In this document: positions 1-64,000 of the stretch, piece by piece | Position numbering within the stretch: the first letter of the stretch is position 1 | Layout: every line of letters starts with the position of its first letter | DNA from: Candidatus Woesearchaeota archaeon | GTDB taxonomy: Archaea > Nanobdellota > Nanobdellia > Woesearchaeales > B29-G15 | Direction: 5' to 3' | Length of the DNA: 64,000 nt | NCBI GenBank assembly: GCA_017610005.1 | Contig: JAFCCU010000006.1 | Span: 1 to 64,000 of the forward strand | Position numbers and translations under genes: made by a program | Notes under the pieces: model-generated | Seen by the model: only the letters and a program-made list of their open reading frames with translations | Database searches by the model: none | What the model was told of the DNA's origin: nothing

Positions 1-9
1 CAGACTAAT

Positions 10-2289
10 CTATCCGCATTGAGAATATCCACAGCCCAAGCACACAATACACCCTTCAACAAGACTTAGCATTGTACCACACTCAGGGCACTCTGGGGCC
101 ATGCCATTTTTAATTATTTGTTGTTGGTCCCCACCACTACTTTCAACTTCTTTTGAATATTTGCCTAAGCTCATCTGCTTCTGGTCTGCCTCTCCTTTAA
201 TAACCATATCAATTGCTTTTCCAATTGCATCAGCACAAGAATAAATTGTACCACCAACTGCAACAGTTGGTCTAGGGCATCTAATGCCTCGCAATTGTTT
301 TACCACATATTTTGGTTCAACACCTGAACGGATTGCTAAAGAGACCATTCTGCCAATGGCCTCAGTAAATGATGCAATACAACCCCCTGTTTTCCCTATC
401 TGAGCAAATGTTTCAAATATCTTTCCTTGCTCATTTTGATTAACTGTTACATATAATGAACCACAACCAGTTTTCATCTCAATTGTTGCACCATTTGTAA
501 TCAATGGTCTTTTATCTGGTTTTTTTTTAACTTCACTCTTGCCAAATTCTTGTTTTTTTGAAGATAAAATTTGAAACTTTCTAGACCCATCCCTATAAAC
601 TGTAACTCCTTTTGTTCCTAATTTATATGCCAAGACATACACTTGTCTAATTTCATCCCTTGTAGCACTATTTTGAAAATTAACGGTCTTTGAAACTGCA
701 TTATCAACATACTTTTGAAAAGCTGCCTGAATTCTAATGTGTTCAACAGGAGATATATCATGGGCTGTAACAAAAATTCGTCTTACATCTTCAGGAATTT
801 CCTCAAATCCTTGAATTGAGGTTTTAGTTGCAATTCTCTCCATCAGTTCTTCACTATAAAATCCACGTTTTTTTGCAACTTCTAAGAACCTTGGATTTAC
901 TTCAAATAAATTTTTACCAAGAGAATGTTTTACATTTCGATGGTAAGCGACACTAAACATTGGCTCAATTCCTTGAGAAGCTTCTGCAATAATTGAGGTT
1001 GTTCCAGTTGGAGCAATAGTTGTAACAGTTGCATTTCTCATTGCAGTTTTATTAAAGAAAATTGATTTTTCCCAATTTGGAAAATTCCCCCTTGACTCTC
1101 CTAACTTTGCACTATAATACTTGCCCCTCTCCTGAATAAATTTCATTACCTCTTCAGCTGTCTTTACTGCATCCATAGATTTATAAGAAATTCCTAAAGC
1201 AAGAAGCATATCATGAAATCCCATGATCCCAAGACCAATTTTTCTATTTGATTTAGTAACTTGTGTAATTTTTTCTATTGGATACTTGCATCTATCAACT
1301 ACATTATCCAAAAACTTTACTCCTCGTTTTACAAGATAATCAATTTTTTCAAAATCAATCTTACCTTCTTTTACCATCTTGCCTAAATTAATGTGGCCTA
1401 AGTTACAGGATTCATAAGGTAAAAGTGGCTGTTCACCACAAGGGTTAGTTGCTTCAATTACCCCCACTGCAGGAGTGGGATTATCTCTGTTAATTCTATC
1501 AATAAATAAAATTCCTGGCTCCCCATTAGTCCAGGCCATTTCAACAATTTTATCAAATACTTCTTTTGCACTCTTCTTACCTTGGGGCTTTCCTGTTCTG
1601 GGATTAATTAATTCAAAGTCTTTATCTTCATCTAATGCCTTCATAAAATCATCTGTAATTCCTACAGACATGTTAAAGTTAGCAAGCACTCCCTCAGTTG
1701 CCTTGGCGGAAATAAATTCCATAATATCTGGATGATGAATGCTTAAAACAGCCATATTGGCGCCCCTTCTTTTGCCACCTTGCTTAATTGTTTCAGTACC
1801 TGCATCAAAAACTCTCATAAAAGAAATTGGGCCAGAGGCAACTCCTCCTGTGGACTTAACTAAATCTCCATTAGGTCTTATTCTTGAAAAAGAAAATCCT
1901 GTTCCTCCTCCACTTTGATGCACTAATGCTGTATCTTTAACTGCTTCAAATATGGCAGCCATATCATCTTCGATAGGCAACACAAAACAAGCGGATAATT
2001 GTTGAATTTCAGTTCCTGCATTCATAAGTGTTGGAGAATTTGGAACAAATTCAAAGCTCGTTAACATTTCATAAAATTCTTTTGCATCAGTTTCCCAATC
2101 TTCGCCATATGCTTCCCCTGCACTTGCAACATCAAGTGCAACTCTTGTAAACATTTGAGTTGGAGTTTCATAACTCTTACCAGAATCATCTTTTCTTAAA
2201 TATCTACTTTGAAGCACTTTAAGTGAATTCTCAGAAATTAACTTATCCACATTTTTAAACTTGAGTCCTTTAGGTAGCGAAAACTTCAT
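10..2289 (-). CDS. nrdJ: Adenosylcobalamin-dependent (class II) ribonucleoside-diphosphate reductase
   Basis: Reduces ribonucleotides to deoxyribonucleotides for DNA synthesis using a cobalamin-generated thiyl radical. The 759-residue protein carries the class II signature NPCGEQPLLPYESCNLG near residues 282-298, an upstream redox Cys in LSACFVLP (about residue 101) and the PTGTTS loop near residue 430. A TSCPD-type segment with a GCGSLYVTVN-like strand follows at about 605-700. The last 27 residues form a Cys-rich zinc-ribbon tail (CPEC, CIVC, CGYSQC) that probably relays electrons from a thioredoxin. No N-terminal ATP cone is apparent. The stop lies 10 bases from the window edge, so the gene is complete. 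It stands alone, divergent from a small membrane protein gene. Recognition of the family is firm; cobalamin use is inferred from family membership. Confidence 0.95.
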   Translation of the reverse strand: MKFSLPKGLKFKNVDKLISENSLKVLQSRYLRKDDSGKSYETPTQMFTRVALDVASAGEAYGEDWETDAKEFYEMLTSFEFVPNSPTLMNAGTEIQQLSACFVLPIEDDMAAIFEAVKDTALVHQSGGGTGFSFSRIRPNGDLVKSTGGVASGPISFMRVFDAGTETIKQGGKRRGANMAVLSIHHPDIMEFISAKATEGVLANFNMSVGITDDFMKALDEDKDFELINPRTGKPQGKKSAKEVFDKIVEMAWTNGEPGILFIDRINRDNPTPAVGVIEATNPCGEQPLLPYESCNLGHINLGKMVKEGKIDFEKIDYLVKRGVKFLDNVVDRCKYPIEKITQVTKSNRKIGLGIMGFHDMLLALGISYKSMDAVKTAEEVMKFIQERGKYYSAKLGESRGNFPNWEKSIFFNKTAMRNATVTTIAPTGTTSIIAEASQGIEPMFSVAYHRNVKHSLGKNLFEVNPRFLEVAKKRGFYSEELMERIATKTSIQGFEEIPEDVRRIFVTAHDISPVEHIRIQAAFQKYVDNAVSKTVNFQNSATRDEIRQVYVLAYKLGTKGVTVYRDGSRKFQILSSKKQEFGKSEVKKKPDKRPLITNGATIEMKTGCGSLYVTVNQNEQGKIFETFAQIGKTGGCIASFTEAIGRMVSLAIRSGVEPKYVVKQLRGIRCPRPTVAVGGTIYSCADAIGKAIDMVIKGEADQKQMSLGKYSKEVESSGGDQQQIIKNGMAPECPECGTMLSLVEGCIVCLGCGYSQCG

Positions 2290-2471
2290 CCCAATTAAAA
2301 TAATTTTAAAATAGCATTTAAAGATTTGTGGCGTAGTATTATTATGTTTAAATAGTTGTTTTTAAAAGGTTATTTTTAAAAGGATAAAAGCTTTTAATAA
2401 TTATTAACTCTTATACCCTCTATAATACAAAGGCCACCCCTTTTTAGTGGTCTTAAAAAAGGTGATGCCAA

Positions 2472-2822
2472 ATGGCAGAAACTTGGAAAAATAGCTTACC
2501 TGTATTGTTTTGGCTAGTTATATTTATGCTTGTGCAATACTTTAAAGTGCCTTATGAGGGATTTTATGGTGGGCTGATAATTGGAATTGGCTGGTTTTTA
2601 TTAATACCTTTGTTAGAAAGTGTGGGTGTTGCAAAATCAGCATTGCAGTGGTTTTCAAAAGCAGGAATTTTAGCTGTGTTCTCCGCAGCCTTTGGATTAG
2701 TGGGGTTTACCTTACTTAAAACAGGGGCCTGGTGGACATTGATAGTAGAATTTGGCTTATTGGCCTCGGGCTTTTTTGCATTTATCGGAGCACTAGTTAG
2801 CTTCTTTAAATGGAAATCCTAA
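2472..2822 (+). CDS. Small four-helix membrane protein, unknown function
   Basis: A 116-residue, strongly hydrophobic protein with about four predicted transmembrane segments (roughly residues 8-24, 30-50, 60-82 and 88-112) and a short lysine-ending tail. I do not recognise a named family. The start is supported by a good archaeal Shine-Dalgarno, GGTGATG at 2461-2467, five bases before the ATG. The gene is isolated and divergent from the ribonucleotide reductase. A perfect 14-bp hairpin covers its stop codon. Function cannot be assigned from sequence. Confidence 0.75.
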   Translation: MAETWKNSLPVLFWLVIFMLVQYFKVPYEGFYGGLIIGIGWFLLIPLLESVGVAKSALQWFSKAGILAVFSAAFGLVGFTLLKTGAWWTLIVEFGLLASGFFAFIGALVSFFKWKS

Positions 2823-2846
2823 AAATCTTTTGATTTTTAGGATTTC
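2813..2846. terminator. Perfect 14-bp inverted repeat at gene end
   Basis: The arms at 2813-2826 and 2833-2846 are perfect reverse complements around a 6-base loop (cttttg). The stem includes the stop codon of the membrane-protein gene. No long T-run follows directly, so it may protect the mRNA 3' end or assist termination rather than act alone. Confidence 0.5.
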
Positions 2847-2979
2847 AGAAATGGGGACTATGACTCCATTTTAGCAAATAAGCTTTTTTCTTTTATTTTA
2901 ATCTTATAATATGTAATAATCTGACTTGCAAGCAACATTAAAATAAAATTGTCAATAACCACCAGTGGAATGCTGTTGT

Positions 2980-3942
2980 TTAAACACTAAACATGCTCTG
3001 TGGCTTGTTGGTATTTTTATTCTTCAACAGAAGAATTCTACTAGGTTTATGCTCATCAACTAACTCATAACTTGGTAAAAATTTAATTATTAGATTAGTA
3101 AATTCTTTAACCTCTGTGTGAAGGGGCATATTAGATTTATCTAATCGTTTTCTTGAATATCCAATGTGCATGTAAGCTTTTACTTCAATAAAATCGCTTT
3201 GAGTTTTCTCAAATAATTCTGCAAGTTCAGTAATATTTTTATCATTAAATCCCTTAATTAATGTAAACCTAACAACAGTTCTAGTGCTAAGTGTTTTTAA
3301 TAGTTGTAAAGATTTATTAAATCGTTTCCAAGCATCTATTTGTTTTGGTTTAACAATCTCCTTGTATAATTCTTCATTTGATGCAACAGCAGAGATATAC
3401 AATTGAGAAGGCAATGCATCTACTCTTGCAAGTTTTTCAATCATCTCTGGGAATGTGCCATTACTTACAAGAAATATTGATCTCGCTTGATAATCTTCTT
3501 TTAATAAAGTAATTAACTCAGGAAGTTTTCTATAAATTGTTGGTTCTCCAGAAAGCGATATTGCAAAGTGATCTGGGATTAAGGAGTCTTTCCACAGATC
3601 CAGGTCCATTCCTTCCCTTCCACCAAATCCACTTAATAACTTTCTTCGTTCCTCAATTAATCCCTCTATCAATTCTTGTGGTTTAGCTCTTTCTTTAAAA
3701 TCACTTGGATTCATTAATTCAACTGGGCGCCAACAATATATGCAAGCATTAGTACACCAAAGAGGAGTTGGAGAAAACTGCATACATTTATGTGTATGAA
3801 TTCCATAAAACTTTTCTTTGTAACACACCTTCCCTTCTTGTAATGTTCTTTTTGTCCACGAGCAGATTTGAACTGCAGAATTTTCAAATAAACCATATTG
3901 TTTCTTAATGAGTTCAATTCTATCTGATTCTGAAATTGGCAT
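2980..3942 (-). CDS. taw1: 4-demethylwyosine synthase (TYW1/Taw1), radical SAM
   Basis: Converts N1-methylguanosine-37 of tRNA-Phe and pyruvate to 4-demethylwyosine, the tricyclic step of wyosine synthesis. The 320-residue protein has the radical SAM cluster motif CTNACIYCWR (about residues 63-72). The upstream Cys residues in QICSWTK (about 27) and HKCMQF (about 53) match the second Fe-S cluster of this family. Further family blocks are SLSGEPTIY, LVSNGTFP and VKAYMHIGYSRKRL. Length matches archaeal Taw1 without the flavodoxin domain of eukaryotic TYW1. It is divergent from a HAD hydrolase gene with a shared promoter gap of about 50 bases. No other wyosine gene is nearby. Confidence 0.95.
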   Translation of the reverse strand: MPISESDRIELIKKQYGLFENSAVQICSWTKRTLQEGKVCYKEKFYGIHTHKCMQFSPTPLWCTNACIYCWRPVELMNPSDFKERAKPQELIEGLIEERRKLLSGFGGREGMDLDLWKDSLIPDHFAISLSGEPTIYRKLPELITLLKEDYQARSIFLVSNGTFPEMIEKLARVDALPSQLYISAVASNEELYKEIVKPKQIDAWKRFNKSLQLLKTLSTRTVVRFTLIKGFNDKNITELAELFEKTQSDFIEVKAYMHIGYSRKRLDKSNMPLHTEVKEFTNLIIKFLPSYELVDEHKPSRILLLKNKNTNKPQSMFSV

Positions 3943-3995
3943 TTTATTTTTGAAGTCTAAAAACCTTTATAAATATGTGCTAAATTATTCTTTTT

Positions 3996-4643
3996 ATGTT
4001 AAAAGCAATTGTATTTGATCTTGATGGGGTCTTAGCTAAAACAGAAAAGTTCTCTTTTGCCGCAGCAAAAGAGACTCTAAAAGAATTTGGGATTATATTG
4101 ACTGAAAAACCTTACAGATTCATTGGGATGTCAGACAAAAATATCTTTCAAACTCTCGCTAAAGAAAATGGAATTACTGCAAACCCAGAAGACTATGTAA
4201 AGAAAAAAGACAAGAGATACATGGAACTTGCTAAAGGCAATACAAAACCTTTTGGTAATGTCGATAAATTTTTAGAGAACATTAGTCAGACAGAAATTAA
4301 GCTTGCAATAGCCTCCTCTGGTACTGATGAGAAAGTTAAATTCAGCTTAAATGAACTAGAACTTTCAAAATATTTTGATGTAAGAGTCACAGGGAGCGAA
4401 GTTCATCACTCAAAACCACATCCAGAAATTTATGAAATTGCTACAAAAAAGCTTGGTTTTTTACCAGAAGAATGTTTGGCTGTTGAAGACGCCCTTAATG
4501 GAATTGAATCAGCACACAATGCCAACATGCAAGTTTTAGCTGTAACAACTTCATTTCCTAAAGAGAAGCTGTCGCATGCAGAATTAATTGTTGATAATTT
4601 CGCAGATATTAAAATTGATGAATTAAGGCAACTTTTCGAATAA
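3996..4643 (+). CDS. HAD-superfamily hydrolase, beta-phosphoglucomutase-like
   Basis: A 215-residue HAD phosphatase/phosphomutase. Motif I is FDLDGVLA (residues 7-14, nucleophile and acid/base Asp), motif II ASSG near 106, motif III lysine in HSKPHPEIY near 147 and motif IV VEDALNG near 166. A helical cap lies between motifs I and II (about residues 16-80), as in the beta-phosphoglucomutase/phosphoglycolate phosphatase subgroup. Substrate cannot be fixed from sequence. The ATG follows a TATA-like ctttataaat at about 3965-3974, consistent with a leaderless transcript. Its 3' end overlaps the convergent nitroreductase gene by 21 bases. Confidence 0.9.
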   Translation: MLKAIVFDLDGVLAKTEKFSFAAAKETLKEFGIILTEKPYRFIGMSDKNIFQTLAKENGITANPEDYVKKKDKRYMELAKGNTKPFGNVDKFLENISQTEIKLAIASSGTDEKVKFSLNELELSKYFDVRVTGSEVHHSKPHPEIYEIATKKLGFLPEECLAVEDALNGIESAHNANMQVLAVTTSFPKEKLSHAELIVDNFADIKIDELRQLFE

Positions 4644-5147
4644 TTCTTCAACCCGTTTTCTATCCCTCTCTCTTCCTTCTTCATCTGGGTATCCTAAAGT
4701 AATTGCACAAAGCACTTCCCCCTCCAAATTTAGAATTTCTTTAGTTTTCTTTTTGTTAATTAATGCAATATAACAACTTCCTAACCCAAGTTCTGTTGCG
4801 CGCAACATTAAAAATGCAGTTTGAATGGATAAATCTCTAATCAATCTTTTATAATTATCTTCAAAAGTGGAATCCTTCAGCTTTACTTTGTAATCCTCCG
4901 GATTTCCATAGCAAATTAATATTAACGGGGCCTTATAAACAAAATCCTGGGGAAATATTCTTTCTTTCTTGAACAGTTCTAAAGTTTCTCCCCCAGTTAC
5001 AATCTTATACCTTGTTGACTGAACATTTCTTGCAGTAGGCGCTAGTCTAGAAGCGTTAATTAGTTTCTCAATTACTTCTTCACTAATTTTTTCTTCTTTA
5101 TATTTCCTAATGCTTTTTCTTTTTTCAATTGCCTTTTTGACATCCAT
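4623..5147 (-). CDS. Nitroreductase-family FMN oxidoreductase
   Basis: A 174-residue nitroreductase-fold protein. The N-terminal block KRKSIRKYKEEKIS and the following APTARNVQS give the FMN-binding arginine/serine region. The later ATELGLGSCYIA and ITLGYPDEEG blocks are typical of the short archaeal/bacterial branch. The family uses FMN and NAD(P)H on varied substrates; the physiological substrate is unknown. The start codon lies about 75 bases inside the upstream glycosyltransferase gene in another frame, so the two are probably translated from one message, together with HerA upstream. The 3' end runs into the convergent HAD gene. Confidence 0.88.
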   Translation of the reverse strand: MDVKKAIEKRKSIRKYKEEKISEEVIEKLINASRLAPTARNVQSTRYKIVTGGETLELFKKERIFPQDFVYKAPLILICYGNPEDYKVKLKDSTFEDNYKRLIRDLSIQTAFLMLRATELGLGSCYIALINKKKTKEILNLEGEVLCAITLGYPDEEGRERDRKRVEELFEKLP

Positions 5148-6046
5148 TTTTTTGTAAAAAATCCCTTAATTACCCCAAACGTACAATCCCATCCAATGCT
5201 TAAGTAATGCCAAACACCTATCAATAATGTTGCAATAAAATTTAATGGTGTAAATTTTCTCACAGGATTACTGCTTGAATCAAACACCTTCTCCATAAAA
5301 GTCATATGAGAAATATGGCTCCAATGAGTTACTGCTATTAATTCTCTTCTTTGTTCATCGGTTAGTCCAAATTTTGCTTTTATTCTTTTTGATTCAACAA
5401 TTGTTTCTGCATTTAAAAGTGGCTCTAAACCAAAACCCGTTTCAGGAGTTAATTTGAAAATAACTTGTTGCATTATTTTTCCAAAATAAGCCCTCTGCCC
5501 AGTTATAGCTATTCTTTCTTTTGCAGTTAAATCTGCCATAGTCTCCCTAATCCACTTTCTAATTCCATGTTTCTTCCCTGATGGAACAAGTGCAAGTGAT
5601 GCAATTCTAGGGCCAACGTATTTCCCTAAAGCAACAAGTTCACATAGCCTATCAATCACAATATCAATATCTTTGGGCTTAAGGCCTGCTATATCTGAAT
5701 CCAGTTGAAAAATAATTCTATTTTCTATTATAGAGTCTCCAGCAATGATCCACTCTGCCCCTTTTCTATAAGCCCACGCTTTCCCTTGGTTTTTTTTTAG
5801 AACTAAAAATTTGATAAAAGAATATTTTTTTAAGGCATTTTTGATAATCTCAAAACTTTTATCATTACTGCCATCATCAACAATAACCCATTTAATTAGC
5901 TTCCTGCCATACTCTCCTTCTTCTTTCCACTTAACAATATGGCTAATTAAATTTGGAAGGGTAACTTCTTCATTATACACAGTAGTAAGAATATATACTC
6001 CTTTTACACCAACTTGTGTGTCACTTTGTAATGGACCAGATAACAT
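5072..6046 (-). CDS. Family 2 glycosyltransferase
   Basis: A 324-residue GT-A fold transferase. The N-terminal blocks VYILTTVYNEE and KWVIVDDGSNDKSFEI bind the nucleotide sugar. FQLDSDIAGL near residue 110 holds the DXD metal site. A hydrophobic segment (about residues 270-295) precedes a very basic C-terminal tail. Acceptor and sugar are unknown. It begins inside the end of the HerA-like gene (43-base overlap) and its own end overlaps the nitroreductase start, so three genes form one compact leftward unit. The ATG at 6046 is the only conventional start before the conserved core. Confidence 0.85.
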   Translation of the reverse strand: MLSGPLQSDTQVGVKGVYILTTVYNEEVTLPNLISHIVKWKEEGEYGRKLIKWVIVDDGSNDKSFEIIKNALKKYSFIKFLVLKKNQGKAWAYRKGAEWIIAGDSIIENRIIFQLDSDIAGLKPKDIDIVIDRLCELVALGKYVGPRIASLALVPSGKKHGIRKWIRETMADLTAKERIAITGQRAYFGKIMQQVIFKLTPETGFGLEPLLNAETIVESKRIKAKFGLTDEQRRELIAVTHWSHISHMTFMEKVFDSSSNPVRKFTPLNFIATLLIGVWHYLSIGWDCTFGVIKGFFTKKWMSKRQLKKEKALGNIKKKKLVKK

Positions 6047-8007
6047 TCTCTAACTTCCTCAACTTTGACAAATTTACTTACTTTTGTTTTAACCTGTTCA
6101 AGTGTTAGCTTGGGTTTCATTTTCTTATCAAAACTAACTTTTGTCAAGTTTATCACATCATAATTAGCATAATTAGATAGATCCTTTAATATAATCTTCG
6201 GATTTAAACCCAATTTGGCACCATTTGCAATCAAATATCCCTTAGATCTTAATAACTGTAGATATGTATCAATTCTAGTAATTTCCGGATGTTTAATATC
6301 ATTCGCTGTAAAATTCTTTAGTTTATAACACTCCTTTAAAATTCTAAGTTCATTCATAGTTAATTTAGAAATATCAGGAAGTTCTGCAACATCTTTTGTT
6401 TGCGTATTTGTAACAACATGCCCATTTACTCTCTCCACTACAAGCCTAAAATCTCCCTTTCCTTTACAAAAAGCCATAGCACAAGGGATCAACACAGTTT
6501 CAATTTTTTCAATTGGTCTATCTGCCATTACTCTAATATCCTTCTTTGTAACCTTTGGAGGGATTATCGGAAGAACATTTTTTTCAGAAAATTCAGCCCT
6601 GTTATCTGACAATTTAGATGCATTCTGTAATTCATTATACATTCCAACAGCGCTCCCCCCATGATGACTTTTTCTTGGCCTAATATTAACAAACAAAGGG
6701 GTATCAACAACTCCAGTTACCATTGCAGTTCCTATAGGCAAATTCTTAATTTCATCTTCTGCCTCTTTTGTTATTCCTTCAACTGATCTTGAGATTGCCT
6801 TTAAATCACCAGGATTAGTGACCTTTAAAATAATCTGGGTGTTGCATTGGGATAACACATTATTATCAATTCTTGCAGGTCTTTGAGAAATAACACAAAG
6901 ACCTAAACCAAACTTCCTTCCTTCAGATGCAATTGTTCTGATAATTTCACTTGACTTTGCATCTCTAAAATTTCTTTCAGGACAAAAATTATGTGCCTCT
7001 TCAATGATCAAAAAAAAAGGAGGGATATATCCCTTTTTTCTTTTTTCAAATAAATCCTTTAATAGCTTGTAAACTAAAATTTCTTGTAATTCCGGATTAA
7101 ATCCCTTAAGATTTAAAATTGAACACCTTCCTGGCTTAATAAGTTCATTTAAGGGAGTTGGAGAATTTGAAAAAACCTCTAATCCTAGCAAGAACTTAAT
7201 AACATTTATGACTGCAAATTTACTAGTACTTTCATCTTTTTCAAGTTCATAAAGAAGGGAAGTAAAGTTAACATTTTCAAGACTTTCTAACGCAGAATAA
7301 ACTAAGCCTTTTTGTGTGCTGGTTAATTTTGCAGGCAAAAGATGAAGTAATTCTCTTGTTGATAATTGAGATGAAACCTTAATTGGTTTTACATTTGGAT
7401 TAATTCTGGGATTCCCATATTCTTCAACTTTTCTTAAATATCCTTTTGCTTTCACCCCAAACTTTTGCAAAAGTTTAATTTCCTTTTCAGCAGTATTTGG
7501 TTCTTTTAATGTAACATATTCTCCATGGGGATCAATAATTAATAATGGAATACCTTTTTCAATAATCTCTTCAATTAACACTCCTGTTGCATAACTCTTT
7601 CCAGCCCCGGTTTTGGCGAGAATTGCCACATGCTTTGTCAAAAGTTTATTCATATCAAGTTTTACTTTGATAGTTTTACCATCAAGATGCCCAATATAAG
7701 CCCCATCTTCTCCACTACTCATCATCACTGTATCTTTGATGAACTTATCATCTGCTCTAAGTACCTCTGTATCAGATAAGAATGGCTCTCTGATGGGTTT
7801 TATCTGGCCATCCTCGGCTTTGTAACCAATAATGTTACATTTGGCTGTAACATTCTCATTATTCCTTGTAAGTTCTACAATTTGAGCTAGTACAAACTCA
7901 TAAGAAGGGTGCGCAACTTGCACGTACTCAAACTTTTTTGCATTTCCATCAACAGTAAAAGAAAACTGCGTAGTTGTATGCTTACCAGTAATTCTCCCAA
8001 GGATCAT
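6004..8007 (-). CDS. herA: HerA-like hexameric DNA translocase (FtsK-HerA ATPase)
   Basis: A 667-residue P-loop ATPase. The N-terminal 90 residues resemble the HAS-barrel domain that opens HerA proteins. Walker A is AKTGAGKSYA (residues 130-139), Walker B FFLIIEEAHNF (about 331-341), and a putative arginine-finger/sensor block SEGRKFGLGLCVISQRP follows near 366. The C-terminal 150 residues look like winged-helix modules. In archaea HerA pairs with the nuclease NurA and Mre11-Rad50 in DNA end resection. No nurA, mre11 or rad50 is adjacent here, so a related HerA-family role such as DNA or secretion translocation remains possible. It heads an operon with a glycosyltransferase and a nitroreductase. 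Confidence 0.85.
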   Translation of the reverse strand: MILGRITGKHTTTQFSFTVDGNAKKFEYVQVAHPSYEFVLAQIVELTRNNENVTAKCNIIGYKAEDGQIKPIREPFLSDTEVLRADDKFIKDTVMMSSGEDGAYIGHLDGKTIKVKLDMNKLLTKHVAILAKTGAGKSYATGVLIEEIIEKGIPLLIIDPHGEYVTLKEPNTAEKEIKLLQKFGVKAKGYLRKVEEYGNPRINPNVKPIKVSSQLSTRELLHLLPAKLTSTQKGLVYSALESLENVNFTSLLYELEKDESTSKFAVINVIKFLLGLEVFSNSPTPLNELIKPGRCSILNLKGFNPELQEILVYKLLKDLFEKRKKGYIPPFFLIIEEAHNFCPERNFRDAKSSEIIRTIASEGRKFGLGLCVISQRPARIDNNVLSQCNTQIILKVTNPGDLKAISRSVEGITKEAEDEIKNLPIGTAMVTGVVDTPLFVNIRPRKSHHGGSAVGMYNELQNASKLSDNRAEFSEKNVLPIIPPKVTKKDIRVMADRPIEKIETVLIPCAMAFCKGKGDFRLVVERVNGHVVTNTQTKDVAELPDISKLTMNELRILKECYKLKNFTANDIKHPEITRIDTYLQLLRSKGYLIANGAKLGLNPKIILKDLSNYANYDVINLTKVSFDKKMKPKLTLEQVKTKVSKFVKVEEVRECYLVHYKVTHKLV

Positions 8008-8088
8008 TGCAATCGTAGAAAAGCCAGGGTTTAATAAGCTTTATTGCGTTACAAAACAAATAAATAATAGCTCACTTTCACAAAAAAG

Positions 8089-8538
8089 ATGGTTAAAACA
8101 ATACTCATATCCGGAAGTCCAAGGAATGGAAAGACTGAATCCATACTAAAAGAAATGGATGGAGAACTAATTCTTCTAAGAAACTTAAAAATCAAACATT
8201 GCACAGGCTGTTTAACTTGTGAGAAAACCCACAAATGTGTAATTCAAGATGATATGCAAGCCCTTTATCCAAAATTAGAAAATGCAGATGTAATTGTTAT
8301 TGGCACACCCAATTACTTTGAAAATGTGCCAGGCATTCTAAAAGATTTCATTGACCGAACATGCCCCCAATCATTTTCCGAGAAATTAAAAGGCAAAAAA
8401 CTTATGCCAATAATTGTTGGAGAAATGGCAATTGAATTTCAAAAACGTGTGACTAAAAATGCCCTTGAATGCTTTGCAAGAGCGCATAATATGATTCTAG
8501 AAGAGGGAAAATACTTCCAGAATACTTTAGACTTCTGA
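8089..8538 (+). CDS. NADPH-dependent FMN reductase / iron-sulfur flavoprotein family
   Basis: A 149-residue flavodoxin-fold protein. ISGSPRNGKTESIL (residues 6-19) is the FMN phosphate loop, CTGCLTCEKTHKC (about 39-51) is a Cys cluster as in iron-sulfur flavoproteins, and GTPNYFENVPGILKDFIDR (about 84-102) is the family flavin-binding block. It probably moves electrons between NAD(P)H, FMN and an unknown partner. The protein is slightly short for the family, and its final codons (TLDF and stop) come from the first unit of a heptamer repeat array, suggesting that the repeat has replaced the original 3' end. Confidence 0.85.
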   Translation: MVKTILISGSPRNGKTESILKEMDGELILLRNLKIKHCTGCLTCEKTHKCVIQDDMQALYPKLENADVIVIGTPNYFENVPGILKDFIDRTCPQSFSEKLKGKKLMPIIVGEMAIEFQKRVTKNALECFARAHNMILEEGKYFQNTLDF

Positions 8539-8568
8539 CTTTAGACTTCTGACTTTAGACTTCTGACT
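8524..8568. repeat. Heptanucleotide array, six units
   Basis: Six tandem 7-base units alternate actttag and acttctg, followed by acta. The array starts inside the last codons of the flavoprotein gene and ends 57 bases before the next start codon. It belongs to the same repeat family as the arrays at 8924, 11344 and 25948 and those inside ribosomal protein genes. Confidence 0.9.
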
Positions 8569-8625
8569 AATAACCCCCATAAGATTTATAAGTCTCCCCT
8601 TTTAAATGAAGTCTAGGTGATTATC

Positions 8626-8874
8626 ATGGCTGAAAAAAACCCAATGGATGATATGAGTAAAGACGAACAAATCGGTTTTCACAAAGGTTCATTATCAACT
8701 CTTGCAAAAGAAAGACAAGAAATGATGAAGATTTTGCAAATTGTTGAACAATTAATGCAAATGCACATCAAAGAATTAAAAGACCTAGGTGTTGATCTTG
8801 AAGCAATGGCAAAAGATGCTCAAAAAACCGCCCCTAAGAAAGACTCAAAACCAATTGAAGATCTTCTTAAATAA
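8626..8874 (+). CDS. Small helical protein, unknown function
   Basis: An 82-residue hydrophilic protein, mostly helical, with Met- and Lys-rich heptad-like spacing in residues 15-60 (coiled-coil prone) and a lysine-rich end. I do not recognise a family. The ATG at 8626 is preferred over the GTG at 8617 because AGGTGA at 8615-8620 is a well-placed Shine-Dalgarno for the former. A TATA-like tttaaat lies upstream at about 8601. Heptamer arrays lie on both sides. Confidence 0.7.
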   Translation: MAEKNPMDDMSKDEQIGFHKGSLSTLAKERQEMMKILQIVEQLMQMHIKELKDLGVDLEAMAKDAQKTAPKKDSKPIEDLLK

Positions 8875-8923
8875 TTAAACTTTTTTCTTTCGCTTCTTTT
8901 TCTATATATTTTCTATAATTATA

Positions 8924-9084
8924 CTCCAGACTGCAGACTTCAGACTTCTTACTTCAGACTTCTTACTTCAGACTTCTTACTTCAGACTTCTTACTTCAGA
9001 CTTCTTACTTCAGACTTCAGACTTCAGACTTCTTACTTCAGACTTTAGACTTCTGACTTTAGACTTCTTACTTCAGACTTCAGA
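8924..9084. repeat. Heptanucleotide array, 23 units
   Basis: Twenty-three perfect-length 7-base units, mostly cttcaga alternating with cttctta, with a few ctttaga, cttctga, ctccaga and ctgcaga variants. It fills the gap between two convergent genes and stops three bases from the end of the PUA-protein gene. There are no unique spacers, so it is not a CRISPR array. Alternation of two variants gives a 14-base higher-order period. Confidence 0.95.
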
Positions 9085-9087
9085 CTA

Positions 9088-9525
9088 TTAAAGTCTTCTA
9101 ATCCTTCTCGCTTTTGGCACCAAATTTAGAAGCCTTCCTTCAATTTCTCTGCCACAACCAAAGTAATCATTTTTATGTTTAATTATTACAAATCTTTTTT
9201 CTTGTCCTTTATTATCCAAATCAAGGCCCTGGAGCCACATTCTTACTTCATCATCAGTTAATTCAAGTACGTTTTTTGTTGCTTTTGGCCCAACCATCTG
9301 GCTTCCTTCAATTGATAATTTAAGTTCACCATGAGTTAACCTTCCAAAATATAATCCTTGATTATTAATGCGCATTCCATCTTGATTTAACTCCTGACTT
9401 TCTTTATTTAATAAGAATACTTTCTCGTCTCGTTGCTCAAAGAAATAGTCAAGTTTTGGGCAATATCCAAACTGTGATTCTACAATTTTTTTAATACTTT
9501 TTACTTCTCTTGAAGATAAAAACAT
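9088..9525 (-). CDS. PUA-domain RNA-binding protein
   Basis: A 145-residue protein whose second half is a PUA domain: SQMVGPKATKNVLELTDDEVRMW (split here across residues 76-98), then FVIIKHKNDYFGCGREIEGR and LVPKARRIRRL at the end. This block occurs in archaeal proteins linked to rRNA/tRNA modification and to Nip7-like ribosome biogenesis factors. The first 70 residues form the pre-PUA region. It starts immediately beside the aIF5B stop codon (9525/9526), so it is co-transcribed with the initiation factor. A direct role on the ribosome is an inference from domain and neighbour. Confidence 0.8.
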   Translation of the reverse strand: MFLSSREVKSIKKIVESQFGYCPKLDYFFEQRDEKVFLLNKESQELNQDGMRINNQGLYFGRLTHGELKLSIEGSQMVGPKATKNVLELTDDEVRMWLQGLDLDNKGQEKRFVIIKHKNDYFGCGREIEGRLLNLVPKARRIRRL

Positions 9526-11298
9526 CTACACACCCCAAAAAGGATTATCCTTTCTTTTAATTACAGCAAGTTCCTTTAACAAATTTTTTTGTTCTTGAGA
9601 AAGTAATTGTTTTAATCCCTTAAATTTTCTAAAGTCTTCTTCTGGCACATCTGAATAAAGAGTGTCTCCTTCATTAAGTTGCCTACCAATAATAACTTTA
9701 TACATTGATAATGCAACTTGTCTCCCCCTTTCTGCTTGATCTAAATTATCTTGATTTTCCTGAATTGATTTAACTTGACTTAATCTTTTCCCTTGAGCAT
9801 TCATTACAGGGGAATCGTTTTTTAATAATCCTGCTAAAACCTCTACTCCAAAAACAGCGGGATTTGATTCACGAAAAATATATCCTTTTAACATTAAAAC
9901 TTTTGCAGGACTTACAAGCATCTTTAATTCTTTTCTTTGAAGCTCAGTTAATTTTTCTTTGTGCCATTTTTCATATTGTTCAATAATATGATAAATAACT
10001 TCACTAGTAATAACTTTCACGCTTGATTTTTCAATCTGTTCTTGGGCATCCCGATTAACAGTAATATTAAATCCAAGCAATACTCCAGTCATTTCATCTG
10101 TCTCGAGATTTGATCCAGCTTCTGAAATATCTCTCTTAGAAATATTTCCAATAGATGCTTTTTTAATTTGTATGCCTTTATCTTTAAGCATCTTAATTAA
10201 TGCTTCAAGGGATCCTAAGGAATCAGCTTTTATCACAATCCCCTTTCCCCCAACATCAAGGATAACCTCTTCAATCTCAGCTTTAATTTTCTCTTCATAT
10301 TCTGTTGTATCTTTAATTGAATTAGAAACTGCAATTAATGGCATCCCTGCAACAACCCCTGCAATATCCGGCGCAACTACTCTCACAACTGCAGCACTTT
10401 CAACACTATTTTCATTCTTAAATCCTGCTTTTTTATCTCTTATTTCACATAGCACGCTTGGAACCCATAACGCTTTTACTTTTGATTTAATTACACCAGT
10501 CATCCCACCCACAAGCAATGTATCATTTCTATTTAATGTGCCTTTGTAAAGAATGGTATCAGCAACTAACCCTAATCCTTTCACTTCTTTTACTTCCAAA
10601 ATTGTGCCTTGGGCAATTTTTGTAGCTTCTGTTTTTAATTTATCACCAAGAAATTTCTGCGCAAGTCCCACTAATACCATTAAAAGTTCAGGCAATCCTT
10701 GTCCTGTTTTTGCTGAAACAGGAACAATTGCAATATTTTTTGCAAAGTCTTCAACTCTATCATATCTATCCGCAGTAAATCCAATTTCAAAGATTTTCCC
10801 AACAAGTTCATATATTTTAGTATCAAGAATTGACAAAGCAGCAGCACTTTGATTTTTTAAAACTCCACATTTTTCAGTGGCAGAATTCCATCCCGGAAGT
10901 AAATCAGATTTATTTGCAGCAACCACAAATGGCGTCTTAAATTGCTTTAAAATCTCCATTGCTTCAATAGTCTGTGGCTTAAAGCCTTCATTAATATCAA
11001 CAATTAAAACAGCCATATCAGCCAAACTTCCGCCCCTCTTTCGTAAAGAAGTAAATGCTGCGTGGCCAGGGGTATCAATAAATAAAAGCCCAGGCATTTG
11101 CATTTGCTCTTTATTTAATAATCCTCCACAAACATCACTAATCTTGTTAATTGGGACCATTGATGCCCCAATTGCCTGCGTAATCTTCCCTGCTTCACCG
11201 TCAACAATACAGCTACCTCTAATCTTATCAAGCACACTTGACTTTCCATGATCAACATGCCCCACAACACTTACAATTAGCTGCCTAAACTTTTCCAT
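9526..11298 (-). CDS. infB: Translation initiation factor aIF5B (IF2-like GTPase)
   Basis: A universal GTPase that promotes subunit joining and Met-tRNAi placement. The 590-residue protein has the G1 motif GHVDHGKSS (residues 13-21), G3 DTPGHAAF, G4 NKSD and G5 SAKTG. Domains II, III (VIKADSLGSLEAL near 355) and IV follow, with the C-terminal region ending in an RKDNPFWGV-like block. Length matches archaeal aIF5B. No intein is present. The gene is read leftward and is followed without a gap by the PUA-protein gene. Upstream is a heptamer array separating it from a divergent gene. Confidence 0.97.
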   Translation of the reverse strand: MEKFRQLIVSVVGHVDHGKSSVLDKIRGSCIVDGEAGKITQAIGASMVPINKISDVCGGLLNKEQMQMPGLLFIDTPGHAAFTSLRKRGGSLADMAVLIVDINEGFKPQTIEAMEILKQFKTPFVVAANKSDLLPGWNSATEKCGVLKNQSAAALSILDTKIYELVGKIFEIGFTADRYDRVEDFAKNIAIVPVSAKTGQGLPELLMVLVGLAQKFLGDKLKTEATKIAQGTILEVKEVKGLGLVADTILYKGTLNRNDTLLVGGMTGVIKSKVKALWVPSVLCEIRDKKAGFKNENSVESAAVVRVVAPDIAGVVAGMPLIAVSNSIKDTTEYEEKIKAEIEEVILDVGGKGIVIKADSLGSLEALIKMLKDKGIQIKKASIGNISKRDISEAGSNLETDEMTGVLLGFNITVNRDAQEQIEKSSVKVITSEVIYHIIEQYEKWHKEKLTELQRKELKMLVSPAKVLMLKGYIFRESNPAVFGVEVLAGLLKNDSPVMNAQGKRLSQVKSIQENQDNLDQAERGRQVALSMYKVIIGRQLNEGDTLYSDVPEEDFRKFKGLKQLLSQEQKNLLKELAVIKRKDNPFWGV

Positions 11299-11343
11299 CG
11301 CAAATATAAATTCTATGTATCTTTTTAAAGATTACCCCCTAAC

Positions 11344-11515
11344 AGTCTGGAGTACGGAGTTTGAAGTTTGAAGTCTGAAGTTTGAAGTTTGAAGTTTGAA
11401 GTTTGAAGTCTGAAGTCTGAAGTCTGAAGTTTGAAGTTTGAAGTACGAAGTTTGAAGTACGAAGTTTGAAGTCAGAAGTAAAAATATACCTTATACCCCT
11501 AAACAGTCTGAAGTA
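11344..11515. repeat. Heptanucleotide array, 19 units plus an outlier
   Basis: Nineteen contiguous units at 11344-11476, mainly agtttga with blocks of agtctga and agtacga and single agtctgg, agtacgg and agtcaga. One and a half more units lie at 11505-11515 after a 28-base gap. It occupies most of the 319-base spacer between divergent infB and the gene at 11618. The rest of the spacer holds only A/T-rich promoter-like sequence (for example ttttaaatta near 11589). Confidence 0.95.
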
Positions 11516-11617
11516 TATGTTTCTCATACATCAACAGTTCGAATTATTAGTTAATAAATACCTGAATTAGGATATATCTCCAATAAGGTTTTAAATTAGG
11601 GTTCATTAGTAAAAATT

Positions 11618-12145
11618 ATGAATGCTGAGATTAGACAAGAATATGGGGTTGATACAACGGGTTATCGTATAGCTCACTCTCTGGCAAGTAAGTTTGACTT
11701 AGTATCTAGCTCTCTTAGAGTAACCTTGGGGGGACTTTTTCCTGGGCTGATAACCGGTCCAAAAAATGGAGGACCATGTACATATTCCCAAGTTTTTGAA
11801 AAATTTAGGGAGCCTGTTGAAGAAGCAGTCTTGGAAGGACTTACCCGCTTAGTGCTGGGTGCAAATGTTTACCTTGCTGTTTCGCTTGAACCAAGAAAAG
11901 GAGAGAACCACCCGATTAAGGGTCACAAGGATGCCCAAATTTATTTAGTACTGCAAGTTACAAATCCAGAAGATGATGGGGACTTTTTTATTAATGAAGC
12001 CCCAATTGGGATTTGCTATAACTATGATAATCCTTCTCTGGAAGAATTCGTAACAGCAATTGCCAATACTTTTGACAGTAAGAAAGAAAGGATTTTAAGC
12101 GAGATAACAGCATTAGCACCAGTGTGGGCCCCTGACAAAACATGA
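11618..12145 (+). CDS. Hypothetical protein
   Basis: A 175-residue soluble acidic protein without a recognisable motif, signal peptide or membrane segment. It is less lysine-rich than neighbouring proteins. TATA-like ttttaaat about 29 bases before the ATG supports a leaderless start. It sits alone between the repeat array and a radical SAM gene. Several orphan genes of similar size and style lie at 36.1-39.7 kb and 45 kb. No function is proposed. Confidence 0.65.
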   Translation: MNAEIRQEYGVDTTGYRIAHSLASKFDLVSSSLRVTLGGLFPGLITGPKNGGPCTYSQVFEKFREPVEEAVLEGLTRLVLGANVYLAVSLEPRKGENHPIKGHKDAQIYLVLQVTNPEDDGDFFINEAPIGICYNYDNPSLEEFVTAIANTFDSKKERILSEITALAPVWAPDKT

Positions 12146-12181
12146 CCAAATATATTTAAACTTCCCTTAGCTCTTTATTTT

Positions 12182-13192
12182 ATGATTTCATTATTTAGAT
12201 TAGGTTGGAACATTGGATGGTCTAATTTTATTAGGTTAAATAATCCTTATAAACTCACTTTTGCAATAACTTCCAAATGTAATTTAAGGTGTAAAACCTG
12301 CGGGATTTGGCAGGAGAACTCAAATAATGAATTAACACTTGATGAAATCAAAAACGCTTTTTCAAAAACTAAATTCCCTTGGGTTAATCTAACTGGAGGG
12401 GAGCCATTTTTGCATGATAAACTTTATGAAATAGCAAAAATTTTTAGGAAAAATGGATTTATGTTGAGTTTTATTACAAATGGCACTATTCCAAATTCTT
12501 CAAAAGTGTTAAAAAAAATTGCTGAATTAAAATTTCCAAAACTTGTTGCAGGCGTTTCTATTGATGGGCCAAAAGAATTGCATGATTCCATTAGGGGATT
12601 GCCTACATTTGACAAGGCAATTTCAACCTATAAAAAATTTAGAAAAATAAAAGGTGTTGGAAGTTACATAGGCTACACAATTTCTGAATTTAATTATGGC
12701 AGAATTAATGAAACCTTCAAAGCGATAAAGTCAGAAATTCCTAGCTTTAAATTAAAAGAAATGCATTTTAATATTGCCTGGGAAAATGATAATTACCTGA
12801 AAAATATGGGTAAGATGGATTTTAATAAAAATGCAATTATACAAGATATTAAATTTGTTTTAAAAAATAAAAAGATGTATGGAGTTATTGGGACAATGGA
12901 ACGGATTTTTCTAAAATTTGCAATTAAATTTGTAAAAACAGGTAAAAGTCCACTGCCCTGTAAGGCCTTAACCTCCTCAATCTTTGTTAACCCAAAAGGT
13001 ACTGTCTATCCTTGTACTGGGTGGAATCACCCAATTGGTAACTTGAAAAAGAACTCTTTGAAAATAATCTGGAAGAATGCAACTTCCGAACACAAATTAG
13101 CTAAAAAGAACAAATGTCCTCAGTGTTGGACTCCTTGTGAAGCTTATCAAACAATTTATGGCAATTTAACTAACCTTTCCTTAATTAAATAA
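12182..13192 (+). CDS. Radical SAM protein with SPASM-like C-terminal Cys region
   Basis: A 336-residue radical SAM enzyme. CNLRCKTCGIW (residues 34-44) binds the 4Fe-4S cluster and TGGEPFLH (about 71-78) binds SAM. The C-terminal part has spaced Cys residues in PCKAL, PCTGW, CPQCW and PCEAY, the layout of SPASM/twitch auxiliary clusters. Such proteins modify peptides or act in cofactor or cell-wall chemistry; the substrate here is unknown. It opens a block of glycan and cell-surface genes. Its last 37 bases overlap the convergent SGNH gene. Confidence 0.85.
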   Translation: MISLFRLGWNIGWSNFIRLNNPYKLTFAITSKCNLRCKTCGIWQENSNNELTLDEIKNAFSKTKFPWVNLTGGEPFLHDKLYEIAKIFRKNGFMLSFITNGTIPNSSKVLKKIAELKFPKLVAGVSIDGPKELHDSIRGLPTFDKAISTYKKFRKIKGVGSYIGYTISEFNYGRINETFKAIKSEIPSFKLKEMHFNIAWENDNYLKNMGKMDFNKNAIIQDIKFVLKNKKMYGVIGTMERIFLKFAIKFVKTGKSPLPCKALTSSIFVNPKGTVYPCTGWNHPIGNLKKNSLKIIWKNATSEHKLAKKNKCPQCWTPCEAYQTIYGNLTNLSLIK

Positions 13193-14187
13193 TCTAACAA
13201 GTACTCTGCAGCAACCTTATGCCCTATTTTATTAATATGAACGCCATCAGCGGGATTATTTAAAAACTGTTGAATATCTTCATATTCACTAAACTTATCA
13301 AAGAGTATCAAAGAGTATCTTTGTCTGTTTGCAAATTCTACCAACCATTCATCTCGTACCTCATTTAAGTAAGGGAAAACAAAAAAGACGACTGGAAATT
13401 CAGTAAATTCAGCAAACTCCTGCATTGCTTGCTTATTGTCCCATAATATATCTAATGTATCGCTTCCCTTAAATAAAAGATTTGGATGATTCTCTGGATC
13501 TATCTTATTTCCAATTTGATAACTAACCAAACTTGCAGCCCGGTAAAGATTAAATCCCAATAATCTGCTATGACTCTTTTCACTAATAAAAGGAAATTTA
13601 GGAATTGTGGATCTCACACAATTTTCAACTAATGAAAATCCTTTTTCATATTTTAATCTTACAGGATCATAATCATTTAATTCAACCATTGCCACAATTA
13701 TTAAATCTGGTTCATACTGCAGAAATCTCTCTTTAAATCTTAAAATCTCCTGGCGCGTATTGTACTTCTGCACACCCAAATTCCAAACTTCAAAATTTCC
13801 AAACTCATTTAAAGAAGTTTCAAGTAATTCATGGAATAACAGAGATCTATTATTTTCAACAAATAGTTCCATCTCTGAAACAGAATCTCCTATGACCATT
13901 ATCCGAAAGGTATTATCCCCTTTAATTTTAGGGTATTCAATATCATTAATCCCTAGGGAATTAAACCTCTCAGAATTTGGTCTCGGCTCAAAAAATACTC
14001 CTGGGATATCAGAGTACATATAGTTAGAATCTAATTCTCTTAAATTTGCAGAGGTATATTCTCTGCAAAATTCTGATTGACCAATAGATACCCCAAGGAG
14101 ATAATCTCCTCCCAAAAGTAGCAATAATGATACAATTAGAATGATCTCTTTTTTTTTATTTATGATATCCTGCCAAACATATATCAA
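13156..14187 (-). CDS. Membrane-anchored SGNH/GDSL-family hydrolase or acyltransferase
   Basis: A 343-residue protein with one N-terminal membrane segment (about residues 13-32) and an outer SGNH domain. MVIGDSVSEME (about 96-106) gives the nucleophile Ser, VWNLGVQKYNT the oxyanion Gly block, VELNDYD the Asn block and DGVHINKIGH near 319-328 the Asp-His pair. Such domains add or remove acyl groups on surface sugars. The first codon is TTG (14187). An upstream TATA-like ttttaaat at about 14209-14216 fits a leaderless TTG start. It is divergent from the carbamoyltransferase gene, suggesting a shared surface-glycan theme. Confidence 0.8.
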   Translation of the reverse strand: MIYVWQDIINKKKEIILIVSLLLLLGGDYLLGVSIGQSEFCREYTSANLRELDSNYMYSDIPGVFFEPRPNSERFNSLGINDIEYPKIKGDNTFRIMVIGDSVSEMELFVENNRSLLFHELLETSLNEFGNFEVWNLGVQKYNTRQEILRFKERFLQYEPDLIIVAMVELNDYDPVRLKYEKGFSLVENCVRSTIPKFPFISEKSHSRLLGFNLYRAASLVSYQIGNKIDPENHPNLLFKGSDTLDILWDNKQAMQEFAEFTEFPVVFFVFPYLNEVRDEWLVEFANRQRYSLILFDKFSEYEDIQQFLNNPADGVHINKIGHKVAAEYLLDYLIKERLVKLP

Positions 14188-14243
14188 TTTAAAAAACTTG
14201 TCATAAAAAGATTTAAAAGGCTGATAATGATTCCAAAATAACT

Positions 14244-15935
14244 ATGTATGTACTAGGTTTGTGGGATGGGCATGATTGTGGCGCAGCAATAGTTAAAGAT
14301 GATAAAATACTTGTCGCAGTTAATGAAGAGCGCTTTACAAAAAATAAATTAGAAATTGGATTTCCAACTCAATCTGTTGAATTCTGCTTAAAATCATTGG
14401 AGATTAAAGCAAATGATATAATGCATGTTGCAATAAATACCAGTGATGTTGCAAAAACCTTAACCAGAATATTCCCTGCAGTTAAGCAACACTATTACCA
14501 ATTTAGAAGAAGAAAATCAAAACCTGCATTTGTAAATTTAAAGAGAGAATTTAAGTATAAAGTAACTGAACTTCCCCCAAACTTAATAACCAAACAAATT
14601 TCAAAAACATATTTCAGAAGTCAGCTTCAAAAATTAGGATTTTTAAAATTTAAATTGCATCTGGTTGACCACCATATGGCTCACGCCGCAGCTGCTGCCT
14701 TTACAAGTGGATTTGATGAAGCAGTAATTATTACCCTTGATGGAGTAGGGGACGGTCTTTCTGGAAGCGTTAATGTGTTGCAAAATAACCAACTTAAAAA
14801 AATTTCAGATATCCCTGCAACTTCATCCCTGGGAATATTCTATGAACAAGCAACTAATCTTTTAGGTATGCGTGAACTTGAAGATGAAGGAAAAGTTATG
14901 GCATTGTCTGATTATTCTTATAAAGTACCTGACAAAAAAAATCCATTAATGAAAATTTTCAAAGTTAACGGGATTACAATTGACACAGATCTAAGTTCAT
15001 GGCAACGCTATAAACTACTTGAAAAAGTTGTGTGGAAAGCCCAAAATGAAGACTTTGCATATATGGTTCAAAAAGTGCTTGAAGTAAAAGCATTAGAATT
15101 ATTCAAAAATGCAATTAAAAAAACAGGCATGAAAAATGTAGCTTGGGCTGGAGGCGTTGCATCAAACATTAAAAACAGTATGAATGTTAGAAAAGAAACT
15201 GGCTTAAAGGATTGGTATGTATTCCCCCACATGGGAGATGGAGGATTAGCCTTAGGTAGCGCATTATATACAAATTACTTACTAACTGGCACCTCAAAGT
15301 ATGACTTTAAAAGTATATACCTTGGGCCAGGGTATTCAGACAAAGAAATTAAAAAAGTGCTTGATAGAAATAAAAAATGGCTAAATTTTAAGAAAGTTAC
15401 TGATATTGCAAAAATCACTGCAGAACATCTTGCCAATGATAAAATTGTTATGTGGTTTCAAGGCCGAATGGAGTATGGCCCAAGGGCACTAGGCAATAGA
15501 AGCATTCTTGCATCAGCTAGCTCAAAAGCAGTTAAAGATAAACTTAATGTGCATTTGAAAAAGAGAGATTGGTTCCAACCATTTTGCCCATCTTTACTTG
15601 CTGAAGATGCTCCAAAATTATTCTCAGATTATGATAAGCCAGATCCTTTTATGACAATGGGCTATAAAGCAAGGCCCGAGATGGTTGAAAATATAATTGC
15701 AGTATTAAATGTAGATAACTCAGCTAGACCCCAAGTTTTAACTGACGAAAACCCTCTTTATATTAAAATGCTAAAATATGTACAAGAATTAACGGGATTT
15801 GGAATAGTACTTAATACGAGCTTTAATATCCATGGAGATCCTATTGTAACTAGTCCCGAAGATGCAATTTCTGCAATGAAAAGGGGCGGTGCCAATTATA
15901 TGGCCATAGGTAATTATTGGGCTACATTAAAATGA
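14244..15935 (+). CDS. NodU/CmcH-family carbamoyltransferase
   Basis: Transfers carbamoyl from carbamoyl phosphate, via an adenylate, to a hydroxyl of a sugar or other small molecule. The 563-residue protein has the N-terminal ASKHA/Kae1-like domain with VDHHMAHAAAA (about residues 142-152, metal ligands) and TLDGVGDGLSG. WAGGVASN is near 305. The C-terminal carbamoyltransferase domain carries QGRMEYGPRALGNRSI (about 408-423). Length is normal for the family. It overlaps the next gene by an ATGA junction, so the two are coupled; this suggests decoration of a surface glycan or lipid-linked sugar. Confidence 0.93.
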   Translation: MYVLGLWDGHDCGAAIVKDDKILVAVNEERFTKNKLEIGFPTQSVEFCLKSLEIKANDIMHVAINTSDVAKTLTRIFPAVKQHYYQFRRRKSKPAFVNLKREFKYKVTELPPNLITKQISKTYFRSQLQKLGFLKFKLHLVDHHMAHAAAAAFTSGFDEAVIITLDGVGDGLSGSVNVLQNNQLKKISDIPATSSLGIFYEQATNLLGMRELEDEGKVMALSDYSYKVPDKKNPLMKIFKVNGITIDTDLSSWQRYKLLEKVVWKAQNEDFAYMVQKVLEVKALELFKNAIKKTGMKNVAWAGGVASNIKNSMNVRKETGLKDWYVFPHMGDGGLALGSALYTNYLLTGTSKYDFKSIYLGPGYSDKEIKKVLDRNKKWLNFKKVTDIAKITAEHLANDKIVMWFQGRMEYGPRALGNRSILASASSKAVKDKLNVHLKKRDWFQPFCPSLLAEDAPKLFSDYDKPDPFMTMGYKARPEMVENIIAVLNVDNSARPQVLTDENPLYIKMLKYVQELTGFGIVLNTSFNIHGDPIVTSPEDAISAMKRGGANYMAIGNYWATLK

Positions 15936-17611
15936 AAGAGGGATTTAAATATCTGTACCTTCCACTAGTGGCTTTAATATTTTTAATTTTAAATATAGCT
16001 ATTAAGCCCAGCATTAATACTCTTTACTGGCTTCAACCATTAAGCATTTTTATTAACATTATTTTAATTATTGTGTTTACAATTCTTGCTAGAAATAATC
16101 TAAAAAAATATTTTCAAAAAATTCCAAAATGGGTCTGGGGATTACTACTCCTAATTTTTATTTTTGGTTTAGTAGTAAGGCTTACTCTCCCCCCAAAAGA
16201 ACATAGAATCTACTATGATGAAGATATCTATCTTAATGGGGCAAATAACATTGCCAATCAAGGATTAGCTTGTCTTTGTGATTATGGTGTGCCAGGAGAA
16301 TGTTACGACTGCATTGATAATAAACAACCAATGGGAATGCAAACATTTAATGCAATTTTTATATTCCTTTTTGGAAATTCTGAATTATTCATATTTATTA
16401 TAGATATAATTGTTGCAAGCCTCGCTATCCCTGCAATATTCTTACTTACAAGAAAACTTACAAACAGTAATGCTGCAGGACTTTTAAGTGCTCTTTTTTT
16501 AAGTCTTGTTCCAGATCACATTTTATGGAGCGCTACACTATCTCAAGATGCCTTTTTTCCTACTTTTTTTATATTCACAGCATTTTTATTTTTAATATTT
16601 TCAAATGAAAGTTTCAAAGAAGTATTGCTAGCATTTTTATTTGCTGCATTCACAATTCAAATTAGAACTGAAGGCCTGCTGATATTACCAATACTAGGAA
16701 TATTTTTACTTCTAAAAAAACCAATGAACCTCTTAAAAGATAAAAGAATTTTTTTTGCTTCTCTTGTTTTGGTCTTATTAATAACCCCTACAATAATGCA
16801 CATTATGGCAAACTCAAATGATTCATGGGGGGCTGGAGAAGGTGGCAAATTTGCAAGTGAATACTTCATTGAAAATGTTTCTGAAAATTCAAAATACTTT
16901 TTTGAAATTAATCGTTTCCCAATCTTATTTACTTTATTTTTTGCAATAGGCATTGCATTTTTACTTAAAGACAATTGGCGCTCTGCATTACCCCTTTTGT
17001 CTTGGTTTTTTGCATTTTTTATCCTCTATGGATTCTTCTATGCGGGTTCCTTTAATTATGGGATGGATGTAAGATTCTCTTTAACAATGATTCCTGCATT
17101 TATCATCCTTTCAAGTTACGGGGCACTAAAAATATGGGAATTAATTGATAACAAAATTAAGAGAAAAAATTTTAGAAAATATGCAATGGTTCTTTGTTTG
17201 GCATTTATCTTAATATTTACTAGTATTAATCATCTTAACCAAGTAACATCCTTTGGACCAAAAGCAAATGATGCAAGAGTTGTTCATGAGTTTGCAAAAG
17301 AATTTGCACAAAATACATCAGAAGACTGCATGTTTATTTCGCAAGTATCAAGCATGTTTTTAAATTTTAATAGGGCAAGTGTTCAAACTCATAGATTTTT
17401 ATGGGGAGAAGAACGTCAAGAAATAATGGACAATTTTGAGTGTATATATTTCTATTGGGGTTACTGGTGCGCAAGTACTGATGAACATAGAGACCAACAA
17501 TGCCTCCCATTACTTGATGAACTTAATTGGGAGTATATTTCCCAAGCACAAGAACTTGACAAAACATTTGTATTTTACAAATTAAATAAAAGTGAGAATC
17601 ACCATCCTTAA
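15932..17611 (+). CDS. Polytopic membrane glycosyltransferase (GT39/PMT-ArnT superfamily)
   Basis: A 559-residue integral membrane protein with about 10-12 hydrophobic segments. The first outer loop contains YYDEDIY (about residues 89-95), matching the catalytic acidic motif of GT-C dolichyl-phosphate-sugar transferases. A hydrophilic C-terminal part of about 100 residues lies outside. It probably transfers a sugar from a polyprenyl-phosphate carrier to a surface acceptor. The ATG at 15932 overlaps the TGA of the carbamoyltransferase (ATGA) and is preferred over the TTG at 15917. The DPM1-like enzyme downstream could make its donor. Confidence 0.85.
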   Translation: MKEGFKYLYLPLVALIFLILNIAIKPSINTLYWLQPLSIFINIILIIVFTILARNNLKKYFQKIPKWVWGLLLLIFIFGLVVRLTLPPKEHRIYYDEDIYLNGANNIANQGLACLCDYGVPGECYDCIDNKQPMGMQTFNAIFIFLFGNSELFIFIIDIIVASLAIPAIFLLTRKLTNSNAAGLLSALFLSLVPDHILWSATLSQDAFFPTFFIFTAFLFLIFSNESFKEVLLAFLFAAFTIQIRTEGLLILPILGIFLLLKKPMNLLKDKRIFFASLVLVLLITPTIMHIMANSNDSWGAGEGGKFASEYFIENVSENSKYFFEINRFPILFTLFFAIGIAFLLKDNWRSALPLLSWFFAFFILYGFFYAGSFNYGMDVRFSLTMIPAFIILSSYGALKIWELIDNKIKRKNFRKYAMVLCLAFILIFTSINHLNQVTSFGPKANDARVVHEFAKEFAQNTSEDCMFISQVSSMFLNFNRASVQTHRFLWGEERQEIMDNFECIYFYWGYWCASTDEHRDQQCLPLLDELNWEYISQAQELDKTFVFYKLNKSENHHP

Positions 17612-17720
17612 TGGTTGCCCCGATAAATGACTTGTTCTACTGTTTTTGCTACCATTGAAGCATTAACTACATTCACATCTGCTCATATCCCTTACTTTAA
17701 AAGGAATGCCCCACAACATA
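17608..17720 (-). pseudogene. Short frameshifted gene remnant
   Basis: The leftward strand reads ATG then LWGIPFKVRDMS from 17719. A second frame continues with ADVNVVNASMVAKTVEQ and then VIYRGNH to a TAA at 17608-17610. The two pieces are protein-like and join across a single shift near 17676-17684. The family is not recognised. It fills the 155-base gap between two rightward genes. It may be a broken small gene or a coincidence. Confidence 0.3.
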
Positions 17721-17766
17721 AGTTTTTCCCCAAAAAATATAAACTAATATTGAACTTCAAAATAAA

Positions 17767-18435
17767 ATGAAGGGTAATAAAAAAATAACACTTTTAATTC
17801 CAACGAAAAACGAAGAAGGGAATTTACAAAAAGTTCTTGACACAATCCCAGATTATATTGATGAAATAATTGTAGTGGATGGCTATTCTAAAGATAAAAC
17901 CGTTGACATTGCTAAAAAAAACAAGTGTAAAATTTATCTTGATAAAGGGCAAAAGGGAAGTGCTGTAAGACTTGGTGTTAAAAAAGCAACTGGAGACTAC
18001 GTTATTATGATGGATGCAGATTGCTCTAACAGATCAATTGAATTTGAACTTTTAATTGCTGGCCTTGAAGCAGGATATGACTTTTGTTTTGGTTCAAGAT
18101 TTATTCAAGGAGGAGGCTCAGATGATATGCCTTGGTACAGAATACTAGGAAATAAATTCTTTATATTATTAGTAAATACAATTTGGGGAACAAGGTATAG
18201 TGATCTTTGTTACGGTTATCGCTCTTTTAAAAGAAAAGCATTTTTAAAATTAGGTTTAAACAGTGAAGATTTTTCAATTGAAACAGAAATGTCAATTAAA
18301 GTTGCAAAAGGTGGCTTTGAAGTTATCGAAATTCCAAGCTTTGAAAAAGCAAGACACGCAGGGGTTGGAAATCTTAGAACAATAAAAGATGGATACAGAA
18401 TTTCAAAAAGAATTCTTATTGAGGCTTGTAAGTAA
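17767..18435 (+). CDS. Dolichyl-phosphate mannose synthase-like GT2 transferase
   Basis: A 222-residue GT-A transferase. TLLIPTKNEEGNL and IIVVDGYSKDKT bind the nucleotide, and MMDADCSN (about residues 78-85) is the DXD metal motif. The blocks FGSRFIQGGG, SDLCYGYRSFKR and EMSIKVAKGGFEVIEIP are typical of the archaeal DPM1/GtrB-type branch without a membrane domain. It likely loads a sugar on polyprenyl phosphate. It lies just after a GT-C type transferase that would use such a donor. The last 20 bases overlap the convergent Cys-rich giant gene. Confidence 0.85.
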   Translation: MKGNKKITLLIPTKNEEGNLQKVLDTIPDYIDEIIVVDGYSKDKTVDIAKKNKCKIYLDKGQKGSAVRLGVKKATGDYVIMMDADCSNRSIEFELLIAGLEAGYDFCFGSRFIQGGGSDDMPWYRILGNKFFILLVNTIWGTRYSDLCYGYRSFKRKAFLKLGLNSEDFSIETEMSIKVAKGGFEVIEIPSFEKARHAGVGNLRTIKDGYRISKRILIEACK

Positions 18436-21400
18436 CAATAACCATATTTACTTGTTTTCCCCTGTAGATTACTGCTTTTTTAAGGGTATTAACTTGGCTT
18501 GCATTAAGTACTTCTACTGTCGCCCTTGCATCTGGTAGCTCTTTAAATGGACTTCCTAAACAACAAGAGATTGTATGTGTGGAATTATAAGAAACTATTG
18601 CATCTCGGGGATATAAGTTACATGCTAATGCTGCAGTTCTATTATAAAATTCACAGCCATTTATAGTATCACATTCTTCATGGCAAAGTGAATCTGTACT
18701 CATAGTACAATCAGGCTGACACCCATGATCTTTAGCTAATATTACATCAAGTTCCCACCATTCTCCAAACTCAATTTCCTCGGCCTCTTCAGAAATTAAT
18801 TGATGACCTCGATGTTTAATTATAACCTCATAAGAAGAATTTGAATAAACAGTCAAATTATACTGTCCAGAGGAATTTGTATATGTTGAAAAGTTAATGA
18901 CCCTTGAAAAAGTCTTATAATCAAAATGAGTTAGCGCTATTACTTGGGCACCTTCAATTGGTCCACCAGTTAAATTAGTTACTTTCCCAAAAATAGCTGC
19001 AGAACAACTATCATCAAGACCATCATAACTTACGCAAGGAAGTAAGTGTCTTCCATCACAAAAATCAGTTGAATAATCACAATCATTATCAATCCCATCA
19101 TAACATTCTCCTTCACTGCCACCGTTTGAATCAGAAAGAAAACAAGTAGTTCCAAATACACAATCAAATTGAGAATCACAACAAGCAATGTCAGTGGGAT
19201 TATGACCTTGAAAGTTAGAACTGTTAACTATTGCTTCATTGGCGTCATCGCCGCAACATTCAAGTTTATTTAGAGCATCATATTCTCCAACAGGCATTTC
19301 TCCTGCAAGCATCCATCCCTTATTAATATTGCACCGCCCATTAGATTCCTCACATACTCCTTGTGAATTATCACAATCATACCAAATTCCATCTTCACAA
19401 ACCACACTATTGGTATTGGTTCTGTCTCCACCAAAAGTTTGGGGCGAGCCTCCATCATTATCTGAAGTATAACAAGTGCCATCATACTGGCAATCAAATG
19501 TTTCATTACAACACGCTAAATCAGTTGGAGAAGGTGCAAATGAAGGGTAATCACTTGCTAAACAACCTAGCCTAGTACATCCTGTATCTCTATCTTTTGG
19601 CACTTCATAATCATCATCGCCGCAACATTCAGTTGTTGTTTTATCACCAACTGCATATTCCCAATTATCTATTGAAAAAGGAAAAGTAGTTTCTCCAGCT
19701 GTAAGCCAAGTATAAGCACCAGGGCAAGTGTCGATTGCTGATGCTTCGCAGGCTTTTTGACTTGCATCTCGATTTTCTATTTCGCATTCCCCATTACACC
19801 AATAATGTTGGCCATCTAAATAACTGCAATCTGTTCCATTTGAAAACTCATCACAAGTTGCATCTCCCCTTCCAGTAGAAACTTCACACATATATGTTTG
19901 GTTGTCAAGCCAACCAATATTATCTGGTTTTTCAGAGAAACAATGAAAATCATCATTATAAGGATCAAAGTCAGCACCCTCTCCATCATTATCACACATT
20001 CCCGAATCACAATTATCATCTTCAGTGCAAGGGTATCCGTCTGGGGCCTTACATTGTGGATCTAAAAAGTCTTCTAATCCATCACAATCATTATCTTCAA
20101 AATCTTCGCAATTAAAATTTTCCTCTTTCTCTTTATCTGGCCCGTAAATCCCACAATTACAACAAGTTACATTACAATCCTCACATTGAGCATCTATTGA
20201 ACAAAGGCCTGCCCCATCACAAGTTGTTGTACAATTAAAGTTTCCAAAGCAATGCCAGTCTGTTGTACAAGAATCAAGATCACATTCACCAGAGGTTTCA
20301 TTGCATGCAGTCCCAGGAGCACATGGTTGATTATCATTATCATTATCATCACAGGCATAATTTGTTCCATTACACTCACCATCTCCTCCAAAATGGGTGC
20401 AAGAAGAAATACATCCAGTCCAACTCTCTTCGCAATCATCCCACAAATCTTGACCATTTAATTGAGGATGATAAAGGTATCCAGTTGCATCTGATTCAGC
20501 ACAAGTTGGAAGATCAATGCAATCATGATCATCTTCAAAACAATATTCTCCATTAGGAGAATCACATTTCTGATTATCACAACAGCCAATATCAGTTAAT
20601 GGAGATTCACAATTGCCCTCTCCATCACAAGTTAATGAGTCATAAAAAGTATCTCCCACACAAGTATCATCTTCTGTACAAGAAGCTACTTCACATGTTC
20701 CAGCATTACAACTAGTTCCTGCAGGGCAATTGTCAACTAGTCCATCATCTTTATCACAAGAATATTCTCCTCCTTCACACGCCCCATCCCCTTGAGTTCT
20801 GGCACAACTATCTGGCTCACAACCTGACCATTCAACTTTACACTCCTCATTAATATCTTCACCATTCTCTTGTGGCTCATACAAATAATCATTTGGAAAA
20901 TTCTTAGCACACTCTTGCAAATCTAAACATTTATTTCCTGATTCAGAACAATATTGAGTGGTAAGGCAAGCACTTCCAGCGCAACATCCCAACTTGGTCA
21001 ATCCCACATTACAATTACCAGAGTCATCACAAGTTAAACCATCATAATAAGTATCCCCTACACATTGATCTTCATTATCACAAAAAGTTCCAGTACATTC
21101 ACCGGAGATACAAGACTGGCCCGAATCACAATTTGTATTGCGATCATTAGTATCACACTCTTCTGAGCCCCCATTGCAAAATCCATCTGCCCCCTGAACA
21201 GTACATCCATCTACAGAACATTCAAAACTTTCATCACATTCATCCCAATGATCCTCTCCATTTTCCTGCTCATCATACCCAAATCCATCTTCAACTGCTT
21301 CAGTACATTTTTCAGAAAAAGTAACGCACTTATGGTCAGATTCACGGCAGTATTCTTTGTCTTCAGTGCAAGCACTTCCCATGCAACATCCTAATTTATT

Positions 21401-21907
21401 GAAAGGCACAACACAATCTCCACTAGCATCACATGCAAGCCCATCCCAATAGTCTGCTGTACCATAGCAACCATTAGTAGTGTCACATTCTGTTCCCTCA
21501 ACACAAGATGCCTGGCAACTTCCACCCTGGCAACTTAACCCGGCACAACATTCTTCATCATAATCACAAGTCCACGGATCAGTTTCAATCATACAACAAT
21601 GGGCATCATCCCCTACATACACTGGGTCCCTCCCCGTCGCATCACAAGGGGCAGGATATAGATTACATACTCCGGTGTCGCCACAATAATATTCTTGCAG
21701 GAACCCCATAAAATCAACGGTCTCATGATGAAGTACCCCATCATCACATGTCCCAGGGACTCCTGGAAACCACCCTGCAGCGTACGGATTGGGATCTGGT
21801 TGAATAGGGAAATTAGTAGGGCCATCACTATCATAACAAACAGCATTTGCAAAAGGAATTAGAAATAAAATAAGTAAGACCCCTAAAAATATTCTTTTTG
21901 CCACCAT
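18416..21907 (-). CDS. Giant Cys-rich secreted repeat protein
   Basis: A 1163-residue exported protein. The start at 21907 is preferred over an upstream ATG at 21955 because it directly precedes a signal peptide (basic MVAKR, then a hydrophobic run ending FANA before Cys). Then follow three related modules of about 115 residues containing a CVGDTYYDGLTC-like strand, KLGCC, an EPQENGED-type acid loop, CNGG and a closing Cys. A region with NDCDGLEDFLDPQC and DNDCDY motifs resembles putative metal-binding repeats of MopE-like proteins. Two further modules have ECCGDD and PTDIACC blocks. Near residue 1010 a carboxypeptidase-regulatory-like beta domain (GKVTNLTGGPIEGAQV) follows. No C-terminal membrane helix is seen. 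It is likely a disulfide-rich, Ca-binding surface or adhesion protein; this is inference. Confidence 0.85.
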   Translation of the reverse strand: MVAKRIFLGVLLILFLIPFANAVCYDSDGPTNFPIQPDPNPYAAGWFPGVPGTCDDGVLHHETVDFMGFLQEYYCGDTGVCNLYPAPCDATGRDPVYVGDDAHCCMIETDPWTCDYDEECCAGLSCQGGSCQASCVEGTECDTTNGCYGTADYWDGLACDASGDCVVPFNKLGCCMGSACTEDKEYCRESDHKCVTFSEKCTEAVEDGFGYDEQENGEDHWDECDESFECSVDGCTVQGADGFCNGGSEECDTNDRNTNCDSGQSCISGECTGTFCDNEDQCVGDTYYDGLTCDDSGNCNVGLTKLGCCAGSACLTTQYCSESGNKCLDLQECAKNFPNDYLYEPQENGEDINEECKVEWSGCEPDSCARTQGDGACEGGEYSCDKDDGLVDNCPAGTSCNAGTCEVASCTEDDTCVGDTFYDSLTCDGEGNCESPLTDIGCCDNQKCDSPNGEYCFEDDHDCIDLPTCAESDATGYLYHPQLNGQDLWDDCEESWTGCISSCTHFGGDGECNGTNYACDDNDNDNQPCAPGTACNETSGECDLDSCTTDWHCFGNFNCTTTCDGAGLCSIDAQCEDCNVTCCNCGIYGPDKEKEENFNCEDFEDNDCDGLEDFLDPQCKAPDGYPCTEDDNCDSGMCDNDGEGADFDPYNDDFHCFSEKPDNIGWLDNQTYMCEVSTGRGDATCDEFSNGTDCSYLDGQHYWCNGECEIENRDASQKACEASAIDTCPGAYTWLTAGETTFPFSIDNWEYAVGDKTTTECCGDDDYEVPKDRDTGCTRLGCLASDYPSFAPSPTDLACCNETFDCQYDGTCYTSDNDGGSPQTFGGDRTNTNSVVCEDGIWYDCDNSQGVCEESNGRCNINKGWMLAGEMPVGEYDALNKLECCGDDANEAIVNSSNFQGHNPTDIACCDSQFDCVFGTTCFLSDSNGGSEGECYDGIDNDCDYSTDFCDGRHLLPCVSYDGLDDSCSAAIFGKVTNLTGGPIEGAQVIALTHFDYKTFSRVINFSTYTNSSGQYNLTVYSNSSYEVIIKHRGHQLISEEAEEIEFGEWWELDVILAKDHGCQPDCTMSTDSLCHEECDTINGCEFYNRTAALACNLYPRDAIVSYNSTHTISCCLGSPFKELPDARATVEVLNASQVNTLKKAVIYRGKQVNMVIVTYKPQ

Positions 21908-22032
21908 CTTTTTTGTTATTAATGAAGCTAGCGTATATATAATTTTCCAAAACAATTAGCTAATTTATGAAAAAACTCTTAAAGCCATTATTTATTCTAT
22001 TATTATAAAGCTTAATACTAAAGGTTACTAAA

Positions 22033-24675
22033 ATGACAATAAATCACCTAAAAATCGCCCAGAAATGGCAAAAAGTTTGGACTAAAGAAAAAGTTTTTGA
22101 TACAAGTAAGAATCCTAAAAAGAAATTTTATGCACTCGAGATGTTTCCCTACACCTCTGGAAAATTGCACATGGGCCACTTAAGAAACTACTCAATTGGC
22201 GATGCTGTAGCCCGCTTTAAGCGAATGAATGGATTTGATGTTATTTATCCAATGGGCTTTGATTCTTTTGGATTGCCAGCTGAAAATGCAGCAATTAAAC
22301 AAAAAATCTCTCCAAAAAAATGGACTCTTGATAATGCAGAGAAAATTGTTGAACAAATGAAGCTTTTAGGTCTAAGTTATGACTGGGAAAATAAAGTTAT
22401 TACTTGTCTCCCTAAATACTATAGATGGAATCAATGGTTCTTTTTACAATGCTTCAAAAAAGGGATAGCTTACAAGAAAGTTGCAAGTGTTAATTGGTGT
22501 CCTGACTGTAATACTGTTTTAGCAAATGAACAAGTTGTACAAGGTAAATGTTGGAGGTGTAATTCTCCTGTTGAACAAAAAGAGCTTAATCAATGGTTTT
22601 TAAAAATCACAGATTATGCAGATGAGTTACTTGAGGGGATTAAAGAACTAAAAGGTTGGCCTGGGAGAGTTAGAACAATGCAAGAAAACTGGATTGGTAA
22701 ATCTTTTGGTACAGAAATCAACTTTAAAATAAAAGATACTAATAAAACAATTTCTACATTTACAACACGAATTGATACTATTTTTGGTGTTACCTACTTA
22801 GTTCTTGCTCCAGAGCATCCACTTGTAATGGAACTTGTCTCCGGCACCAAGTATGAAAAAGAAGTTGTGAAATATATTAAAAAAGCAAGAAATGAAAGTA
22901 TAATTGATAGAACAGATGACACCAAAGAAAAAACAGGTGTTTTTATTGGCAAGTATTTTATTAATCCAGTAAATGGAGAAGAATGCCCATTGTACATCGC
23001 AGATTATGCATTACTTGAATATGGAACAGGCGCTGTTATGGCTGTTCCTGCACATGATCAAAGAGATTTTGATTTTGCAAAAAAATACAAGTTACCAATG
23101 AAAGTTGTGATTAATCCAAATAGTTATGATTTAAATGTTGAAAAAATGTCTAGGGCATTTGTTGAAGATGGGATCTTAATTAATTCAGATGAATTTAATG
23201 GCACAGGGAACAGGGATGCAATTGAGGAGATTGGCAAATGGCTTGAAAAGAAGAAATTAGGTAAAAGAACAGTTAATTACAAGCTTAGAGATTGGTTAAT
23301 TTCTAGGCAAAGATACTGGGGCACACCAATTCCAATTGTTTATTGTAAAAAATGTGGCGTTGTACCAGTACCAGAAAACGAGTTGCCAGTTAAACTTCCA
23401 GATGATGTCAAATTTACTGGTAAAGGAAATCCCCTAAAAACCTCAAAGAATTTTGTGAATGTAAAATGTCCTACTTGCGGGGCTGATGCTAAGCGCGAAA
23501 CAGATACAATGGATACTTTTGTAGATTCTTCTTGGTATTTTTTTAGATACACTTCTTCAAAATATGATAAAGGAATGTTTGATCCAAAAGTTGCCGCACA
23601 GTGGTTGCCAGTAGATCAGTATATTGGAGGAATTGAACATGCAATATTACATCTACTCTATGCAAGATTCTTTACTAAAGTCTTAAGGGATCTAGGATTA
23701 ACAAAAGTAAGTGAACCTTTCACCAATCTACTTGGTCAAGGGATGGTAATTAAAGATGGTGCTAAAATGTCTAAATCAAAAGGTAATGTTGTAGCACCTA
23801 AACCAATTGCTGAAAAATATGGGCCAGATACTGCAAGATTCTTTATTTTATTTGCAGCATTGCCTGACAAAGAACTTGATTGGAATGATGCAGGTGTTGA
23901 AAGTATTTTTAGATTTATGAATAGATTATATTCTCTTGTAGAAAAACCATTACCTGGAGTACCCGGCAAAATCGGCAATAAAGAAGCATACATGCTAAGT
24001 AAAGTAAATAGATTACTTGAAAAAGTTACAAAACAAATTGAAAATTTTGAATTTTCTTTGGCCCTTGCAGGTTTAATGAATTTTGCTAATGAACTTTTAA
24101 AAGTGGACCTTGATGACGGTGCAAGGGGGTATTGTGTAAGAAAGCTTGCATTAATGTTCGCTCCATTTATCCCTCACACGGCTGAAGAACTATATGCAAA
24201 AGTTGGTGAAAAAGATATTGTTGCAAAACAAAAATGGCCTGTTGTAGAAAAAAAGTACATCAATGAAAAAGCAGAAGGGATTGAATCCCTAAAAGAAACT
24301 GTCAAAGAGGATGTTAAATCAATTACTGAACTTTTAAAATTAAAAGCTGTGAAAAAAGTAACTTTGTTTACTGCTGCCACTTGGAAATATAATATGGTTA
24401 AAGCAATAATGAAAGAAATGCCAATCACTAACATAAAAACAGTAATGACAAAAGTAATGAAAGTGCCTGGCCTTAAAAGGTATGGTGGAGAAGTAGCTAA
24501 ACTAGTTGGAAGAGCAGCCAAAAAACCCTCAACAATTCCAGAGGTTCTACTTTCGCAAAAAGAAGAAACTAATGCCTTAAAAGAACTTGGATATTTAATT
24601 ATTGAAGAAGAAAAAAGTAAAGAGAAAAAAGCAGGAAATTCCCTTCCAGGTAAACCTGCAATAATCATAGAATGA
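22033..24675 (+). CDS. leuS: Leucyl-tRNA synthetase, bacterial type
   Basis: Charges tRNA-Leu. The 880-residue enzyme has the HIGH-like motif HMGHLRNYSIGD (about residues 46-57) and KMSKS in GAKMSKSKGN (about 577-586). A zinc-binding CPDC/CWRC pair (about 157-177), a CP1 editing domain, a second Cys set (CKKCG, CPTCG) and IGGIEHAILHLLYARFF follow. Blocks such as PMGFDSFGLPAENAAI are those of bacterial LeuRS, not the archaeal/eukaryotic form, whose signature differs here. The C-terminal about 100 residues match the bacterial tRNA-binding tail region loosely. It is followed by a deacetylase gene with an ATGA overlap. Horizontal acquisition is the likely origin. Confidence 0.95.
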   Translation: MTINHLKIAQKWQKVWTKEKVFDTSKNPKKKFYALEMFPYTSGKLHMGHLRNYSIGDAVARFKRMNGFDVIYPMGFDSFGLPAENAAIKQKISPKKWTLDNAEKIVEQMKLLGLSYDWENKVITCLPKYYRWNQWFFLQCFKKGIAYKKVASVNWCPDCNTVLANEQVVQGKCWRCNSPVEQKELNQWFLKITDYADELLEGIKELKGWPGRVRTMQENWIGKSFGTEINFKIKDTNKTISTFTTRIDTIFGVTYLVLAPEHPLVMELVSGTKYEKEVVKYIKKARNESIIDRTDDTKEKTGVFIGKYFINPVNGEECPLYIADYALLEYGTGAVMAVPAHDQRDFDFAKKYKLPMKVVINPNSYDLNVEKMSRAFVEDGILINSDEFNGTGNRDAIEEIGKWLEKKKLGKRTVNYKLRDWLISRQRYWGTPIPIVYCKKCGVVPVPENELPVKLPDDVKFTGKGNPLKTSKNFVNVKCPTCGADAKRETDTMDTFVDSSWYFFRYTSSKYDKGMFDPKVAAQWLPVDQYIGGIEHAILHLLYARFFTKVLRDLGLTKVSEPFTNLLGQGMVIKDGAKMSKSKGNVVAPKPIAEKYGPDTARFFILFAALPDKELDWNDAGVESIFRFMNRLYSLVEKPLPGVPGKIGNKEAYMLSKVNRLLEKVTKQIENFEFSLALAGLMNFANELLKVDLDDGARGYCVRKLALMFAPFIPHTAEELYAKVGEKDIVAKQKWPVVEKKYINEKAEGIESLKETVKEDVKSITELLKLKAVKKVTLFTAATWKYNMVKAIMKEMPITNIKTVMTKVMKVPGLKRYGGEVAKLVGRAAKKPSTIPEVLLSQKEETNALKELGYLIIEEEKSKEKKAGNSLPGKPAIIIE

Positions 24676-25337
24676 AAAAAGCATATTTAACAATCGATGA
24701 TTCGCCGTCAACTGGTTTTGAAGAGAAGCTTTCATTTCTTCTTGATAAAAAGATTCCAGCCATTTGGTTTTGTAATGGTTGCAAATTAAAAGAAAGATCA
24801 GTTGTTAATGCAATTAAAACAAATCACATTATTGGAAACCATGGTTTTAGCCACAAACATTTTTCTGAAATGACTTATGATGAAGCAGTAAAAGAAATTC
24901 TTGATACAGATGGATTAATTGAAGCAGCTTACAAAGAAGTATGCGTAAAAAGGCCAATAAAACTGTTTAGATTTCCTTATGGTGATACAGGCGGAGATTT
25001 ACTAACTGAAAGACTTCAAGTTTTCTTAGAAAAAGAAGGCTTTGTTTCTGGTAACTTTGAACACATTACATATGATTGGTGGTTTGAAAGAGTAGATGTT
25101 TTTTGGACCTTTGCTTGCAATGATTGGATCTTTAAAAGTGGGCCAAATGAAGATTTTAAGGATTTAAATGACATATTAAGATTTATTGAAGAACCAAATC
25201 ATGAACTTGGTGGTTCACTTGTAAGGGGAGATTCTAATGAAATAATCTGTCTCCATGACCACGATGCAAACACAGAACAGTTCTTTAAAATTATTGAGAA
25301 GATAATTTCTGTTGGTGTTGAGTTTATTTCTCCATAA
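24672..25337 (+). CDS. NodB-type polysaccharide deacetylase
   Basis: A 221-residue carbohydrate esterase family 4 protein, metal-dependent, removing acetyl groups from amino sugars. Motif 1 is LTIDDSPS (residues 6-13, catalytic and metal Asp pair), motif 2 GNHGFSHKHFS (about 56-66, metal His pair) and motif 3 RFPYGDTG (about 97-104). A late ICLHDHD (about 196-202) matches the LxHD motif. No signal peptide is seen, so it acts inside the cell or on intracellular precursors. The start overlaps the leuS stop as ATGA. The 3' end overlaps the convergent methyltransferase remnant by 14 bases. Confidence 0.85.
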   Translation: MKKAYLTIDDSPSTGFEEKLSFLLDKKIPAIWFCNGCKLKERSVVNAIKTNHIIGNHGFSHKHFSEMTYDEAVKEILDTDGLIEAAYKEVCVKRPIKLFRFPYGDTGGDLLTERLQVFLEKEGFVSGNFEHITYDWWFERVDVFWTFACNDWIFKSGPNEDFKDLNDILRFIEEPNHELGGSLVRGDSNEIICLHDHDANTEQFFKIIEKIISVGVEFISP

Positions 25338-25933
25338 AAAAGTAATTTGTTATATGGGGGATTGAACCAGGTCTTTCCCCTCCAAAATTTATCAATTTTG
25401 CTTCTAAAATTGTAAAATATTCTGAAAATAATTTCTCCAATTCTTCAAATGAAGAATAAAATAGCATGTGCCCCATTCCAGTGGATCTTTCTCCTCTACC
25501 TGGGCCTCCAAATTCCTGACTCTTTTCATTAAAACAAATTGATAAATATTTCCCTCCCTTCTTCAGCATCTTGGAAATATTCTCTACTGCTTTGGCCCTT
25601 AGATCTGGAGGGAGATTATGTAAAAAACCATGACCAAAGATAAAATCAAATTCTCCTATATCTTTTGGATTTAGTATATCCATTACTAAAAAGTTTACTT
25701 CTGAACTCCTTTGCTTGTTCAATAGCCTTATTTGAAAAATCAATCCCTGTTACTTGGAATCCTTGTTCTGCCAAAAAGGTTGAATCAGCTCCAGTTCCAC
25801 AACCAAGCTCTAAAACTCTGCAAGGTTCTATCTTCTTAGAAATTTCAACAATTGACTTACGGGGTCTATCTTTTGACCGGGCATTTAATCCTTTATTATA
25901 GGCCCCCTCAAAATCACTTTGCGAATTATCCAT
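25324..25933 (-). pseudogene. SAM-dependent methyltransferase split by a frameshift
   Basis: Two overlapping frames together give one class I methyltransferase. The first (start 25933) holds VLELGCGTGADSTFLAEQGF and VTGIDFSNKAIEQAKE, i.e. SAM motif I and the acidic strand. The second frame continues with SEVNFLVMDILNPKD, FIFGHGFLHNLP and the C-terminal strands. The junction is near 25697-25712 and needs a +1 shift, equivalent to one surplus base. Read across it, the product would be about 200 residues, a normal length. It is either a real inactivating mutation or a sequence error. A heptamer array lies directly upstream. Confidence 0.8.
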
Positions 25934-25947
25934 CCAAAATCCCCTTA

Positions 25948-26007
25948 ACTTCTAACTTTAGACTTCTAACTTTAGACTTCTAACTTTAGACTTCTAACTT
26001 TAGACTT
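25948..26007. repeat. Heptanucleotide array, eight units
   Basis: Eight units alternate acttcta and actttag, plus a partial unit. The array sits between the 3' end of the SRP RNA (8 bases away) and the start of the methyltransferase remnant. The alternation gives the same 14-base super-period as at 8524. Confidence 0.95.
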
Positions 26008-26014
26008 AAAAAGA

Positions 26015-26288
26015 GTGGCAGGGTGCTTCATTTTGAATTAATGCTCACCCAAAGGTTAATCCCCAACCTTCCTCAGCCCCGCACCCCTGTAAGCGCGGCC
26101 CTTAAAAGTTAGAGCTGCTTCATTCCTGACCTGACTCGATTCCTTAAAAAAGTCACCCAACAGGACAGGGCGTCGACGTCCAGCCAGAGACCTTAAAGGC
26201 TGACACGAACCCTCAATTCAGCTTCAGTCTCGTCATAAAGCCCATTTACGATAACAAGGGAGGGCTAACCCCCCGACCTACCTGCCAT
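26015..26288 (-). ncRNA. ffs: Archaeal 7S signal recognition particle RNA
   Basis: The reverse strand contains the invariant SRP helix 8 block GTCAGGTC, GGAA loop and GAAGCAGC at 26114-26135, the binding site of SRP54. The 5' end (TGGCAGGT at 26280-26287) pairs with the 3' end (ACCCTGCCA at 26016-26024), closing the long helix of archaeal SRP RNA. The 5' region GGGGGGTTAGCCCTCCC fits the Alu-domain fold. Length is about 274 bases. A TATA-like gctttaaa on the same strand lies at 26311-26318, 23-30 bases before the 5' end. Exact ends are estimates. Confidence 0.93.
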
Positions 26289-26310
26289 TTCAAAATACTC
26301 ATTAATCATT

Positions 26311-26318
26311 TTTAAAGC
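26311..26318 (-). promoter_or_regulatory. TATA box of the SRP RNA gene
   Basis: On the reverse strand gctttaaa lies about 25 bases before the predicted 5' end of the SRP RNA, the standard archaeal spacing. The remaining spacer up to 26381 holds the promoter of the divergent MBL gene (tttaaataaa at 26341). Confidence 0.55.
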
Positions 26319-26381
26319 TTTTGGCAAATTCTTAGAAAGCTTTAAATAAATCCCTTCGTTAAGTTTTTCTTGGGGAAAATA

Positions 26382-27194
26382 ATGGAACCAAAACTGGTTT
26401 TTCTGGGTACTGGTGGAGACGCTGTAGTAGTAGGCAAACAGATTAGGTTTTCAGGAGGAATTGTACTTCAAACTTCCCAACTAACTTATCACATTGATCC
26501 AGGACCTGGCGCACTTTACTCTCTTCGAAGAAATAAATTAAATGTTAGAGAAACAAGCGTAATTTTATGTTCTCATTTACATACAAATCATGCAAATGAT
26601 GTTAAAGCATTAATTCAAAGTATGACTCTTGGCGGGCTTGATAAAAGGGGAGTACTAGTTTGCAATAAAGAATCTTTTGAAGGAACACAAAAAGCAGCAC
26701 CGATTATTGATTCTTACCATAAAGAATGTGTTGAAAAATCAATTGTTATGAGTCCTAACCAGCATCTAGGCATTGGTGATGTTGAAATTGTCGCTCTGCC
26801 AACTAGCCATTCAATTGAAACATTAGGGTTTAAGATAATTACTGAAACTTTTACTTTAGTATATAGTGCGGATACAAGCTATTCAGAAAAGTTAGCTGAA
26901 CATTACAAGGGGGCAGATATATTAGTATTAAATGTTGTAGCGCCTTTTGGGTATTCAGTCAAAGATAATTTAAGTTGTGAAGATGCAGTAAAAATTATTG
27001 AAAAGGTAAAACCAAAAGTTTGTGTGATTACTCACTTTGGCATTAAAATGATCAACGAAGATCCAATGTATCAAGCACGTGAACTTCATAAGAAAACAGG
27101 AGTAACGGTAATTGCCGCTGAAGATGGAACCGTTATTAGCCCTTGGGCTTATGCAATTAAAAAAAGGCAAAAAAGACTTAGTTCTTTTAAATAA
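26382..27194 (+). CDS. Metallo-beta-lactamase-fold hydrolase
   Basis: A 270-residue MBL-fold protein of the RNase Z/phosphodiesterase-like group. LVFLGTGGDAVVV opens the fold. The metal motif reads SHLHTNHAND (about residues 63-72), in which the Asp of the usual HxHxDH is Asn. Later ligands are present: LPTSHS, YSADTSYS and THFGIKM. Substrate is unknown. The ATG at 26382 is preferred to the TTG at 26370, since the conserved fold starts right after it. The gene is divergent from the SRP RNA and convergent with the presenilin homologue (8-base overlap). Confidence 0.85.
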   Translation: MEPKLVFLGTGGDAVVVGKQIRFSGGIVLQTSQLTYHIDPGPGALYSLRRNKLNVRETSVILCSHLHTNHANDVKALIQSMTLGGLDKRGVLVCNKESFEGTQKAAPIIDSYHKECVEKSIVMSPNQHLGIGDVEIVALPTSHSIETLGFKIITETFTLVYSADTSYSEKLAEHYKGADILVLNVVAPFGYSVKDNLSCEDAVKIIEKVKPKVCVITHFGIKMINEDPMYQARELHKKTGVTVIAAEDGTVISPWAYAIKKRQKRLSSFK

Positions 27195-28074
27195 ATAAAG
27201 TTATTACATAACCTACTAATGAGCCTAATGTTAAAAGAGGCATTGCGGGGTAATATTTATCCTTACCAGCGTAAAGAAACATTGCTAAAAGCGCGAGTCC
27301 TGCAAAAATTGAAATTAATGACGCCTGGAAAAAACTGCCTGTAACTTTTAATACAACTCCTGCAAATAATAATGGAAATGCAACGTCTCCTCCTCCAAGA
27401 ATCGCCGTTTTTGGTTCTGTTTTAACTTTCTTAGATATTTTTTTAGATATTTTTTTCTGATCATAAGAAACTTGTAGCCCTGCAAATAATTTTGATTTTG
27501 ACTGAAATTTTGCTAATTTTACCATATGTTTAGTCTTAAAAACTGCCCAATAATCATAAAATGAGATTAATGTTAAAAGAATAACTATTGAAAATAAGTT
27601 TAAAATAGGTACTAAAAGCGCCGCAATTCCACTATAAATAAAAATTTCTGTAAAGTTATAAATTATTTTATTTGGTAAAAATAGTTTTAAAATTGTAAAG
27701 ATTAATGCAATACTTAATGTTGCAATAACTGCAAATCTTGCTGTAAAAAATTCAACATAAGGGAAAAATCCTAAAATTAAAGTTAAATATATACTTAAAA
27801 AAAACCAAATCTTCCATAAAATCATCAAATCAAAATAAACAATAAGTAATGCAATTGATGTTCCAATAGCAATTGCAACAGTAATATACAACCAAGAATA
27901 TTGCTCATCCATTTCAGGGGGAGAAATTAAGTATTTATCTGAATTAATATGAGTTTTTCCTGTCTCTGAAGTTTTCTCAATATCAACATACTTACTTATT
28001 GTAATAAGGCCCACTGCTTGGGTTAAAAAGAAGATTAAAAGTAGAATTAATGTCACTTTAAGAGTATGCTTCAT
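27187..28074 (-). CDS. Presenilin/signal peptide peptidase-type intramembrane aspartyl protease
   Basis: A 295-residue polytopic membrane protein with nine hydrophobic segments. The three family motifs are in order: FYDYWAV (YD-type, about residues 172-178) in one helix, LGGGDVAFP (GxGD, about 231-239) in a later helix, and PAMPLL (PAL-type, about 276-281) before the last helix. A basic, lysine-rich loop lies between the two catalytic helices, as in archaeal presenilin homologues. It probably cleaves membrane helices left by signal peptidase or other type II substrates. It stands alone, divergent from RNase J. Confidence 0.92.
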   Translation of the reverse strand: MKHTLKVTLILLLIFFLTQAVGLITISKYVDIEKTSETGKTHINSDKYLISPPEMDEQYSWLYITVAIAIGTSIALLIVYFDLMILWKIWFFLSIYLTLILGFFPYVEFFTARFAVIATLSIALIFTILKLFLPNKIIYNFTEIFIYSGIAALLVPILNLFSIVILLTLISFYDYWAVFKTKHMVKLAKFQSKSKLFAGLQVSYDQKKISKKISKKVKTEPKTAILGGGDVAFPLLFAGVVLKVTGSFFQASLISIFAGLALLAMFLYAGKDKYYPAMPLLTLGSLVGYVITLFI

Positions 28075-28148
28075 TACTCTAATTTTGCGCTTTTCCTATT
28101 TAAACTTTGTCAAAAGGTTTTTAATAGGCAATCAATCTAATAATTAAT

Positions 28149-29489
28149 ATGATAGAAATATACGCAATTGGCGGTTATAATGAAATTGGCAAAAATATGA
28201 CTGTTGTAAGGATAGATGATGAAGCAATTATTTTAGATATGGGCCTTAATATGGAAAGCTATATCTCATTTACAGATAGCAGAGAAGACATATCTGAAGT
28301 TCCAGCAAACGTACTAATTAAGAATAATATTGTACCTGATTTTTCAAAAATTAAGCATTTAAAAGGGATTATAAAAGCAATTATCCCAACTCACGCCCAC
28401 CTAGATCATTTAGGGGCAGTGCCCCACATTGCTAAAAACTTCGATTGCCCAGTAATTGCAACACCATTTACAGTTGAGGTATTAAAAAGTATTCTGGCTG
28501 ATGATAATTTTGATTTTACCAATGAAGTAAAAGTTTTAAATATCAATTCAAAAATCAAGTTAACTAAAGAAATCACTATTGAATTTATCAATGCTACTCA
28601 TTCAACACCCCAAACTGTCATGGTTGCAATCCATACAAAATATGGAGTTATTATGTATGCTAATGACTTTAAATTTGATGAATTCCCCACATTTGGTTTA
28701 AAAACTAATATTGAGAAATTAAGAAAATTTGGCAAAAATCATGATGTTATTGCACTAATTGTTGATTCAACTTATGCCACTGCAGAAAGAAAAACCCCTT
28801 CTGAGTCTGTTGCAAAAGAAATGCTACGAGATGTAATGCTTGGAACCGACACTAAAGGGAGATGTGTTATTGCTACAACATTTTCATCCCACATTGCGCG
28901 TCTTAAATCAATAATCGAATTTGGAAAAGTAATGAACAGAAAAATTGTCCTTTTGGGCAGGTCATTAAATAAATATGTAACAGCTGCTGAAAATATTAAC
29001 CTAGTAAATTTTACTAAAGATGTGGAGATTGTCAAATATGGTAAGCAGATTAAAAGAAAATTAAGAGATATTGAACAAGATGGTAAAGACAAGTATTTAC
29101 TTATTATGACTGGCCACCAAGGAGAACCAGGCTCAACTTTATCAAAAATTGCTACAGGAAAATTTCCTTTCAAACTTGATTCTGAGGATATTATTATTTT
29201 TTCCTGCAGAACAATCCCTTCTCCAGTAAATATTGAAAATAGAGAAATTCTAGAAAATCACTTAAGGGAATATAAATTAAGGATGTTTAAAGATATCCAT
29301 GTATCAGGTCACGCTTCACGAGAAGATTTAAGGGACTTATTTACTCTTGTTGAACCAGTTCATATCATCCCTGCACATGGAAATATTACTATGAGAACAG
29401 CCATGTATAATCTCGCCGATGAATTGGGGTACAATACTAAAGAAAATGTACACCTGCTCTCTGACGGAGACCATATCACTTTGGAATAG
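28149..29489 (+). CDS. rnj: Ribonuclease J (beta-CASP MBL-family RNase)
   Basis: A 446-residue 5'-3' exoribonuclease of the aRNase J group. The MBL motif 2 is PTHAHLDHLGAVPH (about residues 80-93). YANDFKFDE supplies another metal ligand. The beta-CASP part has DSTYATAERKT and ATTFSSHIARL. MTGHQGEPGSTLSKI, VSGHASREDL and IPAHGNITM close the protein. The compact length without the bacterial C-terminal domain fits archaeal RNase J. It probably takes part in mRNA decay and 5'-end trimming. The rightward gene is followed by PCNA after a gap with an imperfect hairpin. Confidence 0.93.
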   Translation: MIEIYAIGGYNEIGKNMTVVRIDDEAIILDMGLNMESYISFTDSREDISEVPANVLIKNNIVPDFSKIKHLKGIIKAIIPTHAHLDHLGAVPHIAKNFDCPVIATPFTVEVLKSILADDNFDFTNEVKVLNINSKIKLTKEITIEFINATHSTPQTVMVAIHTKYGVIMYANDFKFDEFPTFGLKTNIEKLRKFGKNHDVIALIVDSTYATAERKTPSESVAKEMLRDVMLGTDTKGRCVIATTFSSHIARLKSIIEFGKVMNRKIVLLGRSLNKYVTAAENINLVNFTKDVEIVKYGKQIKRKLRDIEQDGKDKYLLIMTGHQGEPGSTLSKIATGKFPFKLDSEDIIIFSCRTIPSPVNIENREILENHLREYKLRMFKDIHVSGHASREDLRDLFTLVEPVHIIPAHGNITMRTAMYNLADELGYNTKENVHLLSDGDHITLE

Positions 29490-29490
29490 T

Positions 29491-29528
29491 GTCAAAAACC
29501 ACTTATGGCCATTGGCATGGTTTCTGAC
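29491..29528. other. Imperfect hairpin after RNase J gene
   Basis: gtcaaaaacca at 29491-29501 and tggtttctgac at 29518-29528 pair with one mismatch around a 16-base loop, two bases after the rnj stop. It is a possible mRNA 3' structure or terminator. Confidence 0.3.
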
Positions 29529-29664
29529 GCTCGGAATTACAATGATTTTCAATCACTACTCATTCCAAAATTTAAAAAAAGGTGGAATTCCGTTGTTTTA
29601 ACTACAATAAAGTTTAAATACCATATTGATTTACTTAGTCTTATACGCTTGGGGGGAAATAATT

Positions 29665-30414
29665 ATGAAACTCACTGTTGCTGAACCTGCATTGTTAAAG
29701 GATAGTATATCCATCATCTCTGATTTAGTTAATGAAGGGCAATTTGAAATAAATAAAGAAGGAATAAGCCTAATTGCCATGGATCCAGCCAATGTTGGAA
29801 TGGTTTTATTTAAATTGCTTGCATCCTGCTTTGTAGAATACCAAATTGGTGAAACGCCAATTAAACTTGCAATTAATCTAAATAACTTAAAGCAGATTTT
29901 AAGGCGAGCTAAAGCAACAGACATGCTAACTTTAGAACTTATTGAAGATAACAGGTTAAAAATTACTCTAAAAGGGGCATCGATTAGAACTTTTTCATTA
30001 CCAATAATTGATGTTGAAGATTCAGAACAAAAGGCTCCAATGCTGAAGTTTCCTGTAACAATTAAAACAACTGCTGCAAGATTAAGCGATGCAATTGAAG
30101 ATGTAGATATTGTTGCTGATTCAGTTTTATTTGAAGCTGACGAAGAATCATTTAAACTTTCAGCAAAAGGGGACTTGAGTAATGTCAATATTGAACTAAA
30201 ACCAGATGACAATACTGAATTTCATTTAGATGAAAAACAAAAGTATAAGGCAAAATATTCTATTGAGTATCTTAAGAAAATGATTGCAGGTAGCAAACTT
30301 GCTAATGAGGTAACAATCCAGTTTAACACAGATTATCCATTAAAGCTGGAATATAGAACAATTGACAAGCTTATGCTTGCATTTGTACTAGCACCTCGAG
30401 TTGAGAATGAGTAA
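29665..30414 (+). CDS. pcn: DNA polymerase sliding clamp PCNA
   Basis: A 249-residue sliding clamp subunit that encircles DNA and tethers polymerases, ligase and nucleases. Typical PCNA blocks are INKEGISLIAMDPANVGMV near residue 28, LGIxLxxL-like INLNNLKQILRRAK, LKFPVTIKTTAA, the interdomain segment around residues 120-130, and a C-terminal LKLEYRTIDKLMLAFVLAPR. The ATG at 29665 gives the standard N-terminus MKLTVAEP; an upstream in-frame TTG at 29626 would add a non-family extension. A perfect hairpin follows the stop. Confidence 0.96.
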   Translation: MKLTVAEPALLKDSISIISDLVNEGQFEINKEGISLIAMDPANVGMVLFKLLASCFVEYQIGETPIKLAINLNNLKQILRRAKATDMLTLELIEDNRLKITLKGASIRTFSLPIIDVEDSEQKAPMLKFPVTIKTTAARLSDAIEDVDIVADSVLFEADEESFKLSAKGDLSNVNIELKPDDNTEFHLDEKQKYKAKYSIEYLKKMIAGSKLANEVTIQFNTDYPLKLEYRTIDKLMLAFVLAPRVENE

Positions 30415-30446
30415 GGTGACTACAAAAGTAAAGATATGTAGTCACC
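30415..30446. terminator. Perfect 10-bp hairpin between convergent pcn and dxr
   Basis: ggtgactaca at 30415-30424 is the exact reverse complement of tgtagtcacc at 30437-30446, with a 12-base loop. It starts at the base after the pcn stop codon and lies 20 bases from the dxr stop, so it could serve as a two-way transcript end. Confidence 0.55.
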
Positions 30447-30465
30447 CATTATATCAACTGTTCAA

Positions 30466-31614
30466 TTAAAACGGCCCGATTAATCCATACTTTATTGGAT
30501 GTTCAATAATATTCTTAGCAAGAGACTTGTCTGCAAATGACATTGCTACCTTAATGGCCTCTAAATCGGGATCAGCTTGTTGCTGCACTTGTCCCAAGGT
30601 CCTTTCTATTACTATTGGGATATCTGTTAACCTAATCCTTCTTTTTAAAAATGCCTGGACTGCTACCTCATTAGCGCCAACCATATATGCTGGAGCAAGG
30701 CCTCCTTCTCTTCCTATTTGCACGCAAAGTTCATAGCCTGGGAATCTACTTGTGTCTGGGTCTTTTTGCAATTGGGTGCAATCATCTGGATATCTATAAT
30801 TTTCTTCTGTATAAAGACTTTCTCTAGGTGAAAATAGCCCTTGTGCAAGAGGTATTAACATCGATGGAGGAGAAATATAAGGCGTATCTCCTTCACTTGT
30901 TCTTAAAATAGCATGGATCACGCTGTGTCTGTGAATTGCCATCCCTAGTTTATCATATGGCAAACCAAACAAATGGTGGGCTTCAATTATTTCAAATGCC
31001 TTGTTAATAAGGGTTGCAGAATCTATTGTTATCTTGGGCCCCATTTTCCATGTAGGATGTGCTAAGGCTTCTTCTGGAGTAATTTGACTTAAATCAACGC
31101 CTTTCCTATCATAAAAAGGTCCTCCAGAACAGGTAATGATTAATTTTACAATATCTGCAATATTCATATCTTTTATGAGTTCCCGGCCTGCTGCCATTTC
31201 TGAATCAGCTGAGATCAATTTTCCTGGAAGCCCCATTAAAATTTCTCCTGCAGCAACAAGGGGTTCTTTATTTACTATTACTACTTTCTTTTTTGCCATT
31301 AACGAATCATAAGTTGCCTGAAGACCTGCATATCCAGAAAGCGCATTAACAACAATATCAATATTTTTATCTGTTGCAAGTTCACTTAAAGAATTAAGTC
31401 TAACTTCAATACCAAATTCCCTTTGAAGTCTTACCACTTCACTACTTAATCCAACACTTACCTTGTTTACTCCAAACCTCTGAATGATTGTATCTAATTG
31501 AGTGGTATTAACTGCAATAGATTCAAGTGTAAAATCCTGTGGAAATTGTCTTATTAATTCAACAACTTGAGACCCAACAGATCCAAGCCCTAAGAGTGCT
31601 ATTTTTTGTGGCAT
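30466..31614 (-). CDS. dxr: 1-deoxy-D-xylulose-5-phosphate reductoisomerase homologue
   Basis: A 382-residue homologue of the first committed enzyme of the bacterial MEP isoprenoid pathway. The NADPH loop is GLGSVGSQ. Then come NKEPLVAAGE (about residues 112-121), the metal site SADSEMAA (about 134-141; the usual SEH reads SEM), the active-site CSGGPF, HPTWKMGPKITIDSAT and NKAFEIIEAHHLF, then HRHSVIHA, and GGLAPAYMVGANEVAVQAFL. The overall domain order is that of DXR. Archaea normally use mevalonate, and no other MEP gene is in the window, so the role is uncertain. Acquisition from bacteria is likely. Confidence 0.88.
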   Translation of the reverse strand: MPQKIALLGLGSVGSQVVELIRQFPQDFTLESIAVNTTQLDTIIQRFGVNKVSVGLSSEVVRLQREFGIEVRLNSLSELATDKNIDIVVNALSGYAGLQATYDSLMAKKKVVIVNKEPLVAAGEILMGLPGKLISADSEMAAGRELIKDMNIADIVKLIITCSGGPFYDRKGVDLSQITPEEALAHPTWKMGPKITIDSATLINKAFEIIEAHHLFGLPYDKLGMAIHRHSVIHAILRTSEGDTPYISPPSMLIPLAQGLFSPRESLYTEENYRYPDDCTQLQKDPDTSRFPGYELCVQIGREGGLAPAYMVGANEVAVQAFLKRRIRLTDIPIVIERTLGQVQQQADPDLEAIKVAMSFADKSLAKNIIEHPIKYGLIGPF

Positions 31615-31680
31615 AAAATTACGAGTTTTGAGCTGTTTATAAATTTATTATAATTACAATATATATGTTAAAACAGTAAA

Positions 31681-32529
31681 TTACATCTTTAACTTATGAA
31701 TCAAAATACCTGATCCAATGATTAATACTCCTCCCAGAATTTGGAATGCGTTAAGTACTTCAGACAAAAATAATAAACCCAAAACTGTTGTTAAAACAGG
31801 AGTTATCATCCCCATCATTGTAACGTAGCTTGCAGTTGAAATTTTTAATGTTTTTACTACAAATAATTCTTTAACTGCTTCAGTTGCCCCAACTAAAAAG
31901 ATAAGTCCAAGCGGCAGTAATTGGAATGGATTCTCACCAAAGGAATATGCAACAATAATTATTACTGGCAAGGCAATTAAAATTCTAGATAAACCTAAAA
32001 TCTCTGCACCCAAACTCTTTGATACTGGTTTTTGGATTGTTAAAGAAATTGAAAAACATAAAGCTGAAGCAAGGATCAATAAGTCTCCTAATCTTGGTGC
32101 AATTAATTGGCCTCCCGTTGTAATCAAATATGCACCAATAATCAATATTACCAAAAGTCCAACCTTATATCTATTCAAATGTTCTTTTAGAAATATATAA
32201 GCCAAAAGAACTGAGAAAACAGAAGTTGTTTTTATTAAAAAGCCATAATTAATTGAAGTTGAAAGCCTAAGCCCATACACCCCAAATACAAATGCTCCAG
32301 CAATTAACACTCCTACATATACTAGCTGATAAAATTTACTAATAGTTAACCCCTTTAATGGTCTTTTTCTTGTAGCGGTCCAGAAAGAAAGTAGGATAAC
32401 TCCAATAAGCACAGTTTGGGCTGAAACAACTATCGGGCTTGCGCCAGTATTTAAAATTAATTTCATAAAGAAGATATTAAATGCCCAACCTATACAAAAC
32501 ACCAATACAAAGAGCAATTTCTTCTTCAT
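31681..32529 (-). CDS. EamA-family (DMT superfamily) transporter
   Basis: A 282-residue, ten-helix membrane protein made of two repeated five-helix EamA halves (blocks such as SVLLAYIFLKEHLNRYKVG at the end of the first half, and VLTTVLGLLFLSEVLNAFQ in the second). The family exports or imports small metabolites; the substrate is unknown. The ATG at 32529 (MKKKLLFV) is preferred because the upstream residues to 32583 are polar and overlap the symporter gene. It follows the symporter in the same direction and may be co-transcribed. Confidence 0.8.
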   Translation of the reverse strand: MKKKLLFVLVFCIGWAFNIFFMKLILNTGASPIVVSAQTVLIGVILLSFWTATRKRPLKGLTISKFYQLVYVGVLIAGAFVFGVYGLRLSTSINYGFLIKTTSVFSVLLAYIFLKEHLNRYKVGLLVILIIGAYLITTGGQLIAPRLGDLLILASALCFSISLTIQKPVSKSLGAEILGLSRILIALPVIIIVAYSFGENPFQLLPLGLIFLVGATEAVKELFVVKTLKISTASYVTMMGMITPVLTTVLGLLFLSEVLNAFQILGGVLIIGSGILIHKLKM

Positions 32530-32560
32530 CCTCAACTTAACTAACACCACCTTTTTAAAG

Positions 32561-33877
32561 CTATGTTGGTGGAAGGGCAACAACTTGGCAAATAATTAAT
32601 CCAAGTGTACCAACGCCAAGAGGCACAATTGCAAGCATTGGTTCAAATCCAACTATAAAAATTCCAATAACTGACGCAATTACTGCAATTATAATGCTTA
32701 AAGAAACGGCGAGTGGTTTAAGTTTAAAGAAAAACGAAGCAATTGTTGCAGGGAATAATGAAAATAGGATTGATCCAATTACAACCATAACATTAATGAT
32801 ATTTGAAAATATTACAGCTATTCCCATTGCAATTACCCCAATTAATAACGCCATAAATTTTGTATGTTTAACAAGTCCCCTTTTTAAGAAATTATTTGAA
32901 AAACTTACTGCTAACATGAAAAGATAAGTATCAATTGTTGACATTATTGCTGCAAATAATATAACTAAACCAAGCCCAAAAATCCCAGGGGGTAAAAGCT
33001 GAGTGAATCCAACTGCAATTGCGCTCTGAGGTGAGACATTAGGAAAACTTGCCTTTACTGCTAGACCAATTAAGGTCATTAATAATCCTAAGAAGAATAT
33101 AACAACTGATGAGATGAGTAATGATTTTTTTACTGTTTTAACGCTACTTCCTGCGTAAATTCTCTGCCAAAGTTCGGCTCCAAGCATCGTTGTGATTATC
33201 CCGTATACAAAAAATGGAATTGTAGATAACGCCTCCTTAAACGGGTTAAAGCTGGTTTTTGCAAAAAAATCTCCTCCACGAATAAATGAAAATGCAACAA
33301 CAACAAGCAGGGTCAAAATAATAACATATTGGAATAAGTCAGTTTTAACAACTGCCCTAAACCCCCCCATAAACACATAAAAAATTACAATTGTACCCAT
33401 AATTAATATTGCTAAAGGATAAGACCATCCGGTTATAACTGATAAAATTGTTCCACCCGCAATAAATTGAACAATTAAATAGCCCAAATATAATACAAAC
33501 ACAACTGCCCCTACAATTTTACCCGTAGCTACCCCATATTTCTTCTTAAAATAATCTGAAAAAGTGTAAAACTTTCCCTTATCGGCCATTTGTTTTATTC
33601 TCTTTGATAAAAAATAAATTAAAATAAAACCAACTGTTACTCCAAAATATCCCCAAAAAGCAGCCGCCCCAAATTGGAAAACAAGAGCAGTAAAGGTAAC
33701 TAAAGAATTTCCTCCAAAAAAAGAAGCAATAATTGTTGCAGTTAATGCAAAAACTCCTAATTTTCTATTGGCAATTAAAAAACCTTCTTTATTTTCTTTT
33801 CTCCTTGCATAAAGACCAATTGAAATTACAAAGATAAAATACAAAATAACAAATGCAAGATCAAGACTTGATACCAT
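32561..33877 (-). CDS. Sodium:solute symporter family protein
   Basis: A 438-residue SSS-family (SLC5) membrane protein with about 12-13 helices. The N-terminal RRKENKEGFLIANRKLG and the following SFFGGNSLVTF match the first helices of sodium/solute symporters. VFMGGFRAVVKTDLFQY in the middle is a family signature near the sodium site. AIMSTIDTYLFMLA near residue 313 is the other. Substrate (sugar, amino acid, proline-like) is not decidable. It overlaps the upstream small membrane protein by 17 bases. Confidence 0.88.
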   Translation of the reverse strand: MVSSLDLAFVILYFIFVISIGLYARRKENKEGFLIANRKLGVFALTATIIASFFGGNSLVTFTALVFQFGAAAFWGYFGVTVGFILIYFLSKRIKQMADKGKFYTFSDYFKKKYGVATGKIVGAVVFVLYLGYLIVQFIAGGTILSVITGWSYPLAILIMGTIVIFYVFMGGFRAVVKTDLFQYVIILTLLVVVAFSFIRGGDFFAKTSFNPFKEALSTIPFFVYGIITTMLGAELWQRIYAGSSVKTVKKSLLISSVVIFFLGLLMTLIGLAVKASFPNVSPQSAIAVGFTQLLPPGIFGLGLVILFAAIMSTIDTYLFMLAVSFSNNFLKRGLVKHTKFMALLIGVIAMGIAVIFSNIINVMVVIGSILFSLFPATIASFFFKLKPLAVSLSIIIAVIASVIGIFIVGFEPMLAIVPLGVGTLGLIICQVVALPPT

Positions 33878-34256
33878 TTTTTACATATTTTGCCATAATT
33901 AATATTGCAAAGAAAATTGTAATCCCCACCTTGGGAAATCTTAACTGTTTGTAAATAACTAACTCAATAAGAATTGATAATAAAAACCATATAACAAATA
34001 TCCCAGACAAAAACTCAAGTCTTTTACTAAAATTCTTTTTCATATTAAATTTTAGTGCAAAGTAAAATAATAAAGTTTGAATAATAGACATCACGATAAA
34101 TATACAAATGTAAACTATTCCCATATAGCCAGTTCCAATCATATAAACCCCTACAAAAAAATCAATTGCATAAGCAATTGATAAGGTAAGAAGCGTAGCA
34201 ATAACAAAAGTACCAATACCCCACATTAGAATTTTCTTATAATCCTCCTTCTCCAT
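33861..34256 (-). CDS. Four-helix membrane protein, unknown
   Basis: A 131-residue hydrophobic protein with four predicted transmembrane segments (about residues 10-32, 36-62, 80-100 and 104-124). No family is recognised. It overlaps the start of the sodium symporter gene by 17 bases, so the two may be co-translated and the small protein could be an accessory to transport. It is divergent from the inositol phosphatase family gene. Confidence 0.7.
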   Translation of the reverse strand: MEKEDYKKILMWGIGTFVIATLLTLSIAYAIDFFVGVYMIGTGYMGIVYICIFIVMSIIQTLLFYFALKFNMKKNFSKRLEFLSGIFVIWFLLSILIELVIYKQLRFPKVGITIFFAILIMAKYVKNGIKS

Positions 34257-34316
34257 TAAGCTTATTAAACAGTCATAATATATAAATTTTTATAGTAGTT
34301 ATTGATAATTTTTTAA

Positions 34317-35072
34317 ATGGAACACATAACTATAATAGAAAAAGCAGCAAGGGCTGCTGGAAAAATCATCAATGAGAACTTTGGACAAGTAGAGTTCTCT
34401 TCAAAAGAAGACTATTCACATGTTAGTTTTGTTGATAAAGAGTGTGAAAGAATAATCAAACAAATGCTACTAGAAGAATTTCCAGATTATGGTTTTATTG
34501 GAGAAGAATTTGGAGAAGAAAATAAGGATAGCGAATACAAATGGGTTGTTGATCCACTTGATGGAACTACTAATTATAAATGCCATGTCCCATTTTTTAA
34601 TACTTCAATTGCTTTAACAAAAAATGGACAACCAATTGCAGGGGCGGTTTATAGCTCATTTCTAGATGAGATGTTTTCTGCAATTATTGGTAAAGGTGCT
34701 ACATTAAATGGGGAAAAGATTCATGTAAGCAGTACCTCTGAATTTAAAAAAACAATTCTTGGAGTCTGCCATAGTGGAAATGAAAAAGATGCAGAAGTTT
34801 ACTTGGAAACCTACCCTAAATTAAAAAGAAAAACAAGTCACGCACGGCAATTTGGGGCATCAGCACTAGAATTAGCGTATGTTGCAGCAGGAAGAATTGA
34901 TGGATTTATGATGATTGCAATAAATGCATGGGATGTTGCAGCGGGGAAATTAATTGTTGAAGAAGCCGGAGGCAAGGTAACTAACAAAAATGGAGAAGCA
35001 TTTACTTTAGATTCTTATGAGCTCGTCGCTACAAACGGAATTGTGCACGAGGAACTATTAAGCTATTTATAG
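34317..35072 (+). CDS. suhB: Inositol monophosphatase-family phosphatase
   Basis: A 251-residue lithium-sensitive type phosphatase. GFIGEEFGEE (about residues 60-69) and WVVDPLDGTTNY (about 76-87) form the metal site. INAWDVAAGKLIVEEAGG (about 202-219) closes it. In archaea members hydrolyse myo-inositol-1-phosphate, fructose-1,6-bisphosphate or NADP; the exact activity is unknown here. TATA-like tataaattt about 30 bases before the ATG fits a leaderless mRNA. The gene ends 48 bases before the small EF-Tu-domain-2-like gene. Confidence 0.9.
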   Translation: MEHITIIEKAARAAGKIINENFGQVEFSSKEDYSHVSFVDKECERIIKQMLLEEFPDYGFIGEEFGEENKDSEYKWVVDPLDGTTNYKCHVPFFNTSIALTKNGQPIAGAVYSSFLDEMFSAIIGKGATLNGEKIHVSSTSEFKKTILGVCHSGNEKDAEVYLETYPKLKRKTSHARQFGASALELAYVAAGRIDGFMMIAINAWDVAAGKLIVEEAGGKVTNKNGEAFTLDSYELVATNGIVHEELLSYL

Positions 35073-35120
35073 GAATAACTTTATTAACCTCCTTTACCTA
35101 TTGCAATTTTGGTGGTTTAA

Positions 35121-35360
35121 ATAGAAGTCGGTGTAATTAAGCACTACTTCACAAATATCGGAGTTGCCATTGTGGAGCTTTGTGCGCCAATTAAGGCTGG
35201 AGATACAATTCGAATAAAGGGAACTACATCTGATTTTACACAAGTTGTTAAGAGTATGCAAGTTAAACACACCGTAGTTAAAGAAGCAACTTCTGGGGAC
35301 TCAATTGGCCTAAAGGTAAAAGATCATGCCAGAGAAGGGGACAAGGTGTTTTTAGAATGA
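35121..35360 (+). CDS. EF-Tu domain-2-like small beta-barrel protein, start codon unclear
   Basis: A short protein matching the family of stand-alone translation-factor-like barrels found in archaea. The conserved frame reads VGVIKHYFTNIGVAIVELC, then GDTIRIKGTTSDFTQ and GDSIGLKVKDHAREGDKV. The typical N-terminus lies upstream of the first conventional start (GTG at 35172), which would delete 17 residues of the barrel. In that frame a stop (TAA) occurs at 35118, immediately followed by ATA GAA GTC. GGTGG at 35111-35115 is a well-placed Shine-Dalgarno for the ATA at 35121. Either ATA is used, or ATG has mutated to ATA. The end overlaps the next gene as ATGA. Confidence 0.65.
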   Translation: MEVGVIKHYFTNIGVAIVELCAPIKAGDTIRIKGTTSDFTQVVKSMQVKHTVVKEATSGDSIGLKVKDHAREGDKVFLE

Positions 35361-35617
35361 AAGAGACCTGCCCTTGTTGTGGCCATCAAGTTTTAGAAAA
35401 GATGGGGGAATATGAAATTTGTCCAATTTGTTATTGGGAAGATGACTATTTCCAAGCAGTTGATCCAGATTCTGAAGGCGCAAATACATTAACTCTGCGA
35501 GAAGCCCAATTGCATTTTAGAGAGTTCGGGGCGTGTGATAGAGAATCAATAAAACATGTAAGGGACCCATTGAAACATGAAAAGAGGGATTCTTCTTGGA
35601 AATCCCTCCATGATTAA
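35357..35617 (+). CDS. CPCC-family Cys-rich small protein
   Basis: An 86-residue protein with an N-terminal zinc-ribbon-like pair CPCCG (residues 5-9) and CPICYWEDD (about 22-30), followed by GANTLTLREAQ and a conserved FGACD. This matches a small CPCC protein family common in bacteria and of unknown function. The start overlaps the preceding barrel gene by 4 bases (ATGA), so the two are coupled. A bacterial origin is possible. Confidence 0.75.
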   Translation: MKETCPCCGHQVLEKMGEYEICPICYWEDDYFQAVDPDSEGANTLTLREAQLHFREFGACDRESIKHVRDPLKHEKRDSSWKSLHD

Positions 35618-35673
35618 TATTTTAAATATAAACTAACGATTATTATATAAGTTGAATCATTCTATTGGTATAT

Positions 35674-35925
35674 ATGAAATCAATAATACTATTAATTGTA
35701 GCATTAGTGGTGCTTACTGCTTGTGGAAAAGTTGTTGAGGTAGCTCAAACATGCGAATCTCTCGGCGGAACTTGGATTGAAGCTGCCCAAGAATGCGAGG
35801 ATATTTCCCAAGAAGATTGTGAAACACTAGGTGGAAACTTCAACGAATGCGCATCTCCTTGTAGAAATGATCCTAATGCCGGTGCCTGCATAATGCAATG
35901 TGTGCTTGTATGTGAGATGGCTTAA
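35674..35925 (+). CDS. Small Cys-rich lipoprotein
   Basis: An 83-residue exported protein. The N-terminal hydrophobic run ends in a lipobox LTAC (Cys about residue 18), so a lipid anchor is likely. The mature part holds about nine Cys in motifs such as TCESLGGTW, DCETLGGNF and CASPCRND, suggesting disulfide-bonded loops. The ATG at 35674 places the signal peptide correctly; the TTG at 35665 is less likely. Function unknown. A second lipoprotein of this style lies at 40206-40475 on the other strand. Confidence 0.7.
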   Translation: MKSIILLIVALVVLTACGKVVEVAQTCESLGGTWIEAAQECEDISQEDCETLGGNFNECASPCRNDPNAGACIMQCVLVCEMA

Positions 35926-36157
35926 TTACCCAAAAATATCCATAATTTAAAAGGGGTTTTTTCCGTTTTATGGGCAGAAACTACCTCTCCAATTATTATT
36001 TGATGATCGCAGTATGTTCAGGAACATATTTGCATTCAAGATTAAGTAACATCTGCCAACAATACTTGAGTCTTTAGATGAACTCTTTGAAAGCCCCAGG
36101 GGGGCATCTCATCGCTCTTTTCTTGATATTTTCAGATCAATAGAAGGAGAAAAAGCC

Positions 36158-36586
36158 ATGAGGATTTTCCAACACTATAAAGCCGGCGTTGTTGTTGATA
36201 TTTATCATCCTGTTCCCAATCAATCTATTGGTTTTATTTGCCTATCTGATCTAGCATCTCGCTTACCAGAAGATACAGTTAAAAGGCTTGTACCAGAATT
36301 TGAAGACTACATGAACCAATTTGGTTTTGCTCGGTTTAGTGTAATAGATCTAAACGAAATTGGCAAATTACGAACCCTTTCAGAAATTGCAATTCACGAA
36401 AATTATGGTAATACAATTGTTGTTGCCTCTCCAGGGATAATAAGGGATGGTTCAGGGTTAGTGGACGAAGGAACGTTAGATGTTTATGTTGGTTACTCAA
36501 TAACCTTTAAACATATTGGAGGAAAACCCTTAGCTAATCATTTAGACCATACAGAATTCTTTGAAGTACAAAAGAGAGCTATTTAA
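36158..36586 (+). CDS. Hypothetical protein, possibly a truncated longer gene
   Basis: A 142-residue soluble protein without recognised motifs. GGAG lies about 11 bases before the ATG (agaaggagaaaaagcc). The same frame is open upstream and looks like coding sequence (LESLDELFESPRG, then SFLDIFRSIEGEKAM) back to a TAA at about 36048, beyond which MFRNIFAFKIK continues in frame. A longer ancestral gene interrupted by a nonsense change is possible; see finding. No function is proposed. Confidence 0.6.
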   Translation: MRIFQHYKAGVVVDIYHPVPNQSIGFICLSDLASRLPEDTVKRLVPEFEDYMNQFGFARFSVIDLNEIGKLRTLSEIAIHENYGNTIVVASPGIIRDGSGLVDEGTLDVYVGYSITFKHIGGKPLANHLDHTEFFEVQKRAI

Positions 36587-36711
36587 TCCTGATAGAATCT
36601 GAAGGATTATTGTAACTTATCCAAATAAACACACTCAACTAGCTTTTTAAGCAATCACACAAATTATACCAATTGGAAAAATATAAATAATCATTAATTT
36701 ACTTCCCTTTT

Positions 36712-37494
36712 ATGAAATTAGGTTTAACTATTGGTGCAGGTGGTGCTCGTATGAGTGCTGTTGGACCAATTGTTGATTTCTTGCAAGAAAAAGGTATTAA
36801 GTTTGATATGTACTCTGGTTCTTCTGGAGGGGGTGCCGCTGCACTCTATTATGGAATATTTGAAACTAATAAAGTTGCATGGGATATCTTTACGAATCAA
36901 AGAGCAATTGATTTTTTCTTTAAAATGGTTGACCCAACAATTAGCAGAAAATCTATTTTTAAGGGTAATAAATTAAAAAAAATTATGACTGAATATTTCT
37001 TCCAAGATAAAACCTTCAAAGATCTAAGAATTCCTGCAATTGTTACTGCAACAAGTCTTACAACTAAAAAAACTGTTTATTTTGATAAAGGAAATTTAAT
37101 TGATGCTGCAATGGCTTCAGTTGCAGTCCCAGGAATTTATCCCCCTTATAAAATTAGAAAAGATTATTTTATTGATGGAGGGCTGCTTGAACCCCTCCCA
37201 GTTCAATGTTTGCTCGATAACGGGATAGATAAAGTAATCGCAGTTGATTTTTACAACACTGTTAATGAAAATGTTATTATGAAAAAAGGACACTTAATGG
37301 CACTTTCAATTTCAATGATACTTGAAAAGCTATCTCCCAACCCAAATCCAAAAAAAGTGTTTATAATCAAACCTAAATTTACATCACCTTCTTACAACAT
37401 GAAAAACTTCCATCACTGGAAAAAATTCTGGGCAGAAGGAGAACAAACAATAAAAGAGGTTTGGCCAAAACTTAGTAAGTGGCTAAAAGAATAA
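36712..37494 (+). CDS. Patatin-like phospholipase
   Basis: A 260-residue patatin-fold acyl hydrolase. The oxyanion loop GAGGARMS (about residues 8-15) is followed by the nucleophile elbow GSSGGGAA (about 36-43) with catalytic Ser, and the dyad Asp in FIDGGLLEPLP (about 155-165). No signal peptide or membrane segment is seen. It likely hydrolyses lipid acyl esters; since archaeal membranes use ethers, the substrate may be host, bacterial or dietary lipid. That is inference. A leaderless start is plausible (TATA-like aaatataaat at 36679-36688). Confidence 0.88.
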   Translation: MKLGLTIGAGGARMSAVGPIVDFLQEKGIKFDMYSGSSGGGAAALYYGIFETNKVAWDIFTNQRAIDFFFKMVDPTISRKSIFKGNKLKKIMTEYFFQDKTFKDLRIPAIVTATSLTTKKTVYFDKGNLIDAAMASVAVPGIYPPYKIRKDYFIDGGLLEPLPVQCLLDNGIDKVIAVDFYNTVNENVIMKKGHLMALSISMILEKLSPNPNPKKVFIIKPKFTSPSYNMKNFHHWKKFWAEGEQTIKEVWPKLSKWLKE

Positions 37495-37658
37495 TGAAAT
37501 ACTTTAACATAATATTTTTTATGGGTTTAGTCCTTTCAATTGGCATTTTCTATTCAGTTTTTTCAGAAAATTCTGTTGAATGTTATGGGGAATTGATCCT
37601 GATACTGGCGAAGAAGGGGGATGCGAAACTATTTGGTAGGTATTTCCTAACTTATTAA
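37494..37658 (+). CDS. Small exported peptide, probably frameshifted
   Basis: A 54-codon frame begins at an ATG sharing its A with the stop of the patatin gene (TAATG). It encodes a hydrophobic signal-like segment ending FSENSVECYG. The current frame then continues with an unlike basic tail. One base off, the sequence reads IDPDTGEEGGCETIW and stops, which looks more like a natural secreted end. A one-base deletion near 37590-37598 is suspected. Confidence 0.35.
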   Translation: MKYFNIIFFMGLVLSIGIFYSVFSENSVECYGELILILAKKGDAKLFGRYFLTY

Positions 37659-37729
37659 TCATGTTAATAATAGGGTATTTCATAGTTTATTCTAATTTGT
37701 GAGGTATAATTTATTTGCTCAAAAATGGA

Positions 37730-38197
37730 TTAAGGGCAAAGAAACCTTAAATATTCGGGATTAAAAAAGCTCTCCAATCCAATTGAATTTGGGGCGCCCC
37801 ATTCCCCCTGGATTTCCAATAACTCTTTTCTTACAACATCACTTATTTCAATATTGTTCCAATATTGTCTTGCTAGGACAAACTCCTCATTTACATTAGT
37901 CCCATAAATGGCAGTTGCTTCATTAGTACTTGCAGAATATTGCACAACAACAATTGAGCCAATACCTAGAACATCCATTGGTAAATCTTCATTACCTAAA
38001 GAATTTGCCTCAGAAGCCCTTACAAATCCAAGAAAAGGAATTCCTTCCAAATACCCATAAACATTTCTTAATAAGTAATTTACATCTCCTAAAGTTAAAG
38101 TGAAGTCATCTTCTTTGAAAACTTTAATTTCTAAATCCATAAATGGAACTTCTAAAGGTGCTTCTTTTGAAACATGTACTTGCTTATAGTCTGTCAT
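37730..38197 (-). CDS. Hypothetical protein
   Basis: A 155-residue acidic soluble protein with no recognised domain. The ATG at 38197 (MTDYKQVHV) is preferred over an upstream start at 38218. A TATA-like tttaatata lies 25-33 bases before it on the same strand. It is the last of three leftward orphan genes of similar size (37.7-39.7 kb), each with its own promoter-like gap. Composition is less lysine-rich than in the housekeeping genes. No function is proposed. Confidence 0.6.
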   Translation of the reverse strand: MTDYKQVHVSKEAPLEVPFMDLEIKVFKEDDFTLTLGDVNYLLRNVYGYLEGIPFLGFVRASEANSLGNEDLPMDVLGIGSIVVVQYSASTNEATAIYGTNVNEEFVLARQYWNNIEISDVVRKELLEIQGEWGAPNSIGLESFFNPEYLRFLCP

Positions 38198-38284
38198 AAT
38201 AATAAATATGCCAATCATGCTATATTAAATGGTGGAGTGGTAAGAACAACAACATCTCTCAAAAAGCTATTTTAAGGGAGAAAT

Positions 38285-38893
38285 CTAAATATTTTTTTCA
38301 TAGACTGTAATTTGCAAATTAGTGCCTAATTGGGGTGATCCTTCAAGTTGAGCTCTCTGTTTTTCAAAACCTTTTGGCCAATAACATCCAAAAAACGTAA
38401 TTTTGTCAAATCCTGGAATTACTATTTCGCCATCTCCATACAAAAGAAGTTTCTGCCCAGGAGAAGAATTTGCATCAGTCCAAGCCAGTAGTTCCGGAGA
38501 AGGCACTGGCCCTGTTAAAATCACCCCAATTGGAACATTGGCCTCAATAGGCCCTTGTATTGTCTTAATTTGACATTTTGTGACCCAGTATTTTTCTACT
38601 AAATGTTTTAAATTTACCTCTGCTTCTTCATATAAAACAGGATCACTTTCAAATCCGATGACATGGAGCCCATTGACGCCATTAAGTAAAGCAACAAGTC
38701 TAGAATCTCCCATATCAGGGACCAATACCCATTGATCTTTTGGGATTTCCCCTCGTCGCACCATTAAATTTATCCCAGTATTAGCAACAGCAACAACAGG
38801 AGGACCGTATTTTACCTTCCGGTAAGCTGATTTTTTTGCTACATCAATTTCTTGGAAATAGTCCTGTATCCCTAAAAGACTCTCCCCCCACAT
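38285..38893 (-). CDS. Rossmann-fold protein, methyltransferase-like
   Basis: A 202-residue protein whose core resembles class I methyltransferases. LVPDMGDSRLVALL (about residues 57-70) resembles the glycine-rich SAM loop, VIGFESDPVLYEEAEVNL (about 78-95) the second strand with its acidic residue, and GVILTGPVPSPELL the motif IV strand. The usual GxGxG is reduced, and the catalytic motif is not clear, so it may be a non-catalytic or divergent member. It has no operon partner, only orphan neighbours. Confidence 0.6.
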   Translation of the reverse strand: MWGESLLGIQDYFQEIDVAKKSAYRKVKYGPPVVAVANTGINLMVRRGEIPKDQWVLVPDMGDSRLVALLNGVNGLHVIGFESDPVLYEEAEVNLKHLVEKYWVTKCQIKTIQGPIEANVPIGVILTGPVPSPELLAWTDANSSPGQKLLLYGDGEIVIPGFDKITFFGCYWPKGFEKQRAQLEGSPQLGTNLQITVYEKNI

Positions 38894-39071
38894 GTAAACT
38901 ATTAATGAAATAACATTTAAAATAACTTCTAGACTTGAATAGTTATTTTGTATTTATTTTGTTAGGCTATCTCAACTGCTAATCTTTTTTACATTTGAAA
39001 AAATAATTTAAGAATATATTTATTCTAAAACTATGAAGATTAGTTCATTAGAATTGTGCATTGGATAAACG

Positions 39072-39650
39072 CTAATCCCACCAAAACTTAAATCCAGAAG
39101 AGGCCATTTCTTCTAAACTTATTTTATTTCGATCAAACATGTTCCTATTTCCTACCGAAGAAGTTACAATTCTAACAATGGGGCGGCCCCCATCTGAAAT
39201 ACCTGCAAATTTTGCAATATACCTTTTATGTTTATCTTTATCAAGAAGAGGATGAGATGCTGCGAGAAATCGTTGACCTGCATAATCTGAGACTAATTCT
39301 ATTTTGCCTAAACGCCCCTTGTGAATTTTTTTAAATTTTAAATCAGGTATAACTAATCCTACTGGAAAATTTAATGTTCCTGCCACCGTATTAGAAGGGG
39401 CCAGTATATGGGCCTCATAAATGGGTGATGTTTGATTGTTTCTTCTATCATAAATAATTGGAACAAAAGTAAGTTCTCCTCGAAGAGTCTCTGCTAACGC
39501 TTTTTGAAATCTTTCATCAATTGATTCTGGGGCTTGTACCCTAGCTATTGCAGCAGTACCTGATCTCCCAAGCAAATAGTGTCTAGCTTTCTCTTGAGCA
39601 ATAGGAACAGTTGCGTATGAAACTGTGCCTCCCCGTACAAATTGTGACAT
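39072..39650 (-). CDS. Hypothetical protein
   Basis: A 192-residue basic soluble protein with no recognised domain. It ends in SGFKFWWD. Beta-rich stretches are suggested around residues 60-130. A TATA-like tttaaa lies 24-29 bases upstream of the ATG on the same strand. The third member of the 37.7-39.7 kb orphan set. No function is proposed. Confidence 0.6.
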   Translation of the reverse strand: MSQFVRGGTVSYATVPIAQEKARHYLLGRSGTAAIARVQAPESIDERFQKALAETLRGELTFVPIIYDRRNNQTSPIYEAHILAPSNTVAGTLNFPVGLVIPDLKFKKIHKGRLGKIELVSDYAGQRFLAASHPLLDKDKHKRYIAKFAGISDGGRPIVRIVTSSVGNRNMFDRNKISLEEMASSGFKFWWD

Positions 39651-39726
39651 AAAAAAGGAGATAGGTAATCAAATTTAAAGGTTTGGTAAGCATCCAGAAA
39701 AGGTAGAATGGTTTAAAAGACAACAT

Positions 39727-40206
39727 CTAATCTAAAACAATAATTTTATATGTTAAATCAGCTCCGCAAAATCCTTCAAATGAAACATAAAATTCCCCTG
39801 ATTTTTTTGGTGTAAAAGAATGATAAATTAAGTCATCACATCCAGACTTTTCATAAGCCTTGCCTAACTCAAACTCCTCAGAATTAAATTGGAGATTAAA
39901 TCTTAAGCACCCTCCGGTTCGCCCCCTAAGATTATGGATTCCAGGTAGATACCTCCAAAAACATCTTGGGGAATTCCGGTAGCTATAAGTGCTTAAAATA
40001 AATTTTTCACCTTGTTCAATTGTAATTGTCTTAACAACACCCTCAGATTCAGCCCACTCTTCAGAATCAAAGTCCCAATCTCCATTTTTATATGGCAATT
40101 TCTTATATTCAATGCTCTCAACAAATCCCGAGAATAATAGTTCAAAGATTGGTGGGATTAAAAGTATTATTGCAACGAAAATTAAAATTTTTAATATTTT
40201 TTTCAT
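39727..40206 (-). CDS. Membrane-anchored or secreted protein, beta-rich
   Basis: A 159-residue protein with an N-terminal hydrophobic segment (residues 4-27) and an outer domain with Cys residues in PRCFWRYLP, GGCLRF, GCDDLIYH and GFCGADL, perhaps two disulfides. The strand pattern YHSFTPKKSGEFYVSFEGF recalls small beta-sandwich pre-peptidase-like domains (inference). The ATG at 40206 shares a base with the stop of the upstream lipoprotein gene (TAATG), so the two are probably coupled and act together at the cell surface. Confidence 0.65.
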   Translation of the reverse strand: MKKILKILIFVAIILLIPPIFELLFSGFVESIEYKKLPYKNGDWDFDSEEWAESEGVVKTITIEQGEKFILSTYSYRNSPRCFWRYLPGIHNLRGRTGGCLRFNLQFNSEEFELGKAYEKSGCDDLIYHSFTPKKSGEFYVSFEGFCGADLTYKIIVLD

Positions 40207-40475
40207 TATACACAATTACCTTCAAGGCACTTTGCATTTCTCATTGTAATCTTAGTGCATTCTGCACACTTTGCAAAGTCTGCCGGCGTGCATTGTGTAT
40301 TAACATATTCATGTCTTGCGGCATTTTCTTCTACATTAACAGCTTCCCCGTCACAATTAAGGCAACACGCTTCTCCGTAATTAGTTACTACACAATCTTC
40401 ATTGGTTTTGCAAGATTTGATATTTGGAGTACACGCAACAAGCAAAATTAACATTAATATTATTAATAATTTCAT
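40206..40475 (-). CDS. Small Cys-rich lipoprotein
   Basis: An 89-residue exported protein. The hydrophobic leader ends with the lipobox LVAC (Cys 15). The mature part has about ten Cys (CKTNEDC, ACCLNCDG, QCTPADFAKCAEC, KCLEGNC), the pattern of a compact disulfide-bonded domain. It is translated with the membrane-anchored protein that follows (TAATG junction). Function unknown. Confidence 0.7.
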   Translation of the reverse strand: MKLLIILMLILLVACTPNIKSCKTNEDCVVTNYGEACCLNCDGEAVNVEENAARHEYVNTQCTPADFAKCAECTKITMRNAKCLEGNCV

Positions 40476-40610
40476 TGAAATTACCCCCAGTTTTTGATCT
40501 ATAATGGAATATGGCTTAAAAACCTTTCTGAAAAACTAACTTATCCCTATTACACATATAAAAAGGTGAGATATTCAGCCAAACACACTTCCCCCCTCAA
40601 ACCACAAACC

Positions 40611-40618
40611 TTATAAAC
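40611..40618 (+). promoter_or_regulatory. TATA box of the sulfur operon
   Basis: ttataaac lies 26-33 bases before the start codon of the ArsR-type gene. With a leaderless mRNA, transcription would begin at or near the ATG at 40644, within or at the edge of the downstream palindrome. Confidence 0.6.
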
Positions 40619-40619
40619 A

Positions 40620-40643
40620 CTATATGAACCTCAATTCATATAG
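40620..40643 (+). promoter_or_regulatory. Perfect palindromic operator for ArsR-type repressor
   Basis: ctatatgaa at 40620-40628 and ttcatatag at 40635-40643 are exact reverse complements with a 6-base spacer (cctcaa). The core ATATGAA-N6-TTCATAT has the shape of known ArsR/SmtB operators. It fills the gap between the TATA box and the ATG of the regulator gene, so binding would block RNA polymerase loading. Autorepression is inferred. Confidence 0.75.
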
Positions 40644-40967
40644 ATGGAACAGCCTAAAAACAACTACTATCTGTTCTTTGAGCTATTGGCAACCCCATTA
40701 CGAATGGAGATAATCTCTCTCCTAAAACAGGGGTCTATGAACGTAGGGTCAATATCAACAAGTCTCAAGGAAGAACAATCTAAAATTAGCCATGCCCTTC
40801 GAAGACTTGCAGAATGTAATGTCATAACAATGGAAAAGAAAGGTAATTTTAGATACTATTCACTCAACAAAAAAACAATTGTACCTATACTAGAAATTAT
40901 TGATAAACATGTTATGACTTGTTGCTCTGTTTGTAGATATTTGGGAAGAGGGAAATGCAGTCATTAA
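40644..40967 (+). CDS. ArsR-family transcriptional regulator with C-terminal Cys cluster
   Basis: A 107-residue winged-helix repressor. The domain spans residues 10-80 with SKISHALRRLAECNVI as recognition helix region and NFRYYSLN as the wing. The C-terminal end has four Cys in TCCSVCRYLGRGKC, suited to metal, persulfide or Fe-S sensing. It opens an operon for sulfur transfer (PP-loop ATPases, IscS, IscU) and overlaps the next gene by 13 bases. A perfect palindrome lies just before its start. It is likely an autoregulator responding to sulfur, cysteine or metal status; the signal is inference. Confidence 0.88.
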   Translation: MEQPKNNYYLFFELLATPLRMEIISLLKQGSMNVGSISTSLKEEQSKISHALRRLAECNVITMEKKGNFRYYSLNKKTIVPILEIIDKHVMTCCSVCRYLGRGKCSH

Positions 40968-41488
40968 TTAAGCAAGTTAAAGCGAATATCAAAGAGCATC
41001 AGATGTTCAAGAAAGGTGAAAGGGTAGCTGTTGCAGCATCAGGGGGCAAAGACTCGATTGCGCTGATTAGAATTTTAAAAGAGCTTGGGTATGAAATTGT
41101 TGCCTTGAGTGTTGATAATGGGATAGAAAGCTACTCTAGAGAGGATACTGAAAATTTAAAGAAAGTTTGTGATGAACTTAATGTTGAATTGAAGGTTTAT
41201 TCCTTTAAGGAAATATTTGGGAAGGGTGTTGACGATTTGAAGCTTAATAATCCATGTCCAATATGTGCTGCGCAAATAAAACGGATAATTAGTCATAAAG
41301 CTCTCGCATTAGGATTTGATAAAGTAGTACTGGGGCATAATAAGGATGATAGATTAAATGTGCCAAAAAAACAGGGGAATGTTGAAATTGTAATGCCCAT
41401 GTATAACATTCCCGAGTTAGATGTTATGGCGCTAGGAATTCCTCAGGTGCATTGCCCATACAAAAACAAATACAGGGAGTTGTTTTAA
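40955..41488 (+). CDS. PP-loop ATPase (TtcA/TtuA-like), short paralogue
   Basis: A 177-residue adenylating enzyme homologue of tRNA 2-thiolation proteins. The PP-loop AASGGKDSIAL is at residues 28-38, the CxxC of PCPICAAQIKR at about 101, and GHNKDDRLN at about 131. The last motif lacks the usual DDxxxT/E pattern (the paralogue downstream has GHNLDDEAQ). The C-terminal third and zinc finger of the full family are missing; it ends with a new segment CPYKNKYRELF. It may be a specialised or decayed partner of the next gene, with which it overlaps at TAATG. Confidence 0.85.
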   Translation: MQSLIKQVKANIKEHQMFKKGERVAVAASGGKDSIALIRILKELGYEIVALSVDNGIESYSREDTENLKKVCDELNVELKVYSFKEIFGKGVDDLKLNNPCPICAAQIKRIISHKALALGFDKVVLGHNKDDRLNVPKKQGNVEIVMPMYNIPELDVMALGIPQVHCPYKNKYRELF

Positions 41489-42309
41489 TGTCAATTGAAC
41501 AAAAAGTAAAAGACACCATAAAGAAATATAAGCTCTTTAAGAAGAAAGATAAAATTGCAGTTGCAGCATCAGGGGGGAAGGATAGTGCTACTGCATTATA
41601 TATATTGAAGAAGTTAGGTTACAATGTAACAGCTTTAACAGTGGATGCTTTGATTGGTAATTATACAAAAGAAAACTTGGAAAATCTAAGAGCATTCTGC
41701 AAACAATATGACATTCCCTTGATTGAGATTAATTTTAAAGATGAATTTGGAGCAAAGTTATGCTACTTAAGATCTCTATTACAGTCAAAAGGTTTCAAAT
41801 ACAACTCATGTACAATCTGCGGAGTGCTGCGAAGGCATCTTGTTAACAAATATGCAAAGAAGTACAAGTTTGACAAGTTAGTTACTGGGCATAATTTAGA
41901 CGATGAAGCGCAAGCTACCTTGATGAATATCTTTCGCAATGATCACTTGCGTTTCAAGCGAATGGGCCCCCTTGTTGGCACAGTTAATTCAAAGAGATTT
42001 GTGCAAAGAGTAAAACCGTTATACTTTATTTATGAAAAAGAAATTATCAAATTTACAAAGAAGATGAAATGGCCAATGGTTTATGCACCTTGCCCTTGCG
42101 GGACAATTGCCTACAGAACTGATGCAAAAAAGTTTCTCTTAGAATTTCCAGATAAAGTAAAAAAGAATATTGTTGAATTTGCAATCAAAAATAATCCAAA
42201 AATAAGAACAGAAGCAACAATTAAAGCTTGCACAATCTGCGGAGAACCAAGTAATAATGATGTCTGCAAAGCGTGCGAACTCCTAAAAGCTGTAGCTGGA
42301 GGGATTTAG
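41488..42309 (+). CDS. PP-loop tRNA-thiolation ATPase (TtuA/NcsA/TtcA family)
   Basis: A 273-residue enzyme that adenylates a tRNA base before sulfur insertion. PP-loop AASGGKDSATAL (about residues 27-38), CTICGVLRR (about 110-118), GHNLDDEAQAT (about 134-144) and CPCGT (about 204-208) give the catalytic and Fe-S Cys sites. The end carries a zinc-binding CTICGEPS and CKAC, as in TtuA/NcsA. The usual N-terminal zinc finger is absent. The ATG at 41488 matches the start of the conserved domain and overlaps the previous stop. The IscS downstream could supply the sulfur. Probable product is 2-thiouridine or 2-thiocytidine in tRNA. Confidence 0.9.
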   Translation: MSIEQKVKDTIKKYKLFKKKDKIAVAASGGKDSATALYILKKLGYNVTALTVDALIGNYTKENLENLRAFCKQYDIPLIEINFKDEFGAKLCYLRSLLQSKGFKYNSCTICGVLRRHLVNKYAKKYKFDKLVTGHNLDDEAQATLMNIFRNDHLRFKRMGPLVGTVNSKRFVQRVKPLYFIYEKEIIKFTKKMKWPMVYAPCPCGTIAYRTDAKKFLLEFPDKVKKNIVEFAIKNNPKIRTEATIKACTICGEPSNNDVCKACELLKAVAGGI

Positions 42310-42357
42310 GATGCCGGGGAGTTTCTGCTCACCGAGCACAACTGTGAGGGATGAAAA

Positions 42358-43485
42358 ATGAGAGTCTATCTTGATAATGGTGCTACTAGTAAAACTGATG
42401 AACGAGTTGTAGAGGCAATGCTGCCTTACTTTACTGAAGATTATGGTAATCCTGCTTCACTTCATACTTTCGGGCAGACTGCCTTAGAAGGTGTTAAGAA
42501 AGCAAGGGAAAAGCTTGCCAAATTTATTAATGCCGAAGCTGATGAAATAATTTTCACAAGTGGTGGCACTGAGTCTGATAACATGGTTATTCAAGGCATT
42601 GCAAAAGAGGGAGATCATATCATAACAACCAAAATTGAACACCCTGCAATCTTAGAATCTTGCGCAGCAATGGAAAAAAGAGGTGTAGAAGTAACTTACT
42701 TAGATGTTGACAATGAGGGTTATGTTAAACCAGAAGTGTTAAAATCAGCTATTAAGAAAAACACTAAGCTTGTAAGCATTATGATGGCCAATAATGAAAT
42801 TGGAACCATCCAAGATATGGAAAAACTTGGTGCAATATGTAAAGAAAAAGGAGTTTTATTTCATACAGATGCTGTGCAAGCAGTTGGAAAAGTTTCAATT
42901 GATGTAAAGGCCATGAATATTGATTTGTTATCTGCTTCAGGTCATAAAATCCATGGGCCCAAGGGCATTGGAATATTGTATGTTAAAAACGGAATCAAAG
43001 TTAGGCCTTTAATTTTCGGAGGAGGCCATGAAAGTGGCATGCGCTCTGGAACTTCTAATACTACTGGTATTATTGGCTTTGCTAAAGCAATTGAACTATG
43101 CAATGTGGATGTTAAAGAAATGGTAAGACTGCGTGATAAGATTATAGATAGCTTATTAGAGCTTCCTGACTCACGTTTAAACGGACCTAAAGATCGTTTG
43201 CCAAACAATGTCAATGTTGCATTCAAGTATATTGAAGGTGAAGGTATTTTATTGCATCTAGATGGTGCAGGAATTGCTGTTTCAACTGGTTCAGCATGTT
43301 CTTCACTTTCACTAAAACCAAGCCATGTGCTTTTAGCAATTGGTCTTAAGCCAGAAAACTCGCATGGTTCTGTAAGAATTACTTTAAGCAGATACAATAC
43401 TGAAGCTGAAGTAGATTATTTTCTAAAAGAATTAAGAGGGGTTATAACAAAATTAAGGGCATTAAGTCCTTTCGGAGGTAAATAA
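42358..43485 (+). CDS. iscS: Cysteine desulfurase IscS/NifS
   Basis: A 375-residue PLP enzyme that takes sulfur from cysteine as persulfide. GGTESDNM (about residues 70-77), HTDAVQAVG (about 170-178), the PLP lysine in SASGHKIHGPKG (about 194-205) and the catalytic Cys in STGSACSSLSL (about 311-321) are present. The Cys loop is of the IscS type. It has its own GAGG Shine-Dalgarno before the ATG and sits between the thiolation ATPases and IscU, so it can serve both tRNA thiolation and Fe-S assembly. In archaea this enzyme is less common than the Suf system. Confidence 0.95.
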   Translation: MRVYLDNGATSKTDERVVEAMLPYFTEDYGNPASLHTFGQTALEGVKKAREKLAKFINAEADEIIFTSGGTESDNMVIQGIAKEGDHIITTKIEHPAILESCAAMEKRGVEVTYLDVDNEGYVKPEVLKSAIKKNTKLVSIMMANNEIGTIQDMEKLGAICKEKGVLFHTDAVQAVGKVSIDVKAMNIDLLSASGHKIHGPKGIGILYVKNGIKVRPLIFGGGHESGMRSGTSNTTGIIGFAKAIELCNVDVKEMVRLRDKIIDSLLELPDSRLNGPKDRLPNNVNVAFKYIEGEGILLHLDGAGIAVSTGSACSSLSLKPSHVLLAIGLKPENSHGSVRITLSRYNTEAEVDYFLKELRGVITKLRALSPFGGK

Positions 43486-43486
43486 A

Positions 43487-43867
43487 ATGGCATTATATTC
43501 AGATGTAGTTATGGATCACTTCAAAAATCCAAGAAATATTGGTAAACCAAAAAAATGGGATGCAGTGGGTCAAGTCGGCAACGCCATATGCGGTGATGTA
43601 ATGTATATTTACATTAAAGTAGATGATAATATTATCAGTGATATTGGCTTTGAAACAATGGGCTGCGCAGCGGCCATTGCCACAAGCTCTATGGTAACTG
43701 AAATTGCAATGGGCAAAACCCTAGAAGTGGCAGAAAACATCACTCGTGAAAAAGTAGCAGAAAATCTTAAAGGATTACCTCCAGTAAAGATGCATTGTTC
43801 AAATCTTGCAGCTGATGGCATTAGGGAAGCGATTAAGAACTATAAGGAAAAAGTCAATAAGGAATAA
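43487..43867 (+). CDS. iscU: Iron-sulfur cluster scaffold IscU
   Basis: A 126-residue scaffold on which 2Fe-2S and 4Fe-4S clusters form. The three ligand Cys are in GNAICGDVM (about residues 32-40), TMGCAAAIATSS (about 59-70) and VKMHCSNLA (about 101-109), with the Asp after the first Cys retained. Length and order match IscU. One base separates it from the iscS stop. It ends the sulfur operon and is convergent with the HEPN gene. Confidence 0.95.
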   Translation: MALYSDVVMDHFKNPRNIGKPKKWDAVGQVGNAICGDVMYIYIKVDDNIISDIGFETMGCAAAIATSSMVTEIAMGKTLEVAENITREKVAENLKGLPPVKMHCSNLAADGIREAIKNYKEKVNKE

Positions 43868-43872
43868 ATTGT

Positions 43873-44316
43873 TTAAAAAAAAAATTTTGCATTGTCAAGA
43901 CTTTCTTTAGCGGGAAGAATATTTGCCTGTGGAAGTTTTCTATAGGTAAATTTTCCCCTTTTGGTTTTTTCACTTTTAAAAATCCCAAGAAGGACATCAG
44001 CTTTGATAATAGATTTCCTATAAATTTTTAAAAGTTCAACATCAAGTTCTCCACTACTCACAAAAGCATTTAATGATTCATAAGTTTTTTTGTGTTCCTC
44101 TGGAGGGCCAAGTTTAATTTTTTTTCTTAACAAATATGCTTTTGCAGTGTAAAATATAGCATAATAACTATGGCTAATCACTGCGCTATAATAAGTTTCA
44201 GGCTTTTTAATTCTGAAGGTCTTAGTTTGAATTACAGGTAAACTGGACATTAAGAATATTATTTGAGCAAGTTTAATCTCATTTGCGGCTCTTAGAATAA
44301 ACAATTTTAAATCCAT
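43873..44316 (-). CDS. HEPN-domain protein
   Basis: A 147-residue all-helical protein of the HEPN superfamily, with YYSAVISHSYYAIFYTAKAYL near residues 45-64 as the core helix. A clear Rx4-6H RNase motif is not visible. The ATG at 44316 is used rather than TTG at 44322. It overlaps the end of the MNT nucleotidyltransferase gene, the usual order for HEPN/MNT pairs, which are toxin-antitoxin modules in many archaea. Here the HEPN protein would be the toxin and MNT its partner, which blocks it by adding nucleotides or by binding. This is inferred from the family. Confidence 0.8.
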   Translation of the reverse strand: MDLKLFILRAANEIKLAQIIFLMSSLPVIQTKTFRIKKPETYYSAVISHSYYAIFYTAKAYLLRKKIKLGPPEEHKKTYESLNAFVSSGELDVELLKIYRKSIIKADVLLGIFKSEKTKRGKFTYRKLPQANILPAKESLDNAKFFF

Positions 44317-44911
44317 TATCAATACCCTTATTTAAAATTGAATAAAAGACTAACGAGTTTAACACCGGAAGATTTTTCAAAGCAATTTCTGTTCCTAAGT
44401 TGGATTTCCCCTCCTTAAGCATCCATAGCATCTCTTTTTCGGTAAACACATGGTAATCAATTTGCAATAACGACTTTAATTCAGCGTCTGCCATTGCTAA
44501 TTCACATTTTTTCTTTACTACCCCTGAATTTACAAATATTGCAATATCTAAATCAGAATTATCATTCTGAGTTCCTCTCGAGTAAGACCCAAAGACTACA
44601 ATAGAAATAAAAGAAAATTCAGACAATTCCGCTTTTATTATTCTTAAGGCAAGCTTAGCAATTTGTGGCAAGTTTGTTGATATATCAAAGTAAGAAAAAA
44701 CATGAGTATTTTCAAGATTCAATTTGTATAAAATAAGATTCCCAAGTTTTCTTTTAGTAATTAGATTTTCAGCTAAAAAGCATATTATTGCTTTTTGAAT
44801 TATTGAATTGGATTTTTCATTTACAAATTCTTTGATATTCCTATAAGTAAGTTCCATAAATGGAGTTCTTTTAAATGCTTCAAATATTGTTATTTGTTTT
44901 GGTGTTAACAT
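44279..44911 (-). CDS. MNT-type nucleotidyltransferase with N-terminal winged helix
   Basis: A 210-residue protein. The first 75 residues form a winged-helix-like DNA-binding domain (KQITIFEAFKRTPFMELTYR). A minimal nucleotidyltransferase domain follows with FGSYSRGTQNDNSDLDIAIFV split over about residues 103-123, the metal-binding GS...DxD set. It pairs with the HEPN gene, which starts within its 3' end. A likely antitoxin that also autoregulates the pair through its winged helix; this is inference. Confidence 0.85.
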   Translation of the reverse strand: MLTPKQITIFEAFKRTPFMELTYRNIKEFVNEKSNSIIQKAIICFLAENLITKRKLGNLILYKLNLENTHVFSYFDISTNLPQIAKLALRIIKAELSEFSFISIVVFGSYSRGTQNDNSDLDIAIFVNSGVVKKKCELAMADAELKSLLQIDYHVFTEKEMLWMLKEGKSNLGTEIALKNLPVLNSLVFYSILNKGIDNGFKIVYSKSRK

Positions 44912-45070
44912 TTTACCTCTTTAATAGTATATATCTACCTCTTTTAAGGTGACTTATAAACTTTATGGGGGGAAGCCTACAAATCCATCTGGAATAATGG
45001 CCAAACGCGGTAAATAATAAGCCTCTCCAAGGGCAATTTGATTTTTAAATGATTATCAATTCTTTTATTT

Positions 45071-45817
45071 ATGTTTTATGACTTTTCACCCATTAAAGGA
45101 CTAGACCGTCTAGATGAATTTATATTAGATAGTCAACAATATGAAGATGAACTAAGTGCCCACTTAGGAATAACTTTTCCTGATGCAGCAACTTTTACAA
45201 GAGATACCTATGATTGGGCAATAAGAGTATGCCCCATTATCTTTGGTGTTGAAAGAGAGGAAGCTAAAATAAAAATTAGTGGACTTGAGGCCAATGCTCC
45301 TTTCTCAAGAAAATTTGATAGTCTTGAAGAGCTTCAAGCTGACATTTTAAAGGCATATCAAATCTCCTTTGCCCATTATGTTCTCGCTCCAAGATTTATG
45401 GGAAAATTCCCAGAAGGTTGTTGCACGGAGTCGGCAAAAGGAGTATTAGGTTCAATGTGGGTAAATGGTTTATATTATGCACTATTTGCTGCAAGTGATG
45501 GAGGAGAACAAGGCCATTGTTATATTTTAATGCCTTTTGTATTTGAAGATTTTCAAGGTTTAATCATAGTTGATCCGACGGCAGATCAATTTGGGGAAAA
45601 AAGAAATGAAATAAAAATAGTAACCATTAAAGGGCTTGAAAACATTTGGCAAAAGTCTCCCGAGTTAGTTATTCATTTTACAATGTTTGATGACTGTGCC
45701 AGAAAAGAAATTCCCAATCTTGGATTTATTTCAAGTTATTCTGGTGAACCTTCTTTAAAACCATTAGATTACTTAGCACAGGCTTACGCTAACCCTCAAA
45801 AATTAAAAGAATTATAA
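45071..45817 (+). CDS. Hypothetical protein with papain-like Cys-His-Asp arrangement
   Basis: A 248-residue soluble protein of unknown function. In the middle FPEGCCTESAKGVLG (about residues 114-128) starts a helix with Cys, GHCYILMPFVF (about 152-162) carries a His on a strand, and IIVDPTADQFG (about 170-180) supplies an Asp and downstream Gln/Phe. The spacing is that of papain-like/transglutaminase-type catalytic cores. No signal peptide is seen. TATA-like sequence tttttaaat precedes the leaderless-style ATG. It stands between the HEPN/MNT pair and the L14e gene. Proteolytic, amidase or transglutaminase activity is a hypothesis. Confidence 0.65.
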   Translation: MFYDFSPIKGLDRLDEFILDSQQYEDELSAHLGITFPDAATFTRDTYDWAIRVCPIIFGVEREEAKIKISGLEANAPFSRKFDSLEELQADILKAYQISFAHYVLAPRFMGKFPEGCCTESAKGVLGSMWVNGLYYALFAASDGGEQGHCYILMPFVFEDFQGLIIVDPTADQFGEKRNEIKIVTIKGLENIWQKSPELVIHFTMFDDCARKEIPNLGFISSYSGEPSLKPLDYLAQAYANPQKLKEL

Positions 45818-45821
45818 AAGT

Positions 45822-46187
45822 TTATTTCTTAGCTGGAGTTTTCTTTGCTTCTGCCTTTGGTTTCTCTTTCTTAACTTCAGCCTTTTTAGCTGGCTTTGCT
45901 TTTTTCTCTCCAGACTGCTGACTGCTTACTCCAGACTTCTTAAATCCAGCTTTCTTAAGTTCCTTAATGCCTTCTTTCTTAAAAGCAACCATCACGGTCT
46001 TGTGATCTGCGCCTGCCTTAATATCCAGCTTTTTTTTCGTTGGTTGCAAGTGTTTTATATTACACTTTCTCCTTCGAACATTGCCTTCAATTAAAACATA
46101 CTGTTCATCTATTTTTTCAACAACAACGCATTGTTGTCCTGCGTCCCTGCCTGCAATTTTTAAACATAATTGTCCTACATTAAACAT
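45822..46187 (-). CDS. rpl14e: Ribosomal protein L14e
   Basis: A 121-residue large-subunit protein with the KOW-like barrel: MFNVGQLCLKIAGRDAG at the start, CVVVEKIDEQYVLIEG and RRRKCNIKHL. The ATG at 46187 restores the family start; the longer frame from 46241 adds 18 unrelated residues inside L34e. The C-terminal about 45 residues are Lys/Ala-rich and include SGVSSQQSGEKK, encoded by heptamer repeats (45909-45940). It is the last gene of the ribosomal operon and overlaps L34e by 8 bases. Confidence 0.93.
   Translation of the reverse strand: MFNVGQLCLKIAGRDAGQQCVVVEKIDEQYVLIEGNVRRRKCNIKHLQPTKKKLDIKAGADHKTVMVAFKKEGIKELKKAGFKKSGVSSQQSGEKKAKPAKKAEVKKEKPKAEAKKTPAKK
45909..45940. repeat. Heptamer repeats inside rpl14e
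   Basis: The forward strand reads ctccagactgctgactgctt followed by actccagactt, i.e. units with gact spaced by seven bases. They encode SGVSSQQSG in the L14e tail. Same family as the intergenic arrays. Confidence 0.7.
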
Positions 46188-46443
46188 TCTTAACACCCTT
46201 GATTTTATCTCTTGAACATTTGGAGCATAATACTCCCCCATATGGCCTTTTAGGCCTACGCTTTGATTTAACTATTTTAGTTTTCAAAGTACTTTTTCTT
46301 GGAACACCGTGAAGTGGAGCACCACAATTAGCACATTCTGCAGGTTTGTGGTTTGGCTTAGTATAATGAGTTACTTGACTTCCGCCGGGTGTTGTAACCT
46401 TCTTTCTTTTTAATGATCTTGATCTTTGGAATCCTTGTGTCAT
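46180..46443 (-). CDS. rpl34e: Ribosomal protein L34e
   Basis: An 87-residue archaeal/eukaryotic large-subunit protein. It has a zinc-binding CANCGAPL (about residues 38-45) and a second CSKC near 78, with RSLKRKKVTTPGG at the start. It follows the EMC3-like gene by 8 bases. The cytidylate kinase gene often found between L34e and L14e in archaea is absent; L14e follows directly. Confidence 0.94.
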   Translation of the reverse strand: MTQGFQRSRSLKRKKVTTPGGSQVTHYTKPNHKPAECANCGAPLHGVPRKSTLKTKIVKSKRRPKRPYGGVLCSKCSRDKIKGVKNV

Positions 46444-46451
46444 TTTGACCT

Positions 46452-47234
46452 CTAATAAATTTTCATAACTTTTCTAATTACCATTGAAAATACTACTGAA
46501 AGTATAATATAAGTTCCAAACCATCCAGGATTCCACCCAAATAAGGATAAATTACCTAGTGGTTTTAGTGGGGCGTTACTAACTACTGCTCTAGTTATTT
46601 GTCCTGCCTTGCATTCTACTTTAGGGTTTACATAATCTTTACCACCTTCTGCTTCAATTACAAGTGGCACTTCGCAAATATTATTATTATATTCAAATCT
46701 TAATGGGGGCGAATCATAAATCCCTGCAACTCCTGAAAAAGAATATACAACTTTTTTTTCAGCGCCTTTTGGATAACCTTCCATTATTGTAATTTGTTCA
46801 GGAACTTCTGCGATCGGAGGAGAAGTTGGTAACTCTGACATCTCAAGTGTTACATTAAAAGGTTCATTTTCTAAAAGTGGATTATATGCAAGGTGCGCAT
46901 TTAACCAGCCAAATATTATAATAACAGGAATAATTGTAAATAAAGTTGCCCTAAATGAATGACGCATATATTCCATATTCTTACTCATTAATTTCTTCTG
47001 GACCTTCATCATCTTTTCAGGAGAATCCTTAAGGGCCTTCATCTTATCTTGCATTTCTTTAAGTTCATCTTTAAGTTTCTTCATAAGTTCTTGTTTTGTT
47101 GTAAACTTATAGATAATTGTAACAATAAATGTCAAAAGAAGACAAATAATTAGTAATGCCATAAAAGGTCCTAAATTTAATAAAGGCCCAAATACTGGCT
47201 GCAACATTTCCGATAAAAATCCTCCACTTATCAT
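46452..47234 (-). CDS. EMC3/Oxa1-superfamily membrane insertase (DUF106)
   Basis: A 260-residue membrane protein of the YidC/Oxa1/EMC3 superfamily. A first helix (about residues 21-43) is followed by a basic coiled-coil hairpin (KLKDELKEMQDKMKALK, about 54-70, and SPEKMMKVQKKLMSKNM), then a second helix (about 95-112), a beta-rich outer domain of about 110 residues, and a last helix near 238-255. It starts 4 bases inside the end of secY. It probably works with SecY in membrane protein insertion. The large outer domain is longer than in many relatives. Confidence 0.85.
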   Translation of the reverse strand: MISGGFLSEMLQPVFGPLLNLGPFMALLIICLLLTFIVTIIYKFTTKQELMKKLKDELKEMQDKMKALKDSPEKMMKVQKKLMSKNMEYMRHSFRATLFTIIPVIIIFGWLNAHLAYNPLLENEPFNVTLEMSELPTSPPIAEVPEQITIMEGYPKGAEKKVVYSFSGVAGIYDSPPLRFEYNNNICEVPLVIEAEGGKDYVNPKVECKAGQITRAVVSNAPLKPLGNLSLFGWNPGWFGTYIILSVVFSMVIRKVMKIY

Positions 47235-48619
47235 CCTTTTACAAACTTCCTCATCATTGGATTCATATCCATCAAATGCTGTTTTGTGATATCTTCATAT
47301 AGCCTATAAATAATCATTACAGCTAATAGAATACCTGTACCTCGAGCAAGTGCTCCAGTAAGGTCTGCTGCTGCCGCTAAAAAGCCAACAGCTATAGCAC
47401 CCATTACAGTTAGAGGCATAACATATCTGTTTAATAATCTCTCTAAAACACGCTTATCTTTTCTAAAACCAGGCACTTGTAAGCCTGATGCCATAATTTT
47501 TTCAGCTTGGCTTTTTGCATCAAGTCCAGAAGTTTTCATCCAAAAGATTGAAAATATTACTGCTCCAACAATCATAAAAAGCATGTAAATTGTAGCTTGA
47601 CCTATATGGCCCATTGTTAAATTTCCCTTGACAATATGATCCACTATATTTGGACTTGAAATCCATGCAACAAATCCAGTCATTGCTCTACCAGTTGTTG
47701 GATTAAAAGTACCCAATAATGGCCTCCCCCAGTTCTCAAGTAATCTTGCCCAAAGTTGTAAATTTGCAAGTAATGCTGCAACTAAAATAACTGGGATATT
47801 TGAAGTATATAAAAAATTCAATGGCCATCTAACTCCATGACCTCTAATTTTTCCAAATGATAATGGAATCTCAATTTTCATAGCTTGTGCATAAACTGCT
47901 ACCATAAACACAACAACTGTTGCAATAAGGGTTGCTGCTTGAAGTGCTGCAACCTGGGGTGCTTGTTGAGCTAGTGCTTGAAATAATGCAGGAATGGCAC
48001 CTGTTGCAAATTGGCCAGTTGTAACACTAGATACCCCAGTTGCAGGGAGCCAAGAAAAAGCTCTAATTGCAATACTCTTAGATACTCCTGCTACAATAAA
48101 CAAACCAATACCTTGACCAAAGCCCCACTTACTAACAACCTCATCCATGAGCATGATAAAAAATCCCCCAAAACATAATTGGGCAATTAAAACCCATGGT
48201 GAAAAACCAGCTGCAGGAGCAAGTCCCCCCATTAAAACATAAATCACTGCTTCAAAAATAATAAAGAATATTGCACCAATTTTCTGCATTGCTTGGAACT
48301 TCTCTTTGCCTTCTTGAGAGTTCATATCAAGTTTTAAAATTCCAGACCCTTGTAGTAATTGTAATACAATAGATGCTGTAACAATGGGACCTATTCCTAA
48401 AGAAATTAATGAGCCAAATTGTGCCCCTAAAATAATACTTAAATAATCAAATTGTGCTAAAGCATTTTTACCTAAACCATAAAGTGGGACCATTCCTAGA
48501 ATAAAAAATAATCCTAAGACAATTGCTGTCCATTTCAGCTTTTCTTTAAAAGAAAGCTTCTTCTGTTTTGGTGGCTCAACCTCAGGCAAATATGAGGCTA
48601 TTTGTGATATAATTGACAT
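47231..48619 (-). CDS. secY: Preprotein translocase subunit SecY
   Basis: The 462-residue channel subunit with ten transmembrane segments. Start region PEVEPPKQKKLSFKEKLKWT leads to helix 1. The plug and helix 2b block LISLGIGPIVTASIVLQLLQG, the cytosolic loop around FGKIRGHGVRWPL, and the last loop LMDMNPMMRKFVKG fit archaeal SecY. It lies two bases after L15 and overlaps the EMC3-like gene by ATGA. The adenylate kinase gene that follows secY in many archaea is missing. Confidence 0.96.
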   Translation of the reverse strand: MSIISQIASYLPEVEPPKQKKLSFKEKLKWTAIVLGLFFILGMVPLYGLGKNALAQFDYLSIILGAQFGSLISLGIGPIVTASIVLQLLQGSGILKLDMNSQEGKEKFQAMQKIGAIFFIIFEAVIYVLMGGLAPAAGFSPWVLIAQLCFGGFFIMLMDEVVSKWGFGQGIGLFIVAGVSKSIAIRAFSWLPATGVSSVTTGQFATGAIPALFQALAQQAPQVAALQAATLIATVVVFMVAVYAQAMKIEIPLSFGKIRGHGVRWPLNFLYTSNIPVILVAALLANLQLWARLLENWGRPLLGTFNPTTGRAMTGFVAWISSPNIVDHIVKGNLTMGHIGQATIYMLFMIVGAVIFSIFWMKTSGLDAKSQAEKIMASGLQVPGFRKDKRVLERLLNRYVMPLTVMGAIAVGFLAAAADLTGALARGTGILLAVMIIYRLYEDITKQHLMDMNPMMRKFVKG

Positions 48620-48621
48620 TT

Positions 48622-49158
48622 TTATTTTGTCTCTTTAGGAGTCGCCTCCCCATCTGAGTCTGGAGTCTTGAGTCTGGAGTCTGGAGAAATTTTCTCTTCT
48701 GACTTCTGACTTTTAACTTCTGACTTAATATTTGGTTGAACAATCTCTCCACCTGCAGATTCAATTTTTTCTTTTGCACGTGTTGAGACATACTCAACTT
48801 TGATTACATATTTTTTTGTAGGATTTCCAGTTCCAAGCAATTTGTCAAAACCTTCCTTGGTTAAATCAATTTCAACTTTATCTTTAGTTACTTTTGCGTC
48901 AAATCTATCTAAATAACTTTCAATAAAGGAGATGTTTATTGCTTCAACATTTGCTGTGTTATTTCTATTAAATCCGTGTTTTCCAAAATAAGAGGTATCA
49001 GCCCAGATACTTGGTTTTTTAGTATCTGCACGCTTACCAGTTCCAGCATTACCAACTCCTCCCCTATGGCCTGCACCCCTATTCTTCTTCATGCTGCCAT
49101 AGCCATGAGTCTTACTGCCTCTAAATCTACCGGCTTTCTTACGCTTATGAGTATTCAT
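48622..49158 (-). CDS. rpl15: Ribosomal protein L15 (uL15) with repeat-encoded tail
   Basis: A 178-residue large-subunit protein. The N-terminal KAGRFRGSKTHGYGS and GAGHRGGVGNAGTGKR blocks are characteristic. The core ends near residue 145. The remaining 33 residues (SEVKSQKSEEKISPDSRLK and on) are encoded by heptamer repeats at 48654-48726 and are absent from standard L15, so they look like an acquired disordered tail. The start is one base from the L30 stop. Confidence 0.95.
   Translation of the reverse strand: MNTHKRKKAGRFRGSKTHGYGSMKKNRGAGHRGGVGNAGTGKRADTKKPSIWADTSYFGKHGFNRNNTANVEAINISFIESYLDRFDAKVTKDKVEIDLTKEGFDKLLGTGNPTKKYVIKVEYVSTRAKEKIESAGGEIVQPNIKSEVKSQKSEEKISPDSRLKTPDSDGEATPKETK
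48654..48726. repeat. Heptamer repeats inside rpl15
   Basis: Two sub-arrays. At 48654-48686 units ctgagtc, tggagtc, ttgagtc, tggagtc; at 48697-48726 units cttctga, cttctga, cttttaa, cttctga. They use two sequence variants of the same family and encode the L15 tail. Confidence 0.85.
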
Positions 49159-49596
49159 TTAAAGCATCCTCTCAATTAACTTTTGAATCTTTTCTTTTCT
49201 GTCACCTAATACTCCTCCTTGCACAAAAGTCTTCTTAATACCTTTTCTTTCAAATCCCCCAATTGGTGGATTTAAGTGGAATATTGGTTTGTATTTTTGT
49301 TTGTTAAACACAATGTGATTTTGATAATTTAATTTCCCCCGTGAATCATGGGTTCTTGCTTTAAACTCTTTACCTCTTTTTTTAATAATTTCGCCTAAAA
49401 ATTCTTCTGAGATTTCTCCAAAAGTGGTGTAATCTTTAACAACAGTTAATAATCCTCTTAGTTCAGGAGTGGCCTTAAACACAGCAAGACTCATTTTTTT
49501 AATTAATCTAAGCCTCTTTAAAGTACCTTTAACTTCAGGTCCTGCTTGAATTGCGCTTCTAACCTTTAAAACTGCGAAATATTTATTGCTTGTCAT
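49159..49596 (-). CDS. rpl30: Ribosomal protein L30 (uL30)
   Basis: A 145-residue archaeal-length large-subunit protein. FAVLKVRSAIQAGPEVKGTL at the start, a middle DYTTFGEIS, then FHLNPPIGGFERKGIKK near residue 110 match the family. It overlaps the S5 stop by 14 bases and ends one base before L15. No repeat-derived tail is present. Confidence 0.94.
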   Translation of the reverse strand: MTSNKYFAVLKVRSAIQAGPEVKGTLKRLRLIKKMSLAVFKATPELRGLLTVVKDYTTFGEISEEFLGEIIKKRGKEFKARTHDSRGKLNYQNHIVFNKQKYKPIFHLNPPIGGFERKGIKKTFVQGGVLGDRKEKIQKLIERML

Positions 49597-50635
49597 TTAA
49601 TGCACCATCAATGATTTTTAATTCAGTTTTTGCTGGAAGTTTTATCTCCATTAATTGTTTTAATGCTTCAAAACATGCAGTAACTAAATTGGATTTAGTT
49701 TTAGTTGATCCAAACGTTTGAGACCACACATCTTTGATTCCAGCAAGTTTTAATAATTTTTGACATTCTTTTTCAACACAAAGGCCAGTTCCCTTAGGTG
49801 CGGGGAGCAATGTAATCCTAACTGATCCACACTTTCCAGTAACCCTAAATGGAATTGAATGATAAGTGCCGCATCCACAAGCCCAAGAACCGCAACTTCT
49901 TCTGATTTTAATTAATCTAAGCTTTGCATTTCTAATAGCTTTATCTCTTGCAGGTACTGTTTCTTTACTGCCTGCCATTCCAAGTCCAACATAACCATCT
50001 TTATTTCCAACAACGGCTAATGTTGTAAAGCTTGGAACATTACCTTCAGCAGTTTTCTTTTGAGTTTGTTTGAAAATTCTTCTTTGACCGCCACCAAATT
50101 TACCCTTTGCTTGACCTATAAGCATTAAGTCTGACTCAATATTTGGTAAAAGTAAATCAACAATTTCTGGTTCTAAAACTTTTTTTCCAAAAGATAACGC
50201 TTCACTCATGTTAGTAACATCGCCTGATCTAACAGCACGTCCTAACTCAGTTCTTGGTTTCCAAGAATCTAATTTATCTTTTTCAGCTTGCGCTCTTGCA
50301 GTAAGTCTAGTCTCAACAACCTTAGCAGGTTTTGCTTCATCAGTTTTTTCTTCTTTTACTGCTTCTGGGCTTTGAGCCTTGGGCTTTGAGCCTTGAACTT
50401 CTTCTTTAGCAACTTCTGCCTTCTTTTCAGCAGGCTTCTCTACCTTTACTCCTTCTTTTACTACTTCTTTTACTACTTCTTTTACTTCTGACTTCTGACT
50501 TTGGACTTCAGACTGTTCAACTTCTTCTTTTACTTCTGACTTCTGACTTTGGACTTCAGACTGTTTAACTTCTTCTTTTACTTCTGACTTCTGACTTTGG
50601 ACTTCAGACTGTTTAGTTTGGTTTTCTTTCTTCAT
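49583..50635 (-). CDS. rps5: Ribosomal protein S5 (uS5) with long N-terminal extension
   Basis: A 350-residue small-subunit protein. The core starts near residue 126 (WKPRTELGRAV), with the S5 domain blocks FGGGQRRIFKQTQKKT, GNKDGYVGLGMAGSKE and FRVTGKCGSVRITLLPAP. The first 120 residues are charged and low-complexity: three copies of a 16-residue unit with SEVQSQKSEVKEEV, then KVEKPAEKKAEVAKEE and QGSKPKAQSPEAV. The extension is encoded by heptamer repeats and is not part of normal S5 (about 210-230 residues). The start overlaps the L18 stop as ATGA. Confidence 0.95.
   Translation of the reverse strand: MKKENQTKQSEVQSQKSEVKEEVKQSEVQSQKSEVKEEVEQSEVQSQKSEVKEVVKEVVKEGVKVEKPAEKKAEVAKEEVQGSKPKAQSPEAVKEEKTDEAKPAKVVETRLTARAQAEKDKLDSWKPRTELGRAVRSGDVTNMSEALSFGKKVLEPEIVDLLLPNIESDLMLIGQAKGKFGGGQRRIFKQTQKKTAEGNVPSFTTLAVVGNKDGYVGLGMAGSKETVPARDKAIRNAKLRLIKIRRSCGSWACGCGTYHSIPFRVTGKCGSVRITLLPAPKGTGLCVEKECQKLLKLAGIKDVWSQTFGSTKTKSNLVTACFEALKQLMEIKLPAKTELKIIDGALNDKQ
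50367..50394. repeat. Heptamer pair repeats (gggcttt/gagcctt) inside rps5
   Basis: Two copies of a 14-base unit made of gggcttt and gagcctt. They encode QGSKPKAQSP in the S5 extension. The sequence is a further variant of the 7-base repeat style. Confidence 0.75.
50484..50614. repeat. Three 48-base repeats made of heptamers inside rps5
   Basis: Copies start at 50484, 50532 and 50580. Each has acttctg, acttctg, actttgg, acttcag, actg and a 13-base linker. The period of 48 keeps the reading frame, giving three 16-residue protein units. Confidence 0.95.
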
Positions 50636-51153
50636 TTTATACTCTTCTTGACTTTTTCAAAACAAGCCAAGACTCCTTTCTTTGTCTTTGAAAATTGTAC
50701 TTTATCTTTTTTAGTTTCCATATAATTTTCAATATGTTCTCCTTTAATTCTATCTTCAGCAGGGAACATTCCTTCTGAAACAGGCACATTTAATCCACCA
50801 TCAATAGCACCTTTTGCAAATGCAAATTGTTTAGTTCCAGCAAGCGGAGAGTGAAATCCAATATCTAAAATTGCCTCTTTAATCTTGCCTGCTTTTTTTG
50901 CTAATGCATATCCAGTAAGATATGCTGAAGGGATGTTTGAGCAGTTATAAGTCCAGCCAAGTTTCTTTAATTCCATTGAATTAAATGAAATCTCAACTTT
51001 ATCGCCAGTTGCTATATAAGTTGTCAATTGTCCAACTATTGACCGTGAAAATAGTCTTACAACAAGCCTTGGCTTTCTACCTTTTAATAACCGCAGCCTT
51101 CGCCTGTAATCGGTTTTATGTTCACGCTTCCTTCTTGGTTGTTGTTTTGACAT
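50632..51153 (-). CDS. rpl18: Ribosomal protein L18 (uL18)
   Basis: A 173-residue large-subunit protein binding 5S rRNA. Blocks HKTDYRRRLRLLKGRKPRLVV at the start, NIPSAYLTGYALAKKAGK, and GLNVPVSEGMFPAEDRIKG near the end are typical. It overlaps L19e by 32 bases and S5 by 4 (ATGA). No tail extension. Confidence 0.95.
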   Translation of the reverse strand: MSKQQPRRKREHKTDYRRRLRLLKGRKPRLVVRLFSRSIVGQLTTYIATGDKVEISFNSMELKKLGWTYNCSNIPSAYLTGYALAKKAGKIKEAILDIGFHSPLAGTKQFAFAKGAIDGGLNVPVSEGMFPAEDRIKGEHIENYMETKKDKVQFSKTKKGVLACFEKVKKSIK

Positions 51154-51598
51154 CCTGTATTAATCCTCTCTCCTTAAGATAATATTTCAAATGGTTAAGA
51201 TTTCTAAAAAACCCACCCTTTGCTTTTGAATATAAGTCTCCATAATCTGATTTTTTTATTCTTCCTCTTTCTCTTAATTTCTTTAGTAATTTTCTCTGTG
51301 CCCTAATACGGGCCATCCAAGCAACTTTTTTAGGTAATCTTGCTGTAGCCTTACCTTTTCTTGAACCTTGACCAGATCTTCTACCTTTTCTTTTCTGGAC
51401 AATTATTTTTCTTGCATTAAATCTGCAAACGCCTTTAGCTGGCTTTTTCTGAATAATATTAGCATTGACCAATTCTCTAATATCTTGCTTTGTGATTGAT
51501 TCTTTAATTTCTTCTAAGTGGTCTGGTGAAAAAAATACTCTTGACTCTGAGCACTTTAACACTTCTCCTGCAATCCTCATTTGAGTTTTTAGATTCAT
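51122..51598 (-). CDS. rpl19e: Ribosomal protein L19e
   Basis: A 158-residue large-subunit protein specific to archaea and eukaryotes. LKTQMRIAGEVLKC at the start, KKPAKGVCRFNARK, the basic GRRSGQGSRKGKATARLP, and YGDLYSKAKGGFFRNLNHLK match the family. It overlaps L32e by an ATGA-type 4 bases. Confidence 0.94.
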   Translation of the reverse strand: MNLKTQMRIAGEVLKCSESRVFFSPDHLEEIKESITKQDIRELVNANIIQKKPAKGVCRFNARKIIVQKRKGRRSGQGSRKGKATARLPKKVAWMARIRAQRKLLKKLRERGRIKKSDYGDLYSKAKGGFFRNLNHLKYYLKERGLIQDVKTTTKKEA

Positions 51599-52140
51599 TG
51601 TCTCTTAGTTAGGACCTTGTCCTTCTCCTTCTTTACTTGTTCTTCTTTAGTATCTTCTGGAACTTTTTCAGACTTCTTCACTTTTTCTTCAGTCTTTTGG
51701 CTTTTAACTTCAGACTTCTTCACTTTTTCTTCAATTGATTTTACTTTTTTTGTTCGAAGCGCTTTTTTATCTGCAATTACTTTTTGTTTTGCTTCAACAA
51801 ATGCCTTAGGATCTCTGTAATTAATAATAGTTAAAGAAGCATCCTGTGCTGTCTTAATTATTTCTAATCTCTTTCTAAATCCTACAGTTGACTTGATCAC
51901 TACTACTTGAGTTTTTTTGTCAATGCCAGTTAAATCACTTGGTTTACAAACAATAACAGGTTCAAAGCCATTTACTTTTCCCCTAATCTTCTTTTCTGAT
52001 TTGTATCCTACAGAGATTGGAAGACCATGGCCTCTTTTTCTTAATCTTAATTTGCTTTGAAGTCCTTTTGGCCTTCTCCATTTATCCTTAAGCCTGACTT
52101 TCTCGCCATGATGTTGTCTTAAAAACGTAGGTTTTTTCAT
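51595..52140 (-). CDS. rpl32e: Ribosomal protein L32e with repeat-encoded tail
   Basis: A 181-residue archaeal/eukaryotic large-subunit protein. FLRQHHGEKVRLKDKWRRPKG (split over residues 5-25), then LRLRKRGHGLPISVGYKSEK, is the RNA-binding part. The core ends near residue 133. The last 48 residues carry KSEVKSQKTEEKVKKSEK and further Lys/Glu, encoded partly by heptamer repeats at 51668-51733. It overlaps L6 by 4 bases (ATGA). Confidence 0.94.
   Translation of the reverse strand: MKKPTFLRQHHGEKVRLKDKWRRPKGLQSKLRLRKRGHGLPISVGYKSEKKIRGKVNGFEPVIVCKPSDLTGIDKKTQVVVIKSTVGFRKRLEIIKTAQDASLTIINYRDPKAFVEAKQKVIADKKALRTKKVKSIEEKVKKSEVKSQKTEEKVKKSEKVPEDTKEEQVKKEKDKVLTKRQ
51668..51733. repeat. Heptamers and 25-base direct repeat inside rpl32e
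   Basis: A 25-base segment at 51668-51692 recurs at 51709-51733. Between them are the units cttttgg, cttttaa and cttcaga. They encode the Lys/Glu-rich tail of L32e. Confidence 0.8.
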
Positions 52141-52691
52141 TTTATTGCCTTCCCATCCTTTTCTATTAAATAAATTCCATCCTGGAAGATTCTGTTATCA
52201 AAGCCTGAACGCTTAAGTAAAAGTTCAATATCTGCAGCTGTCTGACCAGTTCTTTCCTTGTCACAACCAGTTACAATAATAATATCTCCTTCAATTTTTA
52301 CTTGTACATCTTCATGCTTTATTTTTAAAATTCGTGGGAATTTTTCCCCAATAAAGTTATTTACAATAATTTCTCTTCCCTTAACTGCAACAGTCATTGG
52401 AAAATGGCCTGAACATATTTTTAATTTATAAGTTACTCCTTCCTTGACACATCTCATCATATTTTTCATGTGAGAAGCATGTGAACCCATCACTTTCTTT
52501 TGCTTTTGTGTAATACGTTTAGCCTTGATTATCACTTGATTATTCTCAATACTAACAAAAACTCCAGGAGTTGCAAAAACTCTTGAGGTAGCTCCTTTTT
52601 CACCCTTAACATTTAAGGTATGACCAACTAGTTCAACAGTCACCCCTTCAAGGATTGGAACCTCCACAGCATTGTCTTTAGTTATTTTCAT
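52137..52691 (-). CDS. rpl6: Ribosomal protein L6 (uL6)
   Basis: A 184-residue large-subunit protein. ILEGVTVELVGHTLNVKGEKG begins the first of two L6 folds; HMKNMMRCVKEGVTYKL and the second-domain GDIIIVTGCDKERTGQTAAD follow. Ordinary length, no extension. One base lies between it and S8. Confidence 0.95.
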   Translation of the reverse strand: MKITKDNAVEVPILEGVTVELVGHTLNVKGEKGATSRVFATPGVFVSIENNQVIIKAKRITQKQKKVMGSHASHMKNMMRCVKEGVTYKLKICSGHFPMTVAVKGREIIVNNFIGEKFPRILKIKHEDVQVKIEGDIIIVTGCDKERTGQTAADIELLLKRSGFDNRIFQDGIYLIEKDGKAIK

Positions 52692-52692
52692 T

Positions 52693-53085
52693 TTAGTAAC
52701 AGTATCCGATTAACCTGCCCCCTAAGTTTTGTTCTTTTGCTTCATAATGGGTCATGATACCTTTTGTGGTCGTTACAAGAATCATTCCAAAACCTTTTGC
52801 AGGTAAGAATCTTTTTTCATAACTTTCATAACCAACTCTTTTAACATTAAAGTTAGGCGAAATTACTCCACATTTGTTGATCTTTCCAATTAAAGTAACC
52901 AAAAATGTGCCCCCTCTAATTTCTTTTTCAACTTTTATCTCACCAATGTACCCTCTCTCTTTTAAGATATTTAGTACCTTTTCTGCGTTTTTTGAATATG
53001 GTGCTAGTGTTACCTCTGGTTTACCGATTGTATCTGCATTAAGTAGCTTACTTAGCACATTTGCGAGTGGATTGTGAGTAGTCAT
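52693..53085 (-). CDS. rps8: Ribosomal protein S8 (uS8)
   Basis: A 130-residue small-subunit protein binding the central domain of 16S rRNA. NPLANVLSKLLNAD at the start and RFLPAKGFGMILVTTTKGIMT near residue 92 are typical. Ordinary length. It is separated from S14 by 9 bases. Confidence 0.95.
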   Translation of the reverse strand: MTTHNPLANVLSKLLNADTIGKPEVTLAPYSKNAEKVLNILKERGYIGEIKVEKEIRGGTFLVTLIGKINKCGVISPNFNVKRVGYESYEKRFLPAKGFGMILVTTTKGIMTHYEAKEQNLGGRLIGYCY

Positions 53086-53094
53086 TTTTTCACC

Positions 53095-53325
53095 TTAACT
53101 ATATTTTTTAAACCCAATTTTAGGGGCAATTTCTCTAAAGCATTTTCTGCAAAGTCCAATTGAATATTTTCCAATGTGCCCTTTGTTACTTCCACACCTT
53201 TTACAACACTTTGTTGTTGGACCAAATTTTCTATCCTTAGGTTTATTGTGTTTTTCAAATTTCTTTGCCTTCACTGGCTTATGATCAAGTTGCGTGAACA
53301 TCTTCTTGTAATTGCTTACAGTCAT
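53095..53325 (-). CDS. rps14: Ribosomal protein S14 (uS14), zinc-binding type
   Basis: A 76-residue small-subunit protein. The zinc site is [19 protein letters not shown] plus KC (about residues 41-62), i.e. a CxxC...CxxC set. It is a little longer at the N-terminus than typical archaeal S14 (about 55 residues), with [18 protein letters not shown]. It overlaps L5 by 4 bases. Confidence 0.93.
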
Positions 53326-53837
53326 TCTTTATCACCGACAGTAGTCTTAAATTCTTTAACAAAAAACTCAATTGCTTCAACCTTTGGAATTCTATGGTCG
53401 ATTGGAATTTTTTGTGGTCTTAATCTCCTCTTTCTGATTCTAAATCCAGGCCTAGTAAGAGTAACACTTACTTGAAAGCCCATCATTCCAATTGTTGGAT
53501 CATACTTCATACCGGGAATGTTAATATACTCAGTTACTCCAAATGAGATATTCCCATTATCATCAAAATTTCTTTCAGATAATTTATTTTCAAGAGCTTC
53601 AAGAAACAACTTAACAAGTTCCTTTGCTTTTGGGCCCCTAATGGTTGTTTTACATCCAAGAGCAAGGCCAGGTCTAACTCCCCAACCAGGGATTCTCTTG
53701 GTAGTAAATGTTTTTACGACTTTTGTGCCAGAGATCATTCCCATAAGCTGAATTCCCTTCTTGAGTTTAGCCTCATCCTTGCCTGCTCCAACATTTAGAG
53801 TAAGCTTCTCGATTTTAATTGTCCTCATTGGGTTCAT
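53322..53837 (-). CDS. rpl5: Ribosomal protein L5 (uL5)
   Basis: A 171-residue large-subunit protein contacting 5S rRNA and t[22 protein letters not shown] at the start, [20 protein letters not shown] (residues 40-59), and [16 protein letters not shown] near residue 104 match. It overlaps S4e by ATGA. Confidence 0.95.
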
Positions 53838-54511
53838 CTTACTTTTACCTTTTTACTAATTAAAAATAAATTCCTAATTGGGATCACATGGCTTTCTTCG
53901 CCAATTTTAATTTCTGCAACTTTCTCTTCAATTTTTCCTACTTGTGCAATTGACCCTCTAAAACTTCCACCAACAAGCAATGCTTGGGCCCCAGTTTTTA
54001 AGGTAACGTGATCAATTATCTTGTTCTCAGATACGTCAAACAAAACAGTCTCACCAAGTTTAGGTTTAATTTTAGTTTCTAAAATATTATAGCCATTATG
54101 GCAATTTAATTGAGGTGTTCCATTCTTAATTAAAGTGATGCGTCTGACCTTGCAAGGGATTAGATTGGCATCAGTTTTTGTTGTCTCAACAACATTTAAC
54201 TTTCCTTGTTCATCAAAACTGATTCTTAGATAAATGCCCTTAGTTGGAACAGATATAACATCCATGAATCCTACTTGATATTTAAAATCAGAAACTCTTG
54301 TACCATTTACTAGCACAGTTTCATCGGTTAATGCTCTTTTAACTTCTTTAGTGGAAGTGCATAATTTTAAGTCTTTTAAAACTGTTCCAATGCTCTTTCC
54401 CATTCTTAGAGGATGTCCGCCTGGTCTTGGCTTAATAATATACTTCTCAGCTTTACGCTTAAGCTTCCATGTATTTGGGCATGCATGCCTCTTAAGGTGT
54501 CTTTTTGTCAT
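53834..54511 (-). CDS. rps4e: Ribosomal protein S4e
   Basis: A 225-residue archaeal/eukaryotic small-subunit protein with S4-like and KOW-like parts. The ATG at 54511 gives the family start MTKRHLKRHACPNTWKLKRK; an upstream frame from 54550 adds 13 non-conserved residues within L24. RPGGHPLRMGKSIGTVLKDL and VRRITLIKNGTPQLNCHNGYN (split) are conserved blocks. It overlaps L24 by about 20 bases. Confidence 0.95.
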   Translation of the reverse strand: MTKRHLKRHACPNTWKLKRKAEKYIIKPRPGGHPLRMGKSIGTVLKDLKLCTSTKEVKRALTDETVLVNGTRVSDFKYQVGFMDVISVPTKGIYLRISFDEQGKLNVVETTKTDANLIPCKVRRITLIKNGTPQLNCHNGYNILETKIKPKLGETVLFDVSENKIIDHVTLKTGAQALLVGGSFRGSIAQVGKIEEKVAEIKIGEESHVIPIRNLFLISKKVKVR

Positions 54512-54887
54512 TTTTTCTATTAAGTATTGCCTGTCTTTTTTTGTCGTCAAGTTTTAATTCAACGATTTGGCAGTTTGAAGGATCAATAAATGGAAACACT
54601 TTAGTCCCATCATTTTTTGTGATCTCAATGCCGTTAATGCTTACTTTTAATTTTTTTAAGTCAACACTTTTAACAGTGCCTTCTTTGCCTGAAAATTTGC
54701 CCCGAAGGACTTTAACTTTGTCTCCAGTTCTAATCCCAAAAGATCTCATCTCATGTTTCTTTCGTAAAATTGGAGATAATGGAGCTCTAAGCATCTTTTG
54801 CTTTATATGTAGCGGAGCATTTAATCTATACTTCCTCTGCTTTCTAGGTTGCTTGCTACTAGTCCATGAAGTTGAAAATTTTTTCAT
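54492..54887 (-). CDS. rpl24: Ribosomal protein L24 (uL24)
   Basis: A 131-residue large-subunit assembly protein with a KOW motif in IRTGDKVKVLRGKFSGKEG (about residues 50-68). SWTSSKQPRKQRKYRLNAPL at the start is the archaeal N-terminal part. Ordinary length. It is one base from L14. Confidence 0.95.
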   Translation of the reverse strand: MKKFSTSWTSSKQPRKQRKYRLNAPLHIKQKMLRAPLSPILRKKHEMRSFGIRTGDKVKVLRGKFSGKEGTVKSVDLKKLKVSINGIEITKNDGTKVFPFIDPSNCQIVELKLDDKKRQAILNRKNDKKTP

Positions 54888-54888
54888 T

Positions 54889-55290
54889 TTATATGATGAT
54901 ATTTGCTAATTTTGCAACAGCAGGCCACCTATCGCAAGCCTCCTTTGCTACTGCTCCTTTTATCATTGTCCCTTTGGGATTACCTTTTTCGTCTTTACAA
55001 ACGACAACTGCATTGTCTTCAAATTTTACTCGTGTACCATCTGGTCTTCTATATGATTTTTTTTGCCTAACAATTACAGCCGGGAAGATTTGCTTCTTAA
55101 GTCCAGGTTCTCCCTTTTTAACAGCAATGGTAACTAAATCACCCACTCCTCCTGCTTGCAATCTACCTTTTTTAGTTTTATGGCCCTTAACAGAAATGAT
55201 TTGCACAATTTTGGCACCTGAGTTATCACTAGTTGCAAGGACTGTGCCTGCATTTAATGCTCTTGTAACTCTTGCCTTATTTGATTTCAT
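54889..55290 (-). CDS. rpl14: Ribosomal protein L14 (uL14)
   Basis: A 133-residue large-subunit protein at the subunit interface. ATSDNSGAKIVQIISVKGHK (residues 19-38), then GVGDLVTIAVKKGEP and VIVRQKKSYRRPDGTRVKFED (split) are typical. It overlaps the S17 stop by 4 bases (ATGA). Confidence 0.95.
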   Translation of the reverse strand: MKSNKARVTRALNAGTVLATSDNSGAKIVQIISVKGHKTKKGRLQAGGVGDLVTIAVKKGEPGLKKQIFPAVIVRQKKSYRRPDGTRVKFEDNAVVVCKDEKGNPKGTMIKGAVAKEACDRWPAVAKLANIII

Positions 55291-55586
55291 TTATTAATTT
55301 CCTCAAACTTTTTTATTACTACAAACGCTTTAGTTTTTGATAATGGCCTGCATTCTTTCACTTCAACAATATCTCCTTCTTTTGCGTCAATGCAAGGAGG
55401 ATTGTGTGCTGTAATCTTTGTGTATCTTTTTTCATATCTATGGTATTTTTTTATTAAAAATTTTCTTTCAATTTCGAGGGTGATGCTGCGTTGCATCTTA
55501 GCAGACATTACCTTACCTGTAAAACCTCTTCCTCTCACCTTTAGGTGACCGTGTACAGGACATTTTGGATCGTTGCATTCTGCCAT
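55287..55586 (-). CDS. rps17: Ribosomal protein S17 (uS17)
   Basis: A 99-residue small-subunit protein. CNDPKCPVHGHLKVRGRGFTG (split) at the start with two Cys, and VEVKECRPLSKTKAFVVIKK at the end are conserved. A 37-base gap separates it from aIF1; the RNase P component 1 gene often located here in archaea is missing. Confidence 0.94.
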   Translation of the reverse strand: MAECNDPKCPVHGHLKVRGRGFTGKVMSAKMQRSITLEIERKFLIKKYHRYEKRYTKITAHNPPCIDAKEGDIVEVKECRPLSKTKAFVVIKKFEEINK

Positions 55587-55623
55587 TTTGTTACCTCATT
55601 TCAATTTTGTTCCGCAAGCAATT

Positions 55624-55935
55624 TTATCGCTTGAGGTTTATTGTACCTGGACTAAATCCCATCTTCATGAGCACGTCACGAACCTTAACCATATGGTCTC
55701 CTTGAAGTTCAATTCGACCCTCTTTGGTGGTTCCGCCGCACGCAAGCTTATTTTTAAGCCCTTTTGTTAGATCATGTAAATCGATATTTTTATCAGCAAT
55801 ACCTTCAATTAATGTATATTTTTTGCCGAACTTCCTTTTCTCGATTCGCACGGTGATTGTTTGGCTTTCTCTTGCGATAGCCTCACAAACACAAAGCTCT
55901 GATGGTAGCCCGCACTTGGTGCATATGTCAGTCAT
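55624..55935 (-). CDS. sui1: Translation initiation factor aIF1 (SUI1)
   Basis: A 103-residue initiation factor that controls start-codon choice. The N-terminal zinc-ribbon-like CTKCGLPSELCVC (residues 5-17) is followed by the SUI1 fold with KLACGGTTKEGRIELQGDH (about 67-85) and MKMGFSPGTINLKR at the end. It lies between L29 and S17, its usual place in archaeal ribosomal clusters. Start overlaps the L29 stop by 4 bases. Confidence 0.95.
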   Translation of the reverse strand: MTDICTKCGLPSELCVCEAIARESQTITVRIEKRKFGKKYTLIEGIADKNIDLHDLTKGLKNKLACGGTTKEGRIELQGDHMVKVRDVLMKMGFSPGTINLKR

Positions 55936-56141
55936 CCTTTTTGACTAACCTCCTTTTGATTTTTTACAGTAATTATCCGCGCAATAGTACGCTTGATTTG
56001 TTTAATTCTCCCTGGTTTTTCTGGGAGAGTACGAGTAGCAACTTGACTTTGTAATTTCATTAACTCTTTTTTCAAATCTACCATGCGTGAATCAAGTTCT
56101 TTAACACTTAAATTCTTAACTGAATTAAATGACTTACTCAT
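55932..56141 (-). CDS. rpl29: Ribosomal protein L29 (uL29)
   Basis: A 69-residue helical-hairpin large-subunit protein near the exit tunnel. VKELDSRMVDLKKELMKLQSQ and GRIKQIKRTIARIITVKNQKE are the two helices (each split). It overlaps the S3 stop by ATGA. Confidence 0.93.
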   Translation of the reverse strand: MSKSFNSVKNLSVKELDSRMVDLKKELMKLQSQVATRTLPEKPGRIKQIKRTIARIITVKNQKEVSQKG

Positions 56142-56896
56142 TTCTCAGCCACCTTTTCAATTTCGGGTTTTGAGTCTTCAGTTGTCTCTTCTTTCTTCTC
56201 TTTTTCTTCAACAACTTCTTTCTTTTCTACTTTTTCTTCAACCTTTACTTCTTCTTTTACTTCAGACTTTTGACTTTTGACTTCAGACTCTTTAGCTTCT
56301 TCTTCAATAGGTATAATTGAATCAGGTAAAATTACACCAGGAGGCATGATTTTTACAACAACGCCTACAACTCCTGACTTTAGCTTTGCAACCTTATATG
56401 AAATATCTACATTTTCAATTGCTGGTTCTCCACATTTTTTCAAATAACCTCTACTTACTCTCCATACTCTAGCTCTTGAACTTGGTACTTTCCCTGAAAT
56501 TAATATTTCAATACCTAATGCCCCTGCATTAAGCACATCTTCAGCAGATCTATGGATAATTGATTTAAATTTAGCTGAACCATATCTTTCTAATGAAGTT
56601 GAAATCCTTTCTGCAACAATATTTGCATCCAAATTTGGATTAAGTACTTCTGAAATCTCAATTTGTGGGTTTTCCAAATTAAACTTATTCTTCAAAGCTT
56701 CAGTTAAATCCTTAATATTCTTGCCCGATCTTCCTACAACCATTCCTGGTCTTGAGGAGTGAATAATGATTTTTTCACCAAGAGGTGTTCTTTTTACAAC
56801 TGCGCCTGAAAATCCAGCACCATTTAGGCTAGCTTCTATAAACTCCCTAATTTGGTGTTCTTTGATTTGCCTTGACACAATTTCTCGTTCTATCAT
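56138..56896 (-). CDS. rps3: Ribosomal protein S3 (uS3) with repeat-encoded tail
   Basis: A 252-residue small-subunit protein at the mRNA entry. The KH domain has IHSSRPGMVVGRSGKNIKDL (residues 45-64), and the C-terminal S3 domain has GVVVKIMPPGVILPD. The core ends near residue 197. The last 55 residues are EEAKESEVKSQKSEVKEEV and more Lys/Glu, encoded in part by a heptamer segment nearly identical to one in the former L22 tail (56214-56304 against 57050-57154). GAGG at 56902-56905 (reverse strand) precedes its ATG. Confidence 0.95.
   Translation of the reverse strand: MIEREIVSRQIKEHQIREFIEASLNGAGFSGAVVKRTPLGEKIIIHSSRPGMVVGRSGKNIKDLTEALKNKFNLENPQIEISEVLNPNLDANIVAERISTSLERYGSAKFKSIIHRSAEDVLNAGALGIEILISGKVPSSRARVWRVSRGYLKKCGEPAIENVDISYKVAKLKSGVVGVVVKIMPPGVILPDSIIPIEEEAKESEVKSQKSEVKEEVKVEEKVEKKEVVEEKEKKEETTEDSKPEIEKVAEK
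56214..56304. repeat. Heptamer module in rps3 tail
   Basis: Contains one copy of the 48-base unit (acttcag, actttt, gactttt, gacttcag, actctttagcttcttctt) at 56259-56304 plus a flanking Lys/Glu codon block. It matches the segment at 57050-57154 with few differences. Confidence 0.85.
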
Positions 56897-57205
56897 TTTT
56901 CCTCGGTCTTCTTTGAGTTTGGAGTTTGGAGTTTGGAATCTGGAGTACTTTTTTCTCCGGACTGTTGACTGTTGACTGTTGACTCTTTTAATTCTTCTTT
57001 TACAGCTGCCTTTTCAACCTTTGCTTCTTTTACAACTTCTTTCTTTACTTCTTCCTTCTTTTCTACTTTTTCTTCAACTTTTACTTCTTCTTTTACTTCT
57101 TCTTTTACTTCAGACTTTTGACTTTTGACTTCAGACTCTTTAGCTTCTTCTTTTACTTCAGACTTTTGACTTTTGACTTCAGACTCTTTAGCTTCTTCTT
57201 TTACT
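56893..57205 (-). pseudogene. Severed C-terminal tail of L22
   Basis: Reading leftward in the L22 frame with the 4-base insertion near 57206-57211 removed, the sequence is open for about 104 codons with no stop and ends at a TGA at 56893-56895. That TGA overlaps the ATG of S3 (56894-56896) as ATGA, the junction type seen at other genes of this operon. The tail would be Lys/Glu/Val-rich with SEVKSQKSEVKEEAKE units. It fills the only gap of 309 bases in the operon. A recent truncation of L22 is inferred. Confidence 0.85.
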
Positions 57206-57254
57206 TCAGTCAGACTTTTGACTTTTGACTTCAGACTCTTTAGCTTCTTCTTTT
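57107..57254. repeat. Three 48-base repeats, one with a 4-base duplication, in rpl22 region
   Basis: Copies start at 57107, 57155 and 57203. Copies 1 and 2 are 48 bases; copy 3 is 52 because tcag is doubled at 57206-57213. That doubling creates the TGA ending the present L22. Confidence 0.95.
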
Positions 57255-57739
57255 ACAACTTTTTCTTTTTTTACTGCGGACTGCGGACTGCGGACTGCGG
57301 ACTTTTTCACTTCTCCTTCAACAACAACAATTTCAACATGAGTTCTCTTTGTTTGTCTTCTTTTCTGTCTCCCATATCTCATTGGCCTTGAAGCCTGTTG
57401 AGGCACAATTGATGCAATAACTAAACCATCGGTCAATAAACCCTTATCTGAAGCATTTGATTCAACGGATTTTAGTGTTTCCAAAATAAATGTGCATGCT
57501 TTAACTGGATAACGACCTGCAGCCATTCCAGTTTTATGCCCCATATCTTTGTTAAATCTCTTAAATGGGACTGCTGCTTTCTTTTTAATAACTGATTCTA
57601 AAAATGCTTTAGCCCACTCAACATTTCTCCCTCTAAGAACCTTACAAATATTAATTGAGTGCTTAGTTGAAACCGGTAGGTTTAAACTAACAGCTCGTGC
57701 ACTGTTCTCTATTTGTTTTGTTGTATATTGGTAAGTCAT
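57206..57739 (-). CDS. rpl22: Ribosomal protein L22 (uL22), tail truncated by frameshift
   Basis: A 177-residue large-subunit protein lining the exit tunnel. ARAVSLNLPVSTKHSINICK (residues 14-33), then KRFNKDMGHKTGMAAGRYPVK and GRQKRRQTKRTHVEIVVVEG are conserved, and the core ends near residue 141. The added tail has SAVRSPQSAV, encoded by gcggact heptamers, then ESEVKSQKSD where it stops. A 4-base duplication in the repeat caused the early stop; about 104 more codons of tail remain open downstream. The core is intact, so function should be retained. Confidence 0.95.
   Translation of the reverse strand: MTYQYTTKQIENSARAVSLNLPVSTKHSINICKVLRGRNVEWAKAFLESVIKKKAAVPFKRFNKDMGHKTGMAAGRYPVKACTFILETLKSVESNASDKGLLTDGLVIASIVPQQASRPMRYGRQKRRQTKRTHVEIVVVEGEVKKSAVRSPQSAVKKEKVVKEEAKESEVKSQKSD
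57274..57304. repeat. Four ctgcgga heptamers inside rpl22
   Basis: Four identical 7-base units ctgcgga plus ctt. Read in the coding strand they give VRSPQSAV. A GC-rich sequence variant of the family, uniform within the array. Confidence 0.9.
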
Positions 57740-57740
57740 C

Positions 57741-58121
57741 TTATCTCACTGATAATGCTGAACTACTCCTTGTTGCCCCAATACCTGGGGCATGGTGTTC
57801 AACATATTTTCTTGTTAGGGAAAACTCTCCTAAATAATGTCCAACCATCTCAGGTTGGATAATTACGTTTACATAAGTTTTACCATTGTGAATTTGAATT
57901 CTTCTGCCAACCATTAATGGAAGTACAATCATATCTCTACAATGGGTTTTTGGTGCTTCTTTCTTTTCAAGTGCTTTTAAAAATTTCTTCTGAGCTTCAG
58001 TTAATCCCCTAATCAGGGTTCTTCTTTGTCTTGCAGGAAGTAAAACTGCAAACTCATTGATACTTAGAGTCTTTAACTCTTCGATGCTTTTTCCCCGATA
58101 TTTAAATTCTTTAAGTACCAT
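57741..58121 (-). CDS. rps19: Ribosomal protein S19 (uS19)
   Basis: A 126-residue small-subunit head protein. KTHCRDMIVLPLMVGRRIQIH (split, from residue 57), then IIQPEMVGHYLGEFSLTRK and HHAPGIGATRSS at the end match archaeal S19. It is one base from the L22 start. No extension. Confidence 0.95.
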   Translation of the reverse strand: MVLKEFKYRGKSIEELKTLSINEFAVLLPARQRRTLIRGLTEAQKKFLKALEKKEAPKTHCRDMIVLPLMVGRRIQIHNGKTYVNVIIQPEMVGHYLGEFSLTRKYVEHHAPGIGATRSSSALSVR

Positions 58122-58126
58122 TTTAT

Positions 58127-58831
58127 TTACCTCCTATACCCTGTTCTTCTCGGTCTGATCTTTCCAACCTTTCTACCAGGTGGAGCGTTCTTTGGAGCAA
58201 TTGTTGGAGTTCCCTTGTGTGCACTTGAAGATCCACCATATGGGTGATCTACTGCATTCATTGCAACTCCGCTTGTTCTTGGATAAATACCCCCTTTTGC
58301 TCTCTTTTTGTGATGCGCCTTACCTGCCTTTACAATTGGTTTGTCTACTCTTCCTGAACCAGCTGCCCTACCAATAGTGGCTCTACACTTTGAATTAAAT
58401 TTCTTAACAGCTTTTGAAGGAAGTTTAACTGATACTGACTCATCACTTTTTGAAACGATTTTTGCAAAAGTTCCTGAAGCCCTAACAAACTTTCCACCAT
58501 CTCCTGGTCTTGCTTCAAGATTATAAACCATTGCGCCTGGAGGTAATTCTCCAAGTTCTTTAATATCTCCTGGAAGTGCACTGCCTGTGCCACCAACTGT
58601 TACTTCTTGGCCAACATGCATGTTTTCTCCACCGATAATTAACCATTTTTCTCCAGCAACATTTAATTTTATTAAGGGTGAACTATGACCTGGGCAATTA
58701 ACAATATCACTAACAACACCAACAGCTTCAACAGAGGCTTTATACTTTGCCTTGCCCACAAACCTAAAGCTATTAACTCTATAACTAGGTGAGCCCTTTC
58801 CTCGCTTTTGTTGTCTTAATTTCTTACCCAT
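58127..58831 (-). CDS. rpl2: Ribosomal protein L2 (uL2)
   Basis: A 234-residue large-subunit protein near the peptidyl transferase centre. RQQKRGKGSPSYRVNSFRF at the start, and NAVDHPYGGSSSAHKGTP near residue 191 with the conserved His region, are clear. Ordinary archaeal length. It is one base from L23. Confidence 0.96.
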   Translation of the reverse strand: MGKKLRQQKRGKGSPSYRVNSFRFVGKAKYKASVEAVGVVSDIVNCPGHSSPLIKLNVAGEKWLIIGGENMHVGQEVTVGGTGSALPGDIKELGELPPGAMVYNLEARPGDGGKFVRASGTFAKIVSKSDESVSVKLPSKAVKKFNSKCRATIGRAAGSGRVDKPIVKAGKAHHKKRAKGGIYPRTSGVAMNAVDHPYGGSSSAHKGTPTIAPKNAPPGRKVGKIRPRRTGYRR

Positions 58832-58832
58832 T

Positions 58833-59087
58833 TCACATCATACCTAATTGAGTTGCAACATCCAATGCTGAAGTTTCTGCGCTAAGTGTTACGTATGCTT
58901 TTTTAATTCCCTTTGGGGAAACCATAAAATTAATTCCAATAATTTTTACTTTAAAAAGTGTTTCAAGCTCTTTTTTTGTTGTCTCTTTAGTTGCACTTCT
59001 GTCTACGACAAATACCATCTTATTCTCTGATTCCATAAGTCTTAAACTCTTTTCAGTGCTTAGTGGATATTTGATTATTTGGTTCAT
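58833..59087 (-). CDS. rpl23: Ribosomal protein L23 (uL23)
   Basis: An 84-residue large-subunit protein at the tunnel exit, a docking site for SRP. IIKYPLSTEKSLRLMESENK at the start and VKIIGINFMVSPKGIKKAYV later are typical. It overlaps L4 by 4 bases. Confidence 0.95.
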   Translation of the reverse strand: MNQIIKYPLSTEKSLRLMESENKMVFVVDRSATKETTKKELETLFKVKIIGINFMVSPKGIKKAYVTLSAETSALDVATQLGMM

Positions 59088-59887
59088 AGGAACAACCCTT
59101 CATTTAATTTATTTAATGCGCCTTTTGTCCAGATAGTTAGTCTTCCTGGATTTCTGCCAGGAGCAAGTAGTTCAACATTTAAGTTTTCAACTGAAACTAT
59201 TTCGGCCCCTGGAATATTTAAGGCTGATTTTTGTAAATTGCATGTGGTAGCTACTACAAATAAAATTCCTCTCTTTGTTTTATACTTCCTTCCTCTTGAT
59301 TTGCCTCTTCCAGCTCTTACTTTTCTTACACTAGTTCGTTCAAGCTCTTCAGTAAAACCTAATTTAATTAAGGTTTTATGTAAATCATTGGTCTTTGCAA
59401 TTTTACAAATATCATCATCTAAAATAAACGGATAATTTAAAGGAACTCTGTGGCCTCTTGCCTTAACAGTTTCTGGGAGAATTGTTGCTGCAATTGCAGA
59501 TCTAATTGCTTTTCTTCTTTCTTTAATGGGCATATCTCTTTCATTAATCTTTTCTGCTTTTGGAGCGTGTGCCCTTGCACCACCCACAGTATTTGGGGCA
59601 GTTGCACCGATCCAGTTTAATCTTCTTCCCCTTCTACTAATGATTTTTCTTGGGGTCCTTGAAATTCCAAAGCCGTAACTTCCTCTGTATGCTCTTCTTC
59701 GCTTTGAAAGCTTAGAAGAATACTTGTTTCCAGCCATTGGATCAGCACCATAAGCTTGAATTTGGTTCATTTCAAAAATATACACTGCTTTTCTGATTAA
59801 GTCTTCTCTTACTGGTTCAGAAAATTGGACTGGTAAGTCAACTTTTCCAGTTTCAGTCTTTGATTTGTTAATCAGAGGTAGTTTCAT
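59084..59887 (-). CDS. rpl4: Ribosomal protein L4 (uL4)
   Basis: A 267-residue large-subunit protein with a tunnel-lining loop. SRRGRRLNWIGATAPNTVGG (about residues 83-102) lies in the loop, and KVRAGRGKSRGRKYKTKRG near 188 is conserved. Length is normal for archaea. In bacteria L4 represses its own operon through the leader; the structured leader here invites the same question. It overlaps L3 by 4 bases. Confidence 0.96.
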   Translation of the reverse strand: MKLPLINKSKTETGKVDLPVQFSEPVREDLIRKAVYIFEMNQIQAYGADPMAGNKYSSKLSKRRRAYRGSYGFGISRTPRKIISRRGRRLNWIGATAPNTVGGARAHAPKAEKINERDMPIKERRKAIRSAIAATILPETVKARGHRVPLNYPFILDDDICKIAKTNDLHKTLIKLGFTEELERTSVRKVRAGRGKSRGRKYKTKRGILFVVATTCNLQKSALNIPGAEIVSVENLNVELLAPGRNPGRLTIWTKGALNKLNEGLFL

Positions 59888-60846
59888 TTGATAATCACCT
59901 TATCAATAACTGGTGCTTCTTTGGGTGTTGTTCTTTTGGCCATCTTTGGTCTAACAAATCTTACAATTCGCTTTGATGGGCCTGGAACAGATCCTTTTAG
60001 TATAATATATTGATTGTTAACTTTTCCATAATGCTTAAATCCGCCTGCTGGATTAATATCCTCATCTGTGATTTTCAAAATCCATTTATTCTTCTCAAGT
60101 CTTGTATGAAAACCCATCTTACCACATTGTGGGACAGTAAACATAACTCTTGAAGGATGCCATGGTCCTAAATTTCCAACACTTCGCTTTTTCTTTTCAG
60201 ACTTTGCTTGTTTAATCATGACACCAAATCTCTTAACAACGCCTTGAAAGCCTTTGCCCTTAGAAACACTTACAACATCAACTTGTTCTCCTTCATTTAA
60301 AATGTCAGTTACTAAAACATCTTTATTATAGTGTTCTTTAATCCAAGCAAATTGTTCGCTAGTACTTCCACCAATTCCAAACTCTAAAATCTCTGGGGTT
60401 TTTTGTCCAATTGAAGTTAAGTGAGGTTGAGTGTAAGCTAAAACTCTTACTTCAGCATAATCTTCAGGATTAATTTTTTCAAAATTTGGTTCAGCTTTTT
60501 TAGGAAGAGGTACTCTTTTTATTAATTGTTTATCGTTTGTTAGTAGAATTTCAGTAGCGATTTGAAGACCTTCTGAAGTTTTTTTATAAAATCTGGCAGA
60601 AAAAAGACGCATTGGCGGACACTCAAGAATTGTGGATGGAATCGAAATGATCTCCCCCTTGGTTCTTGATGTTGGTCGATTGTCAGTTGTCATGACATGA
60701 ACCATCTGAACCTTATAGCCATAAAAACCAAGTGGCTTAGCATCTTTAGAATTTGCCCAAGATCTAATTCTAGGTACGACTTTCTTGGCCCTCTTTCGAG
60801 GCCAATACATCATGCTTCCATGTCTTGGTGCGCTTCGTTTTGCCAT
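59884..60846 (-). CDS. rpl3: Ribosomal protein L3 (uL3), first gene of the operon
   Basis: A 320-residue large-subunit protein. APRHGSMMYWPRKRAKKVVPR (split) at the start, GKGFQGVVKRFGV (about residues 194-206), and GPWHPSRVMFTVPQCGKMGF (about 227-246) are typical. It opens the leftward ribosomal operon of about 15 kb. The ATG follows a Shine-Dalgarno-like GGGGAGAT and a leader of about 115 bases with several hairpins. Confidence 0.96.
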   Translation of the reverse strand: MAKRSAPRHGSMMYWPRKRAKKVVPRIRSWANSKDAKPLGFYGYKVQMVHVMTTDNRPTSRTKGEIISIPSTILECPPMRLFSARFYKKTSEGLQIATEILLTNDKQLIKRVPLPKKAEPNFEKINPEDYAEVRVLAYTQPHLTSIGQKTPEILEFGIGGSTSEQFAWIKEHYNKDVLVTDILNEGEQVDVVSVSKGKGFQGVVKRFGVMIKQAKSEKKKRSVGNLGPWHPSRVMFTVPQCGKMGFHTRLEKNKWILKITDEDINPAGGFKHYGKVNNQYIILKGSVPGPSKRIVRFVRPKMAKRTTPKEAPVIDKVIIK

Positions 60847-60997
60847 ATTATTATCTCCCCAAAATAATATTCTCCTACGAGTAGGAGCCTATTTGTAAGT
60901 TTGCTTCAAGAAACTTTGAAGCTCGCTTTTTTCAGGCTCAATCAGCCTGTTTGGGTGTCCAAACAAGGGTAAGTGTTTTGCATGTCTTTATAAAGGT
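60847..60997 (-). promoter_or_regulatory. Promoter and multi-hairpin leader of the ribosomal protein operon
   Basis: On the reverse strand a TATA box (cctttataaag, 60986-60996) predicts a start near 60961. The leader then holds four small perfect inverted repeats: gtttgg/ccaaac (60949-60964), caggct/agcctg (60933-60949), gcttcaa/ttgaagc (60903-60922) and ctccta/taggag (60872-60887). Neighbouring stems 1 and 2 share one base and may compete. GGGGAGAT just before the ATG is a possible ribosome-binding site. Regulation by a ribosomal protein is a hypothesis. Confidence 0.7.
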
Positions 60998-61054
60998 TGC
61001 GGAATTGGCGTCTAATACTAAATTTTATAAGATACAAAATATATAATAATACAC

Positions 61055-61378
61055 ATGAACCTAAAAAACCACATTTCCCAGATAATTTCAGAATTTTCTT
61101 ATAAAGTTCGTAGTAAGAAGCATCCCGATGCATGCATTTGTTATCAGCAAAATAAACCATGTCACAAGATGGATGATTTGAACTGTTTCTTGTGTTACTG
61201 CCCATTTTATGACACCTCTAAAGAGGAAGGAGGGTGTAAACGTAATTGTAAAGACGGCAAATGGTTTTACTCTGAAAAGCTTCCGAAAGGAAAGATTTGG
61301 GATTGTAGTGACTGTACTTATCCTCATGAAAAAGCGACTGTTAAGGGAATTTTAGAAGAATTCTTTAATAATAAATAA
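61055..61378 (+). CDS. Cysteine-rich small domain protein
   Basis: A 107-residue protein with about 11 Cys. CFLCYCPFYDTS (about residues 44-55), GGCKRNC, then WDCSDCTYPHE (about 82-92) match a small Cys-rich domain known from archaea and from some cobalamin-synthesis proteins. Likely binds zinc or an Fe-S cluster. It is divergent from the ribosomal operon and has tataata-like sequence before the ATG. It has no operon partner. Function unknown. Confidence 0.8.
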   Translation: MNLKNHISQIISEFSYKVRSKKHPDACICYQQNKPCHKMDDLNCFLCYCPFYDTSKEEGGCKRNCKDGKWFYSEKLPKGKIWDCSDCTYPHEKATVKGILEEFFNNK

Positions 61379-61528
61379 ATCAGGCCCAATTTGACTAAGC
61401 TAGCTATCTTTTAGAAAGATTCATTCAAATCCTTTGTTTCTTAGTATTCTAGCTTTTAAACAATCAGTAACACTTATTACCATACAAATCTTTTGGAAAC
61501 CATAGAGTAACAATCAAAACCATACACC

Positions 61529-62251
61529 TTAAACCCTAAACCCTGCCCCCTCTAGCCTCCAATAAACTCTCCTATTCCCTGCACCCTTATTCTTCATTTC
61601 TGTGACAACTATCTTTCCAATTTCACTTGTGTTTTTCACATGAGTTCCGGCACATGCTTGTTGGTCAAAACCATCAATATCCACTACTCGAATGATCTTT
61701 ATTGACTCTGGGAGCATCATCTTTAGCTTTACGAGAGAGGGGATTTGAAATGCAACTTCCCTTGGGAGCATCTTTAATGTAACAGTTAAATTTTTAGCAA
61801 GAATTTCATTGGCTTCTTTTACATATCCCTCCATTTGTTCTCGATCAAAGTCAGGTAAATTAAAATCATCTCTTGCCCTATCTATGTAAATTTGATTACC
61901 TGTTATTTCTGCTCCAGTCCTATTATGGATAACAGTTGAAAGTACATGAGAACCTGTATGATAACGCATTAAAATATAACGTCTTTCCCAATCAAGTTTA
62001 CCAGTTACTTGATATCCTTTTTGCAATCCTTCTTTATCAACTTCATGAACAATTCTTCCTTTGTCTTTTCTTACCTTTACTATATTATATACTATATTGT
62101 CCTTTTCAATAGTCCCAAGGTCAGTTGGTTGGCCACCTGATTCTGGATAAAAAGCTGTTTCATCAAGTTCAATGTAAACGCCTTCTGCACTAGTAACTTT
62201 TGCTTCAAATTCTTTTAGATAACAATCTTCCATGTAAAGTGCTTTAGTCAT
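61529..62251 (-). CDS. alaX: AlaX-type alanyl-tRNA editing protein
   Basis: A 240-residue stand-alone deacylase that removes Ser (or Gly) from mischarged tRNA-Ala. The N-terminal AlaRS-like barrel (YPESGGQPTDLG near residues 34-45) precedes the editing core with RYHTGSHVLS (about 95-104, metal His pair) and CAGTHVKNT (about 200-208, metal Cys/His). Length fits AlaX-M. The ATG overlaps the primase stop (ATGA), so the two are one unit. Confidence 0.93.
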   Translation of the reverse strand: MTKALYMEDCYLKEFEAKVTSAEGVYIELDETAFYPESGGQPTDLGTIEKDNIVYNIVKVRKDKGRIVHEVDKEGLQKGYQVTGKLDWERRYILMRYHTGSHVLSTVIHNRTGAEITGNQIYIDRARDDFNLPDFDREQMEGYVKEANEILAKNLTVTLKMLPREVAFQIPSLVKLKMMLPESIKIIRVVDIDGFDQQACAGTHVKNTSEIGKIVVTEMKNKGAGNRRVYWRLEGAGFRV

Positions 62252-63732
62252 TTTTTCTTCCTCCCCTTTTTCAATTTTAACCTATAGTAATTTGCAGGAT
62301 TCTTAATTCGCTTGCAAAGTTCATCTGGTGTGCAGATACCAATGTCTTTATAGTAACCTTCGCGGTCACAGTTTGGTGGCAGTCTAATTTCTTTTTTTCG
62401 CTTGAAATTTAATAAATGGGATTTTAACATTCCTTCTTTTAATGGCTCTGGATTATTCTTATTCCAATCAATCATAAACTGTTCAATCATTGGATACTCC
62501 CAACCCATGTTGCCTAAAAAATTAAGAAGAATAAACATGCTTCTTTTTCTTCCTTCGACAAGACCCTTTTGAATATTCCTTATACACGGTGGGAAAAATT
62601 CACCTTGGACCGGATCTTTAGGAATTTCATAATTTTTCTTCTTCCAATTAACTGGTTTTTCATCTTTTTCCTCTTTAGCCGCAAAATCATAAGCTTCAAT
62701 TAAAATTGCACTTGCTTCCCCAGGGATAGTATTTGAATCATCCAAAAATTTATACTCAGGAAGTACCTTCAAGGTATTTGGTTCTGCACTTGACTTTTCA
62801 AACTCCATTACTTTATTTGGGTCAATAGGAATTGAAGCAAGCCCTGACTTTTCATGAAGCGAATAAACCATCCTATAAAGATGTCTTGCAGAAATAAGCG
62901 CTGTATCAACCGCTAAAATACTTGAGATATCAAACTGAGTCTTTGGTTCTTCAGTAGACCCACAATGAACACATCCTTTTGGAAGCTGTCTTTTATCCAT
63001 TATAGTTTTATCTTTATCACAAATCATATATGGTTGATCTTTGTCAGGAGTCACAGTCTTACCACATTTCGGACAAATGAATTGAACTTGCGCATGCTTC
63101 TCGACTTTTGAGCCACACTTCTTACATAAATGGATAAATACTTCGCTTGGAACTTTTCCAAGAAAGGTTGCAATTTCTTGTTTATCTTCAACAGTTAAAA
63201 TCTCTAAGATATGCTCTTCTAACTTTTTAGTCAAATAAAGTGCAATTTTTTGAGGGGCTTCAGGGAACAAAATGTAGATTGGGATTCCTTTAAATTTTTC
63301 AGGAAAAGAAGCCATTGGTACTGCGATATGAAATCCTTTATTCCCTGAAAATTTAACACTTATACTCTTTATGTCATACTTTTGTAATTCTTTTACAACT
63401 TGAGCAGAAATTATTTTTGAAAATCTCCACATGGGACAATCAATATCAATCACCAAATCCCATCCAACTCTAAATTGATCAAGTTGTTTAACACCCAACC
63501 CAGGTTTTAGCATTAATGGATTTTCCCAGTGTTCTTCAGACACATGAAAAGAGGTGGCGCTTCTTTTTGCAAATTCTACTACATCCTTTGGGTAACTTAA
63601 CATATCAGGCCTTTTCCCAAACCCCCTTTCTCCAAATCTTACTGCAACCTCTCTTTTACTAGCTGTAGCAAGCATTGCAACCTGAACATCCTGCCTTTTA
63701 TACCACCTAAGACATAACCCAACATCTAACAT
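62248..63732 (-). CDS. priS: Single-chain DNA primase (PriS fused to PriL Fe-S domain)
   Basis: A 494-residue primase. Residues 1-340 are the AEP catalytic part: DLVIDIDCP (about 92-100, metal Asp pair), SVKFSGNKGFHIAVP (about 124-138), a zinc site (CKKC, CPKC, CVHC) and LAVDTALISARHLYRMV. After a linker, the C-terminal 110 residues hold FFPPCIRNIQKGLVEGRKRS, then NCDREGYYKDIGIC and LC with NPANYYR, the four-Cys Fe-S domain of the large subunit. The middle helical part of PriL is absent. Fused primases are known in some DPANN archaea. It is co-translated with alaX. Confidence 0.9.
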   Translation of the reverse strand: MLDVGLCLRWYKRQDVQVAMLATASKREVAVRFGERGFGKRPDMLSYPKDVVEFAKRSATSFHVSEEHWENPLMLKPGLGVKQLDQFRVGWDLVIDIDCPMWRFSKIISAQVVKELQKYDIKSISVKFSGNKGFHIAVPMASFPEKFKGIPIYILFPEAPQKIALYLTKKLEEHILEILTVEDKQEIATFLGKVPSEVFIHLCKKCGSKVEKHAQVQFICPKCGKTVTPDKDQPYMICDKDKTIMDKRQLPKGCVHCGSTEEPKTQFDISSILAVDTALISARHLYRMVYSLHEKSGLASIPIDPNKVMEFEKSSAEPNTLKVLPEYKFLDDSNTIPGEASAILIEAYDFAAKEEKDEKPVNWKKKNYEIPKDPVQGEFFPPCIRNIQKGLVEGRKRSMFILLNFLGNMGWEYPMIEQFMIDWNKNNPEPLKEGMLKSHLLNFKRKKEIRLPPNCDREGYYKDIGICTPDELCKRIKNPANYYRLKLKKGRKKK

Positions 63733-63768
63733 AATAAAAAGAAAAGTAATAATAGTTTTTAATTGTTC

Positions 63769-64000
63769 TTATAAGATTAATCCAATCCCAATTATTATAA
63801 TTACAATAATTACTACTGCAATAAATATATTTTTCAATGTGAAAATCCCTGGGCCATCTTCTTCTAATCCTTGAACGGCTACAGTGCAGGCGTCTCCCAC
63901 TCCATCTGAATCTTCATCTGCTTGATCTTCGTTAGCAACATTAGGACAATTATCATCACAATTTTCAGTTACGCCATCTGCGCACATATTATCTCCCGGA
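63769..64000 (-). CDS. C-terminal end of a TSP3-repeat membrane-anchored protein (partial)
   Basis: The frame is open through the right edge of the window, so only the last about 77 codons are seen. NCDDNCPNVANEDQADEDSDG and GVGDAC form a thrombospondin type 3 calcium-binding repeat (each split). A linker and a C-terminal hydrophobic helix (about 20 residues ending IGIGLIL) follow, so the protein is anchored at the membrane by its C-terminus. The ATG at 63987 is internal and probably not the true start. It is likely a surface protein. Confidence 0.8.
   Translation of the reverse strand, partial: PGDNMCADGVTENCDDNCPNVANEDQADEDSDGVGDACTVAVQGLEEDGPGIFTLKNIFIAVVIIVIIIIGIGLIL

Follow-up and report, generated by a model that had tools for sequence, protein, structure and literature searches.

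The window, 64,000 nt of DNA in all, is contig C16 of a draft assembly of 62 contigs and 1.58 Mb (92% complete), and its host chromosome is that of a Woesearchaeales-like archaeon. In a genome contig scan, which returned distant relatives only, assemblies of Candidatus Woesearchaeota and Nanoarchaeota were among the closest named relatives having the uL22 core. The minus strand carries the S10/spc operon, in which uL22 occupies its S10 operon position between S19 (57741-58121) and S3 (56138-56896). From L3 to SecY, all intergene distances are at most 37 nt (-4 in 10 of 23), except that between uL22 and S3, which is 309 nt; an earlier reading made without databases (hereafter the sequence-only reading) had rightly singled this out as the sole large gap in the operon. 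The relevant features are the following.

57206-57739, minus strand: uL22 (rpl22), 177 aa in the assembled ORF, with a complete conserved domain (ORF list, Pfam PF00237 and PDB alignment).
56138-56896, minus strand: uS3 ORF, 252 aa, with GAGG four bases 5' of its ATG and a tail bearing the same heptamer module as uL22.
57206-57213, minus strand: tandem CTGA duplication (TCAGTCAG on the plus strand), creating an in-frame TGA at 57208-57206.
57092-57256, minus strand: three 48-nt units in tandem, each 16 codons long (KEEAKESEVKSQKSEV) and made up of five AGT-heptamers plus 13 nt (TRF, exact repeats).
56893-57204, minus strand: severed tail, which in the restored frame holds 103 codons and then a TGA that overlaps S3 as ATGA.
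57269-57303, minus strand: AGTCCGC heptamer array in the still-translated part of the uL22 tail.
56943-56984, minus strand: AGTCAAC heptamer array in the severed tail.
56916-56950, plus strand: AGTTTGG heptamer array in the opposite orientation, at the end of the severed tail.
56244-56304, minus strand: 61 bp of the S3 tail that recur unchanged, and in the same reading frame, at 57092-57152 in the severed uL22 tail.
49583-50635, minus strand: uS5, whose N-terminal extension consists of three 48-nt heptamer units.
48622-49158, minus strand: uL15, with a C-terminal tail derived from heptamers.

Direct reading of TCAGTCAG confirms that tcag is doubled at 57206-57213, as had been noticed from the letters, and the uL22 ORF ends after 177 aa at the resulting TGA (57208-57206). 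The duplication lies within the 48-bp array at 57092-57256 (3.4 copies with 95% matches by TRF), in which the first unit on the coding strand is AAAAGTCTGACTGAAGTAAAAG and the next two are AAAAGTCTGAAGTAAAAG. The sequence-only reading placed the doubling in the third copy, which holds along the plus strand, but in the direction of translation the affected unit is the first. When four bases are skipped, uL22 extends to approximately 280 aa with zero internal stops, so the predicted reopening of about 104 codons stands; the triplets begin at 57204 (57207 with the junction codon), however, and not at 57205. The restored frame closes at a TGA (56895-56893) that overlaps the S3 ATG (56896-56894) as ATGA, whereas the two other frames across the severed stretch contain 8 and 10 stops, and any of three frames was open in 14 of 2000 dinucleotide shuffles. 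Among other genes ending in arrays in a 412-kb sample, no comparable severed open frame was found, the next being 38 codons versus 104. Reinitiation within the severed tail was considered as well and is ruled out by the absence of ATG, GTG and TTG from its frame.

Programmed +1 frameshifting, or read-through of the TGA, would still yield a long uL22 from the sequence as assembled, and a +1 shift at GAC-TGA does restore the frame exactly, with one residue added. To our knowledge, GAC-TGA is not among the known slippery sites. Recoding is moreover opposed by the third frame, which closes within one codon, by the relatives, none of which needs recoding at the uL22-S3 junction, and by neighbouring genes such as S3, which use TGA as an ordinary stop, and we consider it highly improbable.

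The layout of the junction in relatives provides the reference for the ancestral state. Of 60 genomes searched, 58 had uL22, the window's own included, and 30 loci were read, one being the window itself; 27 of the other 29 were scored by script and the remaining two (L018 and L029) by reading. The uL22 stop and S3 start are at most 2 nt apart or overlap in 29/29 relatives, with distances from +2 to -17 (commonest -4) in the 27 scripted loci. At L018, where the S3 frame runs past the locus edge, the MIER start overlaps the end of a 144-residue tail as ATGA, and at L029 the overlap between the uL22 stop and the MIER start of S3 is 8. The window alone is gapped among the loci read, and the ordinary layout is therefore the layout before the lesion. 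The relatives, contiguous throughout, thus support the earlier proposal that the TGA meeting the S3 start as ATGA preserves an old gene arrangement. Their uL22 tails range from about 6 to 144 residues and are K/E/P/A-rich, variable and not conserved; the 177-aa uL22 falls inside the length range of relatives. The 79-residue tail of congener G002 is unrelated in sequence to that of the window, so the form of this tail before the lesion has no counterpart seen in another genome, and the draft of congener G001 is missing uL22. A search of open-access papers for archaeal uL22 extensions gave no match.

The conserved part of the protein is intact. Pfam PF00237 matches residues 17-139 of uL22 over profile positions 2-103 of 104 (51 bits), and archaeal uL22 PDB chains align along their whole length with query residues ~3-145 and end there (for 4v6u_BS, query 9-141 against chain residues 13-152 of 155). 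Because both kinds of match end before the tail, the tail alone is lost, and its loss should be tolerable given that relatives' tails vary widely and the uL22 domain is complete. The coupling between uL22 and S3 has probably been lost too, and separate initiation of S3 would be possible because GAGG sits four bases before its ATG.

The severed 48-nt copies equal the translated copy except for the four bases, with zero substitutions. As the severed part also matches the live S3 tail over 61 identical bases, the lesion either arose very recently or is a mistake of assembly or consensus. This in-frame match bears out the earlier claim that a four-base duplication cut a formerly longer uL22 and left its tail readable; the word fossil, however, makes that tail too old, as the severed repeat copies are free of substitutions. 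Under the error reading, the real uL22 is long, and the four extra bases arose where contig ends sharing CTGA were joined untrimmed or where strain variants were mixed. It shares its anatomy with the explanation favoured below, differing solely on whether the cell carries the bases, and we put its chances at somewhat below even. The duplication falls within a run of three nearly identical 48-bp copies, where exact repeats measure 47-66 bp, the assembly is a 62-contig draft in which two sampled contigs (C9 and C15) start less than ~100 bp from heptamer arrays, the severed frame lacks decay, and a 4-base duplication matches neither the 7-bp nor the 48-bp step. However, reads usually exceed the 47-66 bp of these exact repeats, the other ribosomal protein genes between L3 and SecY are all open and tightly packed, and a second frame-split gene in the window, away from arrays, suggests that real lesions may exist (unless it is another error). 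The four extra bases may be present in the cell or only in the assembly.

A phase-variable switch, raised by the sequence-only reading, is not borne out. Slippage within the array would toggle the long tail together with uL22-S3 coupling, and tandem repeats do lie within the coding sequence, where changes in the number of 7-bp units alter the frame. The insert, however, is 4 bases and not 7 or 48, the unit lengths of coding arrays are multiples of three, 36 nt in an eS1-like gene and 48 nt in both uL22 and uS5, which avoids switching, and a genome-wide pattern search found the CTGA junction AGTCTGACTGAAGT at this one place only. In bacterial phase-variable tetranucleotide tracts, a 4-bp step shifts the frame within many copies. 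The uL22 case is like these in its 4-bp frame change but unlike them in that CTGA is present only twice, so that the indel is not the repeat unit of a many-copy tract. We judge a switch very unlikely.

Collectively, these observations very probably reflect a long-tailed uL22 that was cut by a CTGA duplication, with the core spared and the tail dispensable. The ancestral protein would have had a long disordered C-terminal tail reaching S3 with a 4-base stop/start overlap, encoded mostly by AGTNNNN repeats of 7 bp arranged in 48-nt blocks, which keep the frame. When CTGA was doubled in tandem where the first of these blocks ends, the frame would have shifted by one and the TGA of an AGTCTGA heptamer would have come into frame, terminating translation at residue 177. 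The ribosomal core would remain untouched, the loss being about 104 residues of a dispensable, highly variable tail, while the S3 start, formerly inside the uL22 stop, would now depend on a GAGG of its own, 309 nt further downstream. The change itself, probably recent and most likely non-adaptive, may be a single indel event, a variant of one strain, or a mistake in assembly or consensus calling.

The repeats belong to a genome-wide family. Five AGT triplets at 7-base spacing (AGTNNNN x5) give 988 matches in the window's genome, compared with 0 in two congeners and 0-1 in 57 further relatives; in a phylum-wide sample, at least one match is present in 15 of 371 genomes, the window's included, with a maximum of 71 among the others. 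The main units are AGTCTGA, AGTTAGA, AGTAAGA and AGTCAGA, and the many dispersed arrays of 7-bp period in one genome have the character of an STRR-like heptanucleotide family. A 412-kb sample contains 83 arrays, of which 34 lie in ORFs in gene orientation, 7 lie in the opposite orientation, 36 are intergenic and 6 overlap partly; nine arrays outside genes start no more than 9 nt from a same-strand gene 3' end. Coding arrays occur in uL22, uS3, uS5 (N-terminal), uL15, a KOW/L14e-like protein, an S3Ae/eS1-like protein (named from its sequence alone) and others. The codon phase is the same at the start of 30 of 33 coding arrays, giving SEVxSxKSE, in 14 genes in which arrays of the same gene are not independent. 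Units that end in a stop triplet make up 213 of 432 in intergenic arrays versus 0 of 41 in the phase that would stop translation in coding arrays; coding arrays thus differ from raw intergenic ones, although the 0 of 41 follows from the open frame.

This survey bears on whether 57205-56897 was ever coding. The segment might be an intergenic heptamer array behind a uL22 that always ended at its present stop, as befits the intergenic share of the sampled arrays and the location of some directly at gene 3' ends. The contrast in stop-triplet units argues against this, as do the 104-codon open frame ending precisely at the ATGA junction and the in-frame match to the live S3 tail, and the contiguous relatives contradict it. 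We regard this as the least credible of the readings.

Several observations on the arrays stand beside these counts. Genomes G185, G230, G321 and G086 have 13-71 matches with the same spacing, with units far more mixed around the fixed AGT. Arrays reach 44 units (window examples at 8919-9086, 11344-11483 and 25944-26006), and long gene-oriented arrays lie at or just after stop codons at L074 11280, L084 17301, L091 8581 and window position 9090. In the tail of the S3Ae/eS1-like ribosomal protein (L086 5488-6423), a 12-residue sequence (KSEVGSPKSEEK) recurs about eight times, and the 36 nt that encode each copy comprise four heptamers and 8 further nt.

Repeats within ORFs of Borg extrachromosomal elements have units divisible by three and form disordered regions (PMC9879509). 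The present arrays resemble those amino-acid tandem repeats in being archaeal, genome-specific, recent and located in disordered protein regions, and their units within ORFs are likewise divisible by three (48 nt in uL22/uS5 and 36 nt in the eS1-like gene, on a basic unit of 7 nt). Unlike Borg repeats, they have a 7-bp base unit, form one heptamer family across many genes and affect ribosomal proteins, and they lie in a chromosomal ribosomal protein operon instead of on a Borg element. Among heptanucleotide repeats, TAACTGA is known from Beggiatoaceae and Cyanobacteria, and in Beggiatoaceae it is found in intergenic DNA, where ORFs end and within operons for ribosomal proteins (PMC4679880); GGGAATC-type heptamers occur in Xanthomonas and Nostoc (PMC4692102). 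The window's family is similar to these in having 7-bp units in numerous short arrays, most of which avoid domains or sit at the ends of genes (PMC4679880, PMC4692102). Shared too are forward repeats bearing stops in all frames and the presence of some repeats in ribosomal protein operons. The family described here differs in that it has an AGTNNNN unit, distinct from TAACTGA and GGGAATC, occurs in an archaeon and includes many open arrays in a preferred reading phase inside protein tails. A search of the open-access literature found no paper describing an AGTNNNN ribosomal-tail case.

The heptamer family is of more interest than the uL22 cut, which is itself of modest interest. Alone, the lesion matters little, removing a variable tail and leaving the ribosomal core; if real, it would be a natural test of the need for a long tail and for the S3 stop/start overlap. 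The larger pattern is one of recent, genome-specific short tandem repeats becoming ribosomal protein tails with the frame kept, and because repeats turn into tails recently and in one genome, it would allow direct study of how low-complexity tails originate. A tentative, rather doubtful extension is that AGTNNNN heptamers recently exploded in one lineage as raw material for disordered tails, with the SEVxSxKSE module copied in one phase among ribosomal and other proteins, and that indels of the uL22 type are the cost, varying tail length and uL22-S3 coupling between strains.

Two further genes of the window appear altered. A methyltransferase gene (25324-25743 and upstream to ~26000, minus strand) is split over two frames, its N-terminal part matching Methyltransf_25 positions 1-40 and the listed ORF positions 37-97; the break lies at about 25720, downstream of the array at 25944-26006, and residues seem to be missing, so a deletion is possible. 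An FMN reductase-like ORF (8089-8538) takes its final codons and its stop from a reverse-orientation array at 8520-8568, which seems to have replaced the end of that gene.
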